DNA of 61,086 nt from Bacteroidales bacterium (GTDB lineage: Bacteria; Bacteroidota; Bacteroidia; Bacteroidales; UBA7960), in contig PWJZ01000012.1 of NCBI GenBank assembly GCA_003559855.1, positions 1 through 61,086 on the forward strand. Direction: 5' to 3'. The translations under genes were made by a program, and so were the position numbers. The notes below the pieces were generated by a model, which searched no databases, had not been told where the DNA came from, and saw nothing but the letters and a program-made list of their open reading frames with translations. This document shows, piece after piece, positions 1 through 61,086 of the stretch (within the stretch, counting starts at the first letter, position 1; each line of letters begins with the position of its first letter).

Positions 1-154
1 AAATAAATTTAAATTTATTTAAATACACTTTTTTATAAAAAAATAAAACTGTATAAAATGCTTTATTATACTTTAATGCTTTTCATTAAATCATCAAAAC
101 CTTTAAATCATAATTACACGATGTCATATTTGTTGAAAACGAAAAATGATCTGT

Positions 155-182
155 TTTGTAAAAGAAGAATTGATTAATTTTG
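155..182 (+). promoter_or_regulatory. Candidate promoter for the PagL-like gene
   Basis: TAATTTTG at 175-182 matches the Bacteroidota -7 element TAnnTTTG. A TTTG at 155-158 lies 16 nt upstream, slightly short of the usual 17-23 nt. Transcription would begin near 189, just ahead of the start codons at 201 and 216. The rest of bases 1-200 is very AT-rich and shows no gene. Confidence 0.4.
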
Positions 183-215
183 CAAACAACCTAAAACGTT
201 ATGCCTGCATATGAA

Positions 216-1325
216 ATGAAAAGTTTGAAGTTAATTTTGTTATTTATTATATTTATTTTATTTGCCGGTAATCAGGAAAAAGTATCAGCTGAAGCTGCCG
301 GTTTTTCTTTTACACGCATTGAGGGATCTGTTCATTACGGGTTTGTTACTCCTCATAGTGATTACGTAGTGCATCTTTTCCGGGGTCATTTCCCTTTTTT
401 TAGTGTTTCTTTTTCCGGCATTACTCAGGGTAATCGTGATTGGCATCATATTTATAACTATCCTGATATTGGATTTGACCTTATGTATGCCGACCTTGGC
501 TATCCTGAGGTGTTAGGTCAAGCCTATGCTTTGATACCCCATATAAAATTTTCTTTGATAAATAATAAACACTACCGGTTAAATCTCAGAAACGGGCTTG
601 GATTAGGGTATCTTACGAAAAAGTTTGACATGACAGACAATTATAAAAACTCGGCAATAAGTACACACCTTAACATGGCTTTTAATATTACTATGGAGAG
701 TGAGTTAATATTCCGTGACAGATACCACATTACGGTTGGTGTTGGCATGACTCACTTTAGCAACGGGCGAATCCAAAGACCAAACAGGGGCATAAATATC
801 CCTGCCTTAAAACTGGGAATGTCTTTTGGCAAGCCTAATACTACACCTGTGATCAGACATGAAAAAGTTCCGAATGATGAACGTTCACACGATCTTATAG
901 TTGTTGTATCCGGTGGATATTCGGCCATATATCCTGTAGGCAGCCCCAGATGTCCCAGGGTAGGCTTGTCAGGTATGCTAAACCAGCCTGTAGGGCAAAA
1001 GTTTAGATTCGGTATAGGTTATGATATGTTTTACTATTATAATCGTAAGGATTTATTATCGCATCTGGATGAAGAAAAGCATATACCATGGCACTTCAAT
1101 CACGGGGCATCTGTCGTATTTCAAATGGATTTTTCACGTACTGCATTCTTGATACAGAAAGGAATTTATTTTTATGACAAACATAATTATCAAAGCAATA
1201 TTTTTTATCACAGGGCAGGATTCAGACATCTTGTTTATGAAAATATTCTGCTAAATCTAACACTGAAAACTCATTTTTTCAGGGCTCAATATATAGAAAT
1301 GGGAGTTGGTTATAAAATATTTTGA
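216..1325 (+). CDS. PagL-like acyloxyacyl hydrolase / lipid A 3-O-deacylase family outer-membrane protein
   Basis: The protein is probably an outer-membrane beta-barrel that removes a fatty acyl chain from lipid A. A hydrophobic signal peptide runs from MKSLK to about VSA|EA, so I start at 216; an ATG at 201 would add five residues. The diagnostic segment THFSNGRIQRPNRGIN aligns with the P. aeruginosa PagL active-site region as I recall it: the His and Ser are conserved (H180, S182 from this start), but the position of the catalytic Glu is Asn (N194). The remaining sequence alternates polar and aromatic residues as barrel strands do. At about 369 residues it is roughly twice the size of PagL, so a second barrel half or extra domain follows the motif. 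It overlaps or abuts the next gene, suggesting co-transcription. Family is fairly sure, enzymatic activity less so. Confidence 0.7.
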   Translation: MKSLKLILLFIIFILFAGNQEKVSAEAAGFSFTRIEGSVHYGFVTPHSDYVVHLFRGHFPFFSVSFSGITQGNRDWHHIYNYPDIGFDLMYADLGYPEVLGQAYALIPHIKFSLINNKHYRLNLRNGLGLGYLTKKFDMTDNYKNSAISTHLNMAFNITMESELIFRDRYHITVGVGMTHFSNGRIQRPNRGINIPALKLGMSFGKPNTTPVIRHEKVPNDERSHDLIVVVSGGYSAIYPVGSPRCPRVGLSGMLNQPVGQKFRFGIGYDMFYYYNRKDLLSHLDEEKHIPWHFNHGASVVFQMDFSRTAFLIQKGIYFYDKHNYQSNIFYHRAGFRHLVYENILLNLTLKTHFFRAQYIEMGVGYKIF

Positions 1326-1378
1326 AAATGCTATTAACAAAAATATGTTTCATGATCTTTGCATGGCAGCTAAAAAAT

Positions 1379-2134
1379 ATGATTTTTGGAAAAAAACATG
1401 CTGTTCCGGCATTAGTAATATCATGCTTTATTCTAACTTCCTGCAGTAAAGGTTTTCCCGGCGATTGTTTCAAATCTGCCGGATATTATATTAGTGAAGA
1501 CCGGAAAATTGAAGGGTTTGATACTATTGTTTTGCGAGACAATATTGATCTTTTTTTATATCCCGACACCTTTGATTTGGTAGAGGTTTTTGCAGGCGAA
1601 AACCTGGTGGAAAAAATAATTACAAAAAAAACCTGCGACAATGTTTTGGAAATTCGCAACAACAATATATGCAACTGGATTCGCGATCCAAATAAGCCGA
1701 TAGAGGTACATATACATACAAAATCATTAGTTACGTTAAAATATTATAATGGCTGCGGAAATATAAAAACGCTTTCACCCTTTGAGGGGCATGTTTTTGA
1801 GCTTAAGGTGCGAAAAGGGCATGGTGATATTACTATAGAAACCAACACACATCATGCTTATTTGCATTTCAGGTCAGGAACATCAGATATTTATTATGAG
1901 GGAAATGCAGATTATCTGGATGCTTATTTGTCGGCTTTCGGAAGATTTGACTCCAGAAAGCTGGAAACCCGGCATACCCATATTAACCAAATGAGCAGCA
2001 ATGATGCATACGTTTACGCCCGCGAAAGGCTTGTCGTTGAAATACATTTGCAGGGTAATGTATATTATTCAGGAAACCCTGAAGTACATGTAAAGGGAAG
2101 ATATGGGGATGGTGATGTTATTCCGCTTGAATAA
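1379..2134 (+). CDS. DUF2807 (GIN-domain) lipoprotein
   Basis: This is a predicted lipoprotein: a short hydrophobic signal ends in the lipobox LTSC, after which the mature protein starts at Cys. I chose the ATG at 1379 because it gives a compact signal peptide; ATG 1328 or TTG 1322 would add about 17-19 residues and overlap the stop of the gene before. The mature part has the repetitive right-handed beta pattern of the DUF2807/GIN family (putative adhesin head domain), for example IEGFDTIVLRDNIDLFL and the run of short strands after it. Such proteins sit at the cell surface or in the periplasm and their molecular role is not known. It likely shares a transcript with the PagL-like gene and is followed by a strong hairpin. 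Confidence 0.65.
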   Translation: MIFGKKHAVPALVISCFILTSCSKGFPGDCFKSAGYYISEDRKIEGFDTIVLRDNIDLFLYPDTFDLVEVFAGENLVEKIITKKTCDNVLEIRNNNICNWIRDPNKPIEVHIHTKSLVTLKYYNGCGNIKTLSPFEGHVFELKVRKGHGDITIETNTHHAYLHFRSGTSDIYYEGNADYLDAYLSAFGRFDSRKLETRHTHINQMSSNDAYVYARERLVVEIHLQGNVYYSGNPEVHVKGRYGDGDVIPLE

Positions 2135-2155
2135 TAAAAAACCTCTATAAGCGAT

Positions 2156-2192
2156 AACAAAAAAGGGAAACATGATGTTTCCCTTTTTTGTT
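2156..2192. terminator. Bidirectional intrinsic terminator
   Basis: A perfect inverted repeat has 17-nt arms (AACAAAAAAGGGAAACA and its complement) around a 3-nt TGA loop. The A-tract and T-tract at the ends serve both directions. It sits exactly between two convergent genes ending at 2134 and 2214. Confidence 0.9.
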
Positions 2193-2213
2193 ATTTATTT
2201 ACCGCTTAAGCTG

Positions 2214-2795
2214 TTACAAATTTCTGTTCAGATATCTGCCAAAGAGCCTGGCAGCGGTACCATATGCCGTATGAAGACGTGTTCCCGTGTCGGGTGTAGC
2301 CAATCCTTCCACAGTCGGTATATCAAACTCAACAACAGGGTTTTCGGGTTCAGCTCTTTTAAACAAGGTAATGTTCAGACGAATTTCTGCCGGCCTGCTC
2401 CTGTAATGATAAAACCCCGGTTCGGTATAATATGTGTTGACTACCATAATATACCTTGTATCGTCCCAGCCCTCTTCGAAAACCAAACCCTGATCTTCAG
2501 TATACCTGTTTAACAGTTCGATAAACCTCGGCTCAAACCTTTCGGTTCTGTCGTTCAACCAGTTTGCATGCCATTGTTCGGCACTCTCCTCATCTTCTGC
2601 TCTTTCTTTCCTGTCTTTTATATACTCCTCTTCCGTAAGATCCCCTACATACATGTTATCATATGTGAACCTGATCTCAATTGTTTCTTCACCCTTCATA
2701 ACAGCCGGATCGCCCTGAACTACATGAACAGCAGGTCTGCAGCCGATCAACAATACACAGAATGCAACGCTGATTAATAATATTGCTTTTTTCAT
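2214..2795 (-). CDS. Lipoprotein of unknown function
   Basis: The first 19 residues form a lipoprotein signal peptide with lipobox LIGC, so the mature 175-residue protein is anchored by Cys19. The mature part begins with a charged segment rich in Glu and Asp (residues about 50-75) and continues as a beta-rich domain (RYIMVVNTYYTEPGF, AEIRLNITLF). I do not recognise a named family with certainty; it resembles the small Bacteroidota lipoproteins annotated only as hypothetical. It stands alone: the gene downstream is on the other strand beyond the terminator at 2156-2192, and 195 bp separate it from the end of the TonB receptor gene upstream. Confidence 0.7.
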   Translation of the reverse strand: MKKAILLISVAFCVLLIGCRPAVHVVQGDPAVMKGEETIEIRFTYDNMYVGDLTEEEYIKDRKERAEDEESAEQWHANWLNDRTERFEPRFIELLNRYTEDQGLVFEEGWDDTRYIMVVNTYYTEPGFYHYRSRPAEIRLNITLFKRAEPENPVVEFDIPTVEGLATPDTGTRLHTAYGTAARLFGRYLNRNL

Positions 2796-2990
2796 TTTAA
2801 GATAGATTTTAGTTTAACAATAAAAATTTTATTCAAAAATCAGAAACATTCATTAAAAAAAACGGTTAAAAAGAGTTTCATTATTCAATAGCAAGATATG
2901 CATTTAAAGTTGTGTAAAATTATAAATAAATATCAATTTATTGATACTTTTTATATAATTTTTATTGATTGTGTTGATTTCAGGAATTGA

Positions 2991-5339
2991 TCAAAAACTA
3001 ATATTGATTGTAGCCATAGGATAGAATCCCATAGACAATGTTCTAACTATATCTCCTGTTTCAAGGTCAAGCCGGTCATAGTAAATGCTTGTATAATCCG
3101 AGCGGTATTGCAGATCGACGGCTGTTTCGATACTTATGTTTTTCAGGTTTTGCCTCATACCTATTCTGAAGCTGAGTCTTTTATAGTTTTCACGTTGTAC
3201 CTGGTATGCACTTTCCCATAGAAGTTTCACTTCCCGGTTTTGCATGGAGCTTTCGATGTCATAAGGCACATATGGTCTGCCTCCGGCATAGGTAAAATTA
3301 ATTCCCAGGTTCAAATATCTTTTGTTGCTCAGCAGTTGAAATTCATACCCTGCGAGGAAATTCAGTGCAAATTTGCCGTTGAAAGCGGTATTACGTTCTA
3401 TTCCATCTTTTCCGGTATATTTGGAATCGAAAAGTGAGCCTGTAATAAGAAAGTAATAGTCCTTGCTCCAGAATTTTTCCAGTGTAACCTCGATACCGTA
3501 ATTTTTTCCCGTACCTTTATTTACAAGACTATCCATGCGTTCAAAATAAAACTCGGCTCCATAATTAAGCAATGAATATGCCGGCTCGGCAAGAGAAACA
3601 GGTGCATCGTAAATGTATTGATAATATATCTCCGTTTTAAATCGCATGTCATCATTGAGCAAATAATCATAGCCTATAACATTATGAAAACTCTTTGTAA
3701 ACTTTAAGTTTTTATTTGTCAGCACTTTATTGCTATTATCATCACTGATTACAAAATAGATCATTTTTGGCTGCATCTGGCTGTGCAAACCCGAACCATA
3801 GCTTAAAGAATGAGAGCCGGAGATATCCCAGCGTATGCCAAAGCGCGGTTCAACAAGCTTCTCGCCGGTAAATTCAAAATATTGCATGTTTAAACCAAGA
3901 TAGGTTCGCAGGTCATTTCTTATGCGATATGAAATATCCGAATAAATCCTGAACAGATAAAAGCTTTGGTTTTTTGAATTTATAAGGTGAACATAATTAT
4001 TGTTAACGTATTGGCTGTCAACAAAGCTGGTAAAAAACCCATCGGCAATGATACCTGTTGTAATATCTGCCCTTTTAGAAATTCTGTGTTTTAGTGAAGA
4101 TGAAAAAGAAGCCCTCACTTCATCTGATCTTTCATGCGCCCATAAAAAAGGTGTTGGGTCATCGACCGATAAGGTGTCAATTTTATTTTCCACGCTGCTT
4201 CCCGTTAAGGAGATTTTTGTGGTTATCAAACTGTTTGCTCCGGTAAGAAAAGAATGAGTCAGCCCTGTGACTCCCATTTTATAGCTATTGTCAACATCTT
4301 CACCTGTATTTTCAAACAACCATTTGTCTTGAGGTTTTTCGGAGTCACTCATGGTGATGTTGCTTGCACCACCCATTGCAAGGAGAGAAAAATTGCCCAT
4401 AGAAGTGTTTGGAAAATTAAGCTTTACGGAGAAGTCCTGGTATCTGACGGCTTCCGGGAGGTTTGGAATAAACCTGGCTAAAATATCAACAAAAGAGTAC
4501 CTGCAAGCCGCAGCATAGGTAATGTTATTTTCCCTGTGAAGCGGGCCTTCACTGCCGATTTCTATGCCGTTCCAGCCAAGTTGAGCCCAATTGTTGTTTT
4601 TATCGGGGTTTCCGGGCTTCATGTTCAGGTCAAAAACACCTGCTATTGCATTACTGTATTGTGCGGGAAACGCCCCGGTATAAAAATCAGAAGTGATCAA
4701 AAGATTGTTGTTAATTATTGTTATCGGTCCGCCGGCAGAACCCGTTGCACCAAAATGGTTCGGATTTGGTGCTTCTATACCGTCAATCTTCCACAATAAA
4801 CCGTTGGATGTGTTGCCTCTTATTATTATGTCGTTTCTGTTGTCCCTTGCAGGCAGTACACCTGCATAATTGATAACCATTCGTGCCGGATCACCATAGC
4901 TGCCGGCATATTTATTGGCTTCTTCAAGGGTGAAAGAACGAGAGCTGACCATAGCACGGGGATTCACCGGACGGTCCTTCCTGGAAGAATAAACAATAGT
5001 TGCCTCTTCAAGCATCTCAATTGAAACATCCAACTCAGCTATAATATAAGACTCATGTGAACTTACAACCCTAATCCGCGGATATAATTTACTTTCGTAA
5101 CCTACAGAAGAAAAATGAAGATCATAATAGCCCAATTGAACTTTCTCAAACAGGAAAGCACCTGATTTATCGGTTGTAGTACCTTTCCTGATAGTATCGT
5201 TCGTTAATATTACATTAACATTTTCAAGGCCAACACCTGTTATATTGTCTTTTACAATACCACGAACATTTTGCAGCATAGGCTGAGCCTGAAGCAATGA
5301 TGCAAAACAAAATAATAGTATTGATATCAAATACTTCAT
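2991..5339 (-). CDS. TonB-dependent outer-membrane receptor with carboxypeptidase-like regulatory domain
   Basis: The protein (782 residues) imports an unidentified ligand across the outer membrane using TonB energy. It starts at MKYLISILLFCF with a signal peptide ending near LQA|QP; a longer reading frame back to 5507 would lie inside the upstream gene and is unlikely. Residues about 25-105 form a CarboxypepD_reg-like domain (VRGIVKDNITGVGLENVNV). A plug domain follows (IIIRGNTSNGLLWKIDGI) and the rest is a barrel with many aromatic strands, ending in MATINISF with a terminal Phe. Its start lies 7 nt after the stop of the 130-residue unknown gene, so it probably belongs to the same transcript as the radical SAM/sulfotransferase operon. 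No SusD partner is adjacent, so it is not an obvious glycan-uptake pair. Confidence 0.88.
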   Translation of the reverse strand: MKYLISILLFCFASLLQAQPMLQNVRGIVKDNITGVGLENVNVILTNDTIRKGTTTDKSGAFLFEKVQLGYYDLHFSSVGYESKLYPRIRVVSSHESYIIAELDVSIEMLEEATIVYSSRKDRPVNPRAMVSSRSFTLEEANKYAGSYGDPARMVINYAGVLPARDNRNDIIIRGNTSNGLLWKIDGIEAPNPNHFGATGSAGGPITIINNNLLITSDFYTGAFPAQYSNAIAGVFDLNMKPGNPDKNNNWAQLGWNGIEIGSEGPLHRENNITYAAACRYSFVDILARFIPNLPEAVRYQDFSVKLNFPNTSMGNFSLLAMGGASNITMSDSEKPQDKWLFENTGEDVDNSYKMGVTGLTHSFLTGANSLITTKISLTGSSVENKIDTLSVDDPTPFLWAHERSDEVRASFSSSLKHRISKRADITTGIIADGFFTSFVDSQYVNNNYVHLINSKNQSFYLFRIYSDISYRIRNDLRTYLGLNMQYFEFTGEKLVEPRFGIRWDISGSHSLSYGSGLHSQMQPKMIYFVISDDNSNKVLTNKNLKFTKSFHNVIGYDYLLNDDMRFKTEIYYQYIYDAPVSLAEPAYSLLNYGAEFYFERMDSLVNKGTGKNYGIEVTLEKFWSKDYYFLITGSLFDSKYTGKDGIERNTAFNGKFALNFLAGYEFQLLSNKRYLNLGINFTYAGGRPYVPYDIESSMQNREVKLLWESAYQVQRENYKRLSFRIGMRQNLKNISIETAVDLQYRSDYTSIYYDRLDLETGDIVRTLSMGFYPMATINISF

Positions 5340-5346
5340 GTAATTC

Positions 5347-5739
5347 CTATTTGCCCCTGAGCATTTCTTCAACTTTGTTCTTGCTGATCTCCGTCCATCC
5401 GGGTTCACTAAGTTGTCCGTCTTTTGTTTTAAAATCAACCAGTTCAAAAGATTCTGTGAAAAATTCGTATTTTGATCCCAGATCAGGACTATGATGGATA
5501 AAAACAAGCTTTTTGGGGTCTATATCTTTTTCTTTTATTATAATATTGGCCAACCGGGCACAAAATTCCGTTACTGAAGATCCGGGATTTTCATGATATA
5601 AATCAGTTACAATAACAATAACTTTATCTTTTTGTCTTTCAATCTTCAAACCACATTTGGACGGCATATCCCACAAACCTGTAAATTCGAATATTTCGTC
5701 GATGTAATTTTTTTTATAGTTATATATTTTGTGACCCAT
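5347..5739 (-). CDS. Conserved protein of unknown function (130 aa)
   Basis: This small soluble protein has no signal peptide or membrane segment. I recognise its general pattern, a beta strand followed by TDLYHENPGSSVTEF, then a helix, then IDPKKLVFIHHSPD and a closing GWTEISKNKVEEML, as one seen in uncharacterised bacterial proteins, but no function is known to me. It is 5 nt downstream of the radical SAM gene and 7 nt upstream of the TonB receptor, so it is almost certainly expressed with both. An AAACAGGT motif lies 7 nt before its ATG. Confidence 0.72.
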   Translation of the reverse strand: MGHKIYNYKKNYIDEIFEFTGLWDMPSKCGLKIERQKDKVIVIVTDLYHENPGSSVTEFCARLANIIIKEKDIDPKKLVFIHHSPDLGSKYEFFTESFELVDFKTKDGQLSEPGWTEISKNKVEEMLRGK

Positions 5740-5744
5740 CTTGT

Positions 5745-7010
5745 TTACCTGTTTATTTTATTTCCGAAACTGACATTAGCCAAGTCTTCCCTTCGCGTTT
5801 TGAAAGTTCCGTCCTTTATTTCCTTTTCAATAACGTTCATTATTAGTTTAAACATTTTTTGTTCCTGCGATTCATGCTTGTAAAAAGTATCCCAGGCATA
5901 ATGATACAGTTTCTGTAGTCTTTCAGGTTTCATGTGTTTTGGTTTGAATACTACTTTTCCGCTGTTATAATTATCCCAGTTTGTATCGAATATCCTGCCC
6001 TGACGCAGAAGGTCATCATAAGCTTTGGTATGTCTGAACGGTGTCATTACCGTAAATTCAGCCAGGTCAAGTTCAATTTCCATAAGGAAATCTATAAGTT
6101 TAAGAATGTCATCTTCCGTTTGATTGTCCATACCGAGCAATATGGTTCCTTCAACCATTATGCCATAGTCATGGTATTTTTTGATTCTTTCTTTAATATA
6201 TTCGGATGTGTCGATAATAGCCTGGTACACATACCATGCACCTGCCTGTGCGGCTAGGTCGAGCACTTCGGGTTTGTCTTCAATGGTATGGCTGCACCAT
6301 TTCTTTTTTAGCGGTATCATGGCTTTAAAAAGTTCTTTTTCCCATTTGATATCTTGCGCAAGGGAGTTATCGACAATAAAAAGCCTGTTATTGTCAATGG
6401 TTTCAAGTTCTTCAACAACTTTGTCAACAGGCCTTGGCCTGAAGAGTTTTCCGCCGAGAAAGTTAACACAACAAGGATAACATGTAAAACGACAACCTCT
6501 TGAAGCATGTATGAGGTCAACCATCTGTACTCCTTTATGAAAATAAAGCTCATGGGTAAGAATATCTCTTCTTGCCGGACCAATGGAACTCATATCAGGG
6601 TGCTTGAGCAGATAGTTATACACTTTTTTCAATCTGTTATTTTTAAAGTCGTTGATCACTTCATCCATGCGTCCTTCCGCCTCACCGAGGAAAACAGAAT
6701 CTGCATGTTCGAGTGTTTCCTGTGCATGAAGCATCGTTGCTATGCCACCGAATATGACTTTCTTTCCTGCCTTCCTGAAACGAGCGGCAATTTGCCACCC
6801 TCTCTTTATCTGTGCGGTAAGCATTACCGATATGGCGATCAGATCGGCTTTATCATCAAAGATAATTTCCTGAACATTCTCATCTATAAATTCAACCTCC
6901 ACGTAGTCAGGAAGCGCCGCGGCCATAACAACAGGTCCATGCGGCGGAAGATTGAATGTGGTTTGTTCCGCCAGCTTTTCCCATTTTGGATATATAAGGC
7001 GTAGTTTCAT
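5745..7010 (-). CDS. B12-binding-type radical SAM protein
   Basis: The protein (421 residues) carries the radical SAM cluster motif CRFTCYPC with cysteines C173, C177 and C180, which bind the 4Fe-4S cluster that cleaves S-adenosylmethionine. The first 120 residues look like a cobalamin-binding Rossmann domain of the BchE/HpnJ/HpnP-like class: KVIFGGIATMLHAQETLEHA followed by DSVFLGEAEG. The canonical DxHxxG cobalamin motif is not evident, so B12 binding is uncertain. The C-terminal part (KPKHMKPERLQKLY) is the helical tail common in this class. Members perform methylation, cyclisation or rearrangement on lipids and natural products. It follows the sulfotransferase and precedes the 130-residue unknown gene, so I infer a tailoring role in the island. 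Substrate unknown. Confidence 0.85.
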   Translation of the reverse strand: MKLRLIYPKWEKLAEQTTFNLPPHGPVVMAAALPDYVEVEFIDENVQEIIFDDKADLIAISVMLTAQIKRGWQIAARFRKAGKKVIFGGIATMLHAQETLEHADSVFLGEAEGRMDEVINDFKNNRLKKVYNYLLKHPDMSSIGPARRDILTHELYFHKGVQMVDLIHASRGCRFTCYPCCVNFLGGKLFRPRPVDKVVEELETIDNNRLFIVDNSLAQDIKWEKELFKAMIPLKKKWCSHTIEDKPEVLDLAAQAGAWYVYQAIIDTSEYIKERIKKYHDYGIMVEGTILLGMDNQTEDDILKLIDFLMEIELDLAEFTVMTPFRHTKAYDDLLRQGRIFDTNWDNYNSGKVVFKPKHMKPERLQKLYHYAWDTFYKHESQEQKMFKLIMNVIEKEIKDGTFKTRREDLANVSFGNKINR

Positions 7011-7061
7011 CTCTCTCTAATTTGTTTTTTAGTAAATTGACCAAATCATTTTTATTAATCT

Positions 7062-7177
7062 ATCGAATTATGAATGCCATCGAATTACGAATATTTAATA
7101 CCGATACTTGCCAACTGCCTACTGAAGTCATATCGGTTGCCGGTTACCGATCACCATTCGTCACTCGTCACCCGTAA
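7062..7177. repeat. Intergenic mosaic of short repeats
   Basis: The gap between the radical SAM and sulfotransferase genes contains two direct copies of ATCGAATTAYGAAT (7062 and 7079), an echoing CGGTTGCCGGTTACCGATC segment, and GTCACTCGTCACCCGTAAC at 7160-7178. A near copy of the last element lies at 25719-25740 in inverse orientation, and a weaker one at 14362-14379. Confidence 0.55.
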
Positions 7178-8257
7178 CTAATCATAATCATAATGATTTA
7201 AAAAATCACTGCAACTTTCTTTTATATGCTTTATTTCATCTCCGGTTAAAGTGAATCTGTTTTTCTTATAATTTTTAACCGAATTTAAAAACTCATCGAT
7301 TTGATTGTCAAAGTCAGTTGAATAATCAAATCCAAAATGATCATATATCTTTCTTATATATTGTTTAGGATTTTGTTCAAAATCTTCATATTTAATTTCA
7401 ATGTAATCTTTTTCAGACAGCTGGAATAACTGGTTTTTAACCGACATCCAAACATGGTTGAACAGGTCGGTTACAGTGTAAAGGTTTTCAGGTTTCCATC
7501 TGTTTTTCAATTTGTTTTGACGTCCTATAATATTGAACATATTTACTGTAGATGGTATTACTTTCAAGGGGCTGCGGCAGATATGTATAAAGCGGGCTTC
7601 AGGAAAGGTTTTTTTAAAAATGCTGATACGAAAAGAGTGGTATGGATTTTTAAGCAATATGTTTCCGGGATCTTTAAAATTCAATTTTTCAATGAACAGT
7701 TTTAGTTTTTGAACGTTATAGTGCGAAAAGCTGTTTTCTTCATTAAGTTGCATAAGTGTTTCGGAAAAAGGTTTATTTTCGGTTGGAAATATAAGATGTT
7801 GCAGGGTTGTATATTTTACTGTTTTCAACAATGCATATTCATCTTCCTGTGGTTCGTCAGGCCCCAGTTTTACATTGTCCATTGGTCTTGTATTTGATAC
7901 TACCTTTTTCATTAGTGCGCGGAAATATTTTTCGGAAACAAGGAAGCTGTCCGGAACTGATACACGTACTACGACAGGAGTGGTAAAACGTTTGTCAAGT
8001 GCCAGTATTTGATGCAGGAAAGTTGAGCCGGTACGCCAGTTTCCCACAATAATTACCGGATCGGTTATCCCAGATTGCCGTTTAAGCTTTTTTTTGAATC
8101 TTACCTTTTCAACAAAAGCAAAAACAGATGACCAGATGCTGCCTTGCAGCAAAAACAAAAATCTGTTGAAATGAATCGGTGAAAATCCGCCGTTTCTTAT
8201 TATCAAACGGATCAACCTTCCAAAAGTGATTCCGATAAGGAGATAGGAATGATTCAT
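7178..8257 (-). CDS. Sulfotransferase family protein
   Basis: The enzyme should transfer a sulfo group from PAPS to a hydroxyl or amine. The 5'-phosphosulfate loop is clear at residues 71-80 (VGNWRTGSTF), and the 3'-phosphate binding segment RFIHICRSPLKVIPS lies further on, with the Arg and Ser expected there. Length (359 aa) fits the Sulfotransfer_3 family. A hydrophobic or amphipathic stretch at residues 5-45 suggests membrane association. It sits 15 nt downstream of an ACP gene and upstream of the radical SAM gene, so the acceptor could be the ACP-borne or released product of the island; that is inference. Sulfotransferases are not part of the aryl-polyene or flexirubin gene sets known to me. 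Confidence 0.82.
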   Translation of the reverse strand: MNHSYLLIGITFGRLIRLIIRNGGFSPIHFNRFLFLLQGSIWSSVFAFVEKVRFKKKLKRQSGITDPVIIVGNWRTGSTFLHQILALDKRFTTPVVVRVSVPDSFLVSEKYFRALMKKVVSNTRPMDNVKLGPDEPQEDEYALLKTVKYTTLQHLIFPTENKPFSETLMQLNEENSFSHYNVQKLKLFIEKLNFKDPGNILLKNPYHSFRISIFKKTFPEARFIHICRSPLKVIPSTVNMFNIIGRQNKLKNRWKPENLYTVTDLFNHVWMSVKNQLFQLSEKDYIEIKYEDFEQNPKQYIRKIYDHFGFDYSTDFDNQIDEFLNSVKNYKKNRFTLTGDEIKHIKESCSDFLNHYDYD

Positions 8258-8272
8258 CAGGACGTAATGCGT

Positions 8273-8572
8273 TTATTCTTTTTTCAATTCCTTTTCGAGA
8301 AACCCGGTAATTGTGTTAACTGAAACTAAAATCTCCCTTGCAAGATTTTGGTCGGCCAGACGAACACCATATTTTTCTTTAAGGGCTAAAACAATCTCTA
8401 TGGCATCAATAGAGTCCAAACCTATGGGATTGTCCTTTCCGAAAAGAGGTGCATCATTGTCAACTTCATCAGCCGTTATATGAGTAATCTTAAGCTTTTC
8501 AATAATAAGATTCTTTATTTCATAACTAAGCTGTTCTTTTTCAGTTACCGACATACTGTTTGAATTTGACAC
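8273..8572 (-). CDS. Acyl carrier protein (second ACP of the island)
   Basis: The protein is a 99-residue four-helix carrier with the phosphopantetheine site GLDSIDAIEI; Ser54 would carry the arm. Helix III and the C-terminal end (VNTITGFLEKELKKE) match ACPs. A Met at position 7 is an alternative start. It lies between the BtrH-like acyltransferase and the sulfotransferase, the arrangement expected if BtrH takes its acyl group from this ACP. The 125 bp before it hold no recognisable promoter. It differs clearly from the other ACP at 15310-15558 (DSID versus ESLD), so the two probably have different partners. Confidence 0.9.
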   Translation of the reverse strand: MSNSNSMSVTEKEQLSYEIKNLIIEKLKITHITADEVDNDAPLFGKDNPIGLDSIDAIEIVLALKEKYGVRLADQNLAREILVSVNTITGFLEKELKKE

Positions 8573-8697
8573 TATTTGTTATTTATTTTTGATCAATAAA
8601 CACTTTCTAAGGTACTATTTAATTATGAATGTTAATGATTAACCGGAAATATTTATCATTGAAAATCAGTAAACTTTAATTTAACCGTTTTCGTTTA

Positions 8698-9702
8698 TCA
8701 AACCGTTTTTCTTAAATCCTTGAAAAACTCTTTTTCTTCATCACCTCTTTCTTTTATCAACAAGCTTAACTCGTTCAATTTCTCTTTGCCAAGGTCACGG
8801 TTTTTTCCGATTTTTGCCGCAAAGTAAGAAATTTCTCTCCATTTGTCACCTATTTCCATCATTCTTTTCGACATATCATCCAGTTTTTCATTTTGTAAGA
8901 TGCCTGCGGCTTGTTGCAGGAAAGTAGCATACATAAACCTGAACCCTGCACCTCCTGTGCCCTGATCTTCCAGCAGGATATTTATTTTCATTATTTCGTG
9001 TGATAAATGCTCAGTATCCCTGACAAGCGATGGCCATTCCTTTATTTTATCGGCAAATTTATAAATACCTTTTATTCCGATGAAGGGTACAGGTATACTG
9101 AGCATGTTCCGGCATGCTCTTTTTATTCCTTTAATTACAGGTTGTTTAAAATCAACATTTTCAGGTACATCAACAGGATAATACAAAAAACCTTTTGGTG
9201 CCATATAGCCACCTGCCCAACGCGCCTTACGCATTACATCCTTATCCAATTCACTTATCCTTGGATGATAGCTGTCGCTTATAATGTATTTGTTGTCTTT
9301 TTTCCCTATAATATTTATGAAATGTACATTAATATTAACACGTAACCATTCAGGCATATATGACATGTAAAAAAAATCAACCTGAATTGCCGCAGGTATA
9401 CCTTTATTAATTAATTCGTCCAGCTTGGCTTCCCCTTTTTCCGGGTCTTTAAACCAGTATTTTTCAAGTTTAATGTTAAGTCTTTTCGAAATATTTTCTC
9501 TTATCTGACCGGGCCGGCTTCTGACTATAAAGGTCGGAAACGGAAAGTTTGACGATTCGAGATACCCGAAAAAGATCCCGTTTGCAATTCCAAAAACCAA
9601 TGGCTCAGTTATTTCAAGCCCGTTATAATTTAAAAGTGCTGTAAGAGTGCCTGTCTCACAATGAGCAGCCATCCTGTGTTCAAAATCTATCACTTTTTTC
9701 AT
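8698..9702 (-). CDS. BtrH-like acyltransferase (BtrH N-terminal plus DUF4872-type domain)
   Basis: The protein resembles butirosin biosynthesis protein BtrH, which moves an acyl group from a carrier protein onto an amine. The start of the domain HRMAAHCETGTLTALLNYNG holds the likely nucleophile Cys16 and neighbouring His. The segment PAAIQVDFFYM and the following VHFINIIGKK contain a conserved Asp and His of this papain-like fold. The last 110 residues are helical, as in the DUF4872 extension. It overlaps the upstream HTH gene by 23 nt and is followed by an ACP gene. BtrH-like genes are also found in flexirubin-type clusters. Acceptor unknown. An ACAGGTATT motif lies about 10 nt before the ATG. 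Confidence 0.85.
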   Translation of the reverse strand: MKKVIDFEHRMAAHCETGTLTALLNYNGLEITEPLVFGIANGIFFGYLESSNFPFPTFIVRSRPGQIRENISKRLNIKLEKYWFKDPEKGEAKLDELINKGIPAAIQVDFFYMSYMPEWLRVNINVHFINIIGKKDNKYIISDSYHPRISELDKDVMRKARWAGGYMAPKGFLYYPVDVPENVDFKQPVIKGIKRACRNMLSIPVPFIGIKGIYKFADKIKEWPSLVRDTEHLSHEIMKINILLEDQGTGGAGFRFMYATFLQQAAGILQNEKLDDMSKRMMEIGDKWREISYFAAKIGKNRDLGKEKLNELSLLIKERGDEEKEFFKDLRKTV

Positions 9703-10174
9703 TCTTTCTAATACCTGTTTTTGTAATAATTAAACAATCATTTTTTGTTTTCATAAAATCAAATTCAATTCTTACCTGGTCTTCCTGTTTAACAATTACC
9801 AGCTGAAACATTGAAGCAAGCGGAATGTCAAATATGGCTGCGTACCTCTTTAATAGCGGGATCGAAAGCTTTTCAAAATATTTTGGCAGAAAGTGTTTTT
9901 TCAATTTTCTTTTAGAAACCCTCACCCTTGATGCAAGATCGCCAATGCCCATCTCATAAAGTGTCATGTAATAATAAACAGGACTGATTTTATTATCAGC
10001 CATTTGGTCGCGTAATTGCTTTTCAAGATTTTTTTTCTTGAAAAAATAATCTTCCAGGTAATCATGTGAAATTTGCGACCCGCTGACAATAGGACCGTAA
10101 GTGCTGTCATCTTTTTCAACATAGTAAACAGCTTGCTGGGGCTTGAAATCAACGTAAAGGTCTTTTTCTTTCAT
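9680..10174 (-). CDS. HTH-containing small protein, putative regulator of the island
   Basis: The 164-residue protein has a region around residues 70-118 (IGDLASRVRVSKRKLKKHF to IPLASMFQ) that follows the pattern of a Cro/C1-type helix-turn-helix: a helix, a turn, a recognition helix and a closing aliphatic helix with 'IFDIPLASMF'. The N-terminal 60 residues and the basic tail are not recognised. It is the first gene of the operon leading to BtrH, and overlaps it by 23 nt. A role in controlling the island is inferred only from the fold and position; it could also act as a protein-protein module. Confidence 0.62.
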   Translation of the reverse strand: MKEKDLYVDFKPQQAVYYVEKDDSTYGPIVSGSQISHDYLEDYFFKKKNLEKQLRDQMADNKISPVYYYMTLYEMGIGDLASRVRVSKRKLKKHFLPKYFEKLSIPLLKRYAAIFDIPLASMFQLVIVKQEDQVRIEFDFMKTKNDCLIITKTGIRKNEKSDRF

Positions 10175-10215
10175 TTTAGCAGGTATATATATATAAAGAC
10201 TAATTCTGATATTGC

Positions 10216-10223
10216 CAAAATTA
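10216..10223 (-). promoter_or_regulatory. Candidate -7 element for the HTH-BtrH-ACP operon
   Basis: On the minus strand TAATTTTG matches TAnnTTTG, giving a start near 10209 and a 35-nt leader. No -33 TTG at the proper distance was found. Confidence 0.35.
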
Positions 10224-10494
10224 ATAATAAATTTAAAATGGTTTTAAATGTTGATATTAAAATCATTTTTTTAAGATCCTTTGAATGCAAAATTGTAATA
10301 CAAGCAGCCCCCTGCAGTTAATCTGTGGCAGAGTTGCCAAAATAATGTGCAGCAAATACTATTTGAGATATCACAAAAGGGCAGGGGCGGGTATACCAGG
10401 ATTGTAATATTGGGTTACGGCATGGGAGGTGCCGCCTGTCAGGACCAAAAAAAAAGAATTAACACGAAAAGCGTATTTAACAAAAAATATAATG
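10224..10494. other. Divergent intergenic region with a GC-rich patch
   Basis: The 370 bp between the divergent starts at 10174 and 10545 hold no convincing gene. Most is AT-rich, but 10310-10440 is G-rich, with GGGCAGGGGCGGG near 10379 and a small hairpin CGGCA-7 nt-TGCCG at 10418-10434. This may be regulatory for either operon. Confidence 0.4.
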
Positions 10495-10502
10495 TAGTTT
10501 TG
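10495..10502 (+). promoter_or_regulatory. Candidate -7 element for the FAD oxidoreductase gene
   Basis: TAGTTTTG matches TAnnTTTG and would start transcription near 10509, 36 nt before the ATG. No matching -33 box is visible. Confidence 0.45.
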
Positions 10503-10544
10503 ATAGCTGATTCATTATGTCAAAAGTTTTGAAAAACCAGTCGG

Positions 10545-12206
10545 ATGATTAAAGGAAAACACAATTTTTTTGATGTGGTTGTTATAGGGGCGGGGATCAG
10601 CGGATTAACTTCTGCTGCATTGTTGAGTAAAGCCGGTTTAAAAGTTTGTGTACTTGAATTGAATTCTCGGCCGGGAGGTTATCTTGCAAAGTTTGAGAAG
10701 AATGGCTTCGTTTTTGATGCCGCAATTCACTGGTTAAATAATTGCGGACCGGAAGGGTTTGCAACCAAAATTTTCAGGCTTATCGGTGCCGACCATCCCA
10801 TTGCACAACCACAAAAACGTATAAAAAGATATGTTGGAGAAGACTTCGATTATCTGTTAACAAATAATCCTGATGAACTCAAAAAACAGATTATTAATGA
10901 TTTTCCTTCTGAGAAAGAAAGCATTGAAAGGTTTTTTTCAGCCGCAAAAAAGATGCACCCTCATTTCAGTAAATTTAACAAGATACTTCGTTCGGCCGAA
11001 ACTATGAGTTTCACCCAACAGATAAAATATAATTTTTACAGGCTGAAATTTGCCATTCCTTTTTTTAAGTATGCCAGATACATTGGAAAAAAAGGCAAGA
11101 CAAGAGGTTTAAACAGGCTTTTCGGAGCACGGTTTCTTCATAAGATGTTTGCAAATGAACCAGACCTTCTTTCATGTCTTGTACCCGTGGGGTGGGCATA
11201 TAATGACGATTTTCAAAAACCACCCCCGGGGGGATGTCATAAATATCCCGAATGGCTTGCACACGTTATAGGTTTTTTTGGAAACAAAATTATTTATAAT
11301 GCAAGGGCGAAAAAGATCACTAAAGAAGACAAAAATCTTAAATCGGTAATATATGAACGCGAAAAACAGGATCATAGAATTTTTTGCAACCAGGTAATTG
11401 CTGCATGTGATGCGGGCCAATTGTATGAAACAATGATGCCCGAAAAATATGTGCCGTTAAAGCTTGTGGAAAAGCTTAAAAAAGCTGAGATATATGGTTC
11501 GGCTTTTATTGTTTATCTGTTATTGGATTGCCCGGCCGAAGAGCTGGAGTTTAAAGAGGAATTGGTTACATTTGTTAAAGACGTAGATTCTAAGGTGGAT
11601 GATGAGAGCCCTGATATTGAAAAAAGTGAAATTTCGGTAATCTCCCAGTCTGCCAGGGATAAAACCCTTGCTCCCAAAGGTCGCGGAACACTCAAAATCA
11701 TAATGCCGGCATTATTCAAAAGCTATGAATACTGGCAAACAACCCTTGATAACAAAGACAACATAATAAGAGGTGAAAAATATAAAGATCTTAAATCAGA
11801 TTTTGCCATAAAACTCATCAGAAGGGTTGAAGGCAGGCTGGGGCTGGATCTGCAGAAACATATCATTGATTATGATGTTGCAACGCCTGTTACATTTTGG
11901 CGGTATACGGCAAACCGTGAAGGAAGCATGATGGGACCAAGACCGGGTAGGAAAAATATCACATCCGGAGTTGCCCGTTACAAAACACCTCTAAAAGGTT
12001 TATATCTGAGCGGGCACTGGGCAGAACTCGGAGGTGGAGTGCCAATAGTTGTAAAAGCTGCTATCAACTCAACATTATTGGTGCTCAAAGAAGGAAATCA
12101 TAAAGCTTTTAAATTATTTGCCGATTATACTGACAATAAAAAGACCCTTGAAGAAGTGTTATCATCGGAAGCTCTTCTTAAATATGATAACTCATGGAAA
12201 AGTTAA
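10545..12206 (+). CDS. CrtI/phytoene-desaturase-like FAD-dependent oxidoreductase
   Basis: The protein (553 residues) has the N-terminal dinucleotide motif VVVIGAGISGLTSA (GxGxxG at 15-20), an acidic residue at the end of the second strand (E38) and RPGGY at 42-46, all typical of the phytoene desaturase/retinol saturase/CrtO superfamily. The C-terminal FAD closure GLYLSGHWAELGGGVP is present. Such enzymes insert or saturate conjugated double bonds or oxidise isoprenoid and polyene chains. No other carotenoid gene (crtB, crtE, crtY) is in the window, so I infer it acts on the polyketide product of the island rather than on phytoene. It is the only gene of the island on the plus strand, and converges on the flavodoxin gene, a possible electron partner. 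Confidence 0.85.
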   Translation: MIKGKHNFFDVVVIGAGISGLTSAALLSKAGLKVCVLELNSRPGGYLAKFEKNGFVFDAAIHWLNNCGPEGFATKIFRLIGADHPIAQPQKRIKRYVGEDFDYLLTNNPDELKKQIINDFPSEKESIERFFSAAKKMHPHFSKFNKILRSAETMSFTQQIKYNFYRLKFAIPFFKYARYIGKKGKTRGLNRLFGARFLHKMFANEPDLLSCLVPVGWAYNDDFQKPPPGGCHKYPEWLAHVIGFFGNKIIYNARAKKITKEDKNLKSVIYEREKQDHRIFCNQVIAACDAGQLYETMMPEKYVPLKLVEKLKKAEIYGSAFIVYLLLDCPAEELEFKEELVTFVKDVDSKVDDESPDIEKSEISVISQSARDKTLAPKGRGTLKIIMPALFKSYEYWQTTLDNKDNIIRGEKYKDLKSDFAIKLIRRVEGRLGLDLQKHIIDYDVATPVTFWRYTANREGSMMGPRPGRKNITSGVARYKTPLKGLYLSGHWAELGGGVPIVVKAAINSTLLVLKEGNHKAFKLFADYTDNKKTLEEVLSSEALLKYDNSWKS

Positions 12207-12306
12207 AGAATTGGTATAATATCAGTGTGTTTCTTTACCCAAAATGTCCTGATCACCACACTGCATGATTGAACGATAAGTAATTAAATAATAAATAATA
12301 ACGGTT

Positions 12307-12783
12307 TCAGCCCAAACGCCTGTTAATGTCATCTATAAAGTCGTTTATTGCTGATTGTGATATTTTCGATGTCGTTTCTGTTATACCCGTCAGCTCAGTT
12401 ACAATATTTTTTTCAATATCATGCATTTTGTCAAAATTGAACTCTCCACCAACGTGAGTGATAATAGAATCTTTCGGCAGATTGTTTTTGAACAGTTTGT
12501 GCAGGTAATCTTTCCATTTTCCTGAATTCCAGCAGAGTATAAAAACAGCTTTTATTTTACCTGAAATATTATCAAGGTCTTTTTTCAGAAATTGTCGCAT
12601 ATCCATAGTTGTATTTCCTGCTAATACCGGCATTCCAAGGATGATATGAGAATATGGTCTGACATCGGTTTTTTTATCAGCCAAATTAATAATGTCGACG
12701 GGGAAATCAAGTTTTTCGGCAATTTCCCGGGCAACTTTTTCTGTGCTGCCGTATTTGGTTGAATATATAAGTGCGGTTTTCAT
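12307..12783 (-). CDS. Flavodoxin-domain protein
   Basis: The 158-residue protein has the FMN phosphate loop YSTKYGSTEKVA near the N-terminus, the segment SHIILGMPVLAGN after the second strand pair, and an overall flavodoxin/HemG-like layout. It probably carries electrons as a soluble FMN protein or acts as a quinone-linked oxidase like HemG. It overlaps the dehydratase gene by 4 nt (ATGA-type overlap), so it is translated with the island. I infer it supplies electrons to an island oxidoreductase. An ACAGG motif lies 4 nt before the ATG. Confidence 0.85.
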   Translation of the reverse strand: MKTALIYSTKYGSTEKVAREIAEKLDFPVDIINLADKKTDVRPYSHIILGMPVLAGNTTMDMRQFLKKDLDNISGKIKAVFILCWNSGKWKDYLHKLFKNNLPKDSIITHVGGEFNFDKMHDIEKNIVTELTGITETTSKISQSAINDFIDDINRRLG

Positions 12784-13202
12784 TTTTCCTGTATAAATAT
12801 ATTCATCTCACATTCCAGAAGCGTAATTCCCGAGCTTTCGACTTTCCCCCTGATAATGTGAGCATTCATTATCCTGCTTATGGTTTCTGTTTCTGTATCA
12901 AGTATATTGCCGGGTTTTGGCAATTTGTAGGTTTTTAAATTTTTAACCGAACCTATAAATCCGGTATTTACCGGTTTGTTATTTGACGCTGATTCGTACC
13001 CCGAGCCGGCGGCGGCTGTTTGTGCAATGTTCTCTATCAATCCGCTTTCCTGTAAACAGCCGTTTTTGATCATTGGATTCTCACACGGAATCTTATACCT
13101 GGATTTAACCTTACCTTTATTAACAGCTATTAAATTGTCAATCATTACAAAAGGTGGCCGCTGGGGAAGATATTCCGTTATATTTTCCTTTGATACAAGC
13201 AT
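12780..13202 (-). CDS. ApeP-like 3-hydroxyacyl-ACP dehydratase (hotdog fold)
   Basis: The protein (140 residues) begins with ITEYLPQRPPFVMIDNL, the signature of the hotdog dehydratase family that includes ApeP of aryl-polyene clusters. The central helix GLIENIAQTAAA holds the conserved Glu57. The catalytic His of canonical FabZ/FabA, in the GHFPG loop, is missing: the loop here reads NPMIKNGCLQES. In the E. coli aryl-polyene system the ApeP protein is known to act as a heterocomplex with ApeI. No ApeI-like partner occurs in this window, so activity on its own is uncertain. It lies 8 nt downstream of the methyltransferase gene and overlaps flavodoxin. Confidence 0.78.
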   Translation of the reverse strand: MLVSKENITEYLPQRPPFVMIDNLIAVNKGKVKSRYKIPCENPMIKNGCLQESGLIENIAQTAAAGSGYESASNNKPVNTGFIGSVKNLKTYKLPKPGNILDTETETISRIMNAHIIRGKVESSGITLLECEMNIFIQEK

Positions 13203-13210
13203 TCTTAATA

Positions 13211-14281
13211 TTATTTTTTCGGCTTACATACAAACAGGGTATGGCTTATACCGATATTGTCAATTATTTTATCAACATACATTTCTGCTTTATCAACAAG
13301 TTTTATCATATTTTCGGAGTGGTACATCTGGCTGCATCCATTTGCCATACATACAAAATATAAAGATGTTGCATGCAGGCTGTATATTGCAGCGGTGTGC
13401 TCCTGTTTATCCCAGTAGGTTTCGAGTATATAAAGCAGCCCGTTATCGTTGAGCGCCTTACGCCCGCGCGTCAATAAATGTAATATGTCTTTCGGTGAAA
13501 AACAGTCAAGGAATTGACTCATCCAAACAGCATCATATCCGTAAGGAAAAGGTTTTGATGAGTCCAGAAGATTTGCAGGGCGACTTTCAATACGCGATTC
13601 ATATCCATGTTGCCTGATGTTTTCCTCAGCTTTTTTCAACTGGCCGGGAAGATCCAAAATAGTAACACGTACGTTAATATCATAATTACAGCAGTTAACT
13701 GCAAATTTGCCGGTATTGCCCCCTACATCGAGTATATTTGCAGGATTTTGCCCGAATACCACCGGTAAAACTTCGGGAAAAGCTATATCAGAATAATAGT
13801 GATCAAACTTAAACCAACTTTGTTGAACATTTTCCGGCAATTCGCTGAGGGCTTCATAAATAGTTTTCCATTGGCCGAAAATTTTCAATCCTTCGGGTTT
13901 TTCATTTATTATTGATTTTTCAAGCTCAAAAAATCCAAGATAGTTTACGTCATGCGTGAAATCCATATTAACCCTGGTAAGCTCATCTTTCAACAAGAAC
14001 CAGCCTGTTTTGGTAAGATAAAACCTGTCATTTTTCACATAAACTATTTCAAGGCTAATACCTGCTTCCAACAACACTTTAGTGCCATGAACGGGTAAAC
14101 TGCAATATTTTGCGGTTTCTTCAATGGTCATTCCCTTTTCTCTGTTAATTTCCAGTGCATTCAAAATGCCCAGGTTTCGCATAGCCCTGGCTGCCTGAAA
14201 CATAATAGGGGCAAAGGCTATCTTTTGAGCATCAGACCTGGCTTGTTGTGCGCTTTTATTATCGGATCCGTAATCGTTCAT
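13211..14281 (-). CDS. SAM-dependent O-methyltransferase with N-terminal dimerisation domain
   Basis: The 356-residue enzyme has the two-domain build of plant/streptomycete small-molecule methyltransferases. A winged-helix-like N-terminal part (residues about 20-110, with GMTIEETAKYCSLPVHGTKV) precedes a Rossmann domain with motif I NILDVGGNTGKFAVN and a later GYDAVWMSQFLDCF. Substrates of this family are usually phenols, so methylation of the hydroxycinnamoyl head group made from tyrosine is a reasonable inference; methylation on carbon cannot be excluded. It sits between acyltransferase (138 bp upstream) and dehydratase (8 bp downstream). Confidence 0.82.
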   Translation of the reverse strand: MNDYGSDNKSAQQARSDAQKIAFAPIMFQAARAMRNLGILNALEINREKGMTIEETAKYCSLPVHGTKVLLEAGISLEIVYVKNDRFYLTKTGWFLLKDELTRVNMDFTHDVNYLGFFELEKSIINEKPEGLKIFGQWKTIYEALSELPENVQQSWFKFDHYYSDIAFPEVLPVVFGQNPANILDVGGNTGKFAVNCCNYDINVRVTILDLPGQLKKAEENIRQHGYESRIESRPANLLDSSKPFPYGYDAVWMSQFLDCFSPKDILHLLTRGRKALNDNGLLYILETYWDKQEHTAAIYSLHATSLYFVCMANGCSQMYHSENMIKLVDKAEMYVDKIIDNIGISHTLFVCKPKK

Positions 14282-14419
14282 TATAACATAATATTAATCT
14301 GCTAAAAAGTAATTAATGAAAACGTTTCGAATGTATATGAAGCAGACAGCATGCGGGTTTGGTCACTATCACCCGTGACAAAAGCCCAGGCTGACTGCAA
14401 AACATTCAGGAAATTCGTG

Positions 14420-15310
14420 CTAAGTTTTCCAAAATTGATAGAAATTAAACCATTGTAAGGGATATGCACGAACCATCTTTTCCATTTCCTGTACATAATC
14501 ATCTACCATTGCTTTGAGTTCTGATTTCCTGGTTTTTACATTTGCAGGATATTTAAAGTATTTCGGCTTAGTGGCATAAAAATGATAATGCGTTGTTTTT
14601 TCTTTTATTGCCGATACATATACCACAGGCACTCCATATTTGCTTGCAAGATAAAAAGGCCCGGCAGGCAACTCTGTTTCATGACCCATAAATTTTGTTG
14701 TTACAGTATTTGTTTCGGGTAAAAACCTGTCGCCATGCATAGCAATAATCTCTTTTCTCTTAAGCGCATTTGCTATTTCATAAAGATACGAACTGTTATA
14801 TTGGCTTATAAGAATAAAACCTATATTTTTTTTCCTGACAACATCATCTATAAGCTCTTTTATACTTTGTTGCATCCCATCATACATAATGATATGCGCT
14901 TTTGTGTTTATGCGTTCGAGCAACTGACCGGCTATTTCCCAGTTGCCAATGTGAGATCCTACCAAAACACCTCCTCTCTTTTCTTCTGCCAGATTGTGAA
15001 GATGTTCTTCCCCGTCAAATTCAAATGTGAATTTCTTTGAAAAACCCGCTAATATCGCTATTTTATCCAGTAATATCTGACCAAAGGTATAATAGTTTTT
15101 GTAAATGCTTATGATTGTCTTTAACTTTGAATACTTATGTATTTCTCTGAAGTAAAAACGGGTTGGCTTTTTATCAAGAACAATGAAAAACCAGAATGCA
15201 ACAAAGTAAAGTACAAAATATGCTATGCGGATATTAGTATATTTTAAAATCCAAATAAATAATTTATATCCAACTTTTCCTCCCCTGGTTTTTCCATCCC
15301 ATTGAGTCAT
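14420..15310 (-). CDS. LpxL/LABLAT-type acyltransferase
   Basis: The protein (296 residues) belongs to the lipid A biosynthesis acyltransferase family. One N-terminal membrane segment (residues about 26-45) precedes the catalytic motif SHIGNWE with His120 and Glu125 (HxxxxE), and the downstream block AMHGDRF and LPAGPFYLASKYGVPVVYV is conserved. Homologues in aryl-polyene and flexirubin clusters are thought to attach the polyene acid to its lipid or resorcinol partner in the inner membrane. Its ATG overlaps the stop of the ACP gene by one base, so ACP and acyltransferase are translationally coupled. Confidence 0.87.
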   Translation of the reverse strand: MTQWDGKTRGGKVGYKLFIWILKYTNIRIAYFVLYFVAFWFFIVLDKKPTRFYFREIHKYSKLKTIISIYKNYYTFGQILLDKIAILAGFSKKFTFEFDGEEHLHNLAEEKRGGVLVGSHIGNWEIAGQLLERINTKAHIIMYDGMQQSIKELIDDVVRKKNIGFILISQYNSSYLYEIANALKRKEIIAMHGDRFLPETNTVTTKFMGHETELPAGPFYLASKYGVPVVYVSAIKEKTTHYHFYATKPKYFKYPANVKTRKSELKAMVDDYVQEMEKMVRAYPLQWFNFYQFWKT

Positions 15311-15558
15311 TATTTTTGTGCGACTTTTTTATGAATATATTCATACAGGTTATCTAAAGTCCTTACATCAACCATCTCTTCTCCAACGACTTTGAATCCG
15401 AACTCTTTTTCAATTGCAACAGCTATATCAACAAAGTCGAGGCTTTCTATTTCAAGGTCATCTTTCAGCAAAGCTTCAGGCTTTACCTGGTGGTTTTCCA
15501 GTTCAAATTCATCAATTAAAAATTCATTTACTTTTTGAATTATTTCTTCTTTTTGCAT
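15310..15558 (-). CDS. Acyl carrier protein (first ACP of the island)
   Basis: This 82-residue carrier protein has the phosphopantetheine motif IESLDFVDIAVAIE with Ser39. Acidic helix II is typical for docking to ketosynthase and ketoreductase. It lies between the ketosynthase and the LpxL-type acyltransferase, and couples to the latter by TAATG overlap. The likely job is to carry the growing aryl-polyene-like chain. Confidence 0.92.
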   Translation of the reverse strand: MQKEEIIQKVNEFLIDEFELENHQVKPEALLKDDLEIESLDFVDIAVAIEKEFGFKVVGEEMVDVRTLDNLYEYIHKKVAQK

Positions 15559-15713
15559 ATTGGCGTTTTTCTGGTATTTTTTATTAATGATGCCCTTTCA
15601 TGATTTTTTATAAGCTATCAATTAAGAGTTTAATACAATAATTTTCAGTATTTTCTATCTGTAAAAAGTGTTTTTTTGTTTAAAAAATCAGTGATCAAAT
15701 ATAAAAAAAAACG

Positions 15714-16934
15714 TCAAATTTTCCTAATGATTAATGTTGAATTCGTGCCTCCGAAACCGAAACTATTTGAAATTACTGTATCAATTTTTGCATCAACGGT
15801 TTTTTTAGTAATATTGAGTTTTTCCGAATATTCATCTGGTGTTTCAAAGTTCAGGCTAGGTGCAACAAAATCATTTTTCATCATGAGTATTGAATAAATA
15901 ATTTCGCTGGCGCCTCCCATCCACATTTCATGACCGGTCATCGATTTTGTTGCACTGATCATCAATTTTTTGTTATTTCCGAATATTTTGTGCAATGTTT
16001 GAGCTTCGTTGGCATCACCTACTGGAGTAGATGTAGCATGTGGGTTAATGTAATCAACTTCACTGGTGTTGATCTTTGCATTTTTAATAGCCATTTGCAT
16101 GGCTCTTGTAGGACCTTCCTGGTTTGGCACCGAAATATGATTTCCATCGGAGGAAAATCCATAACCTATTACTTCAGCCAAAACTGGGGCACCGCGTTTT
16201 TTGGCTGATTCATATTCTTCGAGGATGACGGTAGCTGCGCCGCCACTTGGCACTAATCCGTCGCGGTCAGCATCGAACGGTCTTGATGCCTTTTCCGGCT
16301 CATCTTCACGTATTGAAAAAGCACTCAGCCCGTCAAAAGAACCCATCGAATATGCATTAACCTCCTGCGCCCCTCCGCATATAATCATTCTTTGCATGCC
16401 ATAACGTATGAAATTATAACCAAGACCTATGGCATGAGCACCGCTGGCACAAGCAGCACTTATGGTCATATTTATGCCTCTCAGCTTAAATATTACGGAA
16501 AGATTCATTGTTACTGTTGAATTCATTGACTGAAATATTGAGCCGCTTCCCAGTAAAGTAGTATCCCTTTTTTCTCTCATTCCGTCAACAGCCTCAATGA
16601 CCGGTATTGATGAACTGTCGTTTCCAAATAATATCCCTGCTTCATTTTTTAAAAAATATTCTTCGTCTATACCCGCATACTTCAAAGCTTCGATGGTCGA
16701 AACATAAGCATACTCACCCTGCTCAGCCAACCCCACACGCAATCGCCTCGGCAAAATGCCCTTTAAAATCGGACGCTCTATGATACCCGTCAATCCGCTC
16801 CTGAAACCAAGCTCCTTCCTGACAGGATCAAAACCAATCCCAGACTTGCCATAATATAACGAATTATTAACCGATTCAAAATTCTTGCCTAAAACTGAAT
16901 ATATTCCAATACCTGTTATAACTACCCGCTTCAT
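15714..16934 (-). CDS. Beta-ketoacyl-ACP synthase II-type ketosynthase (FabF-like)
   Basis: The protein condenses malonyl-ACP with an acyl chain. All catalytic residues are present in the 406-residue version: Cys162 in ISAACASGAHA, His299 in NPHATSTP, Lys330 and His335 in KSMTGHEMW. I start at ATG 16934 (MKRVVITGIG) because it matches the family start and because a -7 promoter element overlaps the alternative start at 16970. It is the only ketosynthase in the window; aryl-polyene clusters usually have a second one or a chain-length factor lacking the Cys. It is followed 155 bp later by the ACP gene. FabF of fatty acid synthesis is possible, but the neighbours argue for the secondary pathway. 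Confidence 0.9.
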   Translation of the reverse strand: MKRVVITGIGIYSVLGKNFESVNNSLYYGKSGIGFDPVRKELGFRSGLTGIIERPILKGILPRRLRVGLAEQGEYAYVSTIEALKYAGIDEEYFLKNEAGILFGNDSSSIPVIEAVDGMREKRDTTLLGSGSIFQSMNSTVTMNLSVIFKLRGINMTISAACASGAHAIGLGYNFIRYGMQRMIICGGAQEVNAYSMGSFDGLSAFSIREDEPEKASRPFDADRDGLVPSGGAATVILEEYESAKKRGAPVLAEVIGYGFSSDGNHISVPNQEGPTRAMQMAIKNAKINTSEVDYINPHATSTPVGDANEAQTLHKIFGNNKKLMISATKSMTGHEMWMGGASEIIYSILMMKNDFVAPSLNFETPDEYSEKLNITKKTVDAKIDTVISNSFGFGGTNSTLIIRKI

Positions 16935-16967
16935 ATAATCGAATTTAATCTGTTTTCTATGTAACCG

Positions 16968-16975
16968 CAAAAATA
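16968..16975 (-). promoter_or_regulatory. Candidate -7 element for the ketosynthase gene
   Basis: TATTTTTG on the minus strand matches TAnnTTTG. It predicts a start near 16961 and a 27-nt leader to the ATG at 16934. No good -33 box. Confidence 0.4.
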
Positions 16976-17173
16976 ATATTAAACAATAATAAATCGAATC
17001 GTTTATAAATTATTAAAAAATCAATCCCGATCAGATCAATGTCCGAAATAAGTATCTGCTTTACTGGATTTGAAAAGGACTAACAATTACCTGTTAAAGC
17101 ATATTACTTTTCCCGTTACCGGCCAGACACATTTATCATGCAGAGGATTATTAAAGTTGTTTTGTTCGATATT

Positions 17174-17902
17174 TTATGTATAAAGGCCTCCGTTTACAGA
17201 TATGACTTCACCTGTAATGTAAGAAGCCTGGTCTGAGACCAAAAATCCTGCAATATGTGCTACCTCTTCGGGTGTTCCAAATCTGCCCAGCGGAATTATT
17301 TTCTTATAATCCTTCTCATCGATATTCTTGGTCATGTCTGTTCTTATAAAACCCGGAGCAACACAATTAACCGTTACGTTCTTTTTCCCTACTTCCTGTG
17401 CCAGTGCTTTGGTTGCCCCTATAACTCCTGCCTTTGCCGCTGAATAATTTGCCTGACCAGGTAATCCTTTTATCCCTGAAAGAGAAACAATATTAACAAT
17501 TCTTCCGTACTTATTAACCAGCATATCCTGAAGCAAATGCTTCGTTATGATATAAAAACTGTTAAGATTTGTATTTATAACATCGTACCACTCCCTGTCA
17601 GTCATCCACATCATCAGATTATCACTGCGTATTCCCGCATTATTAATCAATACGGATATGTGTTTGTCATTATTGTCCTTTTTCCAATTTTCCAAAGCTC
17701 TTTTAGTGTCTTTATCGTCGCTTATATCAAAAGGTATAAGTTGACCGTCTGAACCAGCCTGCTTAACATATTTAAGAGTATTTTCAGCACCTTCAATGTT
17801 TTTTTGGTAATTAACAAGTACAAAACACCCCATTTCAGCAAGTTTAATGCAGACCGCCTTCCCTATCCCCCTGGATCCCCCTGTTACCAATGCAATTTTC
17901 AT
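17174..17902 (-). CDS. 3-oxoacyl-ACP reductase (FabG-like ketoreductase)
   Basis: A classical short-chain dehydrogenase of 242 residues. It has the NADP motif TGGSRGIG (7-14), the NNAG motif (87-90), and catalytic Ser140, Tyr153 and Lys157 (NYSAAK). It reduces beta-ketoacyl-ACP to the hydroxyacyl form. It is located between the ammonia-lyase (290 bp gap) and the ketosynthase (239 bp gap), so I assign it to the island rather than to housekeeping fatty acid synthesis; the sequence alone cannot decide. AAAACAGGT lies 4-5 nt before the ATG. Confidence 0.9.
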   Translation of the reverse strand: MKIALVTGGSRGIGKAVCIKLAEMGCFVLVNYQKNIEGAENTLKYVKQAGSDGQLIPFDISDDKDTKRALENWKKDNNDKHISVLINNAGIRSDNLMMWMTDREWYDVINTNLNSFYIITKHLLQDMLVNKYGRIVNIVSLSGIKGLPGQANYSAAKAGVIGATKALAQEVGKKNVTVNCVAPGFIRTDMTKNIDEKDYKKIIPLGRFGTPEEVAHIAGFLVSDQASYITGEVISVNGGLYT

Positions 17903-18192
17903 AAATACCTGTTTTTGTGATTCAAAAAAATATCATAGAAGATTATAAAACAGTCAAACAATGTAACCAGATTCAACCTCAAATATTGCCAAAATAATTC
18001 ATCCGGACCGATTTAACTCAAACATGCGGTTAGAATCCTTTCAGGTAAAAAACCATGAAACGCATAATAACCGTTTACAAGCTTGTTTCACTGTAATGAT
18101 ATTAAGTAATTTATTTATTAATTAAGGTTAAAAAACCCTTAAAATTATCAGTAAATGATATCCTTAAAAAAGGATCTCCTGATTTTAAAAAA

Positions 18193-19743
18193 TCAGTCTG
18201 CAATGTTCATGTATTTATTTTTAATATCAATGTGCTCTTTAATTTTTTTAATATCTTCATACATAGAATAATCATTGACAAATTTCGGAAAAATCTCCCT
18301 CAACTCTTCATAAATATTTTTTGTAAAAGAGGATAATTTATTTTTAAGTTTAAGGTAATCAATAGCCTGCATCAATGTCATCAGCTCAATGGTTATTATC
18401 TGGTACCCATTGTCAATAACTCTTTTTGTTATCTGTGCAGAGTTTGTACCCATACTGACAATATCCTGATTATCATTATTGCTGGGTATGCTGTGAATAT
18501 ACATTGGGTTTGAAAGGGTTTGACATTCGGCGGTTGAGGAGGTTGCAGTAAATTGTGCACCCTGCATCCCGAAATTCAAGCCCAGCTTTCCAAGATTAAC
18601 GAAGGGGGGTAATATTTGGTTGATTTTATGGTTAAGCAAAAAATTCAGCTGTCTTTCTGAAAGCATTGCCAGCTTTGTAACAGCTATTTTTAGCTTATCC
18701 ATTTCAAGAGAAACATAGTCGCCATGAAAATTACCTCCGTGAATGACGTTTTTATTGTTATGATCAATAACAGGATTATCACTTACAGAATTTATTTCGT
18801 TAATAACTATATTTTCGGCAAAGGTTAAAGTATCGTAAACGGGTCCCAAAATTTGCGGAACACAGCGAAGAGAATAATATTCCTGCACTCTTTTTTCAAT
18901 AAAAAATCCGTCTTTTGTATCGGTATGGTACAAAATGCTGTCATTTCGTGATATAAGATGACTGTCTTTAAGCAAACTGCTCATGATACGGGCTATTTGC
19001 TTTTGACCGTGATGGAGTTTGACGGAGTTAAGCTCCATGCTGTAATGGTCATTGTAAGATTCGACGAGTTCGTTGATTATTGCAGAGGCAATAACCATCC
19101 AGTTCAACAGGTTCCTGGCACGCAAAATATTAACAACAGCTATTCCCGTCATTACCGAGGTGCCGTTAATAAGGCTGAGACCTTCCCTGATATGTATTTC
19201 GGCCGGTGAAAGTTTTAACTCTTCGAAGACCTTTGCGGTTGCCTGCCATTTTTCGTTATATTTTATTTTTCCTTCGCCTATCAACACCAGGGCCAGATGT
19301 GCCAGCTGAACCAGGTCGCCACTGGCGCCAACACCTCCATGCTCAGGCATCAAAGGAATTGCATTATTGTTGATCAAATCCCTTAAAAGAATAATAACCT
19401 TATGGTTGATACCGGAATAACCCCTGGCAAAGCAATTCAGGCGACTTATCATTGAAGCTTTGACAGAATGCTCGTCAAGAGGCTCACCCATGCCGGTACA
19501 ATGACTGCGAATCAGATTGTATTGAAGCTCCTGACGGTTGCTGTCATCTATCTTATATTGAGCCATAGGACCCAACCCCGTGTTTATACCATAAATGATT
19601 TTTCCCTTCAAATAATCACTCAGAAAAGTAAAATTGGCTCTTACTCTATTAATAGTTTTTTTATCTATTGATACCTTTTGATTCTTGTAAAGAACGGGAT
19701 AAAAGTCAATTATATTTAATTGTTTATCGAAACTTATTACCAT
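18193..19743 (-). CDS. Tyrosine ammonia-lyase (aromatic amino acid lyase, FjTAL-like)
   Basis: The enzyme forms its MIO cofactor from Ala140-Ser141-Gly142 (GGVGASGDLVQLAHLALVL). Tyr51 in IYGINTG is the catalytic base. The substrate-selectivity segment reads NLIRSHCTG. Several stretches, including NFHGDYVSLEMDKLKI and SIPSNNDNQDIVSMGTNSA, agree closely with my memory of the characterised tyrosine-specific lyase of Flavobacterium johnsoniae, and much less with histidine lyases. No hutU, hutI or other histidine-degradation gene is near. It should release ammonia from tyrosine to give p-coumarate, the starter of flexirubin and related pigments. I use ATG 19743 (516 aa); an extension to 19836 would cross the candidate promoter. 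First gene of the fld-ward transcript direction. Confidence 0.88.
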   Translation of the reverse strand: MVISFDKQLNIIDFYPVLYKNQKVSIDKKTINRVRANFTFLSDYLKGKIIYGINTGLGPMAQYKIDDSNRQELQYNLIRSHCTGMGEPLDEHSVKASMISRLNCFARGYSGINHKVIILLRDLINNNAIPLMPEHGGVGASGDLVQLAHLALVLIGEGKIKYNEKWQATAKVFEELKLSPAEIHIREGLSLINGTSVMTGIAVVNILRARNLLNWMVIASAIINELVESYNDHYSMELNSVKLHHGQKQIARIMSSLLKDSHLISRNDSILYHTDTKDGFFIEKRVQEYYSLRCVPQILGPVYDTLTFAENIVINEINSVSDNPVIDHNNKNVIHGGNFHGDYVSLEMDKLKIAVTKLAMLSERQLNFLLNHKINQILPPFVNLGKLGLNFGMQGAQFTATSSTAECQTLSNPMYIHSIPSNNDNQDIVSMGTNSAQITKRVIDNGYQIITIELMTLMQAIDYLKLKNKLSSFTKNIYEELREIFPKFVNDYSMYEDIKKIKEHIDIKNKYMNIAD

Positions 19744-19802
19744 TTTATACTTAATTCCATAAATATATTCTACAAACAGATGTGTTGGCGCAAATATTTT
19801 TG

Positions 19803-19810
19803 CAAATATA
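19803..19810 (-). promoter_or_regulatory. Candidate -7 element for the ammonia-lyase gene
   Basis: TATATTTG on the minus strand fits TAnnTTTG, with a predicted start near 19796 and a 53-nt leader. The CAAA-complement box 13 nt further up is too close for a standard -33. Confidence 0.45.
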
Positions 19811-19837
19811 TATAATTTAAGATCAAACGAACACATA

Positions 19838-19880
19838 AAAAAAAGAGGTCAGCTCAAATTTTTAGCTTAACCTCTTTATA
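19838..19880 (-). terminator. Intrinsic terminator after the peroxiredoxin gene
   Basis: On the minus strand AGAGGT..AGCT pairs with AGCT.ACCTCT around an AT loop, followed directly by a run of at least eight T. It lies 25-60 nt after the peroxiredoxin stop and separates it from the ammonia-lyase promoter. Confidence 0.8.
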
Positions 19881-19902
19881 AAATGCCGATTATTAAACAG
19901 AA

Positions 19903-20595
19903 TTATTTTTCTTTTCTGAAACACATAAACCAGTCGAGACAGTAAACGTCGTCCGATTTTGTTTCTACTCTTTCTTTAGCTGATCCGCACGACCCCGGTG
20001 GTGGCACAATAACGTCATCACCGGGTTGCCAGTTAGCCGGTGTGGCAACCTGTTCCTTATCAGATTTTTGCATTGCTATTATCATACGTTTTATCTCGTC
20101 CATATTGCGTCCTGTTGTCAGAGGATAATACAGAATAGCACGCACTTTTGAATCGGGGTCTATAATAAAGACGGCACGAACAGCCTGTGTTGTTGAAGCG
20201 TTGGGTTGGACCATCCCATATTTTTCAGATACTTCCATCTTTATATCTTCGATAAGAGGAAAAAGGACTTCTACGTTTTTCATTCCCCTAAATTCAATCT
20301 TCTCTTTTATAGTACGCAACCATGCTATGTGTGCATAAAGGCTGTCGATTGATAATCCGATAAGTTCAGTGTTTATCTTACGAAAATCTTCCTGCATAGA
20401 TGCAAAGGTCATGAACTCCGTTGTACATACAGGTGTAAAATCTGCGGGATGACTAAATAATATGACCCATTTGCCTTTATAGTCGCCTGGAAAATCAATA
20501 TCTCCCATAGTAGTTTTTGCTTTAAAGGCAGGTGCAGGATCACCAATAAGAGGCATTACCTGTGTTTCTTCAAAATTTTCCGTTTTGTTTTCCAT
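19903..20595 (-). CDS. Peroxiredoxin (Prx6/AhpC-TSA family)
   Basis: This cytoplasmic thiol peroxidase reduces hydrogen peroxide and organic peroxides. The active-site motif PADFTPVC (PxxxTxxC) places the peroxidatic Cys at 57. The protein has the long C-terminal arm of Prx6-type enzymes and carries three more cysteines there: C203, C219 and C225, the last two in CLDWFMC, a feature of archaeal-type thioredoxin peroxidases that use a C-terminal resolving Cys. At 230 residues it is full length. It is monocistronic: terminator downstream, 110 bp of non-coding DNA upstream. Confidence 0.93.
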   Translation of the reverse strand: MENKTENFEETQVMPLIGDPAPAFKAKTTMGDIDFPGDYKGKWVILFSHPADFTPVCTTEFMTFASMQEDFRKINTELIGLSIDSLYAHIAWLRTIKEKIEFRGMKNVEVLFPLIEDIKMEVSEKYGMVQPNASTTQAVRAVFIIDPDSKVRAILYYPLTTGRNMDEIKRMIIAMQKSDKEQVATPANWQPGDDVIVPPPGSCGSAKERVETKSDDVYCLDWFMCFRKEK

Positions 20596-20705
20596 AAAAA
20601 TTGTGTTTTAAATGTTATTATTAGAATTAATTTAATTTAATTTAATATTGGTTGGTTATAAAGAGTAACAATAGTGCTGAAATAATTGTTCAAAAAGCCG
20701 GGTTT

Positions 20706-21071
20706 TCAGCTTAATGCCGGATAAAATGCATCTTCGATATGATGTATTGCATGGTCTTTACCCTTAAAAAGAACGGATATAATGTCAAACCTTACTTCAT
20801 TTTCAAGTTTGTTTTTCAATACATAAGAATCGGCAGCTTTGACCAGCTGTTTTTGCTTGGCTTTTGTCACGAATTCTTCGGGTTCGCCAAAATAATCGGT
20901 ACGACGGGTTTTTACTTCAATCACTATAATGAAATCATCTTTTTTGGCAATAATGTCTATTTCCGCACTCCCTGACCGCCAGTTTTTTTCCAATATGCTA
21001 TATCCGTGCTGCTTCAGAAACGACACGGCAATCTCTTCGCCTTTTTTGCCTGTTTCATGAAATTCAGCCAT
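20706..21071 (-). CDS. yraN: YraN/UPF0102 family protein
   Basis: This 121-residue protein belongs to the YraN family with the restriction-endonuclease-like core: Gly-Glu near residue 10-12 (GKKGEEIAV), then AEIDIIAKKDD and IVIEVKTRR, supplying the D-ExK acidic and lysine residues of the fold. Function is not settled; a role in DNA processing has been proposed. The next gene upstream, purS, ends 27 nt before its start, so the two are probably co-transcribed. Confidence 0.9.
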   Translation of the reverse strand: MAEFHETGKKGEEIAVSFLKQHGYSILEKNWRSGSAEIDIIAKKDDFIIVIEVKTRRTDYFGEPEEFVTKAKQKQLVKAADSYVLKNKLENEVRFDIISVLFKGKDHAIHHIEDAFYPALS

Positions 21072-21098
21072 GAAGCGAAAATTTAATTTTAATTATCA

Positions 21099-21350
21099 TT
21101 ATTCACTGTATATGCTAAATTCGTAATATTCCATAACCGGATTAGCCAATAATTTTTTACAGACGGTTTCAACTTTTTCTTTGGCTTCCTGCTCATTTTC
21201 AGCTTTCAAATGCATAGTTATGTGTTTTCCTATTCTTACGTCTTTTATTTGGCTGATTTCCAGATTCTTGAGGCTTTTGGCTACAGCTTTTCCTTGAGGA
21301 TCAAGCAAAGCCTTCAACGGCATAACATTAATTTCGGCACGGTAATTCAT
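21099..21350 (-). CDS. purS: Phosphoribosylformylglycinamidine synthase subunit PurS
   Basis: The 83-residue protein matches PurS: an N-terminal beta strand with MPLKALLDPQGKAVAKSL, then ISQIKDVRIGKHI and a C-terminal strand with LLANPVMEYYEFSI. PurS dimers bridge PurQ and PurL in the small-subunit form of the fourth step of purine synthesis. Neither purQ nor purL is nearby, so the complex would be assembled from distant loci. Confidence 0.9.
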   Translation of the reverse strand: MNYRAEINVMPLKALLDPQGKAVAKSLKNLEISQIKDVRIGKHITMHLKAENEQEAKEKVETVCKKLLANPVMEYYEFSIYSE

Positions 21351-21504
21351 ATTGTCAATGTATTGTATTTGATATTTTCCTTAAAAAATGTATTAACTTT
21401 CTAAACCCCTTAATTTGCAAGGAATTGAAGACCCGGAATGTCACGGAAAAGTTTCAAAGCTCCACATCTTCATTAGTTTATAAAAGAGAAAATTCCTATG
21501 AATT

Positions 21505-22230
21505 TTAATATCTAAAGATCATATTTGTGATTGACAAAAGTATGTAAAAAATCATAATCAGGGGAATTGCCATAACACCATAAATTAACAGGGCAAAAAC
21601 GGCAAAAAGAATCAGAAGATATCTCAAACGATTGGTTTTCAGCTTAAAAGACTCAAATTTCAAGGATAACATTTTCAATGGAATCACAAGCATTGCCGAG
21701 CTAATTATTGTGAATGCCATTAAAGCATTAAAGTTGTTGGCAAGATAATACACATAGCTGAACAAAAGATGGTTTTTTACACCGTATTCAATTATTAATG
21801 GCATTGAAGATATTAATATTGCATTTGCGGGTGTCGGCAACCCTGAAAAATAATCTTTCAGGTTGCTGCCTGCGTTGAATTTAGCCAGTCTTACTGCCGA
21901 AAAACAAGCTATAAGATAAGCGCTGTATATCAGCCATTCCAATGAGCCGTGGCATTCTCTGCAAAAGCTTTCAGACATAAAAAAGAAAATTATTGAAGCA
22001 GGCAATACTCCGAAGCTGATAATATCGGCCAAAGAATCAAGCTCTTTACCAAAATGGCTTTGAGCATTCAGCAATTTTGCAGTAAAACCGTCAAAAAAAT
22101 CAAGTAAGGCACAAATCAATATGCTTATCGAAGCCAGGTGCAGGTTACCTGAAAAAACAAAGGTAATACCTATGCAACCGAGCAACAGGTTTAGGCCGGA
22201 GATAAAATTAGGGATCTGTTTGATGATCAT
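21505..22230 (-). CDS. pssA: CDP-diacylglycerol-serine O-phosphatidyltransferase
   Basis: The integral membrane enzyme makes phosphatidylserine, the precursor of phosphatidylethanolamine. The CDP-alcohol phosphotransferase motif is complete: D44-FF-D47-G48, A51-K52, G61, D65 and D69. Several hydrophobic segments cover the 241 residues. It starts 10 nt after the stop of the thiamine-binding-type gene. An AACAGGT motif abuts the ATG. Phosphatidylserine decarboxylase is not in the window. Confidence 0.92.
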   Translation of the reverse strand: MIIKQIPNFISGLNLLLGCIGITFVFSGNLHLASISILICALLDFFDGFTAKLLNAQSHFGKELDSLADIISFGVLPASIIFFFMSESFCRECHGSLEWLIYSAYLIACFSAVRLAKFNAGSNLKDYFSGLPTPANAILISSMPLIIEYGVKNHLLFSYVYYLANNFNALMAFTIISSAMLVIPLKMLSLKFESFKLKTNRLRYLLILFAVFALLIYGVMAIPLIMIFYILLSITNMIFRY

Positions 22231-22240
22231 ACCTGTTAAA

Positions 22241-22552
22241 TCATTTCTTTACTTTGCCGATTTTCTTTTCAACTGAGCTTACTTTTGCTTCGAGGCGATT
22301 GCCGGCACCTTTGCGTATATCTATTTTGATGGTAGTATATACCCTGTTGCAATCGGTTTCTAGAAGCTCATATGCTTTATTAACTATCGCAGTAATTTCT
22401 TTTATGTTATCAGCTTCTACGATAGTGCCCATAGGAGTTAGCCTGTAATTAAAACCTGATTCATCAATCATTTTGATGATACGGCTGACATAATGACTGA
22501 CGCTTTCCCCCTTGTCGGTCGGAAACATAGCAAATTCTGCAAGTGCTGACAT
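22241..22552 (-). CDS. MTH1187 family thiamine-binding protein (UPF0045)
   Basis: The 103-residue protein has the MTH1187/YkoF pattern: an N-terminal strand with FAMFPTDKGESVSHYVSRI, then YRLTPMGTIVEADNIKEI and a C-terminal RVYTTIKIDIRKG. Homologues bind thiamine or similar compounds and form tetramers; the physiological role is unclear. It precedes pssA by 10 nt. A TATCTTTG element lies just upstream. I looked for a TPP riboswitch in the leader and found none. Confidence 0.85.
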   Translation of the reverse strand: MSALAEFAMFPTDKGESVSHYVSRIIKMIDESGFNYRLTPMGTIVEADNIKEITAIVNKAYELLETDCNRVYTTIKIDIRKGAGNRLEAKVSSVEKKIGKVKK

Positions 22553-22577
22553 GTTTTGTTGTTTTTTGATTATATGG

Positions 22578-22585
22578 CAAAGATA
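22578..22585 (-). promoter_or_regulatory. Candidate -7 element for the MTH1187-pssA unit
   Basis: TATCTTTG followed by C on the minus strand is a near-ideal Bacteroidota -7 box, giving a start about 19 nt before the ATG. A -33 TTG was not found. Confidence 0.45.
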
Positions 22586-22674
22586 ATAAACTGATTTGCC
22601 TGTAACTATAGTTTTATGATTTTTGTTGATTGTTTCGTGTACAGATTTTTCAGTGTAAATAACCCTAAGGATAT

Positions 22675-24066
22675 TTAAAATCCTAATATCTTCAGCATTG
22701 ATCTGCAGCTTTGTTCTTTAGCAAACAGTTTGGTATTATAGTTTCCTTCATCGTCTTTGTCTATTATCACCATTTTTGGCGATGGTATAAGACAATGTTG
22801 CAGACCTCCTAATCCTCCGAGTGTTTCCTGGTATGCCCCTGTATGGAACATACCGATATATTGAATGACCCCTTCGCGTATCTTTGGAAGGAATACAGCA
22901 TTGGAATGTGCTTCGGCATTGTAATAGTCCTGACTGTCACATGTAAGACCTCCCAGGTTTACCCTCTCATATTCTGATTCCCAGTTGTTGACGGCAAGCA
23001 ATATAAATCTTTGCTTGGCTGCCCATATATCGGGTAGCGTTGTCATAAAACTACCGTCTATCATATTCCATAGCTCACGGTCGTTTTGCTGTTTCTGACC
23101 AAGAACCGAATAAAGAACAGCCCCGCTTTCACCCATGGTGAATAAGCCAAATTCAGTAAAAATATCTGGTTCGTCCGTGTTGTTTTCAGTACATATTTTT
23201 TTTACCTGGGCAATTATTTCTTCCGTAATATATTCATAATCATATTCAAACCCCAATGATCTTTTCACCGGGAAACCACCTCCAATATTCAGGCTGTCAA
23301 GATCAGGACAAACTTTTTTCAGTTCACAGTAAACATTAACACATTTGTGTAGCTCATTCCAATAATATGCATTATCCTTGATGCCCGTATTAATGAAAAA
23401 ATGCAACATCTTCAGCCTGAACTTGCTGTTATTTTTTATGTTTTCCTTATAAAAAGGTAAAATATCTTTATATCTGATCCCAAGCCTTGAGGTGTAAAAT
23501 TCAAACATAGGCTCTTCTTCTGAAGCAATGCGAATACCGAGTTTAACTTTTTTTTTCAGGTGTTTATCGTAATAACTCAGTTCATTTTTGTTATCCAGAA
23601 CAGGAATAACATTTTCAAAACCATTATTTACAAGATCGCAGACCTTTTCCATATATTGTTGCTTCTTGAAACCGTTGCAAACTATATATTTTTTCTTGTC
23701 GATAAGCTCCATTTTAAGCAATTCTTCGATTATATGTATATCAAATGATGAAGATGTTTCAATATGTATATCATTTTTCAATGCTTCTTCAAAGACATAT
23801 ATAAAATGTGAGCTTTTGGTGCAGTAACAGTAGTGATAGTCGCCCCGGTAATCGACTTTGGCCATTGCCACATGAAACAATCTTTTGGCTTTTTGTATTT
23901 GCTGGCTGATCTTGGGTAAATATATTATCTTCAACGGAGTACCGTATTGTTTGATAACCTCCATCAACGAAATGTCATGGAAATCAAGCTCATTGTCCAC
24001 GACTTTGAACTCCTCCTGCGGAAATTCAAAAGTTTGTTCAATTAAATCAATATATTTATTCTTCAT
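22675..24066 (-). CDS. Arginine decarboxylase-type PLP enzyme (fold type III)
   Basis: The 463-residue protein is an alanine-racemase-fold decarboxylase. The PLP lysine lies in YHYCYCTKSSHF (about K83); the phosphate-binding glycine loop is LNIGGGFPVKR; the active-site segment NLGGLTCDSQDYY is the CDSxD-type motif of amino acid decarboxylases. It resembles the proteins annotated as arginine decarboxylase in Bacteroidota, but is much shorter than SpeA of E. coli (about 630-660 aa) because it lacks the extra domains. The product would be agmatine for polyamine synthesis. No agmatine deiminase or speE lies nearby. It has its own well-formed promoter and a long leader. Confidence 0.8.
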   Translation of the reverse strand: MKNKYIDLIEQTFEFPQEEFKVVDNELDFHDISLMEVIKQYGTPLKIIYLPKISQQIQKAKRLFHVAMAKVDYRGDYHYCYCTKSSHFIYVFEEALKNDIHIETSSSFDIHIIEELLKMELIDKKKYIVCNGFKKQQYMEKVCDLVNNGFENVIPVLDNKNELSYYDKHLKKKVKLGIRIASEEEPMFEFYTSRLGIRYKDILPFYKENIKNNSKFRLKMLHFFINTGIKDNAYYWNELHKCVNVYCELKKVCPDLDSLNIGGGFPVKRSLGFEYDYEYITEEIIAQVKKICTENNTDEPDIFTEFGLFTMGESGAVLYSVLGQKQQNDRELWNMIDGSFMTTLPDIWAAKQRFILLAVNNWESEYERVNLGGLTCDSQDYYNAEAHSNAVFLPKIREGVIQYIGMFHTGAYQETLGGLGGLQHCLIPSPKMVIIDKDDEGNYNTKLFAKEQSCRSMLKILGF

Positions 24067-24198
24067 TTTATACTGTTATGTTTTTGCCAGAAAGACACGG
24101 ATCGGACAAAAATTACCGGCCAAAAAAACCAATATTGAAACCTGTTTACCTGATCGAAAAATGTAAAAACGATCAACTTGCATTTATCGTTAAAATTG

Positions 24199-24230
24199 CA
24201 AATATATACTTAAAAGGAGTTGGAAATCAA
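24199..24230 (-). promoter_or_regulatory. Promoter of the arginine decarboxylase gene
   Basis: On the minus strand TTG (24230-24228) is followed after 21 nt by TATATTTG (24206-24199), a full Bacteroidota promoter. The start near 24192 gives a leader of about 126 nt, long enough for post-transcriptional control. Confidence 0.6.
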
Positions 24231-24270
24231 TATGACAGGATAAAAAAATATTATTGTTTGATTACAGTCA

Positions 24271-25704
24271 TTAATCTCTCGTTGCCAGTTTAAAAAACCT
24301 GTTCCACCTGATATTAGCCGGAAAGTTTTTATCTTTATCAAGAGACAACCAGGTAAGTATTGGTTTTCCTACGATGTGGTCTTCCGGAACAAATCCCCAG
24401 TGTCTGGAATCCGCTGATTTATGCCGGTTATCACCAAGCATAAAATAGTAATCCATTTCAAAAGTATATTTATTGGTTGGTTTACCATTAATCAATATGG
24501 TTTTATTTTTCATTTCGAGGGTATTACCTTCATAAGCTGTAATAATTCTTTCAAATAGCAAAATGTTTTCGGTGGTCAGTTCGACAGTTTCCCCGCTTTC
24601 AGGTATCCACAGCGGTCCGTAATTATCGCGGCTCCACGGATAATATTTGCTGAAAGGAAATACATACCGTGCTGAGCCGTCAGGTTTTTGTTCATCCATT
24701 TCAAGGGTTTTAACAAACCCGTATTCGCCAATATTTTCAGCCATATTCCTGGTAAGCGGCAACAAATAATGCGGACCTATCCCAGCTTCTCTCTTATCGG
24801 CATCAGAGATTTCGAATCTGTTGAAAAAACGTTGACTCAATAATGTGCCGTCGGTAATAAGGTGATAGTTGTATTGGATATTTTCCGGATCCTCGAGCGG
24901 GTTACCATTAATATATATTTGATTGCTTCGGATCTCAAAGGTGTCGCCCGGCAATGCCACGCAACGTTTCACATAGTTATCGCGCCTGTCAACAGGGCGG
25001 TCTGCCACTTTGCCAAACTCCCGGGGGTTGTTGTGAACTATCATTCTGCCAAGGCTGTTGACAAACATACGGTATTCATATTCCGTATCGAAAGTCCTGC
25101 CTTCAAGCAGTGATGGTTGCTGAGCCAGTTGCCGTTTGCCAAGTTCCAGTATTGTTGTGTAATAATCAGGATTAGGACGGTGCAAAGGCACAGTATCACC
25201 GGCAGGAAAATTAAAAACAACAATGTCATTCAGGTCTATGGTCCCTACCCCCCTCAGTCTTCTGTAATCCCACTTAGGCCAGTCTATGTATGACTTTGTA
25301 TTGATTACCGGAAAAGTGTTTTGAACCAGCGGAAAAGACAGAGGAGTAATAGGCATCCTGGGTCCATAGCTAAGCTTGCTTACAAACAGGTGATCGCCCA
25401 CAAGCAGGGTTTTTTCCATCGACGAGGTGGGGATCCTGTAATTTTGAAAAAGGAAAATGTTTATTATATAAACAGCAATCAGCGCAAAAATAAAAGCATC
25501 AACCCATTCGATCCATGCCGGCGGCTTTTTCCTGTCTTTGCGTTTTTTCCAAAAATTCCATGGTATTATTTTGGTAATATAAATATCGAAAATAACCGGC
25601 AACCCAAGCAACAACCAATAATTTCCGATCCAGATCACTGTAAGCAGATAAATAAATGAAACTGTACCGAATTTTATTTTTGCTTTTAATGGAATGTTTT
25701 TCAT
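24271..25704 (-). CDS. lepB: Signal peptidase I
   Basis: The inner-membrane serine protease removes signal peptides from exported proteins. Two or three hydrophobic segments lie in the first 90 residues. The Ser-Lys dyad is visible as Ser95 in IPTSSMEKTL and Lys246 in YVKRCVALPGD. The C-terminal box LGDNRHKSADSRHWG is conserved. At 477 residues it is the long Bacteroidota form, with an insertion between the dyad residues and another before the last box. It is last in the parA-parB-DUF5683-dapB-lepB order, separated from dapB by 134 bp that contain short repeats. Confidence 0.95.
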   Translation of the reverse strand: MKNIPLKAKIKFGTVSFIYLLTVIWIGNYWLLLGLPVIFDIYITKIIPWNFWKKRKDRKKPPAWIEWVDAFIFALIAVYIINIFLFQNYRIPTSSMEKTLLVGDHLFVSKLSYGPRMPITPLSFPLVQNTFPVINTKSYIDWPKWDYRRLRGVGTIDLNDIVVFNFPAGDTVPLHRPNPDYYTTILELGKRQLAQQPSLLEGRTFDTEYEYRMFVNSLGRMIVHNNPREFGKVADRPVDRRDNYVKRCVALPGDTFEIRSNQIYINGNPLEDPENIQYNYHLITDGTLLSQRFFNRFEISDADKREAGIGPHYLLPLTRNMAENIGEYGFVKTLEMDEQKPDGSARYVFPFSKYYPWSRDNYGPLWIPESGETVELTTENILLFERIITAYEGNTLEMKNKTILINGKPTNKYTFEMDYYFMLGDNRHKSADSRHWGFVPEDHIVGKPILTWLSLDKDKNFPANIRWNRFFKLATRD

Positions 25705-25718
25705 CTGTTTCTATTTTT

Positions 25719-25740
25719 GGTGACGGGTAACGAGTGACTG
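25719..25740. repeat. Dispersed short repeat, copy near lepB
   Basis: On the minus strand CAGTCACTCGTTACCCGTCA matches the element at 7160-7178 (GTCACTCGTCACCCGTAAC) in 15 of the first 16 bases. Further CCGTTAC units and TACCCGTTACTAATTA follow at 25764-25799, echoing 7170-7182. Confidence 0.5.
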
Positions 25741-25838
25741 GTTTTCATTTTCCAAAATAACTATCCGTTACCCTTTATTATTTACCCGTTACTAATTATT
25801 TAAACGTTTTTCAGTCATTTTTTTTACATTATAATTAA

Positions 25839-26570
25839 TTAAAACCTCAAAAGGTCTTTCATTGTTAAAAACCCTTTATTATTGACGGCAAACTCTGCAG
25901 CCATAACCGCTCCCATTGCAAATCCTTTACGTGATTTAGCCCTGTGCTTAACAGTTATTTCATCAAATTCCGATTCACAGATAATGCTATGGGTTCCGGG
26001 AACATCTCCCTGGCGTACTGCTTCTATTCCAATAATGTCTTTTTCAGATAGTTTGTCAAGCTTCCACTTTTTTTTACGATCAATTTTATTAATAATATCA
26101 TTGGCCAGCGAAATTGCCGTTCCACTGGGAGCATCAAGTTTTTTTGCATGGTGTGTTTCGGTAATTCTTATATCATAACCGGGTTGAGAGTTCATTATCC
26201 TTGCAAGGATGTTGTTCAGCTCAAACAATATGTTTACGCCGATACTGAAATTTGAAGCATAAAATAGTGTTTGACCTTTTTCCTTGCAGATCTTTCTGAC
26301 TTCATCCAGTCTGTCCAGCCATCCTGTTGTTCCTGAAACCACGGGGATGCTACGTTTGAAACATTCCAAAAAATTGTTCACCGCCGCAGTTGGTGTTGTA
26401 AACTCTAAAGCAACATCTGCGTCTGAAAGAGCCGTTGAGCTGAAATCTTCACCAGTAACCCCAGGGTCAATACGTGCCACTATTTTATGACCGCGTGAAA
26501 TACTGATCCTTTCAATCTCCCTGCCCATTCTCCCGTAACCTATTAAAGCAATTGACAGCTTGTTTGCCAT
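25839..26570 (-). CDS. dapB: 4-hydroxy-tetrahydrodipicolinate reductase
   Basis: The enzyme reduces the dihydrodipicolinate precursor on the way to lysine and diaminopimelate for the cell wall. The N-terminal nucleotide motif IALIGYGRMGREIE and the substrate-binding signature ETHHAKKLDAPSGTA are both present. It is 243 residues, a little shorter than E. coli DapB. It lies between the DUF5683 gene (66 bp) and lepB. ACAGG occurs 6 nt before the start. Confidence 0.95.
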   Translation of the reverse strand: MANKLSIALIGYGRMGREIERISISRGHKIVARIDPGVTGEDFSSTALSDADVALEFTTPTAAVNNFLECFKRSIPVVSGTTGWLDRLDEVRKICKEKGQTLFYASNFSIGVNILFELNNILARIMNSQPGYDIRITETHHAKKLDAPSGTAISLANDIINKIDRKKKWKLDKLSEKDIIGIEAVRQGDVPGTHSIICESEFDEITVKHRAKSRKGFAMGAVMAAEFAVNNKGFLTMKDLLRF

Positions 26571-26636
26571 AGTTTTCCTGTTTTTAATACGAATCCTTGA
26601 GGGTTATTACCAAAAATTTATAAATTTATCAAATAA

Positions 26637-27281
26637 TTAAAACCTGATGGTTAATTTTACCCCTGTACCAGGTTGTGATATATTACTGACATTTTCAATG
26701 AACGGTTTCATATTAAACGAAAGTTCATCAGTAATGTCAAAATCCATAAGGTGCGCATCAACGTTTGCATCAAGGATGTTGAGAATGTAGAGGGCTGCGG
26801 CTACAATATAGGTTATTTCAACGTTCCTTCGATAATAATTCATTCCCCTGCGCAACTGATCAGTAGAATATTCCGGCATATCATCAACAGTATGGGGGTT
26901 TCCGTCAAGCCTGTAATAAAATGCCCTGCGAAATTTCTGATAATAGCTGCTGTTCATATCAAGGAAATATGCTGCTGCTCCAAAGCCTGCATAAATTATT
27001 GGTACTTTCCAGTATTTCCTGTTATAAACCTGACCGAGGCCGGGCAAAGCAGCTGACAGCATGGCAGCTTTTGCAGGCAAAGGAATCCATTCCTCAGCTT
27101 CTTCCTCAAGAGAAGCTTCCTCTTCTGCCAGACCCGGCAGAAATTTTTCATCACCGGGAAGAATAACATTGAATCCGGATAAAATATATCTGTTTTCAGC
27201 ATAATTATTAGCAGGCAATAGGCCATATGACAAACAAATCAGAAAAATAACAATTCCGGTTTTAATATTAACCGGAATCAT
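26637..27281 (-). CDS. DUF5683 family membrane protein
   Basis: The protein starts best at ATG 27281, giving a signal peptide (IKTGIVIFLICLSYGLLPA); an ATG at 27332 would add 17 residues and follow parB by 7 nt. A Glu-rich linker (residues about 52-64) precedes the DUF5683 core: AAMLSAALPGLGQVYNRKYW, then a membrane segment, a YYRRNVEITYIVAAALYIL segment, and a beta tail. Function is not known. The gene is kept between parB and dapB in many Bacteroidota, which supports the identification. Confidence 0.82.
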   Translation of the reverse strand: MIPVNIKTGIVIFLICLSYGLLPANNYAENRYILSGFNVILPGDEKFLPGLAEEEASLEEEAEEWIPLPAKAAMLSAALPGLGQVYNRKYWKVPIIYAGFGAAAYFLDMNSSYYQKFRRAFYYRLDGNPHTVDDMPEYSTDQLRRGMNYYRRNVEITYIVAAALYILNILDANVDAHLMDFDITDELSFNMKPFIENVSNISQPGTGVKLTIRF

Positions 27282-27339
27282 TGTTTTACATTTTTCGGGA
27301 ATAATATCGATATATATATGCGGCGCCTGCACTTATTTA

Positions 27340-28239
27340 TTATTTTTTATTGACCAAACTAATAATTCTTTCAAATTCAGTTGAAGAGGTAAAATTGAAA
27401 ATTATTTTTCCTTTTTCGCCGTTTTTAGTTTTAACCTGAACCTTGGTACCGAAAGTTTCCGTGAGTTGATTTTGTATCTCTTCAAATATTTTTGGCAAAT
27501 TATATTGGGTTTGTTTTTTTGCGACAGTTTCCTTGTCCGGTTTTTCTTCCAGATTTTGTACTATTTCTTCTACTTGTCTTACCGAGAGATTTTGCTTGAT
27601 AATGTCGTGGTATATATCCAGTTGCGTTTGCATGTTTTCAATTGCTATTAGTATTTTCGCGTGCCCCATTGATATTTTTTCCTGCTTCAGACCTATCTGT
27701 ATTTCAGCAGGCAGTTTAAGAAGCCTTATATAATTTGCAATAACAGGGCGGCTTTTTCCGATTTTTTTGCTAAGCACTTCCTGGGTTATTTTTTGTTCAT
27801 CCAACATTCTTTGATAACCGATGGCAATTTCAATAGGATTAAGATTTTCGCGCTGAATGTTTTCTACAATAGACATTTCAAGCATCGACATATCGCCTGC
27901 TGTCCTGATATATGCAGGGATGTCGGTCAGACCGGCCATTTTTGAGGCTTTTAATCGCCTTTCACCTGCAATAAGCTGATATTTTTCGCCTTCGAGCTTT
28001 CTGACAGTTATCGGCTGTATAACTCCCTGCTCTTTAATTGAGCCGGCCAGTTCCAATAATCCATCTTCGGTGAAGTTTTCTCTCGGCTGGAACGGATTTC
28101 TTTCAATATTATCCAAAGGTATATTTGCTATGGTACCTATTGGAAGCAATTCCTTTTCTATAGTGTAGTGTTTTTTTTCACCTGTCGAATCATCAAGCAA
28201 CGCGCCCAGACCTTTTCCTAATGCTCTTTTTTTTACCAT
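27340..28239 (-). CDS. parB: Chromosome partitioning protein ParB
   Basis: The 299-residue protein is a CTP-dependent DNA clamp that loads at parS. It has IPLDNIERNPFQPRENF near the N-terminus, the box GERRLKASKMAGLTDIPAYI, the ENIQRENLNPIEIA box, and a helix-turn-helix region with SKKIGKSRPVIANYIRLLK. The C-terminal dimerisation domain is present. parA ends one base before its start, so the two form an operon. I found no parS palindrome in the window. Confidence 0.95.
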   Translation of the reverse strand: MVKKRALGKGLGALLDDSTGEKKHYTIEKELLPIGTIANIPLDNIERNPFQPRENFTEDGLLELAGSIKEQGVIQPITVRKLEGEKYQLIAGERRLKASKMAGLTDIPAYIRTAGDMSMLEMSIVENIQRENLNPIEIAIGYQRMLDEQKITQEVLSKKIGKSRPVIANYIRLLKLPAEIQIGLKQEKISMGHAKILIAIENMQTQLDIYHDIIKQNLSVRQVEEIVQNLEEKPDKETVAKKQTQYNLPKIFEEIQNQLTETFGTKVQVKTKNGEKGKIIFNFTSSTEFERIISLVNKK

Positions 28240-28240
28240 C

Positions 28241-29044
28241 TTAAATATTTATGTTTTTTTCTTTTTGCTCAATTTTGGTCATGTTGTTCTTCTGGAGTAT
28301 TTCCCGTGCCAGATTCAAATGGTTAATAGCTCCTTTGCTTTGAGCATCATGCATAATGACTGTTTCACCAAAGCTTGGAGCTTCTCCAAGCTTTATATTT
28401 CTTTGAATAATAGTATCAAAAACCAACTCCTGAAAATGCATTCTAACATCCTCCACAACCTGGTTTGAAAGACGTAAACGGCTATCGTACATGGTCAAAA
28501 GTATTCCTTCTATTTCAAGCTTTGGGTTTAACCTTGTCTGAACTATTTTAATGGTATTTAATAATTTGCCCAAACCTTCCAGTGCAAAATATTCGCATTG
28601 TACGGGTATGATAACGGAATCTGCAGCCGTAAGAGCATTAACGGTTATTAAACCCAGGGAAGGTGAACAGTCAATGAAAACAAAATCATAATTGTCTTTG
28701 ATCTGATCTACAACCTTTTTCATCATCTTCTCACGATTGGGAAGATTGATTATTTCTATCTCAGCACCAACAAGATCAATATGTGCAGGTATTAAATCCA
28801 GGTTGGGAGTGGATGTGTTTAACATTATGTTCTTCGGTTCAACATCATCAATAATACATTCGTAAATACTTGTTTTTATAACCTTAGGATCAAAACCCAC
28901 CCCCGATGTGGCATTTGACTGTGGATCAGCATCAATGAGCAGTGTCTTGTAATCAAGTACAGCAAGACTGGCTGCAAGATTGATGGCAGTGGTTGTTTTA
29001 CCTACACCGCCTTTTTGATTGGCTATAGTTATTACTTTACTCAT
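28241..29044 (-). CDS. parA: Chromosome partitioning ATPase ParA (Soj)
   Basis: The deviant Walker A motif KGGVGKTT (residues 11-18) with the signature lysine at the start, the ADPQSNAT segment and the FVFIDCSPSLG Walker B region define a ParA/Soj ATPase of 267 residues. It drives segregation of ParB-parS complexes. Two candidate -7 elements lie upstream. Confidence 0.96.
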   Translation of the reverse strand: MSKVITIANQKGGVGKTTTAINLAASLAVLDYKTLLIDADPQSNATSGVGFDPKVIKTSIYECIIDDVEPKNIMLNTSTPNLDLIPAHIDLVGAEIEIINLPNREKMMKKVVDQIKDNYDFVFIDCSPSLGLITVNALTAADSVIIPVQCEYFALEGLGKLLNTIKIVQTRLNPKLEIEGILLTMYDSRLRLSNQVVEDVRMHFQELVFDTIIQRNIKLGEAPSFGETVIMHDAQSKGAINHLNLAREILQKNNMTKIEQKEKNINI

Positions 29045-29432
29045 ACGTGATTTTTGGTATTGCTTAATTTATGTATTTCAAATTTTATTTTTCTATCAAA
29101 AATATCTGTTTTATTTCTGTTTTATTGATAACATTTTTTAACCATAAAAATTGTGGCTAAAAAAAATAAATGTTTATTAAACATGCCTGTAGCAGGGTTT
29201 TCATGAAGGCATAAAACATTTTACCCTAAGCTGCAAATTTACAATTTTAGGATGCTTTTAAAGTAGTTTTTTAAAAAAAGTTATTAATAATTGATAAATT
29301 ATGGCTTATATGCCTGAATATCAAAGGTTGTAATATTTGTTAATAATGCCGTATGAAATATGCTGTCTGTGAAAAAGTGCAGATCCGGCTTTTCATCAGT
29401 GTCTTTCCTGTTTTAACCAGTTTGTGGTGTAG
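29045..29432. other. Intergenic region upstream of parA
   Basis: The 388 bp hold no gene. Minus-strand matches to TAnnTTTG occur at 29104-29097 (TATTTTTG, 46-nt leader to parA) and at 29241-29234 (TAAATTTG, about 185-nt leader). Neither has a proper -33 TTG. No clear terminator for the upstream PUR gene and no parS site was seen. Confidence 0.45.
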
Positions 29433-30014
29433 TTAATTATCCTCTTCCTTATTCTTTTTGTCTTTCTTGTCTTCTTTCTTTACATTTTCTTTCTTTTCTT
29501 CTTCTTCTTCTTCTTTACTTTCTGACTTTCCCTGATCATTGTCCTCTTGATTCCCTTCCTCATTATCTTCTTCTTGATCCTTATCCGTTGCTTTTACATC
29601 TTTTTCATCCTTTTCCGTGCTTTCTTCCGATGTTTTGTCTTCTTTCTGTTCGTCCGGTTCTTCTTTTGCCTTTTCTGTTTTTTCCTTATCCAAATCCTCA
29701 AATTTCACATCATCAAACCCCGGCTTTTCTGACTCATCAGTATAATCTTCAGGATTGCTTGTTTCAATGAAGGAAAAAGATTCTTTTAAAGCATCGGTGA
29801 ATTTGTCAAAATCCTCAGGATAGAGAAACAATTTGTGTTTTTCATAATAGAACTTTCCGCTCTGCTGGTTAAAACGTTTTTTACTTTCTGTTATCGTCAG
29901 ATAAAATTCATTTGAACGGGTGGTCTTGACATCAAAAAAATATGTACGCTTTCCCGCTCTGATCGTCTTTGTAAATACTTCCCCTCTCGGGCCTTTGCTA
30001 CCTTGATCGTCCAT
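29433..30014 (-). CDS. DUF3276 PUR-family nucleic-acid-binding protein with long acidic/basic tail
   Basis: Residues 1-95 form the PUR-alpha-like domain of DUF3276: EVFTKTIRAGKRTYFFDVK, then NEFYLTITESKKRF and KHKLFLYPEDFDKFTDAL. Such domains bind single-stranded purine-rich nucleic acid. Residues about 98-193 are an extended, disordered tail composed almost only of Glu, Asp, Lys, Asn and Gln. Homologues known to me are shorter. The coding strand of the tail is correspondingly purine-rich, so the gene carries a long GA tract of the kind the protein might itself bind. It is divergent from nusB. Confidence 0.88.
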   Translation of the reverse strand: MDDQGSKGPRGEVFTKTIRAGKRTYFFDVKTTRSNEFYLTITESKKRFNQQSGKFYYEKHKLFLYPEDFDKFTDALKESFSFIETSNPEDYTDESEKPGFDDVKFEDLDKEKTEKAKEEPDEQKEDKTSEESTEKDEKDVKATDKDQEEDNEEGNQEDNDQGKSESKEEEEEEKKENVKKEDKKDKKNKEEDN

Positions 30015-30045
30015 AAATCCTCTTTTCGTTTTTTATTACATTTGC

Positions 30046-30053
30046 CAAATATA
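30046..30053 (-). promoter_or_regulatory. Candidate -7 element for the PUR-family gene
   Basis: TATATTTG followed by GC on the minus strand lies 32-39 nt before the ATG. A TTTG 28 nt further up is too distant for a standard -33. Confidence 0.42.
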
Positions 30054-30166
30054 CATGAAATTTTATATATTGTTTGGTTTACAAAAAAAAACCATCAATA
30101 CAGTTTCAAATATTAATACAAATTTAATGAATAACTATCAATTATTTAAGGTTTTTTACCACTTTT

Positions 30167-30198
30167 TTTGAACGTATAATTAAAAAAAATTACTTTTG
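30167..30198 (+). promoter_or_regulatory. Promoter of nusB
   Basis: TTTG at 30167-30170, 20 nt, then TACTTTTG at 30191-30198: a complete Bacteroidota promoter. Transcription would start near 30205, 76 nt before the ATG at 30281. Confidence 0.6.
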
Positions 30199-30280
30199 CC
30201 TGTCATTTATGTGAAATCTGATCATGATCAATCATTAACAACGGATTGAATCTGTAAATCTTTAACGTTATTTGCATTTT

Positions 30281-31234
30281 ATGCTCAACAGAAGGCACTT
30301 GAGAGTAAAAGTATTACAAGTTCTGTATGCATTTTTTCAAACTGCTAACGATGATCTTGTAAGCGGTGAAAAGGAATTATTTCTCAATATAAGCAAAACA
30401 TTTGAGCTTTATCTTCATCAGTTATTGCTTATCGGAGAAATTGGATATGTGGCAAAAAAATATTTTGACGAGCGTAATCTTAGCAACCTCTCTCAAAACA
30501 ATGATATCCAATCAGCTTTAAAATTCCCTGAAAATTGTATAATCAAGCTTTTGCATGAAAGCAAATCGCTTAACCGGGCTTGTAAAGATAAAAGTATTAG
30601 CTGGTCAAACGAATATGACCTGGTCAGGAAGATTTTCTTTCATATTCGCAGATCTGAAATCTACAGGAATTATATTGAAAAAGGTGAACATACTTTTGAA
30701 GAAGAAAAAAAGTTTGTTCTGGATATCTACAAAACCCTTATCTGTAACTTTGAATTGCTTCATCATTATTACGAAGAAAAATCTATTTACTGGATCGATG
30801 ACTGGGAGCTTGTTTACAGGATGTCCATAAGAACTATAAAGGATCTGAATGAAAAAAACGATGATATAAAACTGATGGATCTTTATAAAGATGACTCCGA
30901 TAAGAAATTTGCCGGAGAATTATTCAATAAAACCGTTTTAAACCATAAGGAATTTGACCCAATGATCAATGAAAAAACAAAAAACTGGGATATTGAACGC
31001 ATCGCCCTTATGGATATTATCCTGATGAAAATGGCATTGACAGAACTGTTGAAATTTCCTGAAATACCTGTAAAAGTTACGCTTAACGAGTACATAGAGC
31101 TTTCAAAAATGTACAGTACCCCAAAAAGTAAGGTGTTTATCAACGGTGTTCTCGACAAGCTTGTTGAAGACCTTGAAAAAGAAGGTAAAATCAAAAAAAG
31201 CGGAAAAGGACTTATAAGTAATACATATTCTTAA
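30281..31234 (+). CDS. nusB: Transcription antitermination protein NusB
   Basis: NusB joins NusE and other factors in antitermination of rRNA operons. The start MLNRRHLRVKVLQVLYAF matches the Bacteroidota family; an upstream TTG at 30272 is not needed. The C-terminal helical NusB core ends with IPVKVTLNEYIELSKMYST and FINGVLDKLV, the most conserved part. At 317 residues it is the extended form usual in this phylum. yajC, ybbR and coaE follow on the same strand. Confidence 0.92.
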   Translation: MLNRRHLRVKVLQVLYAFFQTANDDLVSGEKELFLNISKTFELYLHQLLLIGEIGYVAKKYFDERNLSNLSQNNDIQSALKFPENCIIKLLHESKSLNRACKDKSISWSNEYDLVRKIFFHIRRSEIYRNYIEKGEHTFEEEKKFVLDIYKTLICNFELLHHYYEEKSIYWIDDWELVYRMSIRTIKDLNEKNDDIKLMDLYKDDSDKKFAGELFNKTVLNHKEFDPMINEKTKNWDIERIALMDIILMKMALTELLKFPEIPVKVTLNEYIELSKMYSTPKSKVFINGVLDKLVEDLEKEGKIKKSGKGLISNTYS

Positions 31235-31372
31235 ATTTATTAATTTTGATACCGTCTAAAAAATCAAGTAAATATTTATAATAATCAGTCAGTTCTATTT
31301 ACCGATATATGTATCTTTAAAAATTACCATTAAACAAACTTTTTTAAATAAACAGTAAAACAAAAAATAATT

Positions 31373-31699
31373 ATGAATTATCTTATGGTATTATTAATGC
31401 AGCAGCAGGAAAACGGCGGTGGTTTTCACACTTTGATCTTTTTATTATTGATCATAGTTGTATTTTACATGTTTTTTATAAGACCGCAGATGAAAAAGTC
31501 GAAGGATTTGCGCAGATATCGCGAAAATCTGAAAAAAGGAGACAAAATAATAACTATCGGGGGCATCCATGGCAAGATTGTAGAAATGCAGGAAAAAAAT
31601 GTAACCATAGAGGTTGAAGGTCAAAACCGTCTTAAAATAGAAAAATCAGCCATTGCAATGGACGGACCTTCTGAAACACTGGATTCAAAAAGACAGTAA
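31373..31699 (+). CDS. yajC: Preprotein translocase accessory subunit YajC
   Basis: The 108-residue protein has one membrane segment (residues about 20-37, LIFLLLIIVVFYMFF) followed directly by IRPQMKKSKDLRRYRENLKK and the KGDKIITIGGIHGKIVE domain characteristic of YajC. It associates with SecDF in the inner membrane. The ybbR-like gene begins 50 bp downstream. Confidence 0.94.
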   Translation: MNYLMVLLMQQQENGGGFHTLIFLLLIIVVFYMFFIRPQMKKSKDLRRYRENLKKGDKIITIGGIHGKIVEMQEKNVTIEVEGQNRLKIEKSAIAMDGPSETLDSKRQ

Positions 31700-31748
31700 T
31701 GCCGATATTGAGAAATATTGTTTTTGTATTTATAATTCCTGCAGTTTC

Positions 31749-32198
31749 GTGAAAAAAATATTTCAAACTACCAATGCCGGAAAAATTTTTCCTAAAGACC
31801 CCAAAAGAAGAAAAAAGATATATACGTTTTCTTCTTTTATTCTTTTAAGCATATTGTTTTGGTTGATCATAAAATTATCGCAGGATGGTGAAGCCCGTTT
31901 TAAGCTTAAGATAGACATGGAAAATACTCCTGCTGATATGGTCATTGAAGAAATGAGCCATAAAAAGATTACCGTCGATTTGCGAGCTCTCGGAGCGAGA
32001 TTGCTTTACACAAAACTGGTAAGACGACCGCTTTTAATTGAATTGGACTTTGCCCGGTTGGATAAAATAGAAAAAAACGGAAAATATTATTATATCACCG
32101 GCCGGCAACTGGCATTGTACCTGCCAACTTTTCTGTACGAAGAATCAGAAATTATTTCTGTATACCCCGACACATTATTTGTGAAAATTAAAGAATAA
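31749..32198 (+). CDS. YbbR/CdaR-like domain protein
   Basis: The best start is GTG 31749 (MKKIFQTTNAG), 50 bp after yajC; an ATG at 31653 would overlap yajC by 47 bases and add 32 unlikely residues. One membrane segment (residues about 28-43, FSSFILLSILFWLIIKL) is followed by a periplasmic domain with VIEEMSHKKITVDLRALG and a late SEIISVYPDTLFVKI that fits a YbbR repeat. YbbR proteins regulate diadenylate cyclase in Firmicutes; no cyclase gene is beside it here. Its position between yajC and coaE is conserved in Bacteroidota. Confidence 0.72.
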   Translation: MKKIFQTTNAGKIFPKDPKRRKKIYTFSSFILLSILFWLIIKLSQDGEARFKLKIDMENTPADMVIEEMSHKKITVDLRALGARLLYTKLVRRPLLIELDFARLDKIEKNGKYYYITGRQLALYLPTFLYEESEIISVYPDTLFVKIKE

Positions 32199-32373
32199 GA
32201 ATAGATCAAAAGTTATTTTTCCTACTATAAAGTAAATCAGGTATAATTAATTATTAAATATGATGACAAAAAGCAGAAGCAATAACCTTACACTATATTC
32301 CCCTGCCAATTTTACCGCAGCATATTGCGCAATAAAACCGTAATGTTTTTTCGAAAAATAAATTTTTTCTGTA

Positions 32374-32982
32374 ATGATTAGAGTCGGAATAACCGGAAAT
32401 ATGGGAAGCGGAAAAACCACCGTTTGTAAAATATTTAAATTGCTTGATATTGACATCTATTATGCTGACGACAGAGCCAAGGAAATCCTTCACAGCGACA
32501 AATCAAAAAAAATAGTCAGGGAGCTTTTTGGAAATAAGGTTTTTGATGACCAGGGAAACCTTGTTAACCATAAACTTGCCCGGATAGTTTTCAATGACAC
32601 TGATGCCCTTAAAAGGCTTAACAGCCTGATACATCCACTGGTTATTGAAGATTTTGATAATTGGGCTAATGTTCGCAAATCTCACCATTATGTTTTGAAG
32701 GAAGCAGCTTTATTATATGAAACAGGAAGCTATAAGAACCTCGATAAAATAATTGTGGTCGCATCACCGGTTAGTCTTATGATAGAAAGGGTGCAAAAGC
32801 ATGATAATGTTTCAGCCGAATCGATAAAAAAACGCCTTGCAAATCAAACAGACCAGCAAACAAAAATAAATAAAGCCGATTATGTGATCCGTAACGATGA
32901 AAAAAAACTATTGATACCCCAGGTAATTGATGTGCACAGCAAGCTTTTAAAAACAGCACTTAATAAGCCGGAAAAAAAATGA
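32374..32982 (+). CDS. coaE: Dephospho-CoA kinase
   Basis: The enzyme performs the last step of coenzyme A synthesis. The P-loop GNMGSGKTT occurs at residues 8-16; the substrate segment YYADDRAKEIL and the lid region with RVQKHDNVSAESIKKRLANQ follow. Length 202 residues fits the family. It follows ybbR with a 175-bp gap. Confidence 0.95.
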   Translation: MIRVGITGNMGSGKTTVCKIFKLLDIDIYYADDRAKEILHSDKSKKIVRELFGNKVFDDQGNLVNHKLARIVFNDTDALKRLNSLIHPLVIEDFDNWANVRKSHHYVLKEAALLYETGSYKNLDKIIVVASPVSLMIERVQKHDNVSAESIKKRLANQTDQQTKINKADYVIRNDEKKLLIPQVIDVHSKLLKTALNKPEKK

Positions 32983-33072
32983 TTTTTTCGAAATCAATGT
33001 TATTGGATTATTTGTTAATATACGTAAGATTGTGCAATTAACAATAATTCAATTATTTTTTCCGTTAACCGA

Positions 33073-33080
33073 TAAGTTTG
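33073..33080 (+). promoter_or_regulatory. Candidate -7 element for porQ
   Basis: TAAGTTTG matches TAnnTTTG and would start transcription near 33087, 30 nt before the TTG start codon. No -33 box at the usual distance. Confidence 0.4.
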
Positions 33081-33116
33081 ATATAAGAACAAAATGACAA
33101 AAGATATTACACTATT

Positions 33117-34175
33117 TTGAAAAACACCATTATTTTAAGATCCATATTATTTCTGACATTTTGCTTTATTGTCAATCCTTTGATTTCACAGAGCGGCAGG
33201 GTTTATGAGTTTCTTAACCTTCCGGCTTCGGCACGGATGACAGCCATTGGCGGTTATGGAATTCCCGATACCGGCGATGATATCAATATGGCGTTATTTT
33301 ACCCTTCACTTATCAGTAGTGCAATGCACCAGCACCTGACACTCAATTTTGTCAGTTATTTTGATGACATTCATTACGGTACTGCTGCTTATTCCCAAAC
33401 CTTCGAAAAGCTCGGAAGTTTTACGGGCAGGGTACATTATATCAGTTATGGCAAATTTGATGAAAGAGATGAGGTCGGTGAAGATCTCGGCACATTCAGT
33501 GCTGGCGAATATGCATTTATTATTGGATGGGGGAGACAGTTAAGCGATCATTTTCATATTGGAAGTAACCTTAAGCTGATCGGTTCCGATTTTTACAGGT
33601 ATAGTTCTTATGGTATTGCCGTTGACGTTTCGGGTAGCTATATTAATCATGAACGATTATTTGCAGCAAGCATATTGTTCAAAAATATAGGCAGGCAGAT
33701 AACCTATTATCACGGCGGAAATAACGAACCGCTGCCTTTTGAGATCGTTGCGGGAGTATCAAAAAGACTTCTCAATGCACCAATCAGGCTGTTTGGTGTG
33801 GCGCATAATCTGCAGAAATGGGACCTTACCTACGACAGGCATGTAGAATCAGGATATATGCCTGCAGAAACCGAAGCCTCAAGAGAAGATAATATTGGCG
33901 ATTTTGCCGATCGCCTTATGCATCATATCATTCTGGGCATAGAATTTCTTCCTACCGATAATCTGAGTTTTCATATTGGTTATAACTACAGGCGCCGCCA
34001 GGAAATGAAAGTTGAAAGCAGGTTGTCAACGGTAGGATTTTCATGGGGGCTAGGGTTGAAAATATCGAGGTTTCAATTCAGCTACGGCCGGTCTCATTAT
34101 CATCTTGCCGGCTCTCCCAACCATATTACGGTATTATTCAATGTAGGAGATGTTCTTAAAGATTTCAGGGAATAA
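33117..34175 (+). CDS. porQ: Type IX secretion system protein PorQ
   Basis: The protein is a predicted outer-membrane beta-barrel of the FadL/PorV-like group, known to belong to the type IX secretion attachment machinery. A signal peptide ends near LISQ|SG, and the conserved block RVYEFLNLPASARMTAIGG follows, then barrel strands to the end. The start codon is TTG, since no in-frame ATG precedes the signal peptide; an 8-codon ATG frame at 33094-33120 overlaps it and may couple translation. Length 352 fits PorQ. It indicates that this organism has type IX secretion, although no other T9SS gene is in the window. Confidence 0.85.
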   Translation: MKNTIILRSILFLTFCFIVNPLISQSGRVYEFLNLPASARMTAIGGYGIPDTGDDINMALFYPSLISSAMHQHLTLNFVSYFDDIHYGTAAYSQTFEKLGSFTGRVHYISYGKFDERDEVGEDLGTFSAGEYAFIIGWGRQLSDHFHIGSNLKLIGSDFYRYSSYGIAVDVSGSYINHERLFAASILFKNIGRQITYYHGGNNEPLPFEIVAGVSKRLLNAPIRLFGVAHNLQKWDLTYDRHVESGYMPAETEASREDNIGDFADRLMHHIILGIEFLPTDNLSFHIGYNYRRRQEMKVESRLSTVGFSWGLGLKISRFQFSYGRSHYHLAGSPNHITVLFNVGDVLKDFRE

Positions 34176-34229
34176 AGAGGCACAACAGGGCAATTGACAA
34201 AGGCGAAAGCAGGGAGTATAATCTTGTAA

Positions 34230-34871
34230 TTATTTTTTTCTTATCATCATTAACCCGTCACGAAAGGGTAGCAGCAGATTTTCAGTACGCGGATCGGCAG
34301 CCACAAAGTTGTTGAATTCAATGATCGCCCGGGTTTCATTATCACCCTTTTCCGGTTCTTTTAGCACTTTCCCGCTCCATAAAACGTTATCGGCAATTAT
34401 CACACCTCCTTTTGCCAGCTTTCCCATTGCCATCTCATAATATTCAGGATAATTCTCTTTATCAGCATCAATATAAACCAGTTCAAAAACCTCATCAAGA
34501 GAGGGTATTACATCAAGCGCTTCTCCAATATGCAATATGATTTTATCTTTCAAACCTGCCTTGGCAATATATTTTCTGATAATATCATCAAGTTCGGGAT
34601 TTTTTTCTATTGTATGTAGTAATCCTTTACCTGTCAGTCCCTGCGCCAAACATATTGCCGAATAACCTGTATAAGTTCCCAGTTCAAGTATACGATCCGG
34701 CTTTATCATATGGCTGATGATCTGAAGCAATTTGCCCTGCAGTTTACCACACAACATCCTTGGCCGCAATACCTTGATATTGGTCTCACGCGCAAGCTGA
34801 TACAAAAACCCGGTTTCATCGGTTGTAATTCTTTCAGCGTAATCTTCAAAATCTTTCAAACCTAACCCCAT
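34230..34871 (-). CDS. Class I SAM O-methyltransferase (TrmR/YrrM-like)
   Basis: The 213-residue enzyme is of the catechol O-methyltransferase type: RILELGTYTGYSAICLAQGL is motif I, and FELVYIDADKENYPEYYEMA supplies the acidic metal ligands. Family members include TrmR, which methylates 5-hydroxyuridine in tRNA; small-molecule substrates are possible. I start at ATG 34871 (MGLGLKDFEDYAE); the longer frame to 34931 lies inside the M16 gene. It is the last gene of a four-gene minus-strand operon (yqgF, def, M16 peptidase, this). Confidence 0.87.
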   Translation of the reverse strand: MGLGLKDFEDYAERITTDETGFLYQLARETNIKVLRPRMLCGKLQGKLLQIISHMIKPDRILELGTYTGYSAICLAQGLTGKGLLHTIEKNPELDDIIRKYIAKAGLKDKIILHIGEALDVIPSLDEVFELVYIDADKENYPEYYEMAMGKLAKGGVIIADNVLWSGKVLKEPEKGDNETRAIIEFNNFVAADPRTENLLLPFRDGLMMIRKK

Positions 34872-34875
34872 CTTT

Positions 34876-36105
34876 TTAATGTTTTGATTTATATACCAGC
34901 ATGCTGAGCTTGTGCTGATCGAATATCTCATTAGCGGTTTCCATGAGCGACAACGAAGTTATTCGGTCAACCTTTTCACAAATGTCATCCAATGTGTATA
35001 TTTTATCGTGTAAAAGAACATTTTTTCCCAACGATAACATCATGTTTATATTTGAATCGAAAAAAATCGCTGCCTGCCCCTTCAATTGCAGCTTGGCTCT
35101 TTTAAGTTGTAAGCTTCCGAGTTTGTATTTCATCAGCTTGTCCAGTTCTTTGTAAACAAGCTCAATAGTTTTTTCAAGATGGCCGTTGTCCGTGCCCATG
35201 TAGATTGTGAAAATACCCGTGTCGGAATAAGGCTGATAACTGCTTTCAATATTATAGCAGTAACCGTATTTTTCCCTGAGAGCCATGTTTAGCCGGGAGT
35301 TTAACCCCGGACCTCCCAGAAGATTGTTAAGTAAAATCATCGCTGTTTTACGCTCGTTCATGCTTGAATAGCCTATGTTTCCTATAACACAATGATCCTG
35401 ATGATTATGCCTGTTCAATTCTTTTATGCCGGGTTTATACGATTTGAATGGCTTCCGGTGATTTTTCCCCGAACGTTCAGGGATCTGTCCGAAAAACCTT
35501 TCCGCCAAATGTACCAGTTCAGCAAATTCTATATTGCCTACCGAACTGATAACCATTCCATGTGTTGAATAGTTTCTGTTAAAAAAATCAATTATATTGT
35601 CACGACTGAATTTTTCAATGTTTTGGGGTATTCCGAGAATGTTTCTTCCAAGAGGATGATCCCTGAATAACAATTCGTCGAAATCATCAATTATCTGCTC
35701 TGCCGGCGTATCTTTATAAGAATTGATCTCATCAATTACAACATCTTTTTCCTTACAAATGGCTTTGTCAGGAAACGTTGAGTTAAAAATAATATCAGCC
35801 AGCAAGTCGAGGCATCTTGCATAATATTTGTTAAGAAAAGAAGCATGAATACATGTATCTTCCTTTGAAGTATATGCATTGATATCACCTCCCACATTAT
35901 CCATGTGGCTGAGTATTTGATACATCTTGCGGTGCCTTGTACCCTTAAAAATAAGATGTTCGATGAAATGCGCCAATCCCTGTTCGTGGTTCCTTTCATC
36001 ACGAGACCCTGCATTTATTATGATACCGCAATGAGCAACAGGCGACTGGCTGTCGCAGTGAATTATACGTATACCGTTCCGTAAAGTATGACGATGGTAA
36101 TTCAT
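34876..36105 (-). CDS. M16 family zinc peptidase (pitrilysin family)
   Basis: The 409-residue protein has the inverted zinc motif HFIEH (residues 46-50) and the third ligand Glu in the following EINSYKDTPAEQ region, as in mitochondrial processing peptidase-beta and YmxG-like proteins. The C-terminal half is the second, inactive M16 domain with a conserved YGYCYNIESSYQPYSDTG. There is no signal peptide, so it should act in the cytoplasm. It ends 4 nt before the start of the methyltransferase and begins 31 nt after def. Confidence 0.93.
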   Translation of the reverse strand: MNYHRHTLRNGIRIIHCDSQSPVAHCGIIINAGSRDERNHEQGLAHFIEHLIFKGTRHRKMYQILSHMDNVGGDINAYTSKEDTCIHASFLNKYYARCLDLLADIIFNSTFPDKAICKEKDVVIDEINSYKDTPAEQIIDDFDELLFRDHPLGRNILGIPQNIEKFSRDNIIDFFNRNYSTHGMVISSVGNIEFAELVHLAERFFGQIPERSGKNHRKPFKSYKPGIKELNRHNHQDHCVIGNIGYSSMNERKTAMILLNNLLGGPGLNSRLNMALREKYGYCYNIESSYQPYSDTGIFTIYMGTDNGHLEKTIELVYKELDKLMKYKLGSLQLKRAKLQLKGQAAIFFDSNINMMLSLGKNVLLHDKIYTLDDICEKVDRITSLSLMETANEIFDQHKLSMLVYKSKH

Positions 36106-36136
36106 AAGAGGGTTCTTTACAAACGCAGCATTAGAT

Positions 36137-36712
36137 TTAACTTACAGACTTTTGCCTTTTGACCGGAAATATCATTTTATAATCAACATCAACCAGGCCT
36201 TTTTTTATTGAATTAAGCTTTCCTTTGATTATCCGACGCTTTAATGGTGTTATTCGATCAATGAAAACAATTCCCTGTATATGGTCATACTCATGTTGAA
36301 TTATACGTGCTGCAATTCCATCATAAGTTTCTTCATAAGAAACAAAATTCTCATCATAATATTTTATGGTTATTACCGGTTTTCTCCAGATATCTTCACG
36401 AATTTTCGGAAAGCTGAGACAGCCTTCATTAAACAGCCATTCTTTACCTTTTTCTTCAACAATAACTGGGTTTATAAAAACTTTTTTAAACCCTTGCAGC
36501 TTATTATCATCTTTGCTGAAGGGTGTTGCATCAAGTACAAATATTTTCAGGCTCAATCCTATTTGTGGCACTGCAAGCCCGACACCCTCAGCCTTGTACA
36601 TGGTTTCAAACATGTTTTCCGTCAACTGATTCAAACCGGCATAGTTTTTCTCAACATCTGATGCCTTTTTTCTCAATACCGGATTGCCATATGCTAATAT
36701 TGGTAAAACCAT
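36137..36712 (-). CDS. def: Peptide deformylase
   Basis: The metalloenzyme removes the formyl group from nascent proteins. All three motifs are intact: GVGLAVPQ (43-50), EGCLS with the metal ligand Cys98, and QHEYDH with His140, Glu141 and His144. The 191-residue length is normal. It lies 3 nt downstream of yqgF. Confidence 0.96.
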   Translation of the reverse strand: MVLPILAYGNPVLRKKASDVEKNYAGLNQLTENMFETMYKAEGVGLAVPQIGLSLKIFVLDATPFSKDDNKLQGFKKVFINPVIVEEKGKEWLFNEGCLSFPKIREDIWRKPVITIKYYDENFVSYEETYDGIAARIIQHEYDHIQGIVFIDRITPLKRRIIKGKLNSIKKGLVDVDYKMIFPVKRQKSVS

Positions 36713-36715
36713 AAA

Positions 36716-37141
36716 CTACTTTTTTTCTGATGACTTTAATTCCATATATGATTGAAGAATAAGCGTGGCACTGATCTTGTCAACAAGATTTTTGTTTTGC
36801 CTTGCTTTTTTCCCTAAACCTGCATCCTGAATAGTTTTTAATGCTATAAGCGATGTAAATCTTTCATCTATACGTTTAACAATCATATCAGGAAATTGTT
36901 TTCTTAAATGTTTTACGAACGGATCAATATATCTTGATGCATCAGAAGGCCGGCTTCTCATATCTAAGGGTTCTCCTACAATAATACATTCAATATTATG
37001 TTTAGCAATATAATCCTTCAGATATTGCATAATATCCTTAACATGAACTGTGGCAAGCCCCGTAGCAATGATCCGGTCCTCATCGCTCACCGCAAGCCCG
37101 GCACGCTTTTGACCGTAATCTATAGCAAGTATACGACCCAT
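36716..37141 (-). CDS. ruvX: Holliday junction resolvase-like YqgF/RuvX
   Basis: The 141-residue RNase H-fold protein has the first strand ILAIDYGQKRAG with catalytic Asp8, the IECIIVGEPLDMRSRPSD segment, and the KRIDERFTSLIALKTI motif. It acts in 16S rRNA maturation and possibly in recombination. It is the first gene of the yqgF-def-M16-methyltransferase operon, reading away from a 569-bp gap. Confidence 0.93.
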   Translation of the reverse strand: MGRILAIDYGQKRAGLAVSDEDRIIATGLATVHVKDIMQYLKDYIAKHNIECIIVGEPLDMRSRPSDASRYIDPFVKHLRKQFPDMIVKRIDERFTSLIALKTIQDAGLGKKARQNKNLVDKISATLILQSYMELKSSEKK

Positions 37142-37710
37142 ACCTTAACCCTTTACCCGAATTAATTGTAATTAAACAAAAAGAAATTTTTGCTAAGTTA
37201 ATAAAAAGGGTTGTAATCCTTATAATCCGCTAAAATATTCACAAAACCAGATTAATGCTTTGCCTGCAGGTAAAAAAAACCGATAATTTGATATTTCTCC
37301 GTATATAGGTACCGGAAAAGCCGTAATTTTTTCCGGGACGGCAGCGCCCGTAATAATATCACATCTTTACTGGTTCATAAACAATATAATCCTGGTTTTT
37401 TTTATTGGATAAATACCCGTGGCTGATCAATTAACGACCGGTAATTGATAATTGTTTTTATAATGGGATTTAAGGAATGATAAAAAAGCTCACCACTTAT
37501 TCAAAGAACCTTAATATCAAGCTATAATAAACCAAACCGTCATACATTTAAACCATAAAAATTCAATTGCGGATTTTATTAACATTGAAAGGCCGTTATT
37601 GTTCATAATTTTATGTTGACCGATTAAAGTGGTTTCACTACTTTTGTTACTTAAAGGCATTTTATTTACAATCATAATAAATACCATTAATAACTAAAAC
37701 AGTTCCGGGT
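37142..37710. other. Long intergenic region between yqgF and mutS
   Basis: The 569 bp separate divergent genes and contain no credible ORF. Two perfect inverted repeats occur: CCGGAAAA/TTTTCCGG (37312-37319 and 37329-37336, 9-nt loop) and ATCAATTA/TAATTGAT (37426-37433 and 37442-37449, 8-nt loop). The mutS promoter is at the right end. No minus-strand promoter for yqgF was recognised. Confidence 0.5.
37616..37646 (+). promoter_or_regulatory. Promoter of mutS
   Basis: TTG (37616-37618, in TTGAC), 20 nt, then TACTTTTG (37639-37646). The start near 37653 gives a leader of about 58 nt to the TTG start codon. Confidence 0.6.
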
Positions 37711-40344
37711 TTGGCAAAGAGTCAGATTAAAGAAGTTTCAACGCCTTTAATGCGTCAGTATAATTCCATTAAGGCAAAATACCCTGATGCGCTTTTGTTA
37801 TTCAGGGTCGGAGATTTCTATGAAACTTTCGGTCAAGATGCTATCAAGACTTCGGAGATATTGGGTATCGTACTGACCCGCCGAGCCAATGGGGCAGCAT
37901 CATATGTCGAGTTAGCGGGTTTTCCTTACCATGCCCTTGAATCATATCTGCCTAAGCTTGTTAAAGCCGGTCAACGCGTAGCTATATGCGATCAGCTCGA
38001 AGATCCTAAGAAAGCCAAAAAAATAGTAAAAAGAGGTGTTACAGAACTTGTAACACCAGGTATAGCCTTTAGTGATAAAGTCCTTGACCATAAAGAAAAC
38101 AACTTCCTGGCAGGTTTGCATATTCATGACAACAGCTATGGTGTTGCTTTCCTGGATATTTCAACAGGCGAATTTCTTGCCGACCAGGGAAATCAGGAAT
38201 ATGTTGACAAGCTGTTGCAGAGTTTTAAGCCAAGTGAAATTATCCTACAGAAAAACAAAGTCCTGAAATTCAACGAAAACTTTCCCGGCAAATACTATAT
38301 TACCACGCTCGACGATTGGGCATTTACAAAAGAATTTGCCGATGATCTGCTGCTGAACCACTTTGGAACCGTATCTTTTAAAGGCTTTGGCCTGGAAGAC
38401 CTGAATCTCGGCATATCGGCCGCCGGCGCTGTTCTGCACTATTTATCCGAAACGCATCATGATAAACTTGACCATATTACCAAAATATCACGTATTGATG
38501 AAAACCAATATGTCTGGCTGGATAAGTTTACAGTCAGAAACCTTGAGTTGCTCTACAGCCCCAATGAAGACGCTTCAACCCTTATAAATGTTATTGACCA
38601 CACCATCTCGCCTATGGGAAGCCGTTTGCTGAAACGATGGGTCACCCTGCCGCTCAAAGAAAGAAGCCTGATAAAAGAGCGGCATGATGTTGTCGAATAT
38701 TTGTATAAAAACAAAGACTTGTCGGAAAAACTTGCCGGATGGATCAAATCAATAGGTGACCTTGAAAGGCTGATATCAAGGGTGGCAGTCAGAAAGATTA
38801 ATCCAAGGGAAGTTTTGCAAATCGAGAAAGCTTTGCAGGCAATAGAACCGATAAAAAAAACCTTGTCCGCCACAGACAGTCACCCGCTGCAAAAAATATC
38901 CGACCAGCTCAACCCCTGTAAACTCATAAGGGAAAGAATTGCCAGGGAGATCAAATCCGAACCTTCCGTTTTAATATCAAAAGGCGATGTTATAAATGAC
39001 AATGTGTCGGAAGAACTCGACAAACTTCGTTCCATCCGCCATTCAGCAAAAGACTATTTAATCAACCTGAAACACCGTGAATTGAAACGTACCGGAATCC
39101 CTTCGTTGAAAATAGCACATAATAATATTTTTGGCTATTATATTGAAGTTACAAATACTCATAAGAGCAAAGTGCCTTCCGAATGGGAGCGGAAACAAAC
39201 CCTGGTTAATGCCGAACGCTATATTACACCAGAACTTAAAGAGTATGAAGAAAAAATACTGGGAGCCGAGGAAAAGATAATTTGGCTTGAAGAACAGTTA
39301 TATAACGAGCTTTTGGCAGCCCTGTCGGAATATATCGAGCCGATACAAACAAACGCCGGGATTATTGGCAAACTTGACTGCCTGCTGTGTTTTGCAAATA
39401 TAGCCATGCAGTATAATTATGTAAGACCCGATATAAATGACAGCTATATTATAGATATTAAGGAAGGCCGTCATCCTGTTATCGAACAACGTATGCCAAT
39501 AGGGGAGGAGTATGTTGAAAACGATGTTTATCTTGATAATGAAAATCAACAGATAATGATAATAACAGGCCCAAACATGTCGGGAAAATCGGCATTGTTG
39601 AGGCAAACAGCACTGATAGTCCTCATTGCCCAGACAGGTTGCTTTGTACCTGCAAGCGATGCATCCATAGGATTTGTAGATAAAATATTTACACGGGTAG
39701 GTGCTTCCGATAATATTTCCTCGGGCGAATCAACCTTTATGGTCGAAATGAATGAAACCGCTTCCATTATTAATAACATTTCCAATCGTAGCCTTATCCT
39801 GCTCGACGAGATTGGAAGAGGTACAAGTACATACGATGGGATCAGCATAGCATGGGCTATAGCTGAATATTTACACGAACATCCTCTTTTTAAAGCCAAA
39901 ACACTTTTTGCCACACACTACCATGAACTCAACGAACTGGCAGCAATCTTTCCCAGAATCAAAAACTATAACGTTACTGTAAAAGAAATGCAAAACAAAA
40001 TAATTTTCCTCAGAAAATTAGCCGAAGGCGGAAGTGAGCACTCTTTTGGCATTCACGTGGCACGTATGGCAGGCATACCCTCTATAATTATCCAAAGAGC
40101 TTACGCTTTGCTTGCAAATCTTGAAAAATCACACAGCAGCGACGAGCTTTCAAATGACCGGAGTAAAACAAAATCGAAAAGAAAAAATCAGGACGATTAC
40201 CAGTTAAGTTTTATACAACTCGAAGACCCCCTTCTGCAGCAAATAAAAGAGGATATATTAAATACCGACATTAATACCCTGACACCTGTTGAAGCTCTAA
40301 TGAAACTCAATGAAATAAAAAGGCTGCTGGATAAAAAAGGCTGA
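37711..40344 (+). CDS. mutS: DNA mismatch repair protein MutS
   Basis: MutS recognises mismatches and small loops and recruits MutL. The mismatch-reading motif VGDFYETF places Phe36 and Glu38 in domain I. The ATPase domain has Walker A GPNMSGKS at residues 620-627 and Walker B with [16 protein letters not shown]. The C-terminal tail ends with [12 protein letters not shown] as in MutS1 proteins. At 877 residues it is complete. The start codon is TTG: no in-frame ATG exists upstream, and [18 protein letters not shown] matches the family start. It converges on ompH with a 9-bp gap and no terminator between. Confidence 0.97.
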
Positions 40345-40353
40345 TAAAATCAA

Positions 40354-40869
40354 TTATCTCCTGTAACCCAGATGTTGTAAAACGTCATCGCTAAGGTCAT
40401 AACGCACATCGGTATATATCATTGTCATGCCACCGGCTTTATCAAATATAACGGCATAATTTCCCCTTGAAGCTATCTCTTCAATGGCTTCATATATTTT
40501 ATCCTGAATTGGCTCTATCAGCTCTTCCCTTTTCTTGAACAGATCACCCCCCTGGCCAAAACGTTTCATCTGAAGCTCTTTAGTCGCCTTTTCCTTTTCA
40601 ATGATTTCTTCTTCACGTTCACGTTTTATATCGTCGGGCAAAAGGACCATTTCGGCTTCATATTTTTTGTACAACTCTTCCACCTCCTGAAATTTATCTT
40701 CGATCTCCTGCTGCCACTGGGTAGACAGTTGTTCGAGCTCCGTTTGCGCTGCCTGGTATTCAGGAATATTATCCATAATATATTTCGTATCAATGTAAGC
40801 AAAACGTTGTGCGTAAGATGAAGATATTATAAAAGCCAGAAATAATGACAGAATTATTGTTTTTTTCAT
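40354..40869 (-). CDS. OmpH/Skp family periplasmic chaperone
   Basis: The 171-residue protein has a signal peptide (MKKTIILSLFLAFIISSSYA|QR), then FAYIDTKYIMDNIPEY, then a long coiled coil rich in Glu, Lys and Gln (residues about 45-115), and a C-terminal NYAVIFDKAGGM domain, as in Skp. It keeps unfolded outer-membrane proteins soluble for BamA, whose gene lies 82 bp upstream. The start at 40869 is supported by GGAGGG 5-7 nt before it, a true Shine-Dalgarno sequence that is unusual in this window. Confidence 0.92.
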   Translation of the reverse strand: MKKTIILSLFLAFIISSSYAQRFAYIDTKYIMDNIPEYQAAQTELEQLSTQWQQEIEDKFQEVEELYKKYEAEMVLLPDDIKREREEEIIEKEKATKELQMKRFGQGGDLFKKREELIEPIQDKIYEAIEEIASRGNYAVIFDKAGGMTMIYTDVRYDLSDDVLQHLGYRR

Positions 40870-40951
40870 TTTTCCCTCCATATTTTTTAATACTGTATAA
40901 TTATTAACCACAGACAAGCTTTTGTTATTATCAAAGCATCGCATTTTTTTA

Positions 40952-43453
40952 TCAGTCGATAGAATGTCCTATGGTAAAGTGGAACTGTCCTTTATTTGCT
41001 CCGGGCAGTCCTGGTATTTCGTCAAATCCATACCCCCAGTCAATTCCAAGCAATCCGAACATTGGCAGAAAGATTCTCAGACCAACACCTGCCGAACGTT
41101 TCACGTCGAAAGGACTGAACTGATCTGAATGCAGCCATGAATTACCTGCTTCAACAAAGCATAAAGCATAAATTGTTGCCATAGGGTTCAAAGAGATCGG
41201 ATAGCGCAATTCAGCCGTATAACGATTAAAAACGGTTGCTCCCATAGGTTGCCTTTGGGCATCCATAGGGGTGAGCGAATAATCATCATAGCCCCTCAGG
41301 GCAATAATTTCACGCCCGTCTATTTCCCATCCCGATAAGCCGTCACCACCTAAATAAAACCTTTCAAAGGGAGGCTGACCGATATCAGAGTCATAGTAAC
41401 CCAAAAAGCCGAACCTGAATCTTGCTGATAGCACCAAATCGCCTACCAGGGTGGTGTACCAGTTGGTCCTGAATTTCCACTTATGGTATTCAAGCCATTT
41501 GAATTTTTCGCGATCAGTAGCTTGTGTATAATCCATATCGGAAAAGATGCTGTATGGCGGTGTTAATTGTAATGACAGCGAAACTTCAGATCCTGATCTC
41601 GGAAACAGGGGTGCATCAATGGAATTTCTTCCGAAAGAAATTGTATAACTTAAATTGTTCGAAACGCCTTTTTCAAACATAAAAGGTATAGGGCTGTTCA
41701 TAATATCATAATACTGGTAATTGACAGACTGCCTGAGAAAAAAGTAGTCGTCAGGAAAGCTGAGTCTTTTTGCCAGTCCTACTGAGGAGCCTATTATGCT
41801 GTAATATCCGTAGTTATCATGGTCTTTGGGCACATTTCTTCTGTGTGTTGTGCGGTAGAGAGAAAGGCTGAAAGCATTTGGCTTTTTGCCGCCCAGCCAG
41901 GGCTCCATAAAAGAAAGACTGTATGAAATATAACCCCTGCCGTAGGTCTGCGCCCTTAGTGATAATTGCTGACCATCGCCTGTTGGTAAAGGTCTCCATG
42001 CTTCCCTGTTGAATATGTTTCTTGTTGAAAAATTATTAAAAAGCAATCCTACTGTGCCTATTATTCTTCCACCACCCCAACCACCTGATAACTCAATCTG
42101 ATCAGAAGATGTTTCTTCGACAATATATTCAAGGTCAACAGTACCATCCTGCGGATTGGGCTTAGGAATAACATCAATGGTCTCCTGATCAAAATAACCA
42201 AGCTGTGCTATTTCCCGATGGCTGCGAATAATATCCCGTCTGCTGAATAATTGACCCGGTCGCGTTCTTATTTCCCTCATTATCACATGATCATTAGTCC
42301 TTGTGTTGCCTCTGACCGAAACGCGGCTGATTTTAGCCTGTTTGCCCTCGTAAATCCTGATTTCAAGATCAATATAATCCTGTTCAACGGCTACCTCCAC
42401 CGGCTCAATATTAAAGAATAAATATCCGTCATCAAGATATAATGAACTAACATCGATACCGTCAATGTTCATAAACAAATTCTTATCCAGCCTGGTTTGA
42501 TTATAAACATCTCCTTTCTCCATCCCCAACACATCATTGAGTGTTTCTGATGAGTAAACAGTATTACCAACCCAGTTAACATCCCTGAGGTAATATGTAG
42601 GACCTTCTTCAATATGCAGATCCACCTCAATACGATTATCAGCAACAAAATATACCGAATCCTTTACTATTGTTGCATCTCTTTTACCCAGTTCATTATA
42701 TCTGTTAATTACTTGCTGCTTATCTTCTTCAAAATCCTGCCTTATAAATTTGGAAGGAGTAAAAATATTCCATAAACTTCGCTCACGTGTGTTTCTCATC
42801 AATCTTTTGAGTTGCCTGTCATTTAGTTTCTCATTTCCGTAAACATTAACAGAGCGGATGCGTGTACGCTCGCCACGGTCTACTTCAAATCTGAGGTTGA
42901 CAGCATTTGGAAGCACGGTATCTCTTTTCTTTGTGAAATTGACACTTGGCCTTAAATATCCTTTTTCGATATAATAATCTTCTATTATGCTTTCAGCTCT
43001 GACCAGAAGATTTTCGGTAACAACATCTCCACGTGTCAGGTTAAGTTTTTCTTCAAGCCTGTCTTTATCCGAACGCCTGACACCCTCAAATTCATAGTTT
43101 GCCAGGCTTGGCCTCTCCTCAAGCTCTATATCAAGATATACATTACCATTGTGTATTGAAGTTATTGAAATAATCACATTCTGAAATAATCCCTGCTTCC
43201 AAAGGTTGTTTATAGCATTGGATATTTCATCGCCTGGGATTAAAATCCGGTCACCTTCAATGAGTTGAGATATCATTATGATAATGCTTTCTTCAATATG
43301 GCGTGCACCCGATACGGAAATCCCGCCAATAGTATATTCACGCGGATTATCGTAATCGACTCTGATCTGACCGGCAAGAGTGCTGCCCTGAGAAACAACT
43401 TGCATCATTATCAGTGTTGAAAGAATGACCGTATATATAATCTTTTTAAACAT
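40952..43453 (-). CDS. bamA: Outer-membrane assembly factor BamA (Omp85)
   Basis: The protein inserts beta-barrels into the outer membrane. After a signal peptide (about residues 1-22) come five POTRA repeats (for example YTIGGISVSGARHIEESIII and RIRSVNVYGNEKLNDRQLKRL) and an Omp85 barrel. The barrel contains the lid-lock type segment ERFYLGGDGLSGWEIDGREI and RGYDDYSL. The last residues are FHFTIGHSID, so the usual terminal Phe is followed by extra residues. It lies between uppS (77 bp) and ompH in the common Bacteroidota order. CAGGTGA near the start can pair with 16S rRNA. Confidence 0.96.
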   Translation of the reverse strand: MFKKIIYTVILSTLIMMQVVSQGSTLAGQIRVDYDNPREYTIGGISVSGARHIEESIIIMISQLIEGDRILIPGDEISNAINNLWKQGLFQNVIISITSIHNGNVYLDIELEERPSLANYEFEGVRRSDKDRLEEKLNLTRGDVVTENLLVRAESIIEDYYIEKGYLRPSVNFTKKRDTVLPNAVNLRFEVDRGERTRIRSVNVYGNEKLNDRQLKRLMRNTRERSLWNIFTPSKFIRQDFEEDKQQVINRYNELGKRDATIVKDSVYFVADNRIEVDLHIEEGPTYYLRDVNWVGNTVYSSETLNDVLGMEKGDVYNQTRLDKNLFMNIDGIDVSSLYLDDGYLFFNIEPVEVAVEQDYIDLEIRIYEGKQAKISRVSVRGNTRTNDHVIMREIRTRPGQLFSRRDIIRSHREIAQLGYFDQETIDVIPKPNPQDGTVDLEYIVEETSSDQIELSGGWGGGRIIGTVGLLFNNFSTRNIFNREAWRPLPTGDGQQLSLRAQTYGRGYISYSLSFMEPWLGGKKPNAFSLSLYRTTHRRNVPKDHDNYGYYSIIGSSVGLAKRLSFPDDYFFLRQSVNYQYYDIMNSPIPFMFEKGVSNNLSYTISFGRNSIDAPLFPRSGSEVSLSLQLTPPYSIFSDMDYTQATDREKFKWLEYHKWKFRTNWYTTLVGDLVLSARFRFGFLGYYDSDIGQPPFERFYLGGDGLSGWEIDGREIIALRGYDDYSLTPMDAQRQPMGATVFNRYTAELRYPISLNPMATIYALCFVEAGNSWLHSDQFSPFDVKRSAGVGLRIFLPMFGLLGIDWGYGFDEIPGLPGANKGQFHFTIGHSID

Positions 43454-43530
43454 TTTGTCACCTGATGATTTAGTTAAATTATTTAAACAATCAAAATGGT
43501 ATTAATATCAGATGTTTACTTATTACATAT

Positions 43531-44265
43531 TTAAAAATCGCCTGTTTTTCCAAACCTTCTTTCCCTTTTCTGGTATTCGGCAACAGCTTCGAAAAAATGC
43601 TCCCTGTTAAAATCCGGCCAAAGCACCGGTGTAAAATACAATTCGCTGTATGCTATTTGCCAAAGCAAAAAATTGCTAAGCCTTAACTCGCCGCTGGTCC
43701 TTATCAGCAGGTCAGGGTCCGGAAAATCACTTGTTGACAAATATTTCTTAAAAATCTTGTCATCAACATTTTCTATCGGTTTATTCCCATTTATAAAGTC
43801 GTTCAAAATATTTTTCACAGCATTAACAATTTCCCATCTTGCGCTATAGCTTAAAGCAATTATTAAATTTAGTTTATTATTATTTTCAGTTAATTTGACA
43901 GCTTCTTTAAGTTCTAAAAGGCATTTTTCGGGCAAAGATTTCAAGTTTCCTATTGCGTGCAGTCTAATACCTTTATCACAAAGCTCTTTGGTTTCATTTC
44001 GTATAGTGTTAACAAGCAACTCCATAAGCGTATCAACTTCCTTCTTTGGTCTGTTCCAGTTTTCAGTGGAGAAAGCATACATGGTTATATATGGAATTTT
44101 CAGTTCACCTGCTGCTTCAAGGGTTTCTCTGACTGCCTTGACGCCGTTTTCATGACCATATATGCGATCTTTTCCCCTTTGTTTTGCCCATCGTCCGTTT
44201 CCGTCCATAATCAAAGCAACATGTTGAGGGATAAGATTATGGTCAATTTGTTCTTTTATATCCAT
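43531..44265 (-). CDS. uppS: Undecaprenyl diphosphate synthase
   Basis: The cis-prenyltransferase makes the lipid carrier for peptidoglycan and other envelope polymers. The P-loop-like HVALIMDGNGRWAKQRG with Asp21 is present, as are TMYAFSTENWNRP and the C-terminal LLIRTSGELRLSNFLLWQ. Length 244 is standard. It is the first gene of the uppS-bamA-ompH unit and has its own promoter. Confidence 0.97.
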   Translation of the reverse strand: MDIKEQIDHNLIPQHVALIMDGNGRWAKQRGKDRIYGHENGVKAVRETLEAAGELKIPYITMYAFSTENWNRPKKEVDTLMELLVNTIRNETKELCDKGIRLHAIGNLKSLPEKCLLELKEAVKLTENNNKLNLIIALSYSARWEIVNAVKNILNDFINGNKPIENVDDKIFKKYLSTSDFPDPDLLIRTSGELRLSNFLLWQIAYSELYFTPVLWPDFNREHFFEAVAEYQKRERRFGKTGDF

Positions 44266-44308
44266 CTTTTTTGATTAAAATATTGCTACAGGTATATGCA
44301 AAATTCTC

Positions 44309-44342
44309 CAAAAGTATTGATAAATAATATTTTAAATTCAAA
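44309..44342 (-). promoter_or_regulatory. Promoter of uppS-bamA-ompH
   Basis: On the minus strand TTTG (44342-44339), 22 nt, then TACTTTTG (44316-44309). The start near 44302 gives a 37-nt leader to uppS. Confidence 0.55.
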
Positions 44343-44355
44343 TTTTAAGAACTTT

Positions 44356-45165
44356 TTATTCCATAGCCGGGCAATAAATTCTTGCCCAGCTTGGCAGCTT
44401 AAATGTCAAAATAAACCCTGCAAATGAATACCAGTCATTTCTGTTAGGATTTCCGCGCATCATATCGGTATTATCCTTACCGTTTAACGACCTGTCTGAA
44501 AGTTGTTGTGCCAACCCCGGCAAAGTTTCCGGATCAGGATATGTAGTGCTTACATCATCCAGATAATCCGTTGTGGTTCTTCTCATACCCCACTCGAGCC
44601 CGCCGCTCAAATGTCGTGAAATGTTGAATTTATAACCTATGCCAAACAAATAAGATAAGGCATACAGGTTATAGGGTTCTCTTTCAGGATAAAGATCACT
44701 TTTTTGACCCTCGGTGCCCAGCGGCTGAAGATCATGCCATTTACCGTCATCACACCTTGCCTGAGGATTAAACATAAATCCCCCTAAACCGGCAAAGATA
44801 TAGGGTGTATGAAATGTATCGGGGTTTCCCGGCTGAAATCGTAAAAAATTGATTTCACCTTGGATTGAAATTTCAGCAATGGTTGACCTGAAATGTAGAT
44901 TCCGGTTTTTATTATACCCGATAATTGCATCGTCGGCTTCAACGCTTCCGTAAAATCCGCCGAGTCTGACTGCTTTATGTTCATCAACATTGAAACGATA
45001 CATTCCTCCAAAAGCAAGCTGAGCCATAGCAAATTGTCTTGACGGATTAAGATCACCCAGATAATAAGACCATCCGTAAAAAATACCCAGTTCGTTATGC
45101 CTGCCATATAAGGCTAACGGCAACAACAAGATCAGGGTTAAAATGACTTTTGATATCTTTTTCAT
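44356..45165 (-). CDS. DUF6089 outer-membrane protein (copy 1)
   Basis: The 269-residue protein has a signal peptide ending near LALYG|RH and a beta-barrel body with GWSYYLGDLNPSRQFAM, then LHFRSTIAEISIQGEINFL and PYIFAGLGGFMFNPQAR. These blocks also occur in the next gene upstream, so the two are tandem paralogues. DUF6089 proteins are conserved between nadK and uppS in Bacteroidota; the role is unknown, probably in the outer membrane. Confidence 0.85.
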   Translation of the reverse strand: MKKISKVILTLILLLPLALYGRHNELGIFYGWSYYLGDLNPSRQFAMAQLAFGGMYRFNVDEHKAVRLGGFYGSVEADDAIIGYNKNRNLHFRSTIAEISIQGEINFLRFQPGNPDTFHTPYIFAGLGGFMFNPQARCDDGKWHDLQPLGTEGQKSDLYPEREPYNLYALSYLFGIGYKFNISRHLSGGLEWGMRRTTTDYLDDVSTTYPDPETLPGLAQQLSDRSLNGKDNTDMMRGNPNRNDWYSFAGFILTFKLPSWARIYCPAME

Positions 45166-45274
45166 TTATCCAACCAGAAATTGCAATATTTATTATTAAA
45201 GCAAAGATCCATTCATGTTATAGTTAACGCAACCAAAGGGTCTATATTTTTTATCAGAGGAAAAACTTTAATAT

Positions 45275-46252
45275 TCAGAATCTTGGCACACCGTAGGCTG
45301 TTCTTAATTCAGGAAATTTATAATATATGGTGATAAAGGAAAACATATAGACGTCGTTGTCAGCCGGTCCGCCTCTTTGTTGCCCGGGTGCAGTTACATT
45401 CTCGCCAAGTCTGTTACTAGTGGGATTTGCAAAATGCTCGGCAAGTGCGATTTTTTGGGGGTCATCCCACATTTGACTGTAAATGGCAGGGTCCACATAA
45501 GTTGTGCTGACGTCATCAATATAATCTGTCCATGTTTTTCTGATTCCATATTCTATTCCAATAGCCAGCTCCCGGTTTATTTGAAAATAACCACCTATAC
45601 CGAAAGGTACGGTTATTTGAAACCGGCTGTAAGTGTCGCGGGTAGGGAAAAAGCCTTGTCCTTCAGTGCTTAAGGGCCTGAGATCATACCACCCATCCTT
45701 TGGCAATTGATCATAAGGTATCGTTCCTTCATACCTGTCTTTTTCAAATTTTCCCTGAGGGTTAAAATAAAAACCTCCAACTCCCGCAAAAGCATACAAA
45801 GAAATGTTGTATCCTATCCAGCCACGTCTCCGGGTAATTCTTCGGTACCTGGCACCAACCCTTTCGTGGCTGAAAAAATAATATTCACCCTGAACAGACA
45901 TCTCGACAATGGATGTACGAAACTGAATGTTACGGTTATTCCGGTATATCTCATCTGTGTAACTGTCATTGCCTGAAAGCCGGCCATAACCAAAATTAGC
46001 ACGTAATGCAACATCCTCATACAAAAAATATTTGTACCCCAGCATTCCGCTAGGCCTGACAGCTTCAAAATCCAAATCACGAATCCCCAGTATTCCCTGG
46101 CTTCCAATATCATCAGCTCCTCCTAAATCACCGAGAAAACCGCTTCCTCCCAATCCCAAAAACAACTGGTGCCTGTCTCTTTTCCATCGCTGACCGTAAC
46201 TGTCAGAAAGAAAAAAGAACAATAAAATCAAAAATATTGAAAAAATTTTCAT
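45275..46252 (-). CDS. DUF6089 outer-membrane protein (copy 2)
   Basis: The mature protein follows a signal peptide (MKIFSIFLILLFFFLSDSYG|QR); I use the ATG at 46252, four codons after another ATG at 46264. The blocks FLGDLGGADDIGS, IQFRTSIVEMSVQGEYYFF and YAFAGVGGFYFNPQGKF correspond to those in the downstream paralogue, and both end with a segment containing WTDYIDDVSTTYVDP or its equivalent. It is longer than copy 1 by insertions between strands. Function unknown. Confidence 0.85.
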   Translation of the reverse strand: MKIFSIFLILLFFFLSDSYGQRWKRDRHQLFLGLGGSGFLGDLGGADDIGSQGILGIRDLDFEAVRPSGMLGYKYFLYEDVALRANFGYGRLSGNDSYTDEIYRNNRNIQFRTSIVEMSVQGEYYFFSHERVGARYRRITRRRGWIGYNISLYAFAGVGGFYFNPQGKFEKDRYEGTIPYDQLPKDGWYDLRPLSTEGQGFFPTRDTYSRFQITVPFGIGGYFQINRELAIGIEYGIRKTWTDYIDDVSTTYVDPAIYSQMWDDPQKIALAEHFANPTSNRLGENVTAPGQQRGGPADNDVYMFSFITIYYKFPELRTAYGVPRF

Positions 46253-46315
46253 GTTTAGTCGCATTTATACTATAACATCTAATGTCCACAGAAATAATAT
46301 CGGTTTATAACTTTA

Positions 46316-46344
46316 CAAAAATAAATATTTTTTTGACAGACAAA
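46316..46344 (-). promoter_or_regulatory. Promoter of the DUF6089 pair
   Basis: Minus strand TTTG (46344-46341), 17 nt, then TATTTTTG (46323-46316), with a predicted leader of about 57 nt to ATG 46252. It lies just beyond the end of nadK. Confidence 0.5.
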
Positions 46345-46361
46345 TATTTTCACGTCTCGAA

Positions 46362-47240
46362 TTAATTTCTTTTATCAATACCCCATGCCAATTTGTTTCG
46401 TATTGTTTTAAAAAAGTCTTTTTTGCCAAGACATACCAGGTTGATTTGAAAGTCGGTTCTGCTGATTATCATTTCAGCCGGTGAATGTAATGCCCTTGAA
46501 CGCGAATCCAATACACACAAAAAGTCTTGCTGCCTTCCTTCAACCCTCAGTTTAATACGGCAATTGCCAGGTATCACAATCGGTCTTACAGTGAGGTTAT
46601 GTATTGCTATGGGTGTTATAATCAAATTGTTTGATTCGGGTGAAATAATAGGGCCGCCGCAACTGAGCGAATAACCCGTAGAACCGGTGGGAGTGGCAAT
46701 TATGAGGCCGTCAGCCCAGTAAGTGTTTAAAAACAGATCATCAACATAAGCACTTATGGTTATCATTGTTGAGGTATCCCGCTTTATTACAGAAAATTCA
46801 TTCAACCCGTAATTCAAATCACCAAATAAATTGGAAGGTTCCTCAAGCTTTACCAGCGACCGTTTATCAAGCTCATACTCTTTGCGAAATATTGATTTGA
46901 TAGCATCTTCCGATTCGTCTATTGAAATTGACGATAAAAATCCCAACTTTCCTATGTTTATCCCCAGTATAGGAACACCCGAATCCCTAATTACAGTAAC
47001 GGCATCCAACAGCGTTCCGTCACCACCCAAACTTATCATCATATCAGTGTCCTTGTCAAGCTGTCCGTATTTGCTGAATAAAAAAGGTTTCTCCCTGAAT
47101 TCAATATAAGGTTCAATTACATTGTAAAGATTCTCGTCAATGATTAAATCCGTATTCTTTTTATTAAGCAGATCTATCATATTTAAAACCTTTTTTAAGT
47201 AAATCGTATTGAACCGATGTCCAAAAAGTGCAATTTTCAT
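46362..47240 (-). CDS. nadK: NAD kinase
   Basis: The enzyme phosphorylates NAD to NADP. The motif MISLGGDGTLLDA (GGDGT 72-76, catalytic Asp74), the NEFSVIKRD segment and the later TPTGSTGYSLSCGGP are all present. Length 292 is typical. It reads in the same direction as the DUF6089 genes. Confidence 0.96.
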   Translation of the reverse strand: MKIALFGHRFNTIYLKKVLNMIDLLNKKNTDLIIDENLYNVIEPYIEFREKPFLFSKYGQLDKDTDMMISLGGDGTLLDAVTVIRDSGVPILGINIGKLGFLSSISIDESEDAIKSIFRKEYELDKRSLVKLEEPSNLFGDLNYGLNEFSVIKRDTSTMITISAYVDDLFLNTYWADGLIIATPTGSTGYSLSCGGPIISPESNNLIITPIAIHNLTVRPIVIPGNCRIKLRVEGRQQDFLCVLDSRSRALHSPAEMIISRTDFQINLVCLGKKDFFKTIRNKLAWGIDKRN

Positions 47241-47321
47241 CTTTATATTTTATTTTTTTATTATGTTTCAGATTGTTATACGAACTTCCTTATAAGTTTG
47301 ATACCTGTACGAATTGATTTT

Positions 47322-48587
47322 TCAGAATCTCTCGAGCCTGTTTGTATCAAGTTTCAAAAACATGAACAACATAATCGTAAATGCGACCATTGAAGACCCT
47401 CCGTAACTTATAAATGGTAAAGGAATACCAATAACCGGCACCAACCCTATGGTCATACCTATATTTACCGCAAAATGAAAAAATATTAAGGATGCAACGC
47501 TGTAGCCCAATATACGACTGAAAGCCGATCTTTGTTTCTCTGCAAGTAAAACAATTCTTGTTATAAATATTATAAAGAGTAATATAAGTATCACACATCC
47601 CATAAATCCCCATTCTTCGCCAATTGTTGAAAAGATAAAATCTGTGCTTTGTTCGGGAACAAAGTTGAACTTGGTTTGAGTTCCTTTCAGATAACCCTGC
47701 CCGAAAATACCGCCGGATCCGATAGCTATTTTGGATTGATTCAGATTATATCCCGGTCCTTTCATATCAACTTCATCGCTGACAAGCACAGTGATCCTCT
47801 CTTTTTGATGATGTTGAAGAACATTCTCAAAGACATAATCAACAGAATAAACATAAAAAGCCAATACTATCCCTAACCCTATTATTTGTAAAACTTCGGG
47901 TTTTCTTTTGCGGATAATCAGGGATATTATTAATGTGATCGCGGCAATTCCTCCGATAATATAAAATTCATTAACCAGCAGGGTGAGTACAAAGAGGATC
48001 ATAGCAATGGCAGCAAAAGCAAGAAATATCCCACTAATATAACCTTCGCGGTAAAGTGCAATTGCAAAGGCTGAAAAGACAAGAGCTGTTCCCGTATCAT
48101 TTTGCAGCATTACTAAAAATGCGGGTATGGCAATAATAATAAAGGGCGTGATTTTGTTTTTGAATCCGATTGTCTTGCTTTTAACAGTACTCATGTATTT
48201 GGCAAGTGCCAGCGCTGTGGCAAACTTGGCGAATTCTGAAGGCTGAATGGCAAAGCTTCCTATATGAAACCAGGCTTTGGTCGCTTTTACTTCTGCACCA
48301 AATATAAGTACTGCAATTAATACAATTAGAAAAAATCCATAAATGACATACCCGAAAGATGCAAAAACCTTTTTGTCAATTGCAAGAATTACAGCTGCCG
48401 TAAGAAATGCTGCAGCTATAAACAATATTTGTTTGCCATAGCTTTGGGAAAAGTCGAAAATGCTTTTGGAAATATCATCAACTTCACTGGCGTAAATATT
48501 TGCCAGTCCGATAAAAACCAATGCCAGGTAAATAAAAAGTATGGGCTTATCAACGTTTTTAAATATGTTAAATTTTTGTGTTCTCAT
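47322..48587 (-). CDS. rodA: Rod-shape determining peptidoglycan polymerase RodA (SEDS family)
   Basis: The protein has about ten membrane segments over 421 residues and the SEDS motifs GSFAIQPSEFAKFATALALA (with conserved QPSE) and PLPFISYGGSSMV near the C-terminus. RodA polymerises glycan strands during cell elongation with PBP2. Its start overlaps the end of mrdA by 4 nt, so the pair is co-translated. Confidence 0.95.
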   Translation of the reverse strand: MRTQKFNIFKNVDKPILFIYLALVFIGLANIYASEVDDISKSIFDFSQSYGKQILFIAAAFLTAAVILAIDKKVFASFGYVIYGFFLIVLIAVLIFGAEVKATKAWFHIGSFAIQPSEFAKFATALALAKYMSTVKSKTIGFKNKITPFIIIAIPAFLVMLQNDTGTALVFSAFAIALYREGYISGIFLAFAAIAMILFVLTLLVNEFYIIGGIAAITLIISLIIRKRKPEVLQIIGLGIVLAFYVYSVDYVFENVLQHHQKERITVLVSDEVDMKGPGYNLNQSKIAIGSGGIFGQGYLKGTQTKFNFVPEQSTDFIFSTIGEEWGFMGCVILILLFIIFITRIVLLAEKQRSAFSRILGYSVASLIFFHFAVNIGMTIGLVPVIGIPLPFISYGGSSMVAFTIMLFMFLKLDTNRLERF

Positions 48588-50422
48588 TGGTTTTCGGGAT
48601 TTATGAAGTTTGCTTCAAGTATCCTTTGTTCAAACCATCTTCTGTTAACTTCACCATTGATATATTTTTCGATCATAAGGCTAGCAAGCGGGGCAGCCCA
48701 TGTTGCACCATAACCTGAGTTTTCAATAATAACGGATATTGCTATCTGCGGATCATCTTTGGGAGCAAAAGCTATGAAAACAGAATGGTTTTCTCCGTGA
48801 GGATTCTGTACGGTACCGGTTTTTCCTGCCATTTCAACACCTTCAATACGGGAAAATCTGCCGGTTCCTTCCTCTACCACCTGAAACATTGCTTCAACCA
48901 TAACTTCAATGTGCTCTTTATCAATGTCGACATTTATTTTCTCATTGAATTTTGTATTTTTATTTTCCGGGCTACCAATTGCTTTAACAACGTGAGGGGT
49001 AATATAATAACCCCTGTTGGCAATTGTTGCAGCAATATTAGCTAGATGCAGCGGTGTAGTACCGATTTCTCCCTGGCCTATGCCCAATGACAAAATTGTA
49101 GAAGAACGCCATCTATTGGCTCCGTATATGCGGTCGTAATAGTCAGACGTGGCTACCAAACCGCTTAATGCATATGGAAGATCATTGTTGAAAATGCTGC
49201 CTAACCCGAAACTTTCCAGGTAATTTCTCCAGTTAGTGAATGATTCCTGTATATTTTCAAACCTGGCCTGATCTATTGTATTACGAAAAAGAATAGTTGA
49301 ATAAGTATTACAACTATACTTGATGCTGCCGGTCAGATCCAGCGGGCTGGGGTGATTGCGGCATCTGACCGTTATACCCCTGCTGTGATAAAAACCGGGG
49401 CATGAATACCTTGTTTCAGGCTGAACAACACCCTCCTGCAAGCCAATAAGGGTGTTCACAACCTTAAAAACCGATCCGGGAGGATATTGAGCCATAAGTG
49501 CACGGTTAAATATAGGCTTTAAGGTGTCCCTTTGTAGTTTGCGATAATTTTGTGTTCTGGCCCTGCCAACAAGAAGGTTGGGATTATAGCTCGGCGAAGA
49601 TACCAATGTCAGTATTTCGCCTGTTGAAGGCTCTATAGCAACGATACTCCCAACTTTGTTTTGCATCAGCTGCTCTCCATATAGCTGCAGATCAATATCC
49701 AGGGTGGTATGCAGATTTTTCCCTGCTACCGAAGCAGTGTCAAACCTGCCACCCTGATAGGAACCTATCTCACGGCTCAATACATCCACAACTTTTATCC
49801 TGACCCCCTTTTCACCTCTCAAAGATTCCTCGTAATACTTCTCAATTCCGCTTATACCTACGTAATCGCCCGCCCTGTAATAAGGATCATTTTTAATAAT
49901 GCCCGGGCCAACCTCACCTACATACCCGAAAGTATGAGCCGCCGACGGATGTACATAATTGCGTAAAGTACGAGGCTGAACATAAAATCCGGGAAATTTG
50001 TGCAATTGCTCCTGTATATATGCATATGATTTTTTTTGTATCTGGCGCATGAAAACAGAACCACGGTACATAGAAAACTCTCCCGCCTGGTCCATTCTGT
50101 CGTTAAAAAAATCACGTGTTATACCCAGTAAGCTGCAAAATTCAGTGGTATCTATGTCTCTCACCTGCCCGGGTATTACCATCAGATCATAAAAAGGCTC
50201 ATTATAAACCAACAGCTTCCCGTTACGGTCATAAATCAACCCACGAGCAGGATAATCGGTAATGTATCGCAAAATGTTTTTGCTGGCAGATAACTTATAA
50301 GACGGATCAACAACCTGTAAAAAAAACAACCTAACAATAAAAATCAAGCCCGTTGCCATGAAAATGGCTATTACTATAAACTTACGGTTAAAATATGCGT
50401 TCGTTTGTTTTTTTATATACAT
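48584..50422 (-). CDS. mrdA: Penicillin-binding protein 2 (elongation transpeptidase)
   Basis: The 612-residue class B PBP has one N-terminal membrane anchor (residues 15-37), a dimerisation domain, and a transpeptidase domain with all three motifs: Ser317-x-x-Lys320 (PPGSVFK), Ser370-Cys-Asn372 and Lys534-Thr-Gly536 (AGKTGT). It cross-links peptidoglycan with RodA. In many Bacteroidota mreB, mreC and mreD lie just upstream; here that place is taken by a divergent dehydrogenase-like gene. Confidence 0.95.
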   Translation of the reverse strand: MYIKKQTNAYFNRKFIVIAIFMATGLIFIVRLFFLQVVDPSYKLSASKNILRYITDYPARGLIYDRNGKLLVYNEPFYDLMVIPGQVRDIDTTEFCSLLGITRDFFNDRMDQAGEFSMYRGSVFMRQIQKKSYAYIQEQLHKFPGFYVQPRTLRNYVHPSAAHTFGYVGEVGPGIIKNDPYYRAGDYVGISGIEKYYEESLRGEKGVRIKVVDVLSREIGSYQGGRFDTASVAGKNLHTTLDIDLQLYGEQLMQNKVGSIVAIEPSTGEILTLVSSPSYNPNLLVGRARTQNYRKLQRDTLKPIFNRALMAQYPPGSVFKVVNTLIGLQEGVVQPETRYSCPGFYHSRGITVRCRNHPSPLDLTGSIKYSCNTYSTILFRNTIDQARFENIQESFTNWRNYLESFGLGSIFNNDLPYALSGLVATSDYYDRIYGANRWRSSTILSLGIGQGEIGTTPLHLANIAATIANRGYYITPHVVKAIGSPENKNTKFNEKINVDIDKEHIEVMVEAMFQVVEEGTGRFSRIEGVEMAGKTGTVQNPHGENHSVFIAFAPKDDPQIAISVIIENSGYGATWAAPLASLMIEKYINGEVNRRWFEQRILEANFINPENQ

Positions 50423-50628
50423 ACTGCAAAATTACTCATTAAGGCTGATTTTATACTCTGTTTTTTTCAAAAAAATCTTAATTATATTGCAATAAAATAA
50501 GTTGGATTTATCTATTGTGAATTTTTAAAATATAATAATAATGGAAAACTGTGATTTAAAAATTAATTTTGTCAGGATAATGAAGGCTATTATACCCTTT
50601 AATTTAACGAATCAAAACAGATAAAGTT

Positions 50629-51774
50629 ATGACTGCAAAAATTATTGTTCTTGGCGCCGGCCTTGTCGGAAAAGCTATAGCAATAGATCTGTCAAAAAAA
50701 TATCGTGTCACCACGGCCGATATAAACCAAAACTCACTTGATTACCTGTCGGAACGATATGATATCGATAAGATCAGGGTAAACCTACTTACAAAGGATA
50801 ATGTAAAAGATCTTGTCAGGGATTATGATCTGGTAGTTTCGGCTGTTCCGGGGTTTATGGGTTACGATATATTGCAATATGTGATTGAATCCGGTAAAAA
50901 TATTGTTGATATTTCATTTATGTACGAAGATTATATGGAGCTTCAAAGCCTGGCGGTTGAAAATGGGGTGACAGCAATCACCGATTGCGGGGTTGCTCCG
51001 GGGATGCCCAATCTTTTTGCCGGTTTTCATAATGAAATTATGGAAATTGAAACTTTCAGGTATTATGTAGGTGGACTGCCCAAAATAAGAGAATATCCTT
51101 TTTACTATAAAGCGCCTTTTTCCCCTATAGACGTAATTGAAGAATATACACGTCCTGCAAGACTAATAGAAAATGGGAGAGTGTTGACCAAACCTGCTAT
51201 GAGCGACCCTGAGCTGATCTTCTTTGAAAATGTCGGTACGCTAGAAGCCTTTTATACCGACGGGCTGCGGTCGCTTCTGCAAAACCTCCAACATATACCT
51301 AACATGGAAGAAAAAACATTACGATACCCTGGTCATATTGAACTGGTAAAAGCTTTAATAGCCGCCGGGTTTTTCGACCATGACCCTGTTACTATCAACA
51401 ATACCGGCATTAAACCAATAGATTTTACAAGCAAACTGCTGATCAAAAACTGGAAACTCATGCCCAACGAACCTGAATATACCATAATGCGCGTCATAAT
51501 AGAAGGAAAACAATCTGAGAGGAAAAAAACTATAACATATGACATGTATGATGAGTATGATGATAAAGAAGAACTTGCTTCTATGGCTCGCACAACAGGC
51601 TTTACAGCTACAGCCAATGCAGAGTTGATCCTTGATGGCATTTTTAAAAAAAAAGGAGTATTCCCTCTTGAACTAATAGGTATGGATGAAAAGTGTTTCA
51701 ACTATATTTTGGATTACCACAAAAGACGTAATATCAATTATTTAAAGACAGAAAAGGAAATAGAAACCCGATAA
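50629..51774 (+). CDS. Saccharopine dehydrogenase family protein (lysine 6-dehydrogenase-like)
   Basis: The 381-residue protein starts with a Rossmann motif IIVLGAGLVGKAIAID and has the conserved TDCGVAPGMPNLFAG segment and a later LRYPGHIELVKALIAAGFF, which define the saccharopine dehydrogenase/lysine 6-dehydrogenase group. It is NAD(P)-dependent and probably acts on lysine or a related amino acid; the exact substrate cannot be read from sequence. It is monocistronic and divergent from mrdA. A TAATTTTG at 50564-50571 is a possible -7 box without a -33 partner. Confidence 0.85.
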   Translation: MTAKIIVLGAGLVGKAIAIDLSKKYRVTTADINQNSLDYLSERYDIDKIRVNLLTKDNVKDLVRDYDLVVSAVPGFMGYDILQYVIESGKNIVDISFMYEDYMELQSLAVENGVTAITDCGVAPGMPNLFAGFHNEIMEIETFRYYVGGLPKIREYPFYYKAPFSPIDVIEEYTRPARLIENGRVLTKPAMSDPELIFFENVGTLEAFYTDGLRSLLQNLQHIPNMEEKTLRYPGHIELVKALIAAGFFDHDPVTINNTGIKPIDFTSKLLIKNWKLMPNEPEYTIMRVIIEGKQSERKKTITYDMYDEYDDKEELASMARTTGFTATANAELILDGIFKKKGVFPLELIGMDEKCFNYILDYHKRRNINYLKTEKEIETR

Positions 51775-51863
51775 TATTGCCAATTGTTAAGCACTGCGTT
51801 ATATAGTTCATGACTCATGGTCAAAGCTGCCATCGTAAGTCTCTATTTCAATATTGCCGGCTA

Positions 51864-52553
51864 TTATCTCCGGCCACCCATAAATATCATGACATAATAG
51901 AGTAAAGTAGCCAGAGATGCAAGAGCCGCTACAACATAAGTTCTTGCTGCCCATTTAAGTGCATCCTGGGCTTTTTTATGTTCCTGACCCGAAGTCAGCC
52001 CCGTCTGATCAAGCCAAACCAATGCACGTTTGGTAGCATTATACTCAACCGGCAAAGTGATGAAGCTGAAAAGAGTGGTTGCTGCAAACATTAATATGCC
52101 GGCCATTAAAATACCGGGAAATTGATTTATAGTGAATATTCCTATCAGCAAAATCCACTGCATATATTTTGAACTGATGCCGACTACAGGAACCAAAGCT
52201 GAACGCATCTGAAGGAATGCATATGCACGGGCATGCTGCACGGCATGACCACACTCATGGGCTGCAACCGCCGCAGATGCTATGCTGCGACCATTGTATA
52301 CCTCCGGGCTGAGATTGACTGTCTTGGTTAAAGGATTATAATGATCTGAAAGCTTTCCGGGTGTTGAAATCACCTTAACATCGTAAATGCCATTCTCATG
52401 CAACATCTTCTCGGCAACCTCCCTGCCGGTCAAACCCGAACGTATGGGCATGCGACTGTATTTGTTGAACTTAGACCTTAACCGGCCGCTTACTATCATA
52501 CCCAAAATCATAAAAAAACCGATTATTATAAGTATTTCAATTCCTATCATCAT
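51864..52553 (-). CDS. Zinc metallopeptidase (YugP/PF04298 family), membrane-bound
   Basis: The 229-residue protein has an N-terminal membrane segment (residues 4-22), the zinc motif AAHECGHAVQHA with His99, Glu100 and His103, and two or three hydrophobic segments after residue 118 (VPVVGISSKYMQWILLIGIF, and the later GILMAGILMFAATTLF). It belongs to the YugP-like putative neutral zinc metallopeptidases, whose substrates are not known. The active site probably faces the cytoplasm-membrane interface. It converges on the dehydrogenase gene. Confidence 0.9.
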   Translation of the reverse strand: MMIGIEILIIIGFFMILGMIVSGRLRSKFNKYSRMPIRSGLTGREVAEKMLHENGIYDVKVISTPGKLSDHYNPLTKTVNLSPEVYNGRSIASAAVAAHECGHAVQHARAYAFLQMRSALVPVVGISSKYMQWILLIGIFTINQFPGILMAGILMFAATTLFSFITLPVEYNATKRALVWLDQTGLTSGQEHKKAQDALKWAARTYVVAALASLATLLYYVMIFMGGRR

Positions 52554-52669
52554 AATGTTAAAATTTAAAACGATTATATAACGTATAACCCCTTAGCAAC
52601 GTATAAAAATATTTGTTTATTTGATAGCAGTCAAAAAACAGACCACATTTATCTAATCTGACATTTTGA

Positions 52670-52738
52670 CTGACGTCAGAAATAGTCGGTATAAATAAAC
52701 CATAACTCTACAAAAATATCAGTAAACACATAATACAA
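52670..52738 (-). promoter_or_regulatory. Candidate promoter and palindrome upstream of the zinc peptidase
   Basis: Minus strand TTG (52738-52736), 17 nt, TATTTTTG (52718-52711). A 10-bp perfect palindrome CTGACGTCAG at 52670-52679 lies just downstream of the predicted start and could be an operator. The leader to 52553 would be about 150 nt. Confidence 0.45.
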
Positions 52739-52777
52739 CCTTATGGCAATATTAAAATCATTTTTTGTTACTTATTA

Positions 52778-52809
52778 TTGCTTTATAAAGCAAATTGTTA
52801 TTATATTTG
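52778..52809 (+). promoter_or_regulatory. Promoter of the small beta-barrel gene
   Basis: TTG at 52778-52780, 21 nt, TATATTTG at 52802-52809, predicting a start near 52816 and a leader of about 158 nt that contains a possible 14-codon ORF (52831-52875). The rest of the 420-bp divergent gap (52554-52973) is AT-rich and holds no gene. Confidence 0.55.
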
Positions 52810-52973
52810 CCAAATGCAAATAAAATCGCTATGAAACCCGGTTTTTTGCTAATATGTTTAAACAGCAGCTGTTAGTTATCAATTTTTATAATTGTTACAA
52901 AAAATATAACAATAAGATTAAAATACTGTAATAACCCTTAAGACAAAATGTTTTTAACCAAATTTCAGATATT

Positions 52974-53492
52974 TTGAAAAAGATCATACTTACAGCAGGA
53001 TTTTTATTACTTTTTCTAACATTGCATTCCCAGCCAAGGATGTTTATTTATGATGATTTTTGCATAGGAGGAGGCTTTTCATACAGACTGGGTATAAAGG
53101 AAGAATTTAGCTCACCGGGATTGAATATGGAATTTCATTATTACGTGATAGATTACTTTCGAACCGGTATTGATCTGACATACTACGTGGCTAATATCAA
53201 TTTTTCACCTGCTGCTTTTGAAACTAATGTAAGTGGCAGCTTTTTATACGCCCTGGACAGGGAATGGACATTATATGGTTTAACGGGATTTCAGTTTATA
53301 TGGGCTCAATACGACTGGGATGAACCATTCGGAAAAGAAAGCCATATTGGTTTAGGCTTTAACCTTGGCGGAGGTATAGAATATTATCCCGGATATGTAA
53401 GCATTTTCACACAGCCAAAAATCACTCTTTATTGTATTGACAGATTCAGAATAACCCCGAATTTTACAATAGGCGTCAGATATTTTTTTTAA
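52974..53492 (+). CDS. Small outer-membrane beta-barrel protein of unknown function
   Basis: The 172-residue protein begins with a TTG codon and a signal peptide (MKKIILTAGFLLLFLTLHSQ|PR). The rest is strand-rich with alternating aromatic residues and Gly (GGGFSYRLGIKEEF, GLGFNLGGGIEYYPG) and ends with a terminal Phe (IGVRYFF), typical of an eight-strand barrel inserted by BamA. No function can be named. It has its own promoter and precedes a DUF5686 gene by 116 bp. Confidence 0.75.
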   Translation: MKKIILTAGFLLLFLTLHSQPRMFIYDDFCIGGGFSYRLGIKEEFSSPGLNMEFHYYVIDYFRTGIDLTYYVANINFSPAAFETNVSGSFLYALDREWTLYGLTGFQFIWAQYDWDEPFGKESHIGLGFNLGGGIEYYPGYVSIFTQPKITLYCIDRFRITPNFTIGVRYFF

Positions 53493-53608
53493 TTTCAGGC
53501 TTTTTTCTTATCTTTATTACTTTATTTTCCGGTTAAATCATATTCTAATTATTAATTAAAGAAAAATTCGTATATCATTATTCTTTTATCTAATTTAAAA
53601 GCATCTTT

Positions 53609-56158
53609 ATGTCTAAATCGGGCTTGCTGAGTCTAAAAACGGTTATTTTTTTTATTGTATTGCCGTTTACGATAACTGAAATTTCCGGACAGTATACAGT
53701 GGAAGGTCGTGTTACAGATTCAGAAACCGGCGAACCCCTTGCTTTTGTTAACATCATTATAGAAGGTACACGCTATGGTACATTGAGTAATGTTGACGGA
53801 CTGTTTAAGATCAGCAGCAAAGAACCTGTTGAAAGAATGGTGTTATCATATGTCGGGTATAAATCGAAGCATTACCATGTAAGCTCAGCAATAAAATACC
53901 ACCATATCAAAATGGTACGGCAACCAATCCAACTTGACGAAGTGGTAATATACCCGGGTGAAAACCCTGCCCACAGAATAATTAACAATGTTATCAACTA
54001 TCGTGATCATAATAACCCGGAAAAGATGAGATCTTTCCGGTATAATTCCTACAGCAAATTCCTGGTTACAGCCGAAATTGACGATGATACATCTGAAAAA
54101 GCCGATACCATCAGACCCCAGATACCACCCGGCTTGTCGGATTATATACCCGGTGACGTTAGCCCGCCACCTGCTCAAGAAATACCTTTTGAAGAATTTG
54201 AGGAGTTGGATGATGATGTGCAAACAAGAGAAACAATGCGTTCGCATTTAAAAGATCATCACCTCTTTATTACCGAAACCTATAGTGAAAGAAAATTTCT
54301 TTTTCCTAACCATGACAATGAAAATGTAATTGCTTCGCGAGTAGCCGGTTTTAAAAGTCCTATATTTGTTATGCTGACATCACAGTTGCAATCTTTTTCA
54401 TTTTATGATGATTATATCGAGATTCTCAGTGCCAAATATCTTAGTCCCATAGCACCTAACAGTCCAAACAGGTATTTTTTCAATCTTGAAGATACACTGT
54501 ATTCGGGCAACGATTCAATATTTGTTATATCTTTTCGACCAGAAAGAAGGAGAAATTTTGAAGGTTTAAAAGGCTTACTTTATATAAATACTTTTAATTG
54601 GGCTATACAAAATGTAATCGCTGAACCAGCCATTGAAGATGAAGGTATATATTTGTGTATCAGACAAAAGTATGATTTGATTGATAACATACAATGGTTT
54701 CCTGCCGAACAGCATACTACTGTGGAATTAAATCTGTCAGAAAAAGAAAAGCTTATAGGCGAAGCACGTATGTACCTTGAAAACATTGAACTAAACCCCG
54801 AATACAGAAGACGCGATTTCAGTGCTTCTGAATTTTACTGGGATGAAAAGGTAGCAAAACCTGATGATGATTTTTGGGACCAATATCGCCGCGACAGCCT
54901 GACCACACGCGAATCCAAAACTTATCATTTTCTCGACAGCCTGGGGCAGGAACACGATTTTGACAGACTAGCCGAAGGAATGGTCACATTGTTTGATGGT
55001 AATGTACAGTGGGAAATTTTTGACATAGATATATCAAGAGTTATAAACTATAATAGGTATGAGGGATTACGCCTTGGTATACCTCTTAAAACAAACCACA
55101 GACTTTTTAATTGGTTAACGCTAAAAGGACATGCCGCCTATGGATTTAAGGATAAAAAGTTTAAATATGGATTTGGCAGTGAGGTGATGTTGCATCGCAA
55201 GTCTGATTTACGTGTTGGGCTCGACCATCATAATGATCTCACCGCCAGAGGATTATCAGACTTTTATCATCCGTTTAATTCATTGCTAAACCTGCAGGCA
55301 AACATATTTCAAACATTACCCGTAAAAAAAATGGATGAAAGTGTTGAAAATAAAGCCTGGTTTGGATTCAGAACGTTGAGAAACAACCTTAACCTGAAAA
55401 TAAGCCTTTCTGATGAAAAGCTTACTATAACTGACAACTACCGTTTTGTTGATGAAAACAACCCGGATGATGAAAAACAAAAATTAAGGTTTACCGAAAC
55501 CACGTTCCAAATGAGGTTTGCATTGGGAGAATTTTACGTCTATACACCTGCACGTATTATACCCTTTTTTTCAAGAAATATACGGCCTGTAGTATATCTT
55601 AATCTTACCAGAGGTTGGGATAACATGCTTTCTGGCGAGTATGACTACATTAAAGCAGAGATGCTCTTTCGTTATCACTACAATATCCGGATGCTCGGAA
55701 CACAAAGATGGTCATTGCAAGCCGGTATTGTCAACAGGTCTTTACCATGGTCAAAACTTTTTTCAGCACCCGGAATGAGCCCGATACCACTGTCAGTCGG
55801 TGAATCCTTTATTACAATGGAGGGGCAGTCAATGGTAAGTGAACAATATGCTGCTTTGTTCTTTTGGCATAACTTTGGCAGCTTGCTTTTTAGAAAAGAC
55901 AGATTCTCGCCGGAGTTTACAATATTTGCTAAAGGAATGTACGGAAATATCAGAAACCCCGAAAACCACCTTAATGCCGACTTTAATACACCATCCAGAG
56001 GATACTATGAAACCGGGCTTACCATAGGCAAAATACCATTCATTACAGAGAATAGCAATATCAATGTCAGCATTGCCTATAACTTTGGCTATTATTCATC
56101 ACCCAAATTTTTTGATAACCTTGGTATCGGATTGTCGTATGTGTTTATGTTTGAATAA
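53609..56158 (+). CDS. DUF5686 and carboxypeptidase-regulatory-like domain protein
   Basis: The 849-residue protein has a signal peptide ending near EISG|QY, then a CarboxypepD_reg-like domain (YTVEGRVTDSETGEPLAFVN, residues about 28-110), a middle domain, and a long barrel-like C-terminal half ending in a terminal aromatic and acidic pair (YVFMFE). It matches DUF5686 proteins of Bacteroidota, which are large outer-membrane proteins of unknown function and lack the TonB plug. It stands downstream of the small barrel gene on the same strand. Confidence 0.87.
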   Translation: MSKSGLLSLKTVIFFIVLPFTITEISGQYTVEGRVTDSETGEPLAFVNIIIEGTRYGTLSNVDGLFKISSKEPVERMVLSYVGYKSKHYHVSSAIKYHHIKMVRQPIQLDEVVIYPGENPAHRIINNVINYRDHNNPEKMRSFRYNSYSKFLVTAEIDDDTSEKADTIRPQIPPGLSDYIPGDVSPPPAQEIPFEEFEELDDDVQTRETMRSHLKDHHLFITETYSERKFLFPNHDNENVIASRVAGFKSPIFVMLTSQLQSFSFYDDYIEILSAKYLSPIAPNSPNRYFFNLEDTLYSGNDSIFVISFRPERRRNFEGLKGLLYINTFNWAIQNVIAEPAIEDEGIYLCIRQKYDLIDNIQWFPAEQHTTVELNLSEKEKLIGEARMYLENIELNPEYRRRDFSASEFYWDEKVAKPDDDFWDQYRRDSLTTRESKTYHFLDSLGQEHDFDRLAEGMVTLFDGNVQWEIFDIDISRVINYNRYEGLRLGIPLKTNHRLFNWLTLKGHAAYGFKDKKFKYGFGSEVMLHRKSDLRVGLDHHNDLTARGLSDFYHPFNSLLNLQANIFQTLPVKKMDESVENKAWFGFRTLRNNLNLKISLSDEKLTITDNYRFVDENNPDDEKQKLRFTETTFQMRFALGEFYVYTPARIIPFFSRNIRPVVYLNLTRGWDNMLSGEYDYIKAEMLFRYHYNIRMLGTQRWSLQAGIVNRSLPWSKLFSAPGMSPIPLSVGESFITMEGQSMVSEQYAALFFWHNFGSLLFRKDRFSPEFTIFAKGMYGNIRNPENHLNADFNTPSRGYYETGLTIGKIPFITENSNINVSIAYNFGYYSSPKFFDNLGIGLSYVFMFE

Positions 56159-56221
56159 AAAAATTTGGACTAAAGCCCATCGGTTCATCATTGGTTTATT
56201 ATCGTTTATTTATCCTATTGG

Positions 56222-57046
56222 TTAGATTATTATTTGGTATATGTTCAATCCACGGTTATATATTTGCATGCCGGAGATGTTTTCAACAGGTACAGGCTCA
56301 TGATTACCTGTCAGCAGAAAACCATCCGGCTGAATACTCAATGTAATCAGGTTGAATACCTCAATTGCTCTTTCTTTGGCAAAATACATGCCGACAAGAT
56401 TTTTGCAAAATACAAGGTCAAATTGCCCTTCAGGAATTTTATTACGTATATCCTGATGAAGAAAGGTGACTGTATTTTTGATGTTGTCATGCAGACAATA
56501 CTCTCCATTTATTTTCTTAAACGAACTTTGTAGCCATTTTGCCGGAACTTCCTTTACATTACCTGCCGGATAACAAGCTTCGGCTGCACGCTGCAAAAGA
56601 TGTGTGTTGGCATCTGTAGCTATCAGTTGAAAGTTCAATGACGGGAATGAATGTTTTAGTTTTTGATGGTATAAAATTGCCAGGCTGTAGGGTTCTTCTC
56701 CGGAAGCGCATCCTGCCGACCAGCAGCGCAGCGGGCGATTTTCATCAATGGCTTTGGCAGCAAGTTCCGGTAGCAGCTTCTCACTCAACATTTCCCACGA
56801 CTTGTAATCCCTGAAAAAGCGGGATATACTGATGTGCATCATTCCATCCAGTATTTTCCACTCATCGGGATTCTTCGAGAAGTATTCCTTGTAGCAGCTG
56901 AAACTGCCTAACCGCAATGATGCTATTCGGGCATTTATTCGTTTGCAGACCTGGCGTTTTACCTTGCGATAGCCCTCCCAGCGAAGTCCAAGCTGAGGCA
57001 AAGCCCATTTGAGGAATTCGGTGCAGAGTATTTCTTTGTTCTTCAT
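56222..57046 (-). CDS. CheR-like protein methyltransferase
   Basis: The 274-residue protein has the CheR-type pattern: an N-terminal helical domain, HISISRFFRDYKSWEML, motif I CWSAGCASGEEPYSLAIL, and FDLVFCKNLVGMYFAKERAI. CheR proteins methylate glutamates of chemoreceptors with SAM. No chemoreceptor, CheA or CheB gene is in the window, so it may serve another signalling protein. It is 22 bp downstream of the fabI remnant on the same strand. Confidence 0.85.
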   Translation of the reverse strand: MKNKEILCTEFLKWALPQLGLRWEGYRKVKRQVCKRINARIASLRLGSFSCYKEYFSKNPDEWKILDGMMHISISRFFRDYKSWEMLSEKLLPELAAKAIDENRPLRCWSAGCASGEEPYSLAILYHQKLKHSFPSLNFQLIATDANTHLLQRAAEACYPAGNVKEVPAKWLQSSFKKINGEYCLHDNIKNTVTFLHQDIRNKIPEGQFDLVFCKNLVGMYFAKERAIEVFNLITLSIQPDGFLLTGNHEPVPVENISGMQIYNRGLNIYQIII

Positions 57047-57068
57047 TTCAGATAATGGTCAGGCTGTT

Positions 57069-57503
57069 TTAGATATCCTGAAAATCATCAGACTCCAGGC
57101 TTTTATTATACTGCATCATAGCCTGCAAGCTCATACCCATACTTGAAAAGCCACCATCATGATAAAGGTTTTGCATGGTAACTTTTTTGGTAAAATCAGA
57201 AAACATAACCACACAATATTCCGCACAATCATCGGCATCGGCATTTCCCAGTGGCGACATCCGCTCTGAAAAATCAATCAAACCATCAACACCCTTTACG
57301 CCGCTACCGGCGGTTGTATATGTGGGAGATTGACTGATAGTGTTATCCGACAAATCGCCCATACGGCATGCTACCGGGGTGTTGCTAAGTGTAAATATTG
57401 CTCCTTCACGATGTACTGCCTCTGCAACTTTCCATGCAATGGATTTATCGTTAAGGGCACCGAAAATAATACTACGCTTGCCTTTTAAAAGATTATATGT
57501 CAT
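57069..57503 (-). pseudogene. Internally deleted enoyl-ACP reductase (fabI remnant)
   Basis: Residues 1-52 (MTYNLLKGKRSIIFGALNDK, then IAWKVAEAVHREGA, NTPVACRMG) match the N-terminus of Bacteroidota FabI. From residue 54 on, NTISQSPTYTTAGSGVKG and CAEYCVVMFSDFTKKVTMQN match its C-terminal third. The middle of about 130 residues, including the catalytic Tyr and Lys, is missing in frame, so only 144 of about 280 residues remain. The junction is at about 57340-57360. It cannot be an active enoyl reductase. A good -7 element upstream suggests it may still be transcribed. A functional fabI must be elsewhere, since the enzyme is normally essential. Confidence 0.82.
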
Positions 57504-57529
57504 TTTAATAAAAAAAAATTTATTAACTT

Positions 57530-57537
57530 CAAAGTTA
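57530..57537 (-). promoter_or_regulatory. -7 element of the fabI remnant
   Basis: TAACTTTG on the minus strand, 27 nt before the ATG, is a good TAnnTTTG match and probably the original fabI promoter. The upstream TTG is only about 10 nt away. Confidence 0.45.
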
Positions 57538-57556
57538 GCAAAAAATTCAATAAGTT

Positions 57557-58612
57557 TTAGAGATCAGATATGCCTTTTCCAATCCGCGCTATACCCTCTT
57601 CAATTTCATTTTCATTGTTTTTTGCAATTGAAATTCTTATCTGGTTGTTTGATTTGGGGTTAAAATATAATGAATTGCCATTACTCACCATTACACCATA
57701 TTTAAGAAAGTGATCCTCTAAGTTTATCTCATTATTTGTTTTAATGTTTAACCAGATAAGAAATCCTCCTAACGGATCAACCCATGAAGCTTTGTCATTT
57801 GGAATATGTTTTTTAAGTGAAGTAAGCGCTGTTTTCATCCTTTTACGAAAGACCCGCATCAGTTTTCGAATGTGCAATTCATAACTTCCGGAATTACAGT
57901 AATGGAACAAAATAGCTTGACTTAAAGAGTTAGACGATAAGTCCAACACTGTTTTCAGAGATGTGAGCCGGGCAATACATTCTTTGTGAGCTATTATCCA
58001 GCCGGTACGTAATCCCGGCGACATCACTTTTGAGAAAGAACTTAAGTAAATAACAATACCTTTTGAGTCCATACTTTTTATCGGCAAATGCGCTTTGCCA
58101 AAATACTTCATCTCCTCTTCAAAGCTGTCTTCAACAATTATGGTGCTATTTTGCTCACAAAGTTGCAATAGTTTTTCACGCTTTGCCTGGCTCATAGTTA
58201 TACCTGTTGGGTTGTGAAAGGTGGGCATGGTGTATATCATGCTTATTCTTTGTTTTTTCATGATTTTTTCAAGAAACCCCACGTCCATTCCATCGTCACT
58301 AAACGGGACCTCTATAACCTTAATATCTAAAAACTTTATCAGGGGAATCAGCATTGAATAGGTTGGTGATTCAACAGCAACAACATCTTTTTTGTTAACA
58401 AATTCCTGAAATATAAGCTGTAGTGAGTTTTGTGAACCGTTAGTAATGAGAATATTTTCGTCAGCTGCACTAATACTATGAAGCTGCATGTGATTTAAAA
58501 CCGCATTGCGAAGAGGTTTATAGCCGCGTGGATCACTATAGCCGAATATGTTTGAATTTTGATCGCTAATGGCTGCCCGATAGCAGGAATTTATTGTTTT
58601 AAGGTCAATCAA
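57557..58612 (-). CDS. PLP-dependent aminotransferase, 5'-truncated MocR/PdxR-type
   Basis: The 351 residues form a fold type I aminotransferase: GYSDPRGYKPLRNAVLNHMQ, TNGSQNSLQLIFQEFV, PTFHNPTGITMSQ, and the PLP lysine K195 in SSFSKVMSPGLRTGW. This arrangement is that of the C-terminal domain of MocR/GntR-type regulators. Reading upstream of the TTG start, the frame continues with FDFKRLEPDHR, which also fits the family, until a stop at 58661-58663. There the neighbouring plus-strand methyltransferase begins, so the N-terminal GntR DNA-binding domain is missing. It may be a remnant, or a stand-alone aminotransferase. It has no ATG start. Confidence 0.72.
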   Translation of the reverse strand: MIDLKTINSCYRAAISDQNSNIFGYSDPRGYKPLRNAVLNHMQLHSISAADENILITNGSQNSLQLIFQEFVNKKDVVAVESPTYSMLIPLIKFLDIKVIEVPFSDDGMDVGFLEKIMKKQRISMIYTMPTFHNPTGITMSQAKREKLLQLCEQNSTIIVEDSFEEEMKYFGKAHLPIKSMDSKGIVIYLSSFSKVMSPGLRTGWIIAHKECIARLTSLKTVLDLSSNSLSQAILFHYCNSGSYELHIRKLMRVFRKRMKTALTSLKKHIPNDKASWVDPLGGFLIWLNIKTNNEINLEDHFLKYGVMVSNGNSLYFNPKSNNQIRISIAKNNENEIEEGIARIGKGISDL

Positions 58613-58666
58613 ACGGTGATCGGGCTCAAGCCGCTTAAAATCGAAAGAGCTGTATCCTATTCAAAA

Positions 58667-59335
58667 ATGGAGTTTTACGGAACTTATTATTTGGCTTTTC
58701 GTGACCTGCCAGACTTGTTTTCAAAGTATGCAGAAGGCGGAAAGGCCATAGATTTTGGTTGTGGTGCCGGACGTTCAACACGTTTTTTAAAATCTTTGGG
58801 TTTCAAAACTCTTGGTGTTGATATTTCTTTAGAGATGATAGACTTGGCTAAAGAGAAAGACCCTGAAGGCAATTATTTAATAATTGAGGATGGTGTGCTA
58901 AATGGCTTGGCAAACAAATCTTTTGATTTGGTTTTTTCGGCTTTTACTTTTGATAATGTTCCTGCTATGGCAAAAAAAATTGGGCTGTTCAGTGAGTTTC
59001 ACAGAGTTCTTAAACCCGGCGGATGTGTTGTTAATCTTGTTTCTTCACCGGAGCTTTATGTAAATGATTGGGTTTCGTTTAAAACTACTTGCTTTCCCGA
59101 AAATATCACTGCAAAAAGTGGCGATATAGTGAGAACGATCATTCTTGATACCGACGATCATCGTCCGGTTGATGATGAACTATGCACTGATGTTGATTAT
59201 AAGGAAATTTATGCAAAAACAGGCTTTGATATACTCGACGTTCATAAACCTTTGGCGCTCCATAGCGAGCCATATCCATGGGTAAACGAGACACGTATCG
59301 CGCCATGGACAATTTATGTTTTGAGATCTGATTAG
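58667..59335 (+). CDS. Class I SAM-dependent methyltransferase
   Basis: The 222-residue protein starts best at ATG 58667 (MEFYGTYYLAFRDLPDLF). Motif I IDFGCGAGRSTRFLKSLG (28-45), the LGVDISLEMIDLA segment and the GLANKSFDLVFSAFTFDN motif define a Methyltransf_11-type enzyme. Substrate unknown. It is divergent from the truncated aminotransferase with only 54 bp between the starts, and looks like an accessory gene inserted at a breakpoint. Confidence 0.85.
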   Translation: MEFYGTYYLAFRDLPDLFSKYAEGGKAIDFGCGAGRSTRFLKSLGFKTLGVDISLEMIDLAKEKDPEGNYLIIEDGVLNGLANKSFDLVFSAFTFDNVPAMAKKIGLFSEFHRVLKPGGCVVNLVSSPELYVNDWVSFKTTCFPENITAKSGDIVRTIILDTDDHRPVDDELCTDVDYKEIYAKTGFDILDVHKPLALHSEPYPWVNETRIAPWTIYVLRSD

Positions 59336-59586
59336 GAGCTTATGCATTTTTATAAAAGCGGTTATTGGTTTTTGAGAGTTAAATGTCTTTGTATGTAAAA
59401 GCAGAATATTTTCTGAAGCATTTATTTTTGAAATATACATTTACCACAAGCGTGTACGAATCTGAACAATAGGTGTGCAATTATGAACAAGTTTCTTTTA
59501 AAACAATTAATTTAATGGAAGAATTAATTTTGTTAAACTATTGTTTAATAGATATGTATGTAAAAAGGCATATTATTTGTTAAATT

Positions 59587-60294
59587 ATGTTAAAACAAAA
59601 AATTATGAAAACTGCAGGTAAAATAGTTTTGTACTCACTGTCAATAACTTTGATTGCAGGTATAATATTGGTTTTCTCTGATGTTATATCAGTGGAAGTT
59701 ATTAAAATTCCATATTCATCTATAGCTCTTCAATTTGTTTTTACCATTATCGCTATATTTTTGTTAACAAAAGGAAAGCTTAGCAAGTATGGTTTCAAAT
59801 TACCTCGAAAGACAGAATTTCGAAGTATTGCTTTTTGGGTGATTATTTTATTGGTTTTTGGATATTTTCTTAGTATGTTTTTTGAAGGGGAACAACATGG
59901 TGAACAACATCCTGTTATGGATAAAGGATTGTTTGCTAGGGTTATCTTAGGACTTGTTGTTGCGCCTGTACTCGAGGAAGTTGTTTTTAGGGGTTTAATA
60001 CAGAGCTATTTGGCACGTTTTAGTCATATTGGGCTCAAAATAGCCAGGGGTTTTTTTAGTTATCCTGTAATTTTTGCGGCTTTACTTTTCTCATTTGCAC
60101 ATCTGCCAATGATAATTCGTGATATGAACGCTGGTTTGGCGTTTTTAATTATTTTTTCAACATACATTTTTTGTACAGGCATCCTAATGGGATATGCCAG
60201 GGAAAAAACGGATAGTTTAATTCCAGCAGTAATTATTCATTTTTCAATAAATCTTTTTGCTCTGTTGTCAGATTATTTTTTGAGTTGTAACTAA
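59587..60294 (+). CDS. CPBP family intramembrane metalloprotease (CAAX protease-like)
   Basis: The 235-residue membrane protein has about six hydrophobic segments and the three motifs of the Abi/CPBP family: Glu130-Glu131 with Arg135 (EEVVFRG), His172 in FSFAHLP, and HFSIN with His218 and Asn222. These proteases cut prenylated or other membrane substrates; some protect against self-made bacteriocins. It starts at ATG 59587, with an alternative ATG at 59605. A TAATTTTG at 59525-59532 is a weak -7 candidate. The 251 bp before it hold no gene. Confidence 0.87.
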   Translation: MLKQKIMKTAGKIVLYSLSITLIAGIILVFSDVISVEVIKIPYSSIALQFVFTIIAIFLLTKGKLSKYGFKLPRKTEFRSIAFWVIILLVFGYFLSMFFEGEQHGEQHPVMDKGLFARVILGLVVAPVLEEVVFRGLIQSYLARFSHIGLKIARGFFSYPVIFAALLFSFAHLPMIIRDMNAGLAFLIIFSTYIFCTGILMGYAREKTDSLIPAVIIHFSINLFALLSDYFLSCN

Positions 60295-60316
60295 AAACAA
60301 ATTAAATAAACAGTAA

Positions 60317-60646
60317 ATGAAATGGATGTTATTATTTACCGGTATAGTTGCTGAGTTGCTGGGGTCAACATTTATGAAAATGTCAGACGGGTTTACAAAA
60401 ACCTATCCTTCTGTTTTAACATTTGTTTTTTGGGCTATTGGCCTTACAATATTTGTGTTTGCATTGAAAAAATTTGATTTAAGTTTTGCATTTGCAATTT
60501 GGGCAGGTTTTGGCATTTTAGGAGTATCAATTATTGGAATAGTGTTTTTTAAAGAACCGTATAATGTTTTGAAAATCATTTCAATTTTAATAATTGTTGC
60601 CGGAGTAATAATGCTCAATATGAGCGATATACTTTTGAAAAAATAG
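60317..60646 (+). CDS. Small multidrug resistance (SMR) family transporter
   Basis: The 109-residue protein has four membrane helices and the signature Glu13 in the first helix (GIVAELLGSTFMKMSDGFTK), which is the proton/substrate site of EmrE. SFAFAIWAGFGILGVSIIG in helix 3 also follows EmrE. SMR proteins export cationic compounds or guanidinium-type metabolites as dimers. It follows the CPBP gene by 22 bp and is probably co-transcribed. Confidence 0.9.
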   Translation: MKWMLLFTGIVAELLGSTFMKMSDGFTKTYPSVLTFVFWAIGLTIFVFALKKFDLSFAFAIWAGFGILGVSIIGIVFFKEPYNVLKIISILIIVAGVIMLNMSDILLKK

Positions 60647-60801
60647 TTTGGCGACACAACTAACAATTGATAATAATTAATGCGATTTTATAAAGAATAC
60701 TTTGATATTAAAGATAATTCCAGAAAGGCCTTTTAAAGTTTCTTGATACTGAAGGCAAATTAATTCATATCATAAGTTGTAACAAATAAAAGAAATAACA
60801 C

Positions 60802-61086
60802 ATGCAAATTTATACAGTGGATTCTTTTACTGACATACCATTCACCGGCAACCCCGCCGGGGTTTGTATATTAGAGCATGATCACCCTGATGAACTTTGT
60901 CAAAAAATTGCTATGGAACTAAATTATTCAGAAACCGCTTTTTTGATTGAGAGAAATGGGAATTACAAAATAAGGTGGTTTACACCTATGACAGAAGTTA
61001 ACTTTTGTGGCCATGCTACCCTTGCTGCTGCTTATATTCTTTATGAATATAATTACACGAATCCATCACGGGAAATTATATTTGAT
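60802..61086 (+). CDS. PhzF family isomerase/epimerase-like protein (partial, cut by window end)
   Basis: The first 95 residues (MQIYTVDSFTDIPFTGNPAG) match the PhzF/diaminopimelate-epimerase-like fold. Glu44 in NYSETAFLI is the position of the catalytic acid of PhzF, and FCGHATLAAAYIL is the strongly conserved second motif. PhzF itself isomerises a phenazine precursor, but most family members have unknown substrates and no other phenazine gene is near. The frame is open to the last base of the window. Confidence 0.88.
   Translation, partial: MQIYTVDSFTDIPFTGNPAGVCILEHDHPDELCQKIAMELNYSETAFLIERNGNYKIRWFTPMTEVNFCGHATLAAAYILYEYNYTNPSREIIFD

Follow-up and report, generated by a model that had tools for sequence, protein, structure and literature searches.

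A fabI gene without its catalytic middle in a Bacteroidales assembly that also carries a FabK homologue

In the window, the whole stretch of 61,086 nucleotides analyzed here, the open reading frame at 57503..57069 on the minus strand encoded 144 amino acids corresponding to a FabI of the Bacteroidota type minus its catalytic middle. The reading we prefer, with a probability of about 60%, is a young fabI pseudogene that was formed by a real in-frame deletion of 408 bp and was tolerated most likely thanks to a FabK encoded on contig C83 of the same genome (G000). With the loss of its middle, fabI would no longer encode an enoyl-ACP reductase, and the frame would still be open because little time has passed since the deletion. 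Enoyl-ACP reduction would be carried out by the FMN-type FabK of the Porphyromonas gingivalis class on C83, which most likely would allow the cell to survive.

Results

Structure of the fabI remnant

The remnant (57069..57503, minus strand) was compared with the FabI of G003, a genome of the same genus (280 aa; contig C85:308-1150, locus L041), which served as the reference for the deletion. The alignment showed that residues 1-53 and 190-280 were kept and that residues 54-189, exactly 408 bp or 136 residues, were absent from the window gene. The N-terminal 53 codons (57345..57503, minus strand) agreed with G003 at 50 of 53 residues (94%), and the C-terminal 91 codons (57072..57344, minus strand) at 88 of 91 (97%), the differences in the latter part being 27 synonymous and 3 nonsynonymous. 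The missing 408 bp fell between the two bases of the join at 57344..57345 on the minus strand. An earlier sequence-only reading had described an in-frame internal deletion of fabI with an intact reading frame, in which 52 and 90 residues were kept and about 130 residues were gone together with the active site. The in-frame deletion was confirmed in the assembly and the frame was indeed open over 144 codons, while the residue counts given at that time were essentially right.

The descent of the 144-aa ORF from FabI was borne out by the phylogenetic tree, in which it was the sister of G003 FabI with a support of 100/100. Pfam adh_short_C2 matched the second half of the ORF (E 4.7e-18, profile positions 169-236 of 236), and the search of the window's assembly with G003 FabI recovered the two ends at E-values of 6.0e-54 and 7.1e-27, far beyond chance. 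Most NCBIfam FabI models matched the remnant as two separate stretches far under their cut-offs, and the best model gave 51.6 bits against a curated cut-off of 452. The G003 protein matched 6vlx, a solved example of the Bacteroidota-type FabI (NADH-dependent enoyl-ACP reductase of the SDR superfamily), over residues 1-276 with an E-value of 6e-125. When compared to this enzyme, the remnant consists of residues 1-53 and 190-280 of the 6vlx-matching protein, without the 136 residues that include the centre of the fold. The deleted block also contained Y160 and K167, which have the spacing of the catalytic Tyr-x6-Lys pair of FabI and were unchanged throughout 26 intact FabIs. As both this pair and the fold centre are lost, the predicted 144-aa product cannot be an active FabI.

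Conserved locus and promoter-like box

The remnant has a conserved downstream neighbor, a cheR-type methyltransferase gene (56222..57046, minus strand; Pfam CheR, E 6.1e-42), whose product was 80% identical over 271 residues to that of the copy beside fabI in G003. In G003, the intact fabI was followed by cheR and, farther on, by a DUF5686 gene, both shared with the window. The remnant is thus orthologous to the intact G003 fabI, as the conserved cheR ties the two loci together.

The promoter-like box reported earlier was also present. The sequence TAACTTTG at 57530-57537 (minus strand) lies 34 nt upstream of the start codon and agrees with TAnnTTTG, the -7 consensus of Bacteroidota, and the intact fabI of G003 had the counterpart TAATTTTG at -35, nearly the same distance. 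Such a box would be weak evidence of transcription, since a -7-type motif alone is frequent in AT-rich DNA.

The window additionally encoded, at 57557-58612 on the minus strand, a PdxR/MocR-type protein having the aminotransferase domain without the N-terminal DNA-binding part (profile positions 109-447 of 448). This gene adjoins a divergent methyltransferase gene near 58667, and is possibly a second truncation next to fabI. The DNA similarity between the window and G003 stopped at 57554, between the fabI remnant and the PdxR/MocR-type gene.

Distribution of fabI among relatives

The deletion was found only in the window's genome among the four genomes of the genus. G003 had the intact FabI, and FabI was not found in G001 and G002, where the best E-values with the full-length G003 FabI were 0.0026 and 0.087 (genomes 93% and 89% complete); none of the three other members of the genus thus shared the deletion. 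In a search of 59 genomes with the 144-aa query, 47 genomes including the window's own gave a match at E-values up to 1e-5, and the window gene was the only one-piece end-to-end match. The other 46 had open frames no shorter than 280 aa, with the exception of G033, in which a match of 35 residues was cut off by the end of a contig of 3,791 bases. We also judged the best row per genome in a sample of the order, comprising 158 genomes with completeness of at least 90% drawn evenly from a larger group. Matches at an E-value of 1e-12 were obtained in 118 of them (own included), and in each of the remaining 117 the best row lay in an open frame of 272-373 aa. A deletion common to relatives was rejected, with the gene intact in G003 and the gutted form in none of the 46 and 117 other matching genomes.

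Genomes of the order often lack this FabI type, as 40 of the 158 genomes gave no match at 1e-12. Three genomes of the same order with 98-99% completeness (G035, G037, and G052) gave no match to FabI, FabK, or FabV at E-values up to 1e-5, 1e-20, and 1e-10, respectively, where the FabI query was the 144-aa remnant, which a divergent FabI could escape.

A FabK homologue on contig C83

A FabK homologue was identified in the window's genome at C83:12820-13758 (12820-13728 in the genome search with the FabK model), scoring 344.6-344.9 bits with the FabK profile. The proteins matching the FabK model in G001-G003 scored 96-147 bits only, and the best of each was 36-39% identical to the C83 homologue. 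Its best match among solved structures was 4iql with 381 bits (56% identity over 304 residues), followed by the next at 273 bits. Further solved matches were enoyl-ACP reductase rows at 249-273 bits, 3bo9 (putative nitroalkan dioxygenase) at 271 bits, and, at 185 bits, the best nitronate monooxygenase, demonstrating that the closest solved relative is a FabK and not a nitronate monooxygenase. The structure 4iql is the FabK of P. gingivalis according to an excerpt of PMC9260719. This enzyme (enoyl-ACP reductase II) fell into the same tree group as the C83 homologue with a support of 94/96. Unlike the P. gingivalis enzyme, the C83 homologue is encoded in a beta-oxidation cluster and scored below the NCBI FabK cut-off (344.9 bits vs 453.1 bits for NCBIfam TIGR03151), and its activity is putative. 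The TIGR03151 cut-off was reached by none of the 59 relatives, including G042, whose FabK is encoded beside fabF- and fabH-like genes (identified from translations).

The neighbors on C83 encoded thiolases, 3-hydroxyacyl-CoA and acyl-CoA dehydrogenases, enoyl-CoA hydratase, and ETF, and no fatty-acid synthesis genes were seen among them. As the score lies under the cut-off and the gene resides in a beta-oxidation cluster away from fab genes, the C83 protein may act on enoyl-CoA. Within this cluster (L066:4964-17864), the FabK gene was located between a thiolase gene and an alpha/beta-hydrolase-like gene. The close form of FabK was present in three of the 32 family genomes, namely G000, G015 (79%), and G010 (77%), and the rest were at most 41% identical among the matches listed. 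The visible gene order around FabK in G010 and G015 looked like that on C83 when judged by eye.

The contig C83 appears to belong to the window's genome. Among the 47 family genomes searched, the MltG encoded on C83 gave its top scores with G003 (74%) and G002 (66%), and the last gene of the contig matched G002 and G003 with DNA identities of 72% and 69%, respectively. The counter-signals were the genus mate G001, whose MltG at 61% was no closer than that of several other genera, and a G069 fragment of 135 residues with 75%. Apart from these two values, misbinning of the FabK contig found no support.

Co-occurrence of enoyl-ACP reductases

No second FabI was found in the window's assembly with the G003 query at E-values up to 10, which detected only the two ends of the remnant followed by a weak match on contig C99 (E 0.005, 24% identity). 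The C99 protein was the only one of the 10 other adh_short_C2 matches in G000 that surfaced with this query. As the assembly consists of 131 contigs with a completeness of 96.33%, a further fabI could be missing from it. FabV was absent from all four genomes of the genus and was rejected as the replacement there; one of the 59 relatives had FabV.

Mutual exclusion of FabK and FabI was not borne out, as G010 had the close FabK and an intact FabI together. Five genomes of the order (L060-L064) with FabK homologues of the C83 clade also matched FabI, and G015 had the close FabK without a FabI match. In G001 and G002, neither FabI, the close FabK, nor FabV was found, and these genomes would have a reductase of another kind or one missing from their assemblies.

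The sequence-only reading had regarded the gene as a possible relic of gene replacement and had named FabK, FabV, and a second FabI as potential successors. The search for another enoyl reductase left FabK alone among these, in the form of a homologue that shares 56% identity with the P. gingivalis FabK and is lacking in the three genus mates, which gave the replacement circumstantial support. Since this FabK is encoded in a beta-oxidation cluster, its activity is putative, and G010 has both enzymes, the replacement is something that we infer. The C83 FabK would thereby serve fatty-acid synthesis and would presumably have been there before fabI was lost.

Age, constraint, and structure model of the remnant

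The remnant differed from the G003 gene by 35 synonymous and 7 nonsynonymous differences (dN/dS 0.038), and the neighbors gave dN/dS values of 0.148 (cheR) and 0.057 (DUF5686). The low ratio resembles that of a working gene with decay hardly visible, which fits either a recent deletion or a product under constraint. Synonymous changes were fewer in the N-terminal part (8 of 35.5 sites) than in the C-terminal part (27 of 55), numbers that are small. Wholly neutral evolution of the window branch would predict about 66 nonsynonymous changes, and at most five residues can have changed on this branch. Unless the remnant was constrained, the deletion would thus fall within about the final tenth of the period that followed the split of the window and G003 lineages.

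Two substitutions, G11S and A30V, were exclusive to the window gene in an alignment of 27 sequences, the other 26 rows being invariant at both sites; G003 had no such change. Among these 26 rows, seven had one to four changes at otherwise invariant sites, and three of the seven had two to four. AlphaFold2 modeled the remnant with a mean pLDDT of 45.4 and a pTM of 0.39, compared with 67.2 and 0.72 for the intact G003 control built from an alignment of the same relatives. For residues 1-50 in blocks of ten, pLDDT was 29-61 in the remnant and 80-96 in the control. The control informs mainly on the N-terminal half, as the C-terminal part was poorly modeled in both. The deleted block comprised several of the strands and helices seen in the control model. 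We lean toward loss of function, to which the two substitutions and the collapsed N-terminal model point.

Discussion

The explanations weighed here overlap, and the confidence given to them is not meant to sum to one. The deletion may lie outside the main population, as an assembly error or a minor-strain variant in the consensus of a metagenome, in which case the organism would have a normal fabI. The fragmentation of the source assembly into 131 contigs, the occurrence of the deletion in no other genome searched, and the kept sequence being as conserved as a working gene are in line with this explanation. So is the case of Escherichia coli, where FabI is the only such reductase and is essential in the account excerpted from PMC5126088. 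Against it, the breakpoints shared no base when G003 was taken as a proxy for the ancestor, which rules against a repeat-driven deletion and leaves a repeat collapse without substrate. The missing middle of fabI was also on no other contig of the bin in the search with G003 FabI, two otherwise invariant residues were altered, and the length was a multiple of three, although chance gives this once in three. As the breakpoints have no common bases and the middle is absent from the other contigs, the presence of the deletion in at least some cells is favored. The deletion is probably real, and we expect it in the living population; a false or minor deletion seems unlikely, albeit with enough in its favor to be taken seriously.

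A second explanation accepts the deletion and regards fabI as a horizontally gained copy beside cheR that was dispensable in the genus regardless, so that its decay would have no relation to FabK. In the FabI tree of 112 sequences (L155, the second locus of the G006 gene, was left out), the remnant and G003 FabI grouped with Marinilabiliaceae FabI (99/83), while the FabIs of 12 genomes from other genera of the same family formed a separate clade (100/100). A cheR homologue was not detected in the vicinity of fabI in G177 or in any of the 25 named loci examined, within reach of those loci, and cheR of G002 adjoins a peptidase-like gene (identified from its translation) in place of fabI. G001 and G002 moreover showed neither FabI nor a FabK of the C83 type. 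Horizontal gain may apply to this fabI or to the other type of the family; the direction of transfer is unsure, as the long stem (0.91) of the family clade may distort its placement. That stem, together with the lack of another FabI in G000 and G003, by which the G003 copy appears to be its only one, makes a dispensable copy rather doubtful. Still less credible is that the 144-aa product was retained as a short protein with a new role, as had also been suggested from the sequence, for example a non-catalytic one in the binding of FabI partners or acyl-ACP. The open frame, the kept promoter-like box, and a dN/dS below those of both neighbors agree with retention. A deletion late on the branch gives the same ratio, however, and the N-terminal collapse relative to the control, the strands and helices lost with the deleted block, the two changed invariant sites, and the absence of this form from every other matching genome left the suggestion without support.

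The young pseudogene, whose loss would be tolerated most likely because the C83 FabK can serve in its place, resembles the known redundancy and exchange among the enoyl-ACP reductase types FabI, FabK, FabV, and FabL, in which one type can be dispensable beside another. In the excerpt of PMC5126088, neither fabI nor fabV is essential in Pseudomonas aeruginosa, which has both, and FabI of Enterococcus faecalis is essential although FabK is present. The present case differs from the known exchanges in that an in-frame remnant of the lost gene can still be recognized and a sister genome carries the gene intact. Among the matches listed in the open-licence literature, we found no published report of such a gutted fabI remnant, and no work in that literature on FabI together with FabK in Bacteroidales or on an internal fabI deletion was found. 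Taken alone, a gene with a recent deletion in a draft metagenome assembly is unremarkable. The event is of an ordinary kind, and its attractive feature is the intact sister copy.

A more speculative view is that the genus is in the middle of a change of enoyl-ACP reductase, with one of four genomes keeping fabI, one having the gutted fabI and the FabK in a beta-oxidation cluster, and two without FabI, this FabK, and FabV that may use an unrecognized reductase. If the preferred reading of a young pseudogene is true, the gutted copy, the intact sister copy, and the candidate replacement gene would together capture an essential step in its transfer from one enzyme to another, and FabK homologues of the P. 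gingivalis class in beta-oxidation clusters would become testable for a role in fatty-acid synthesis.
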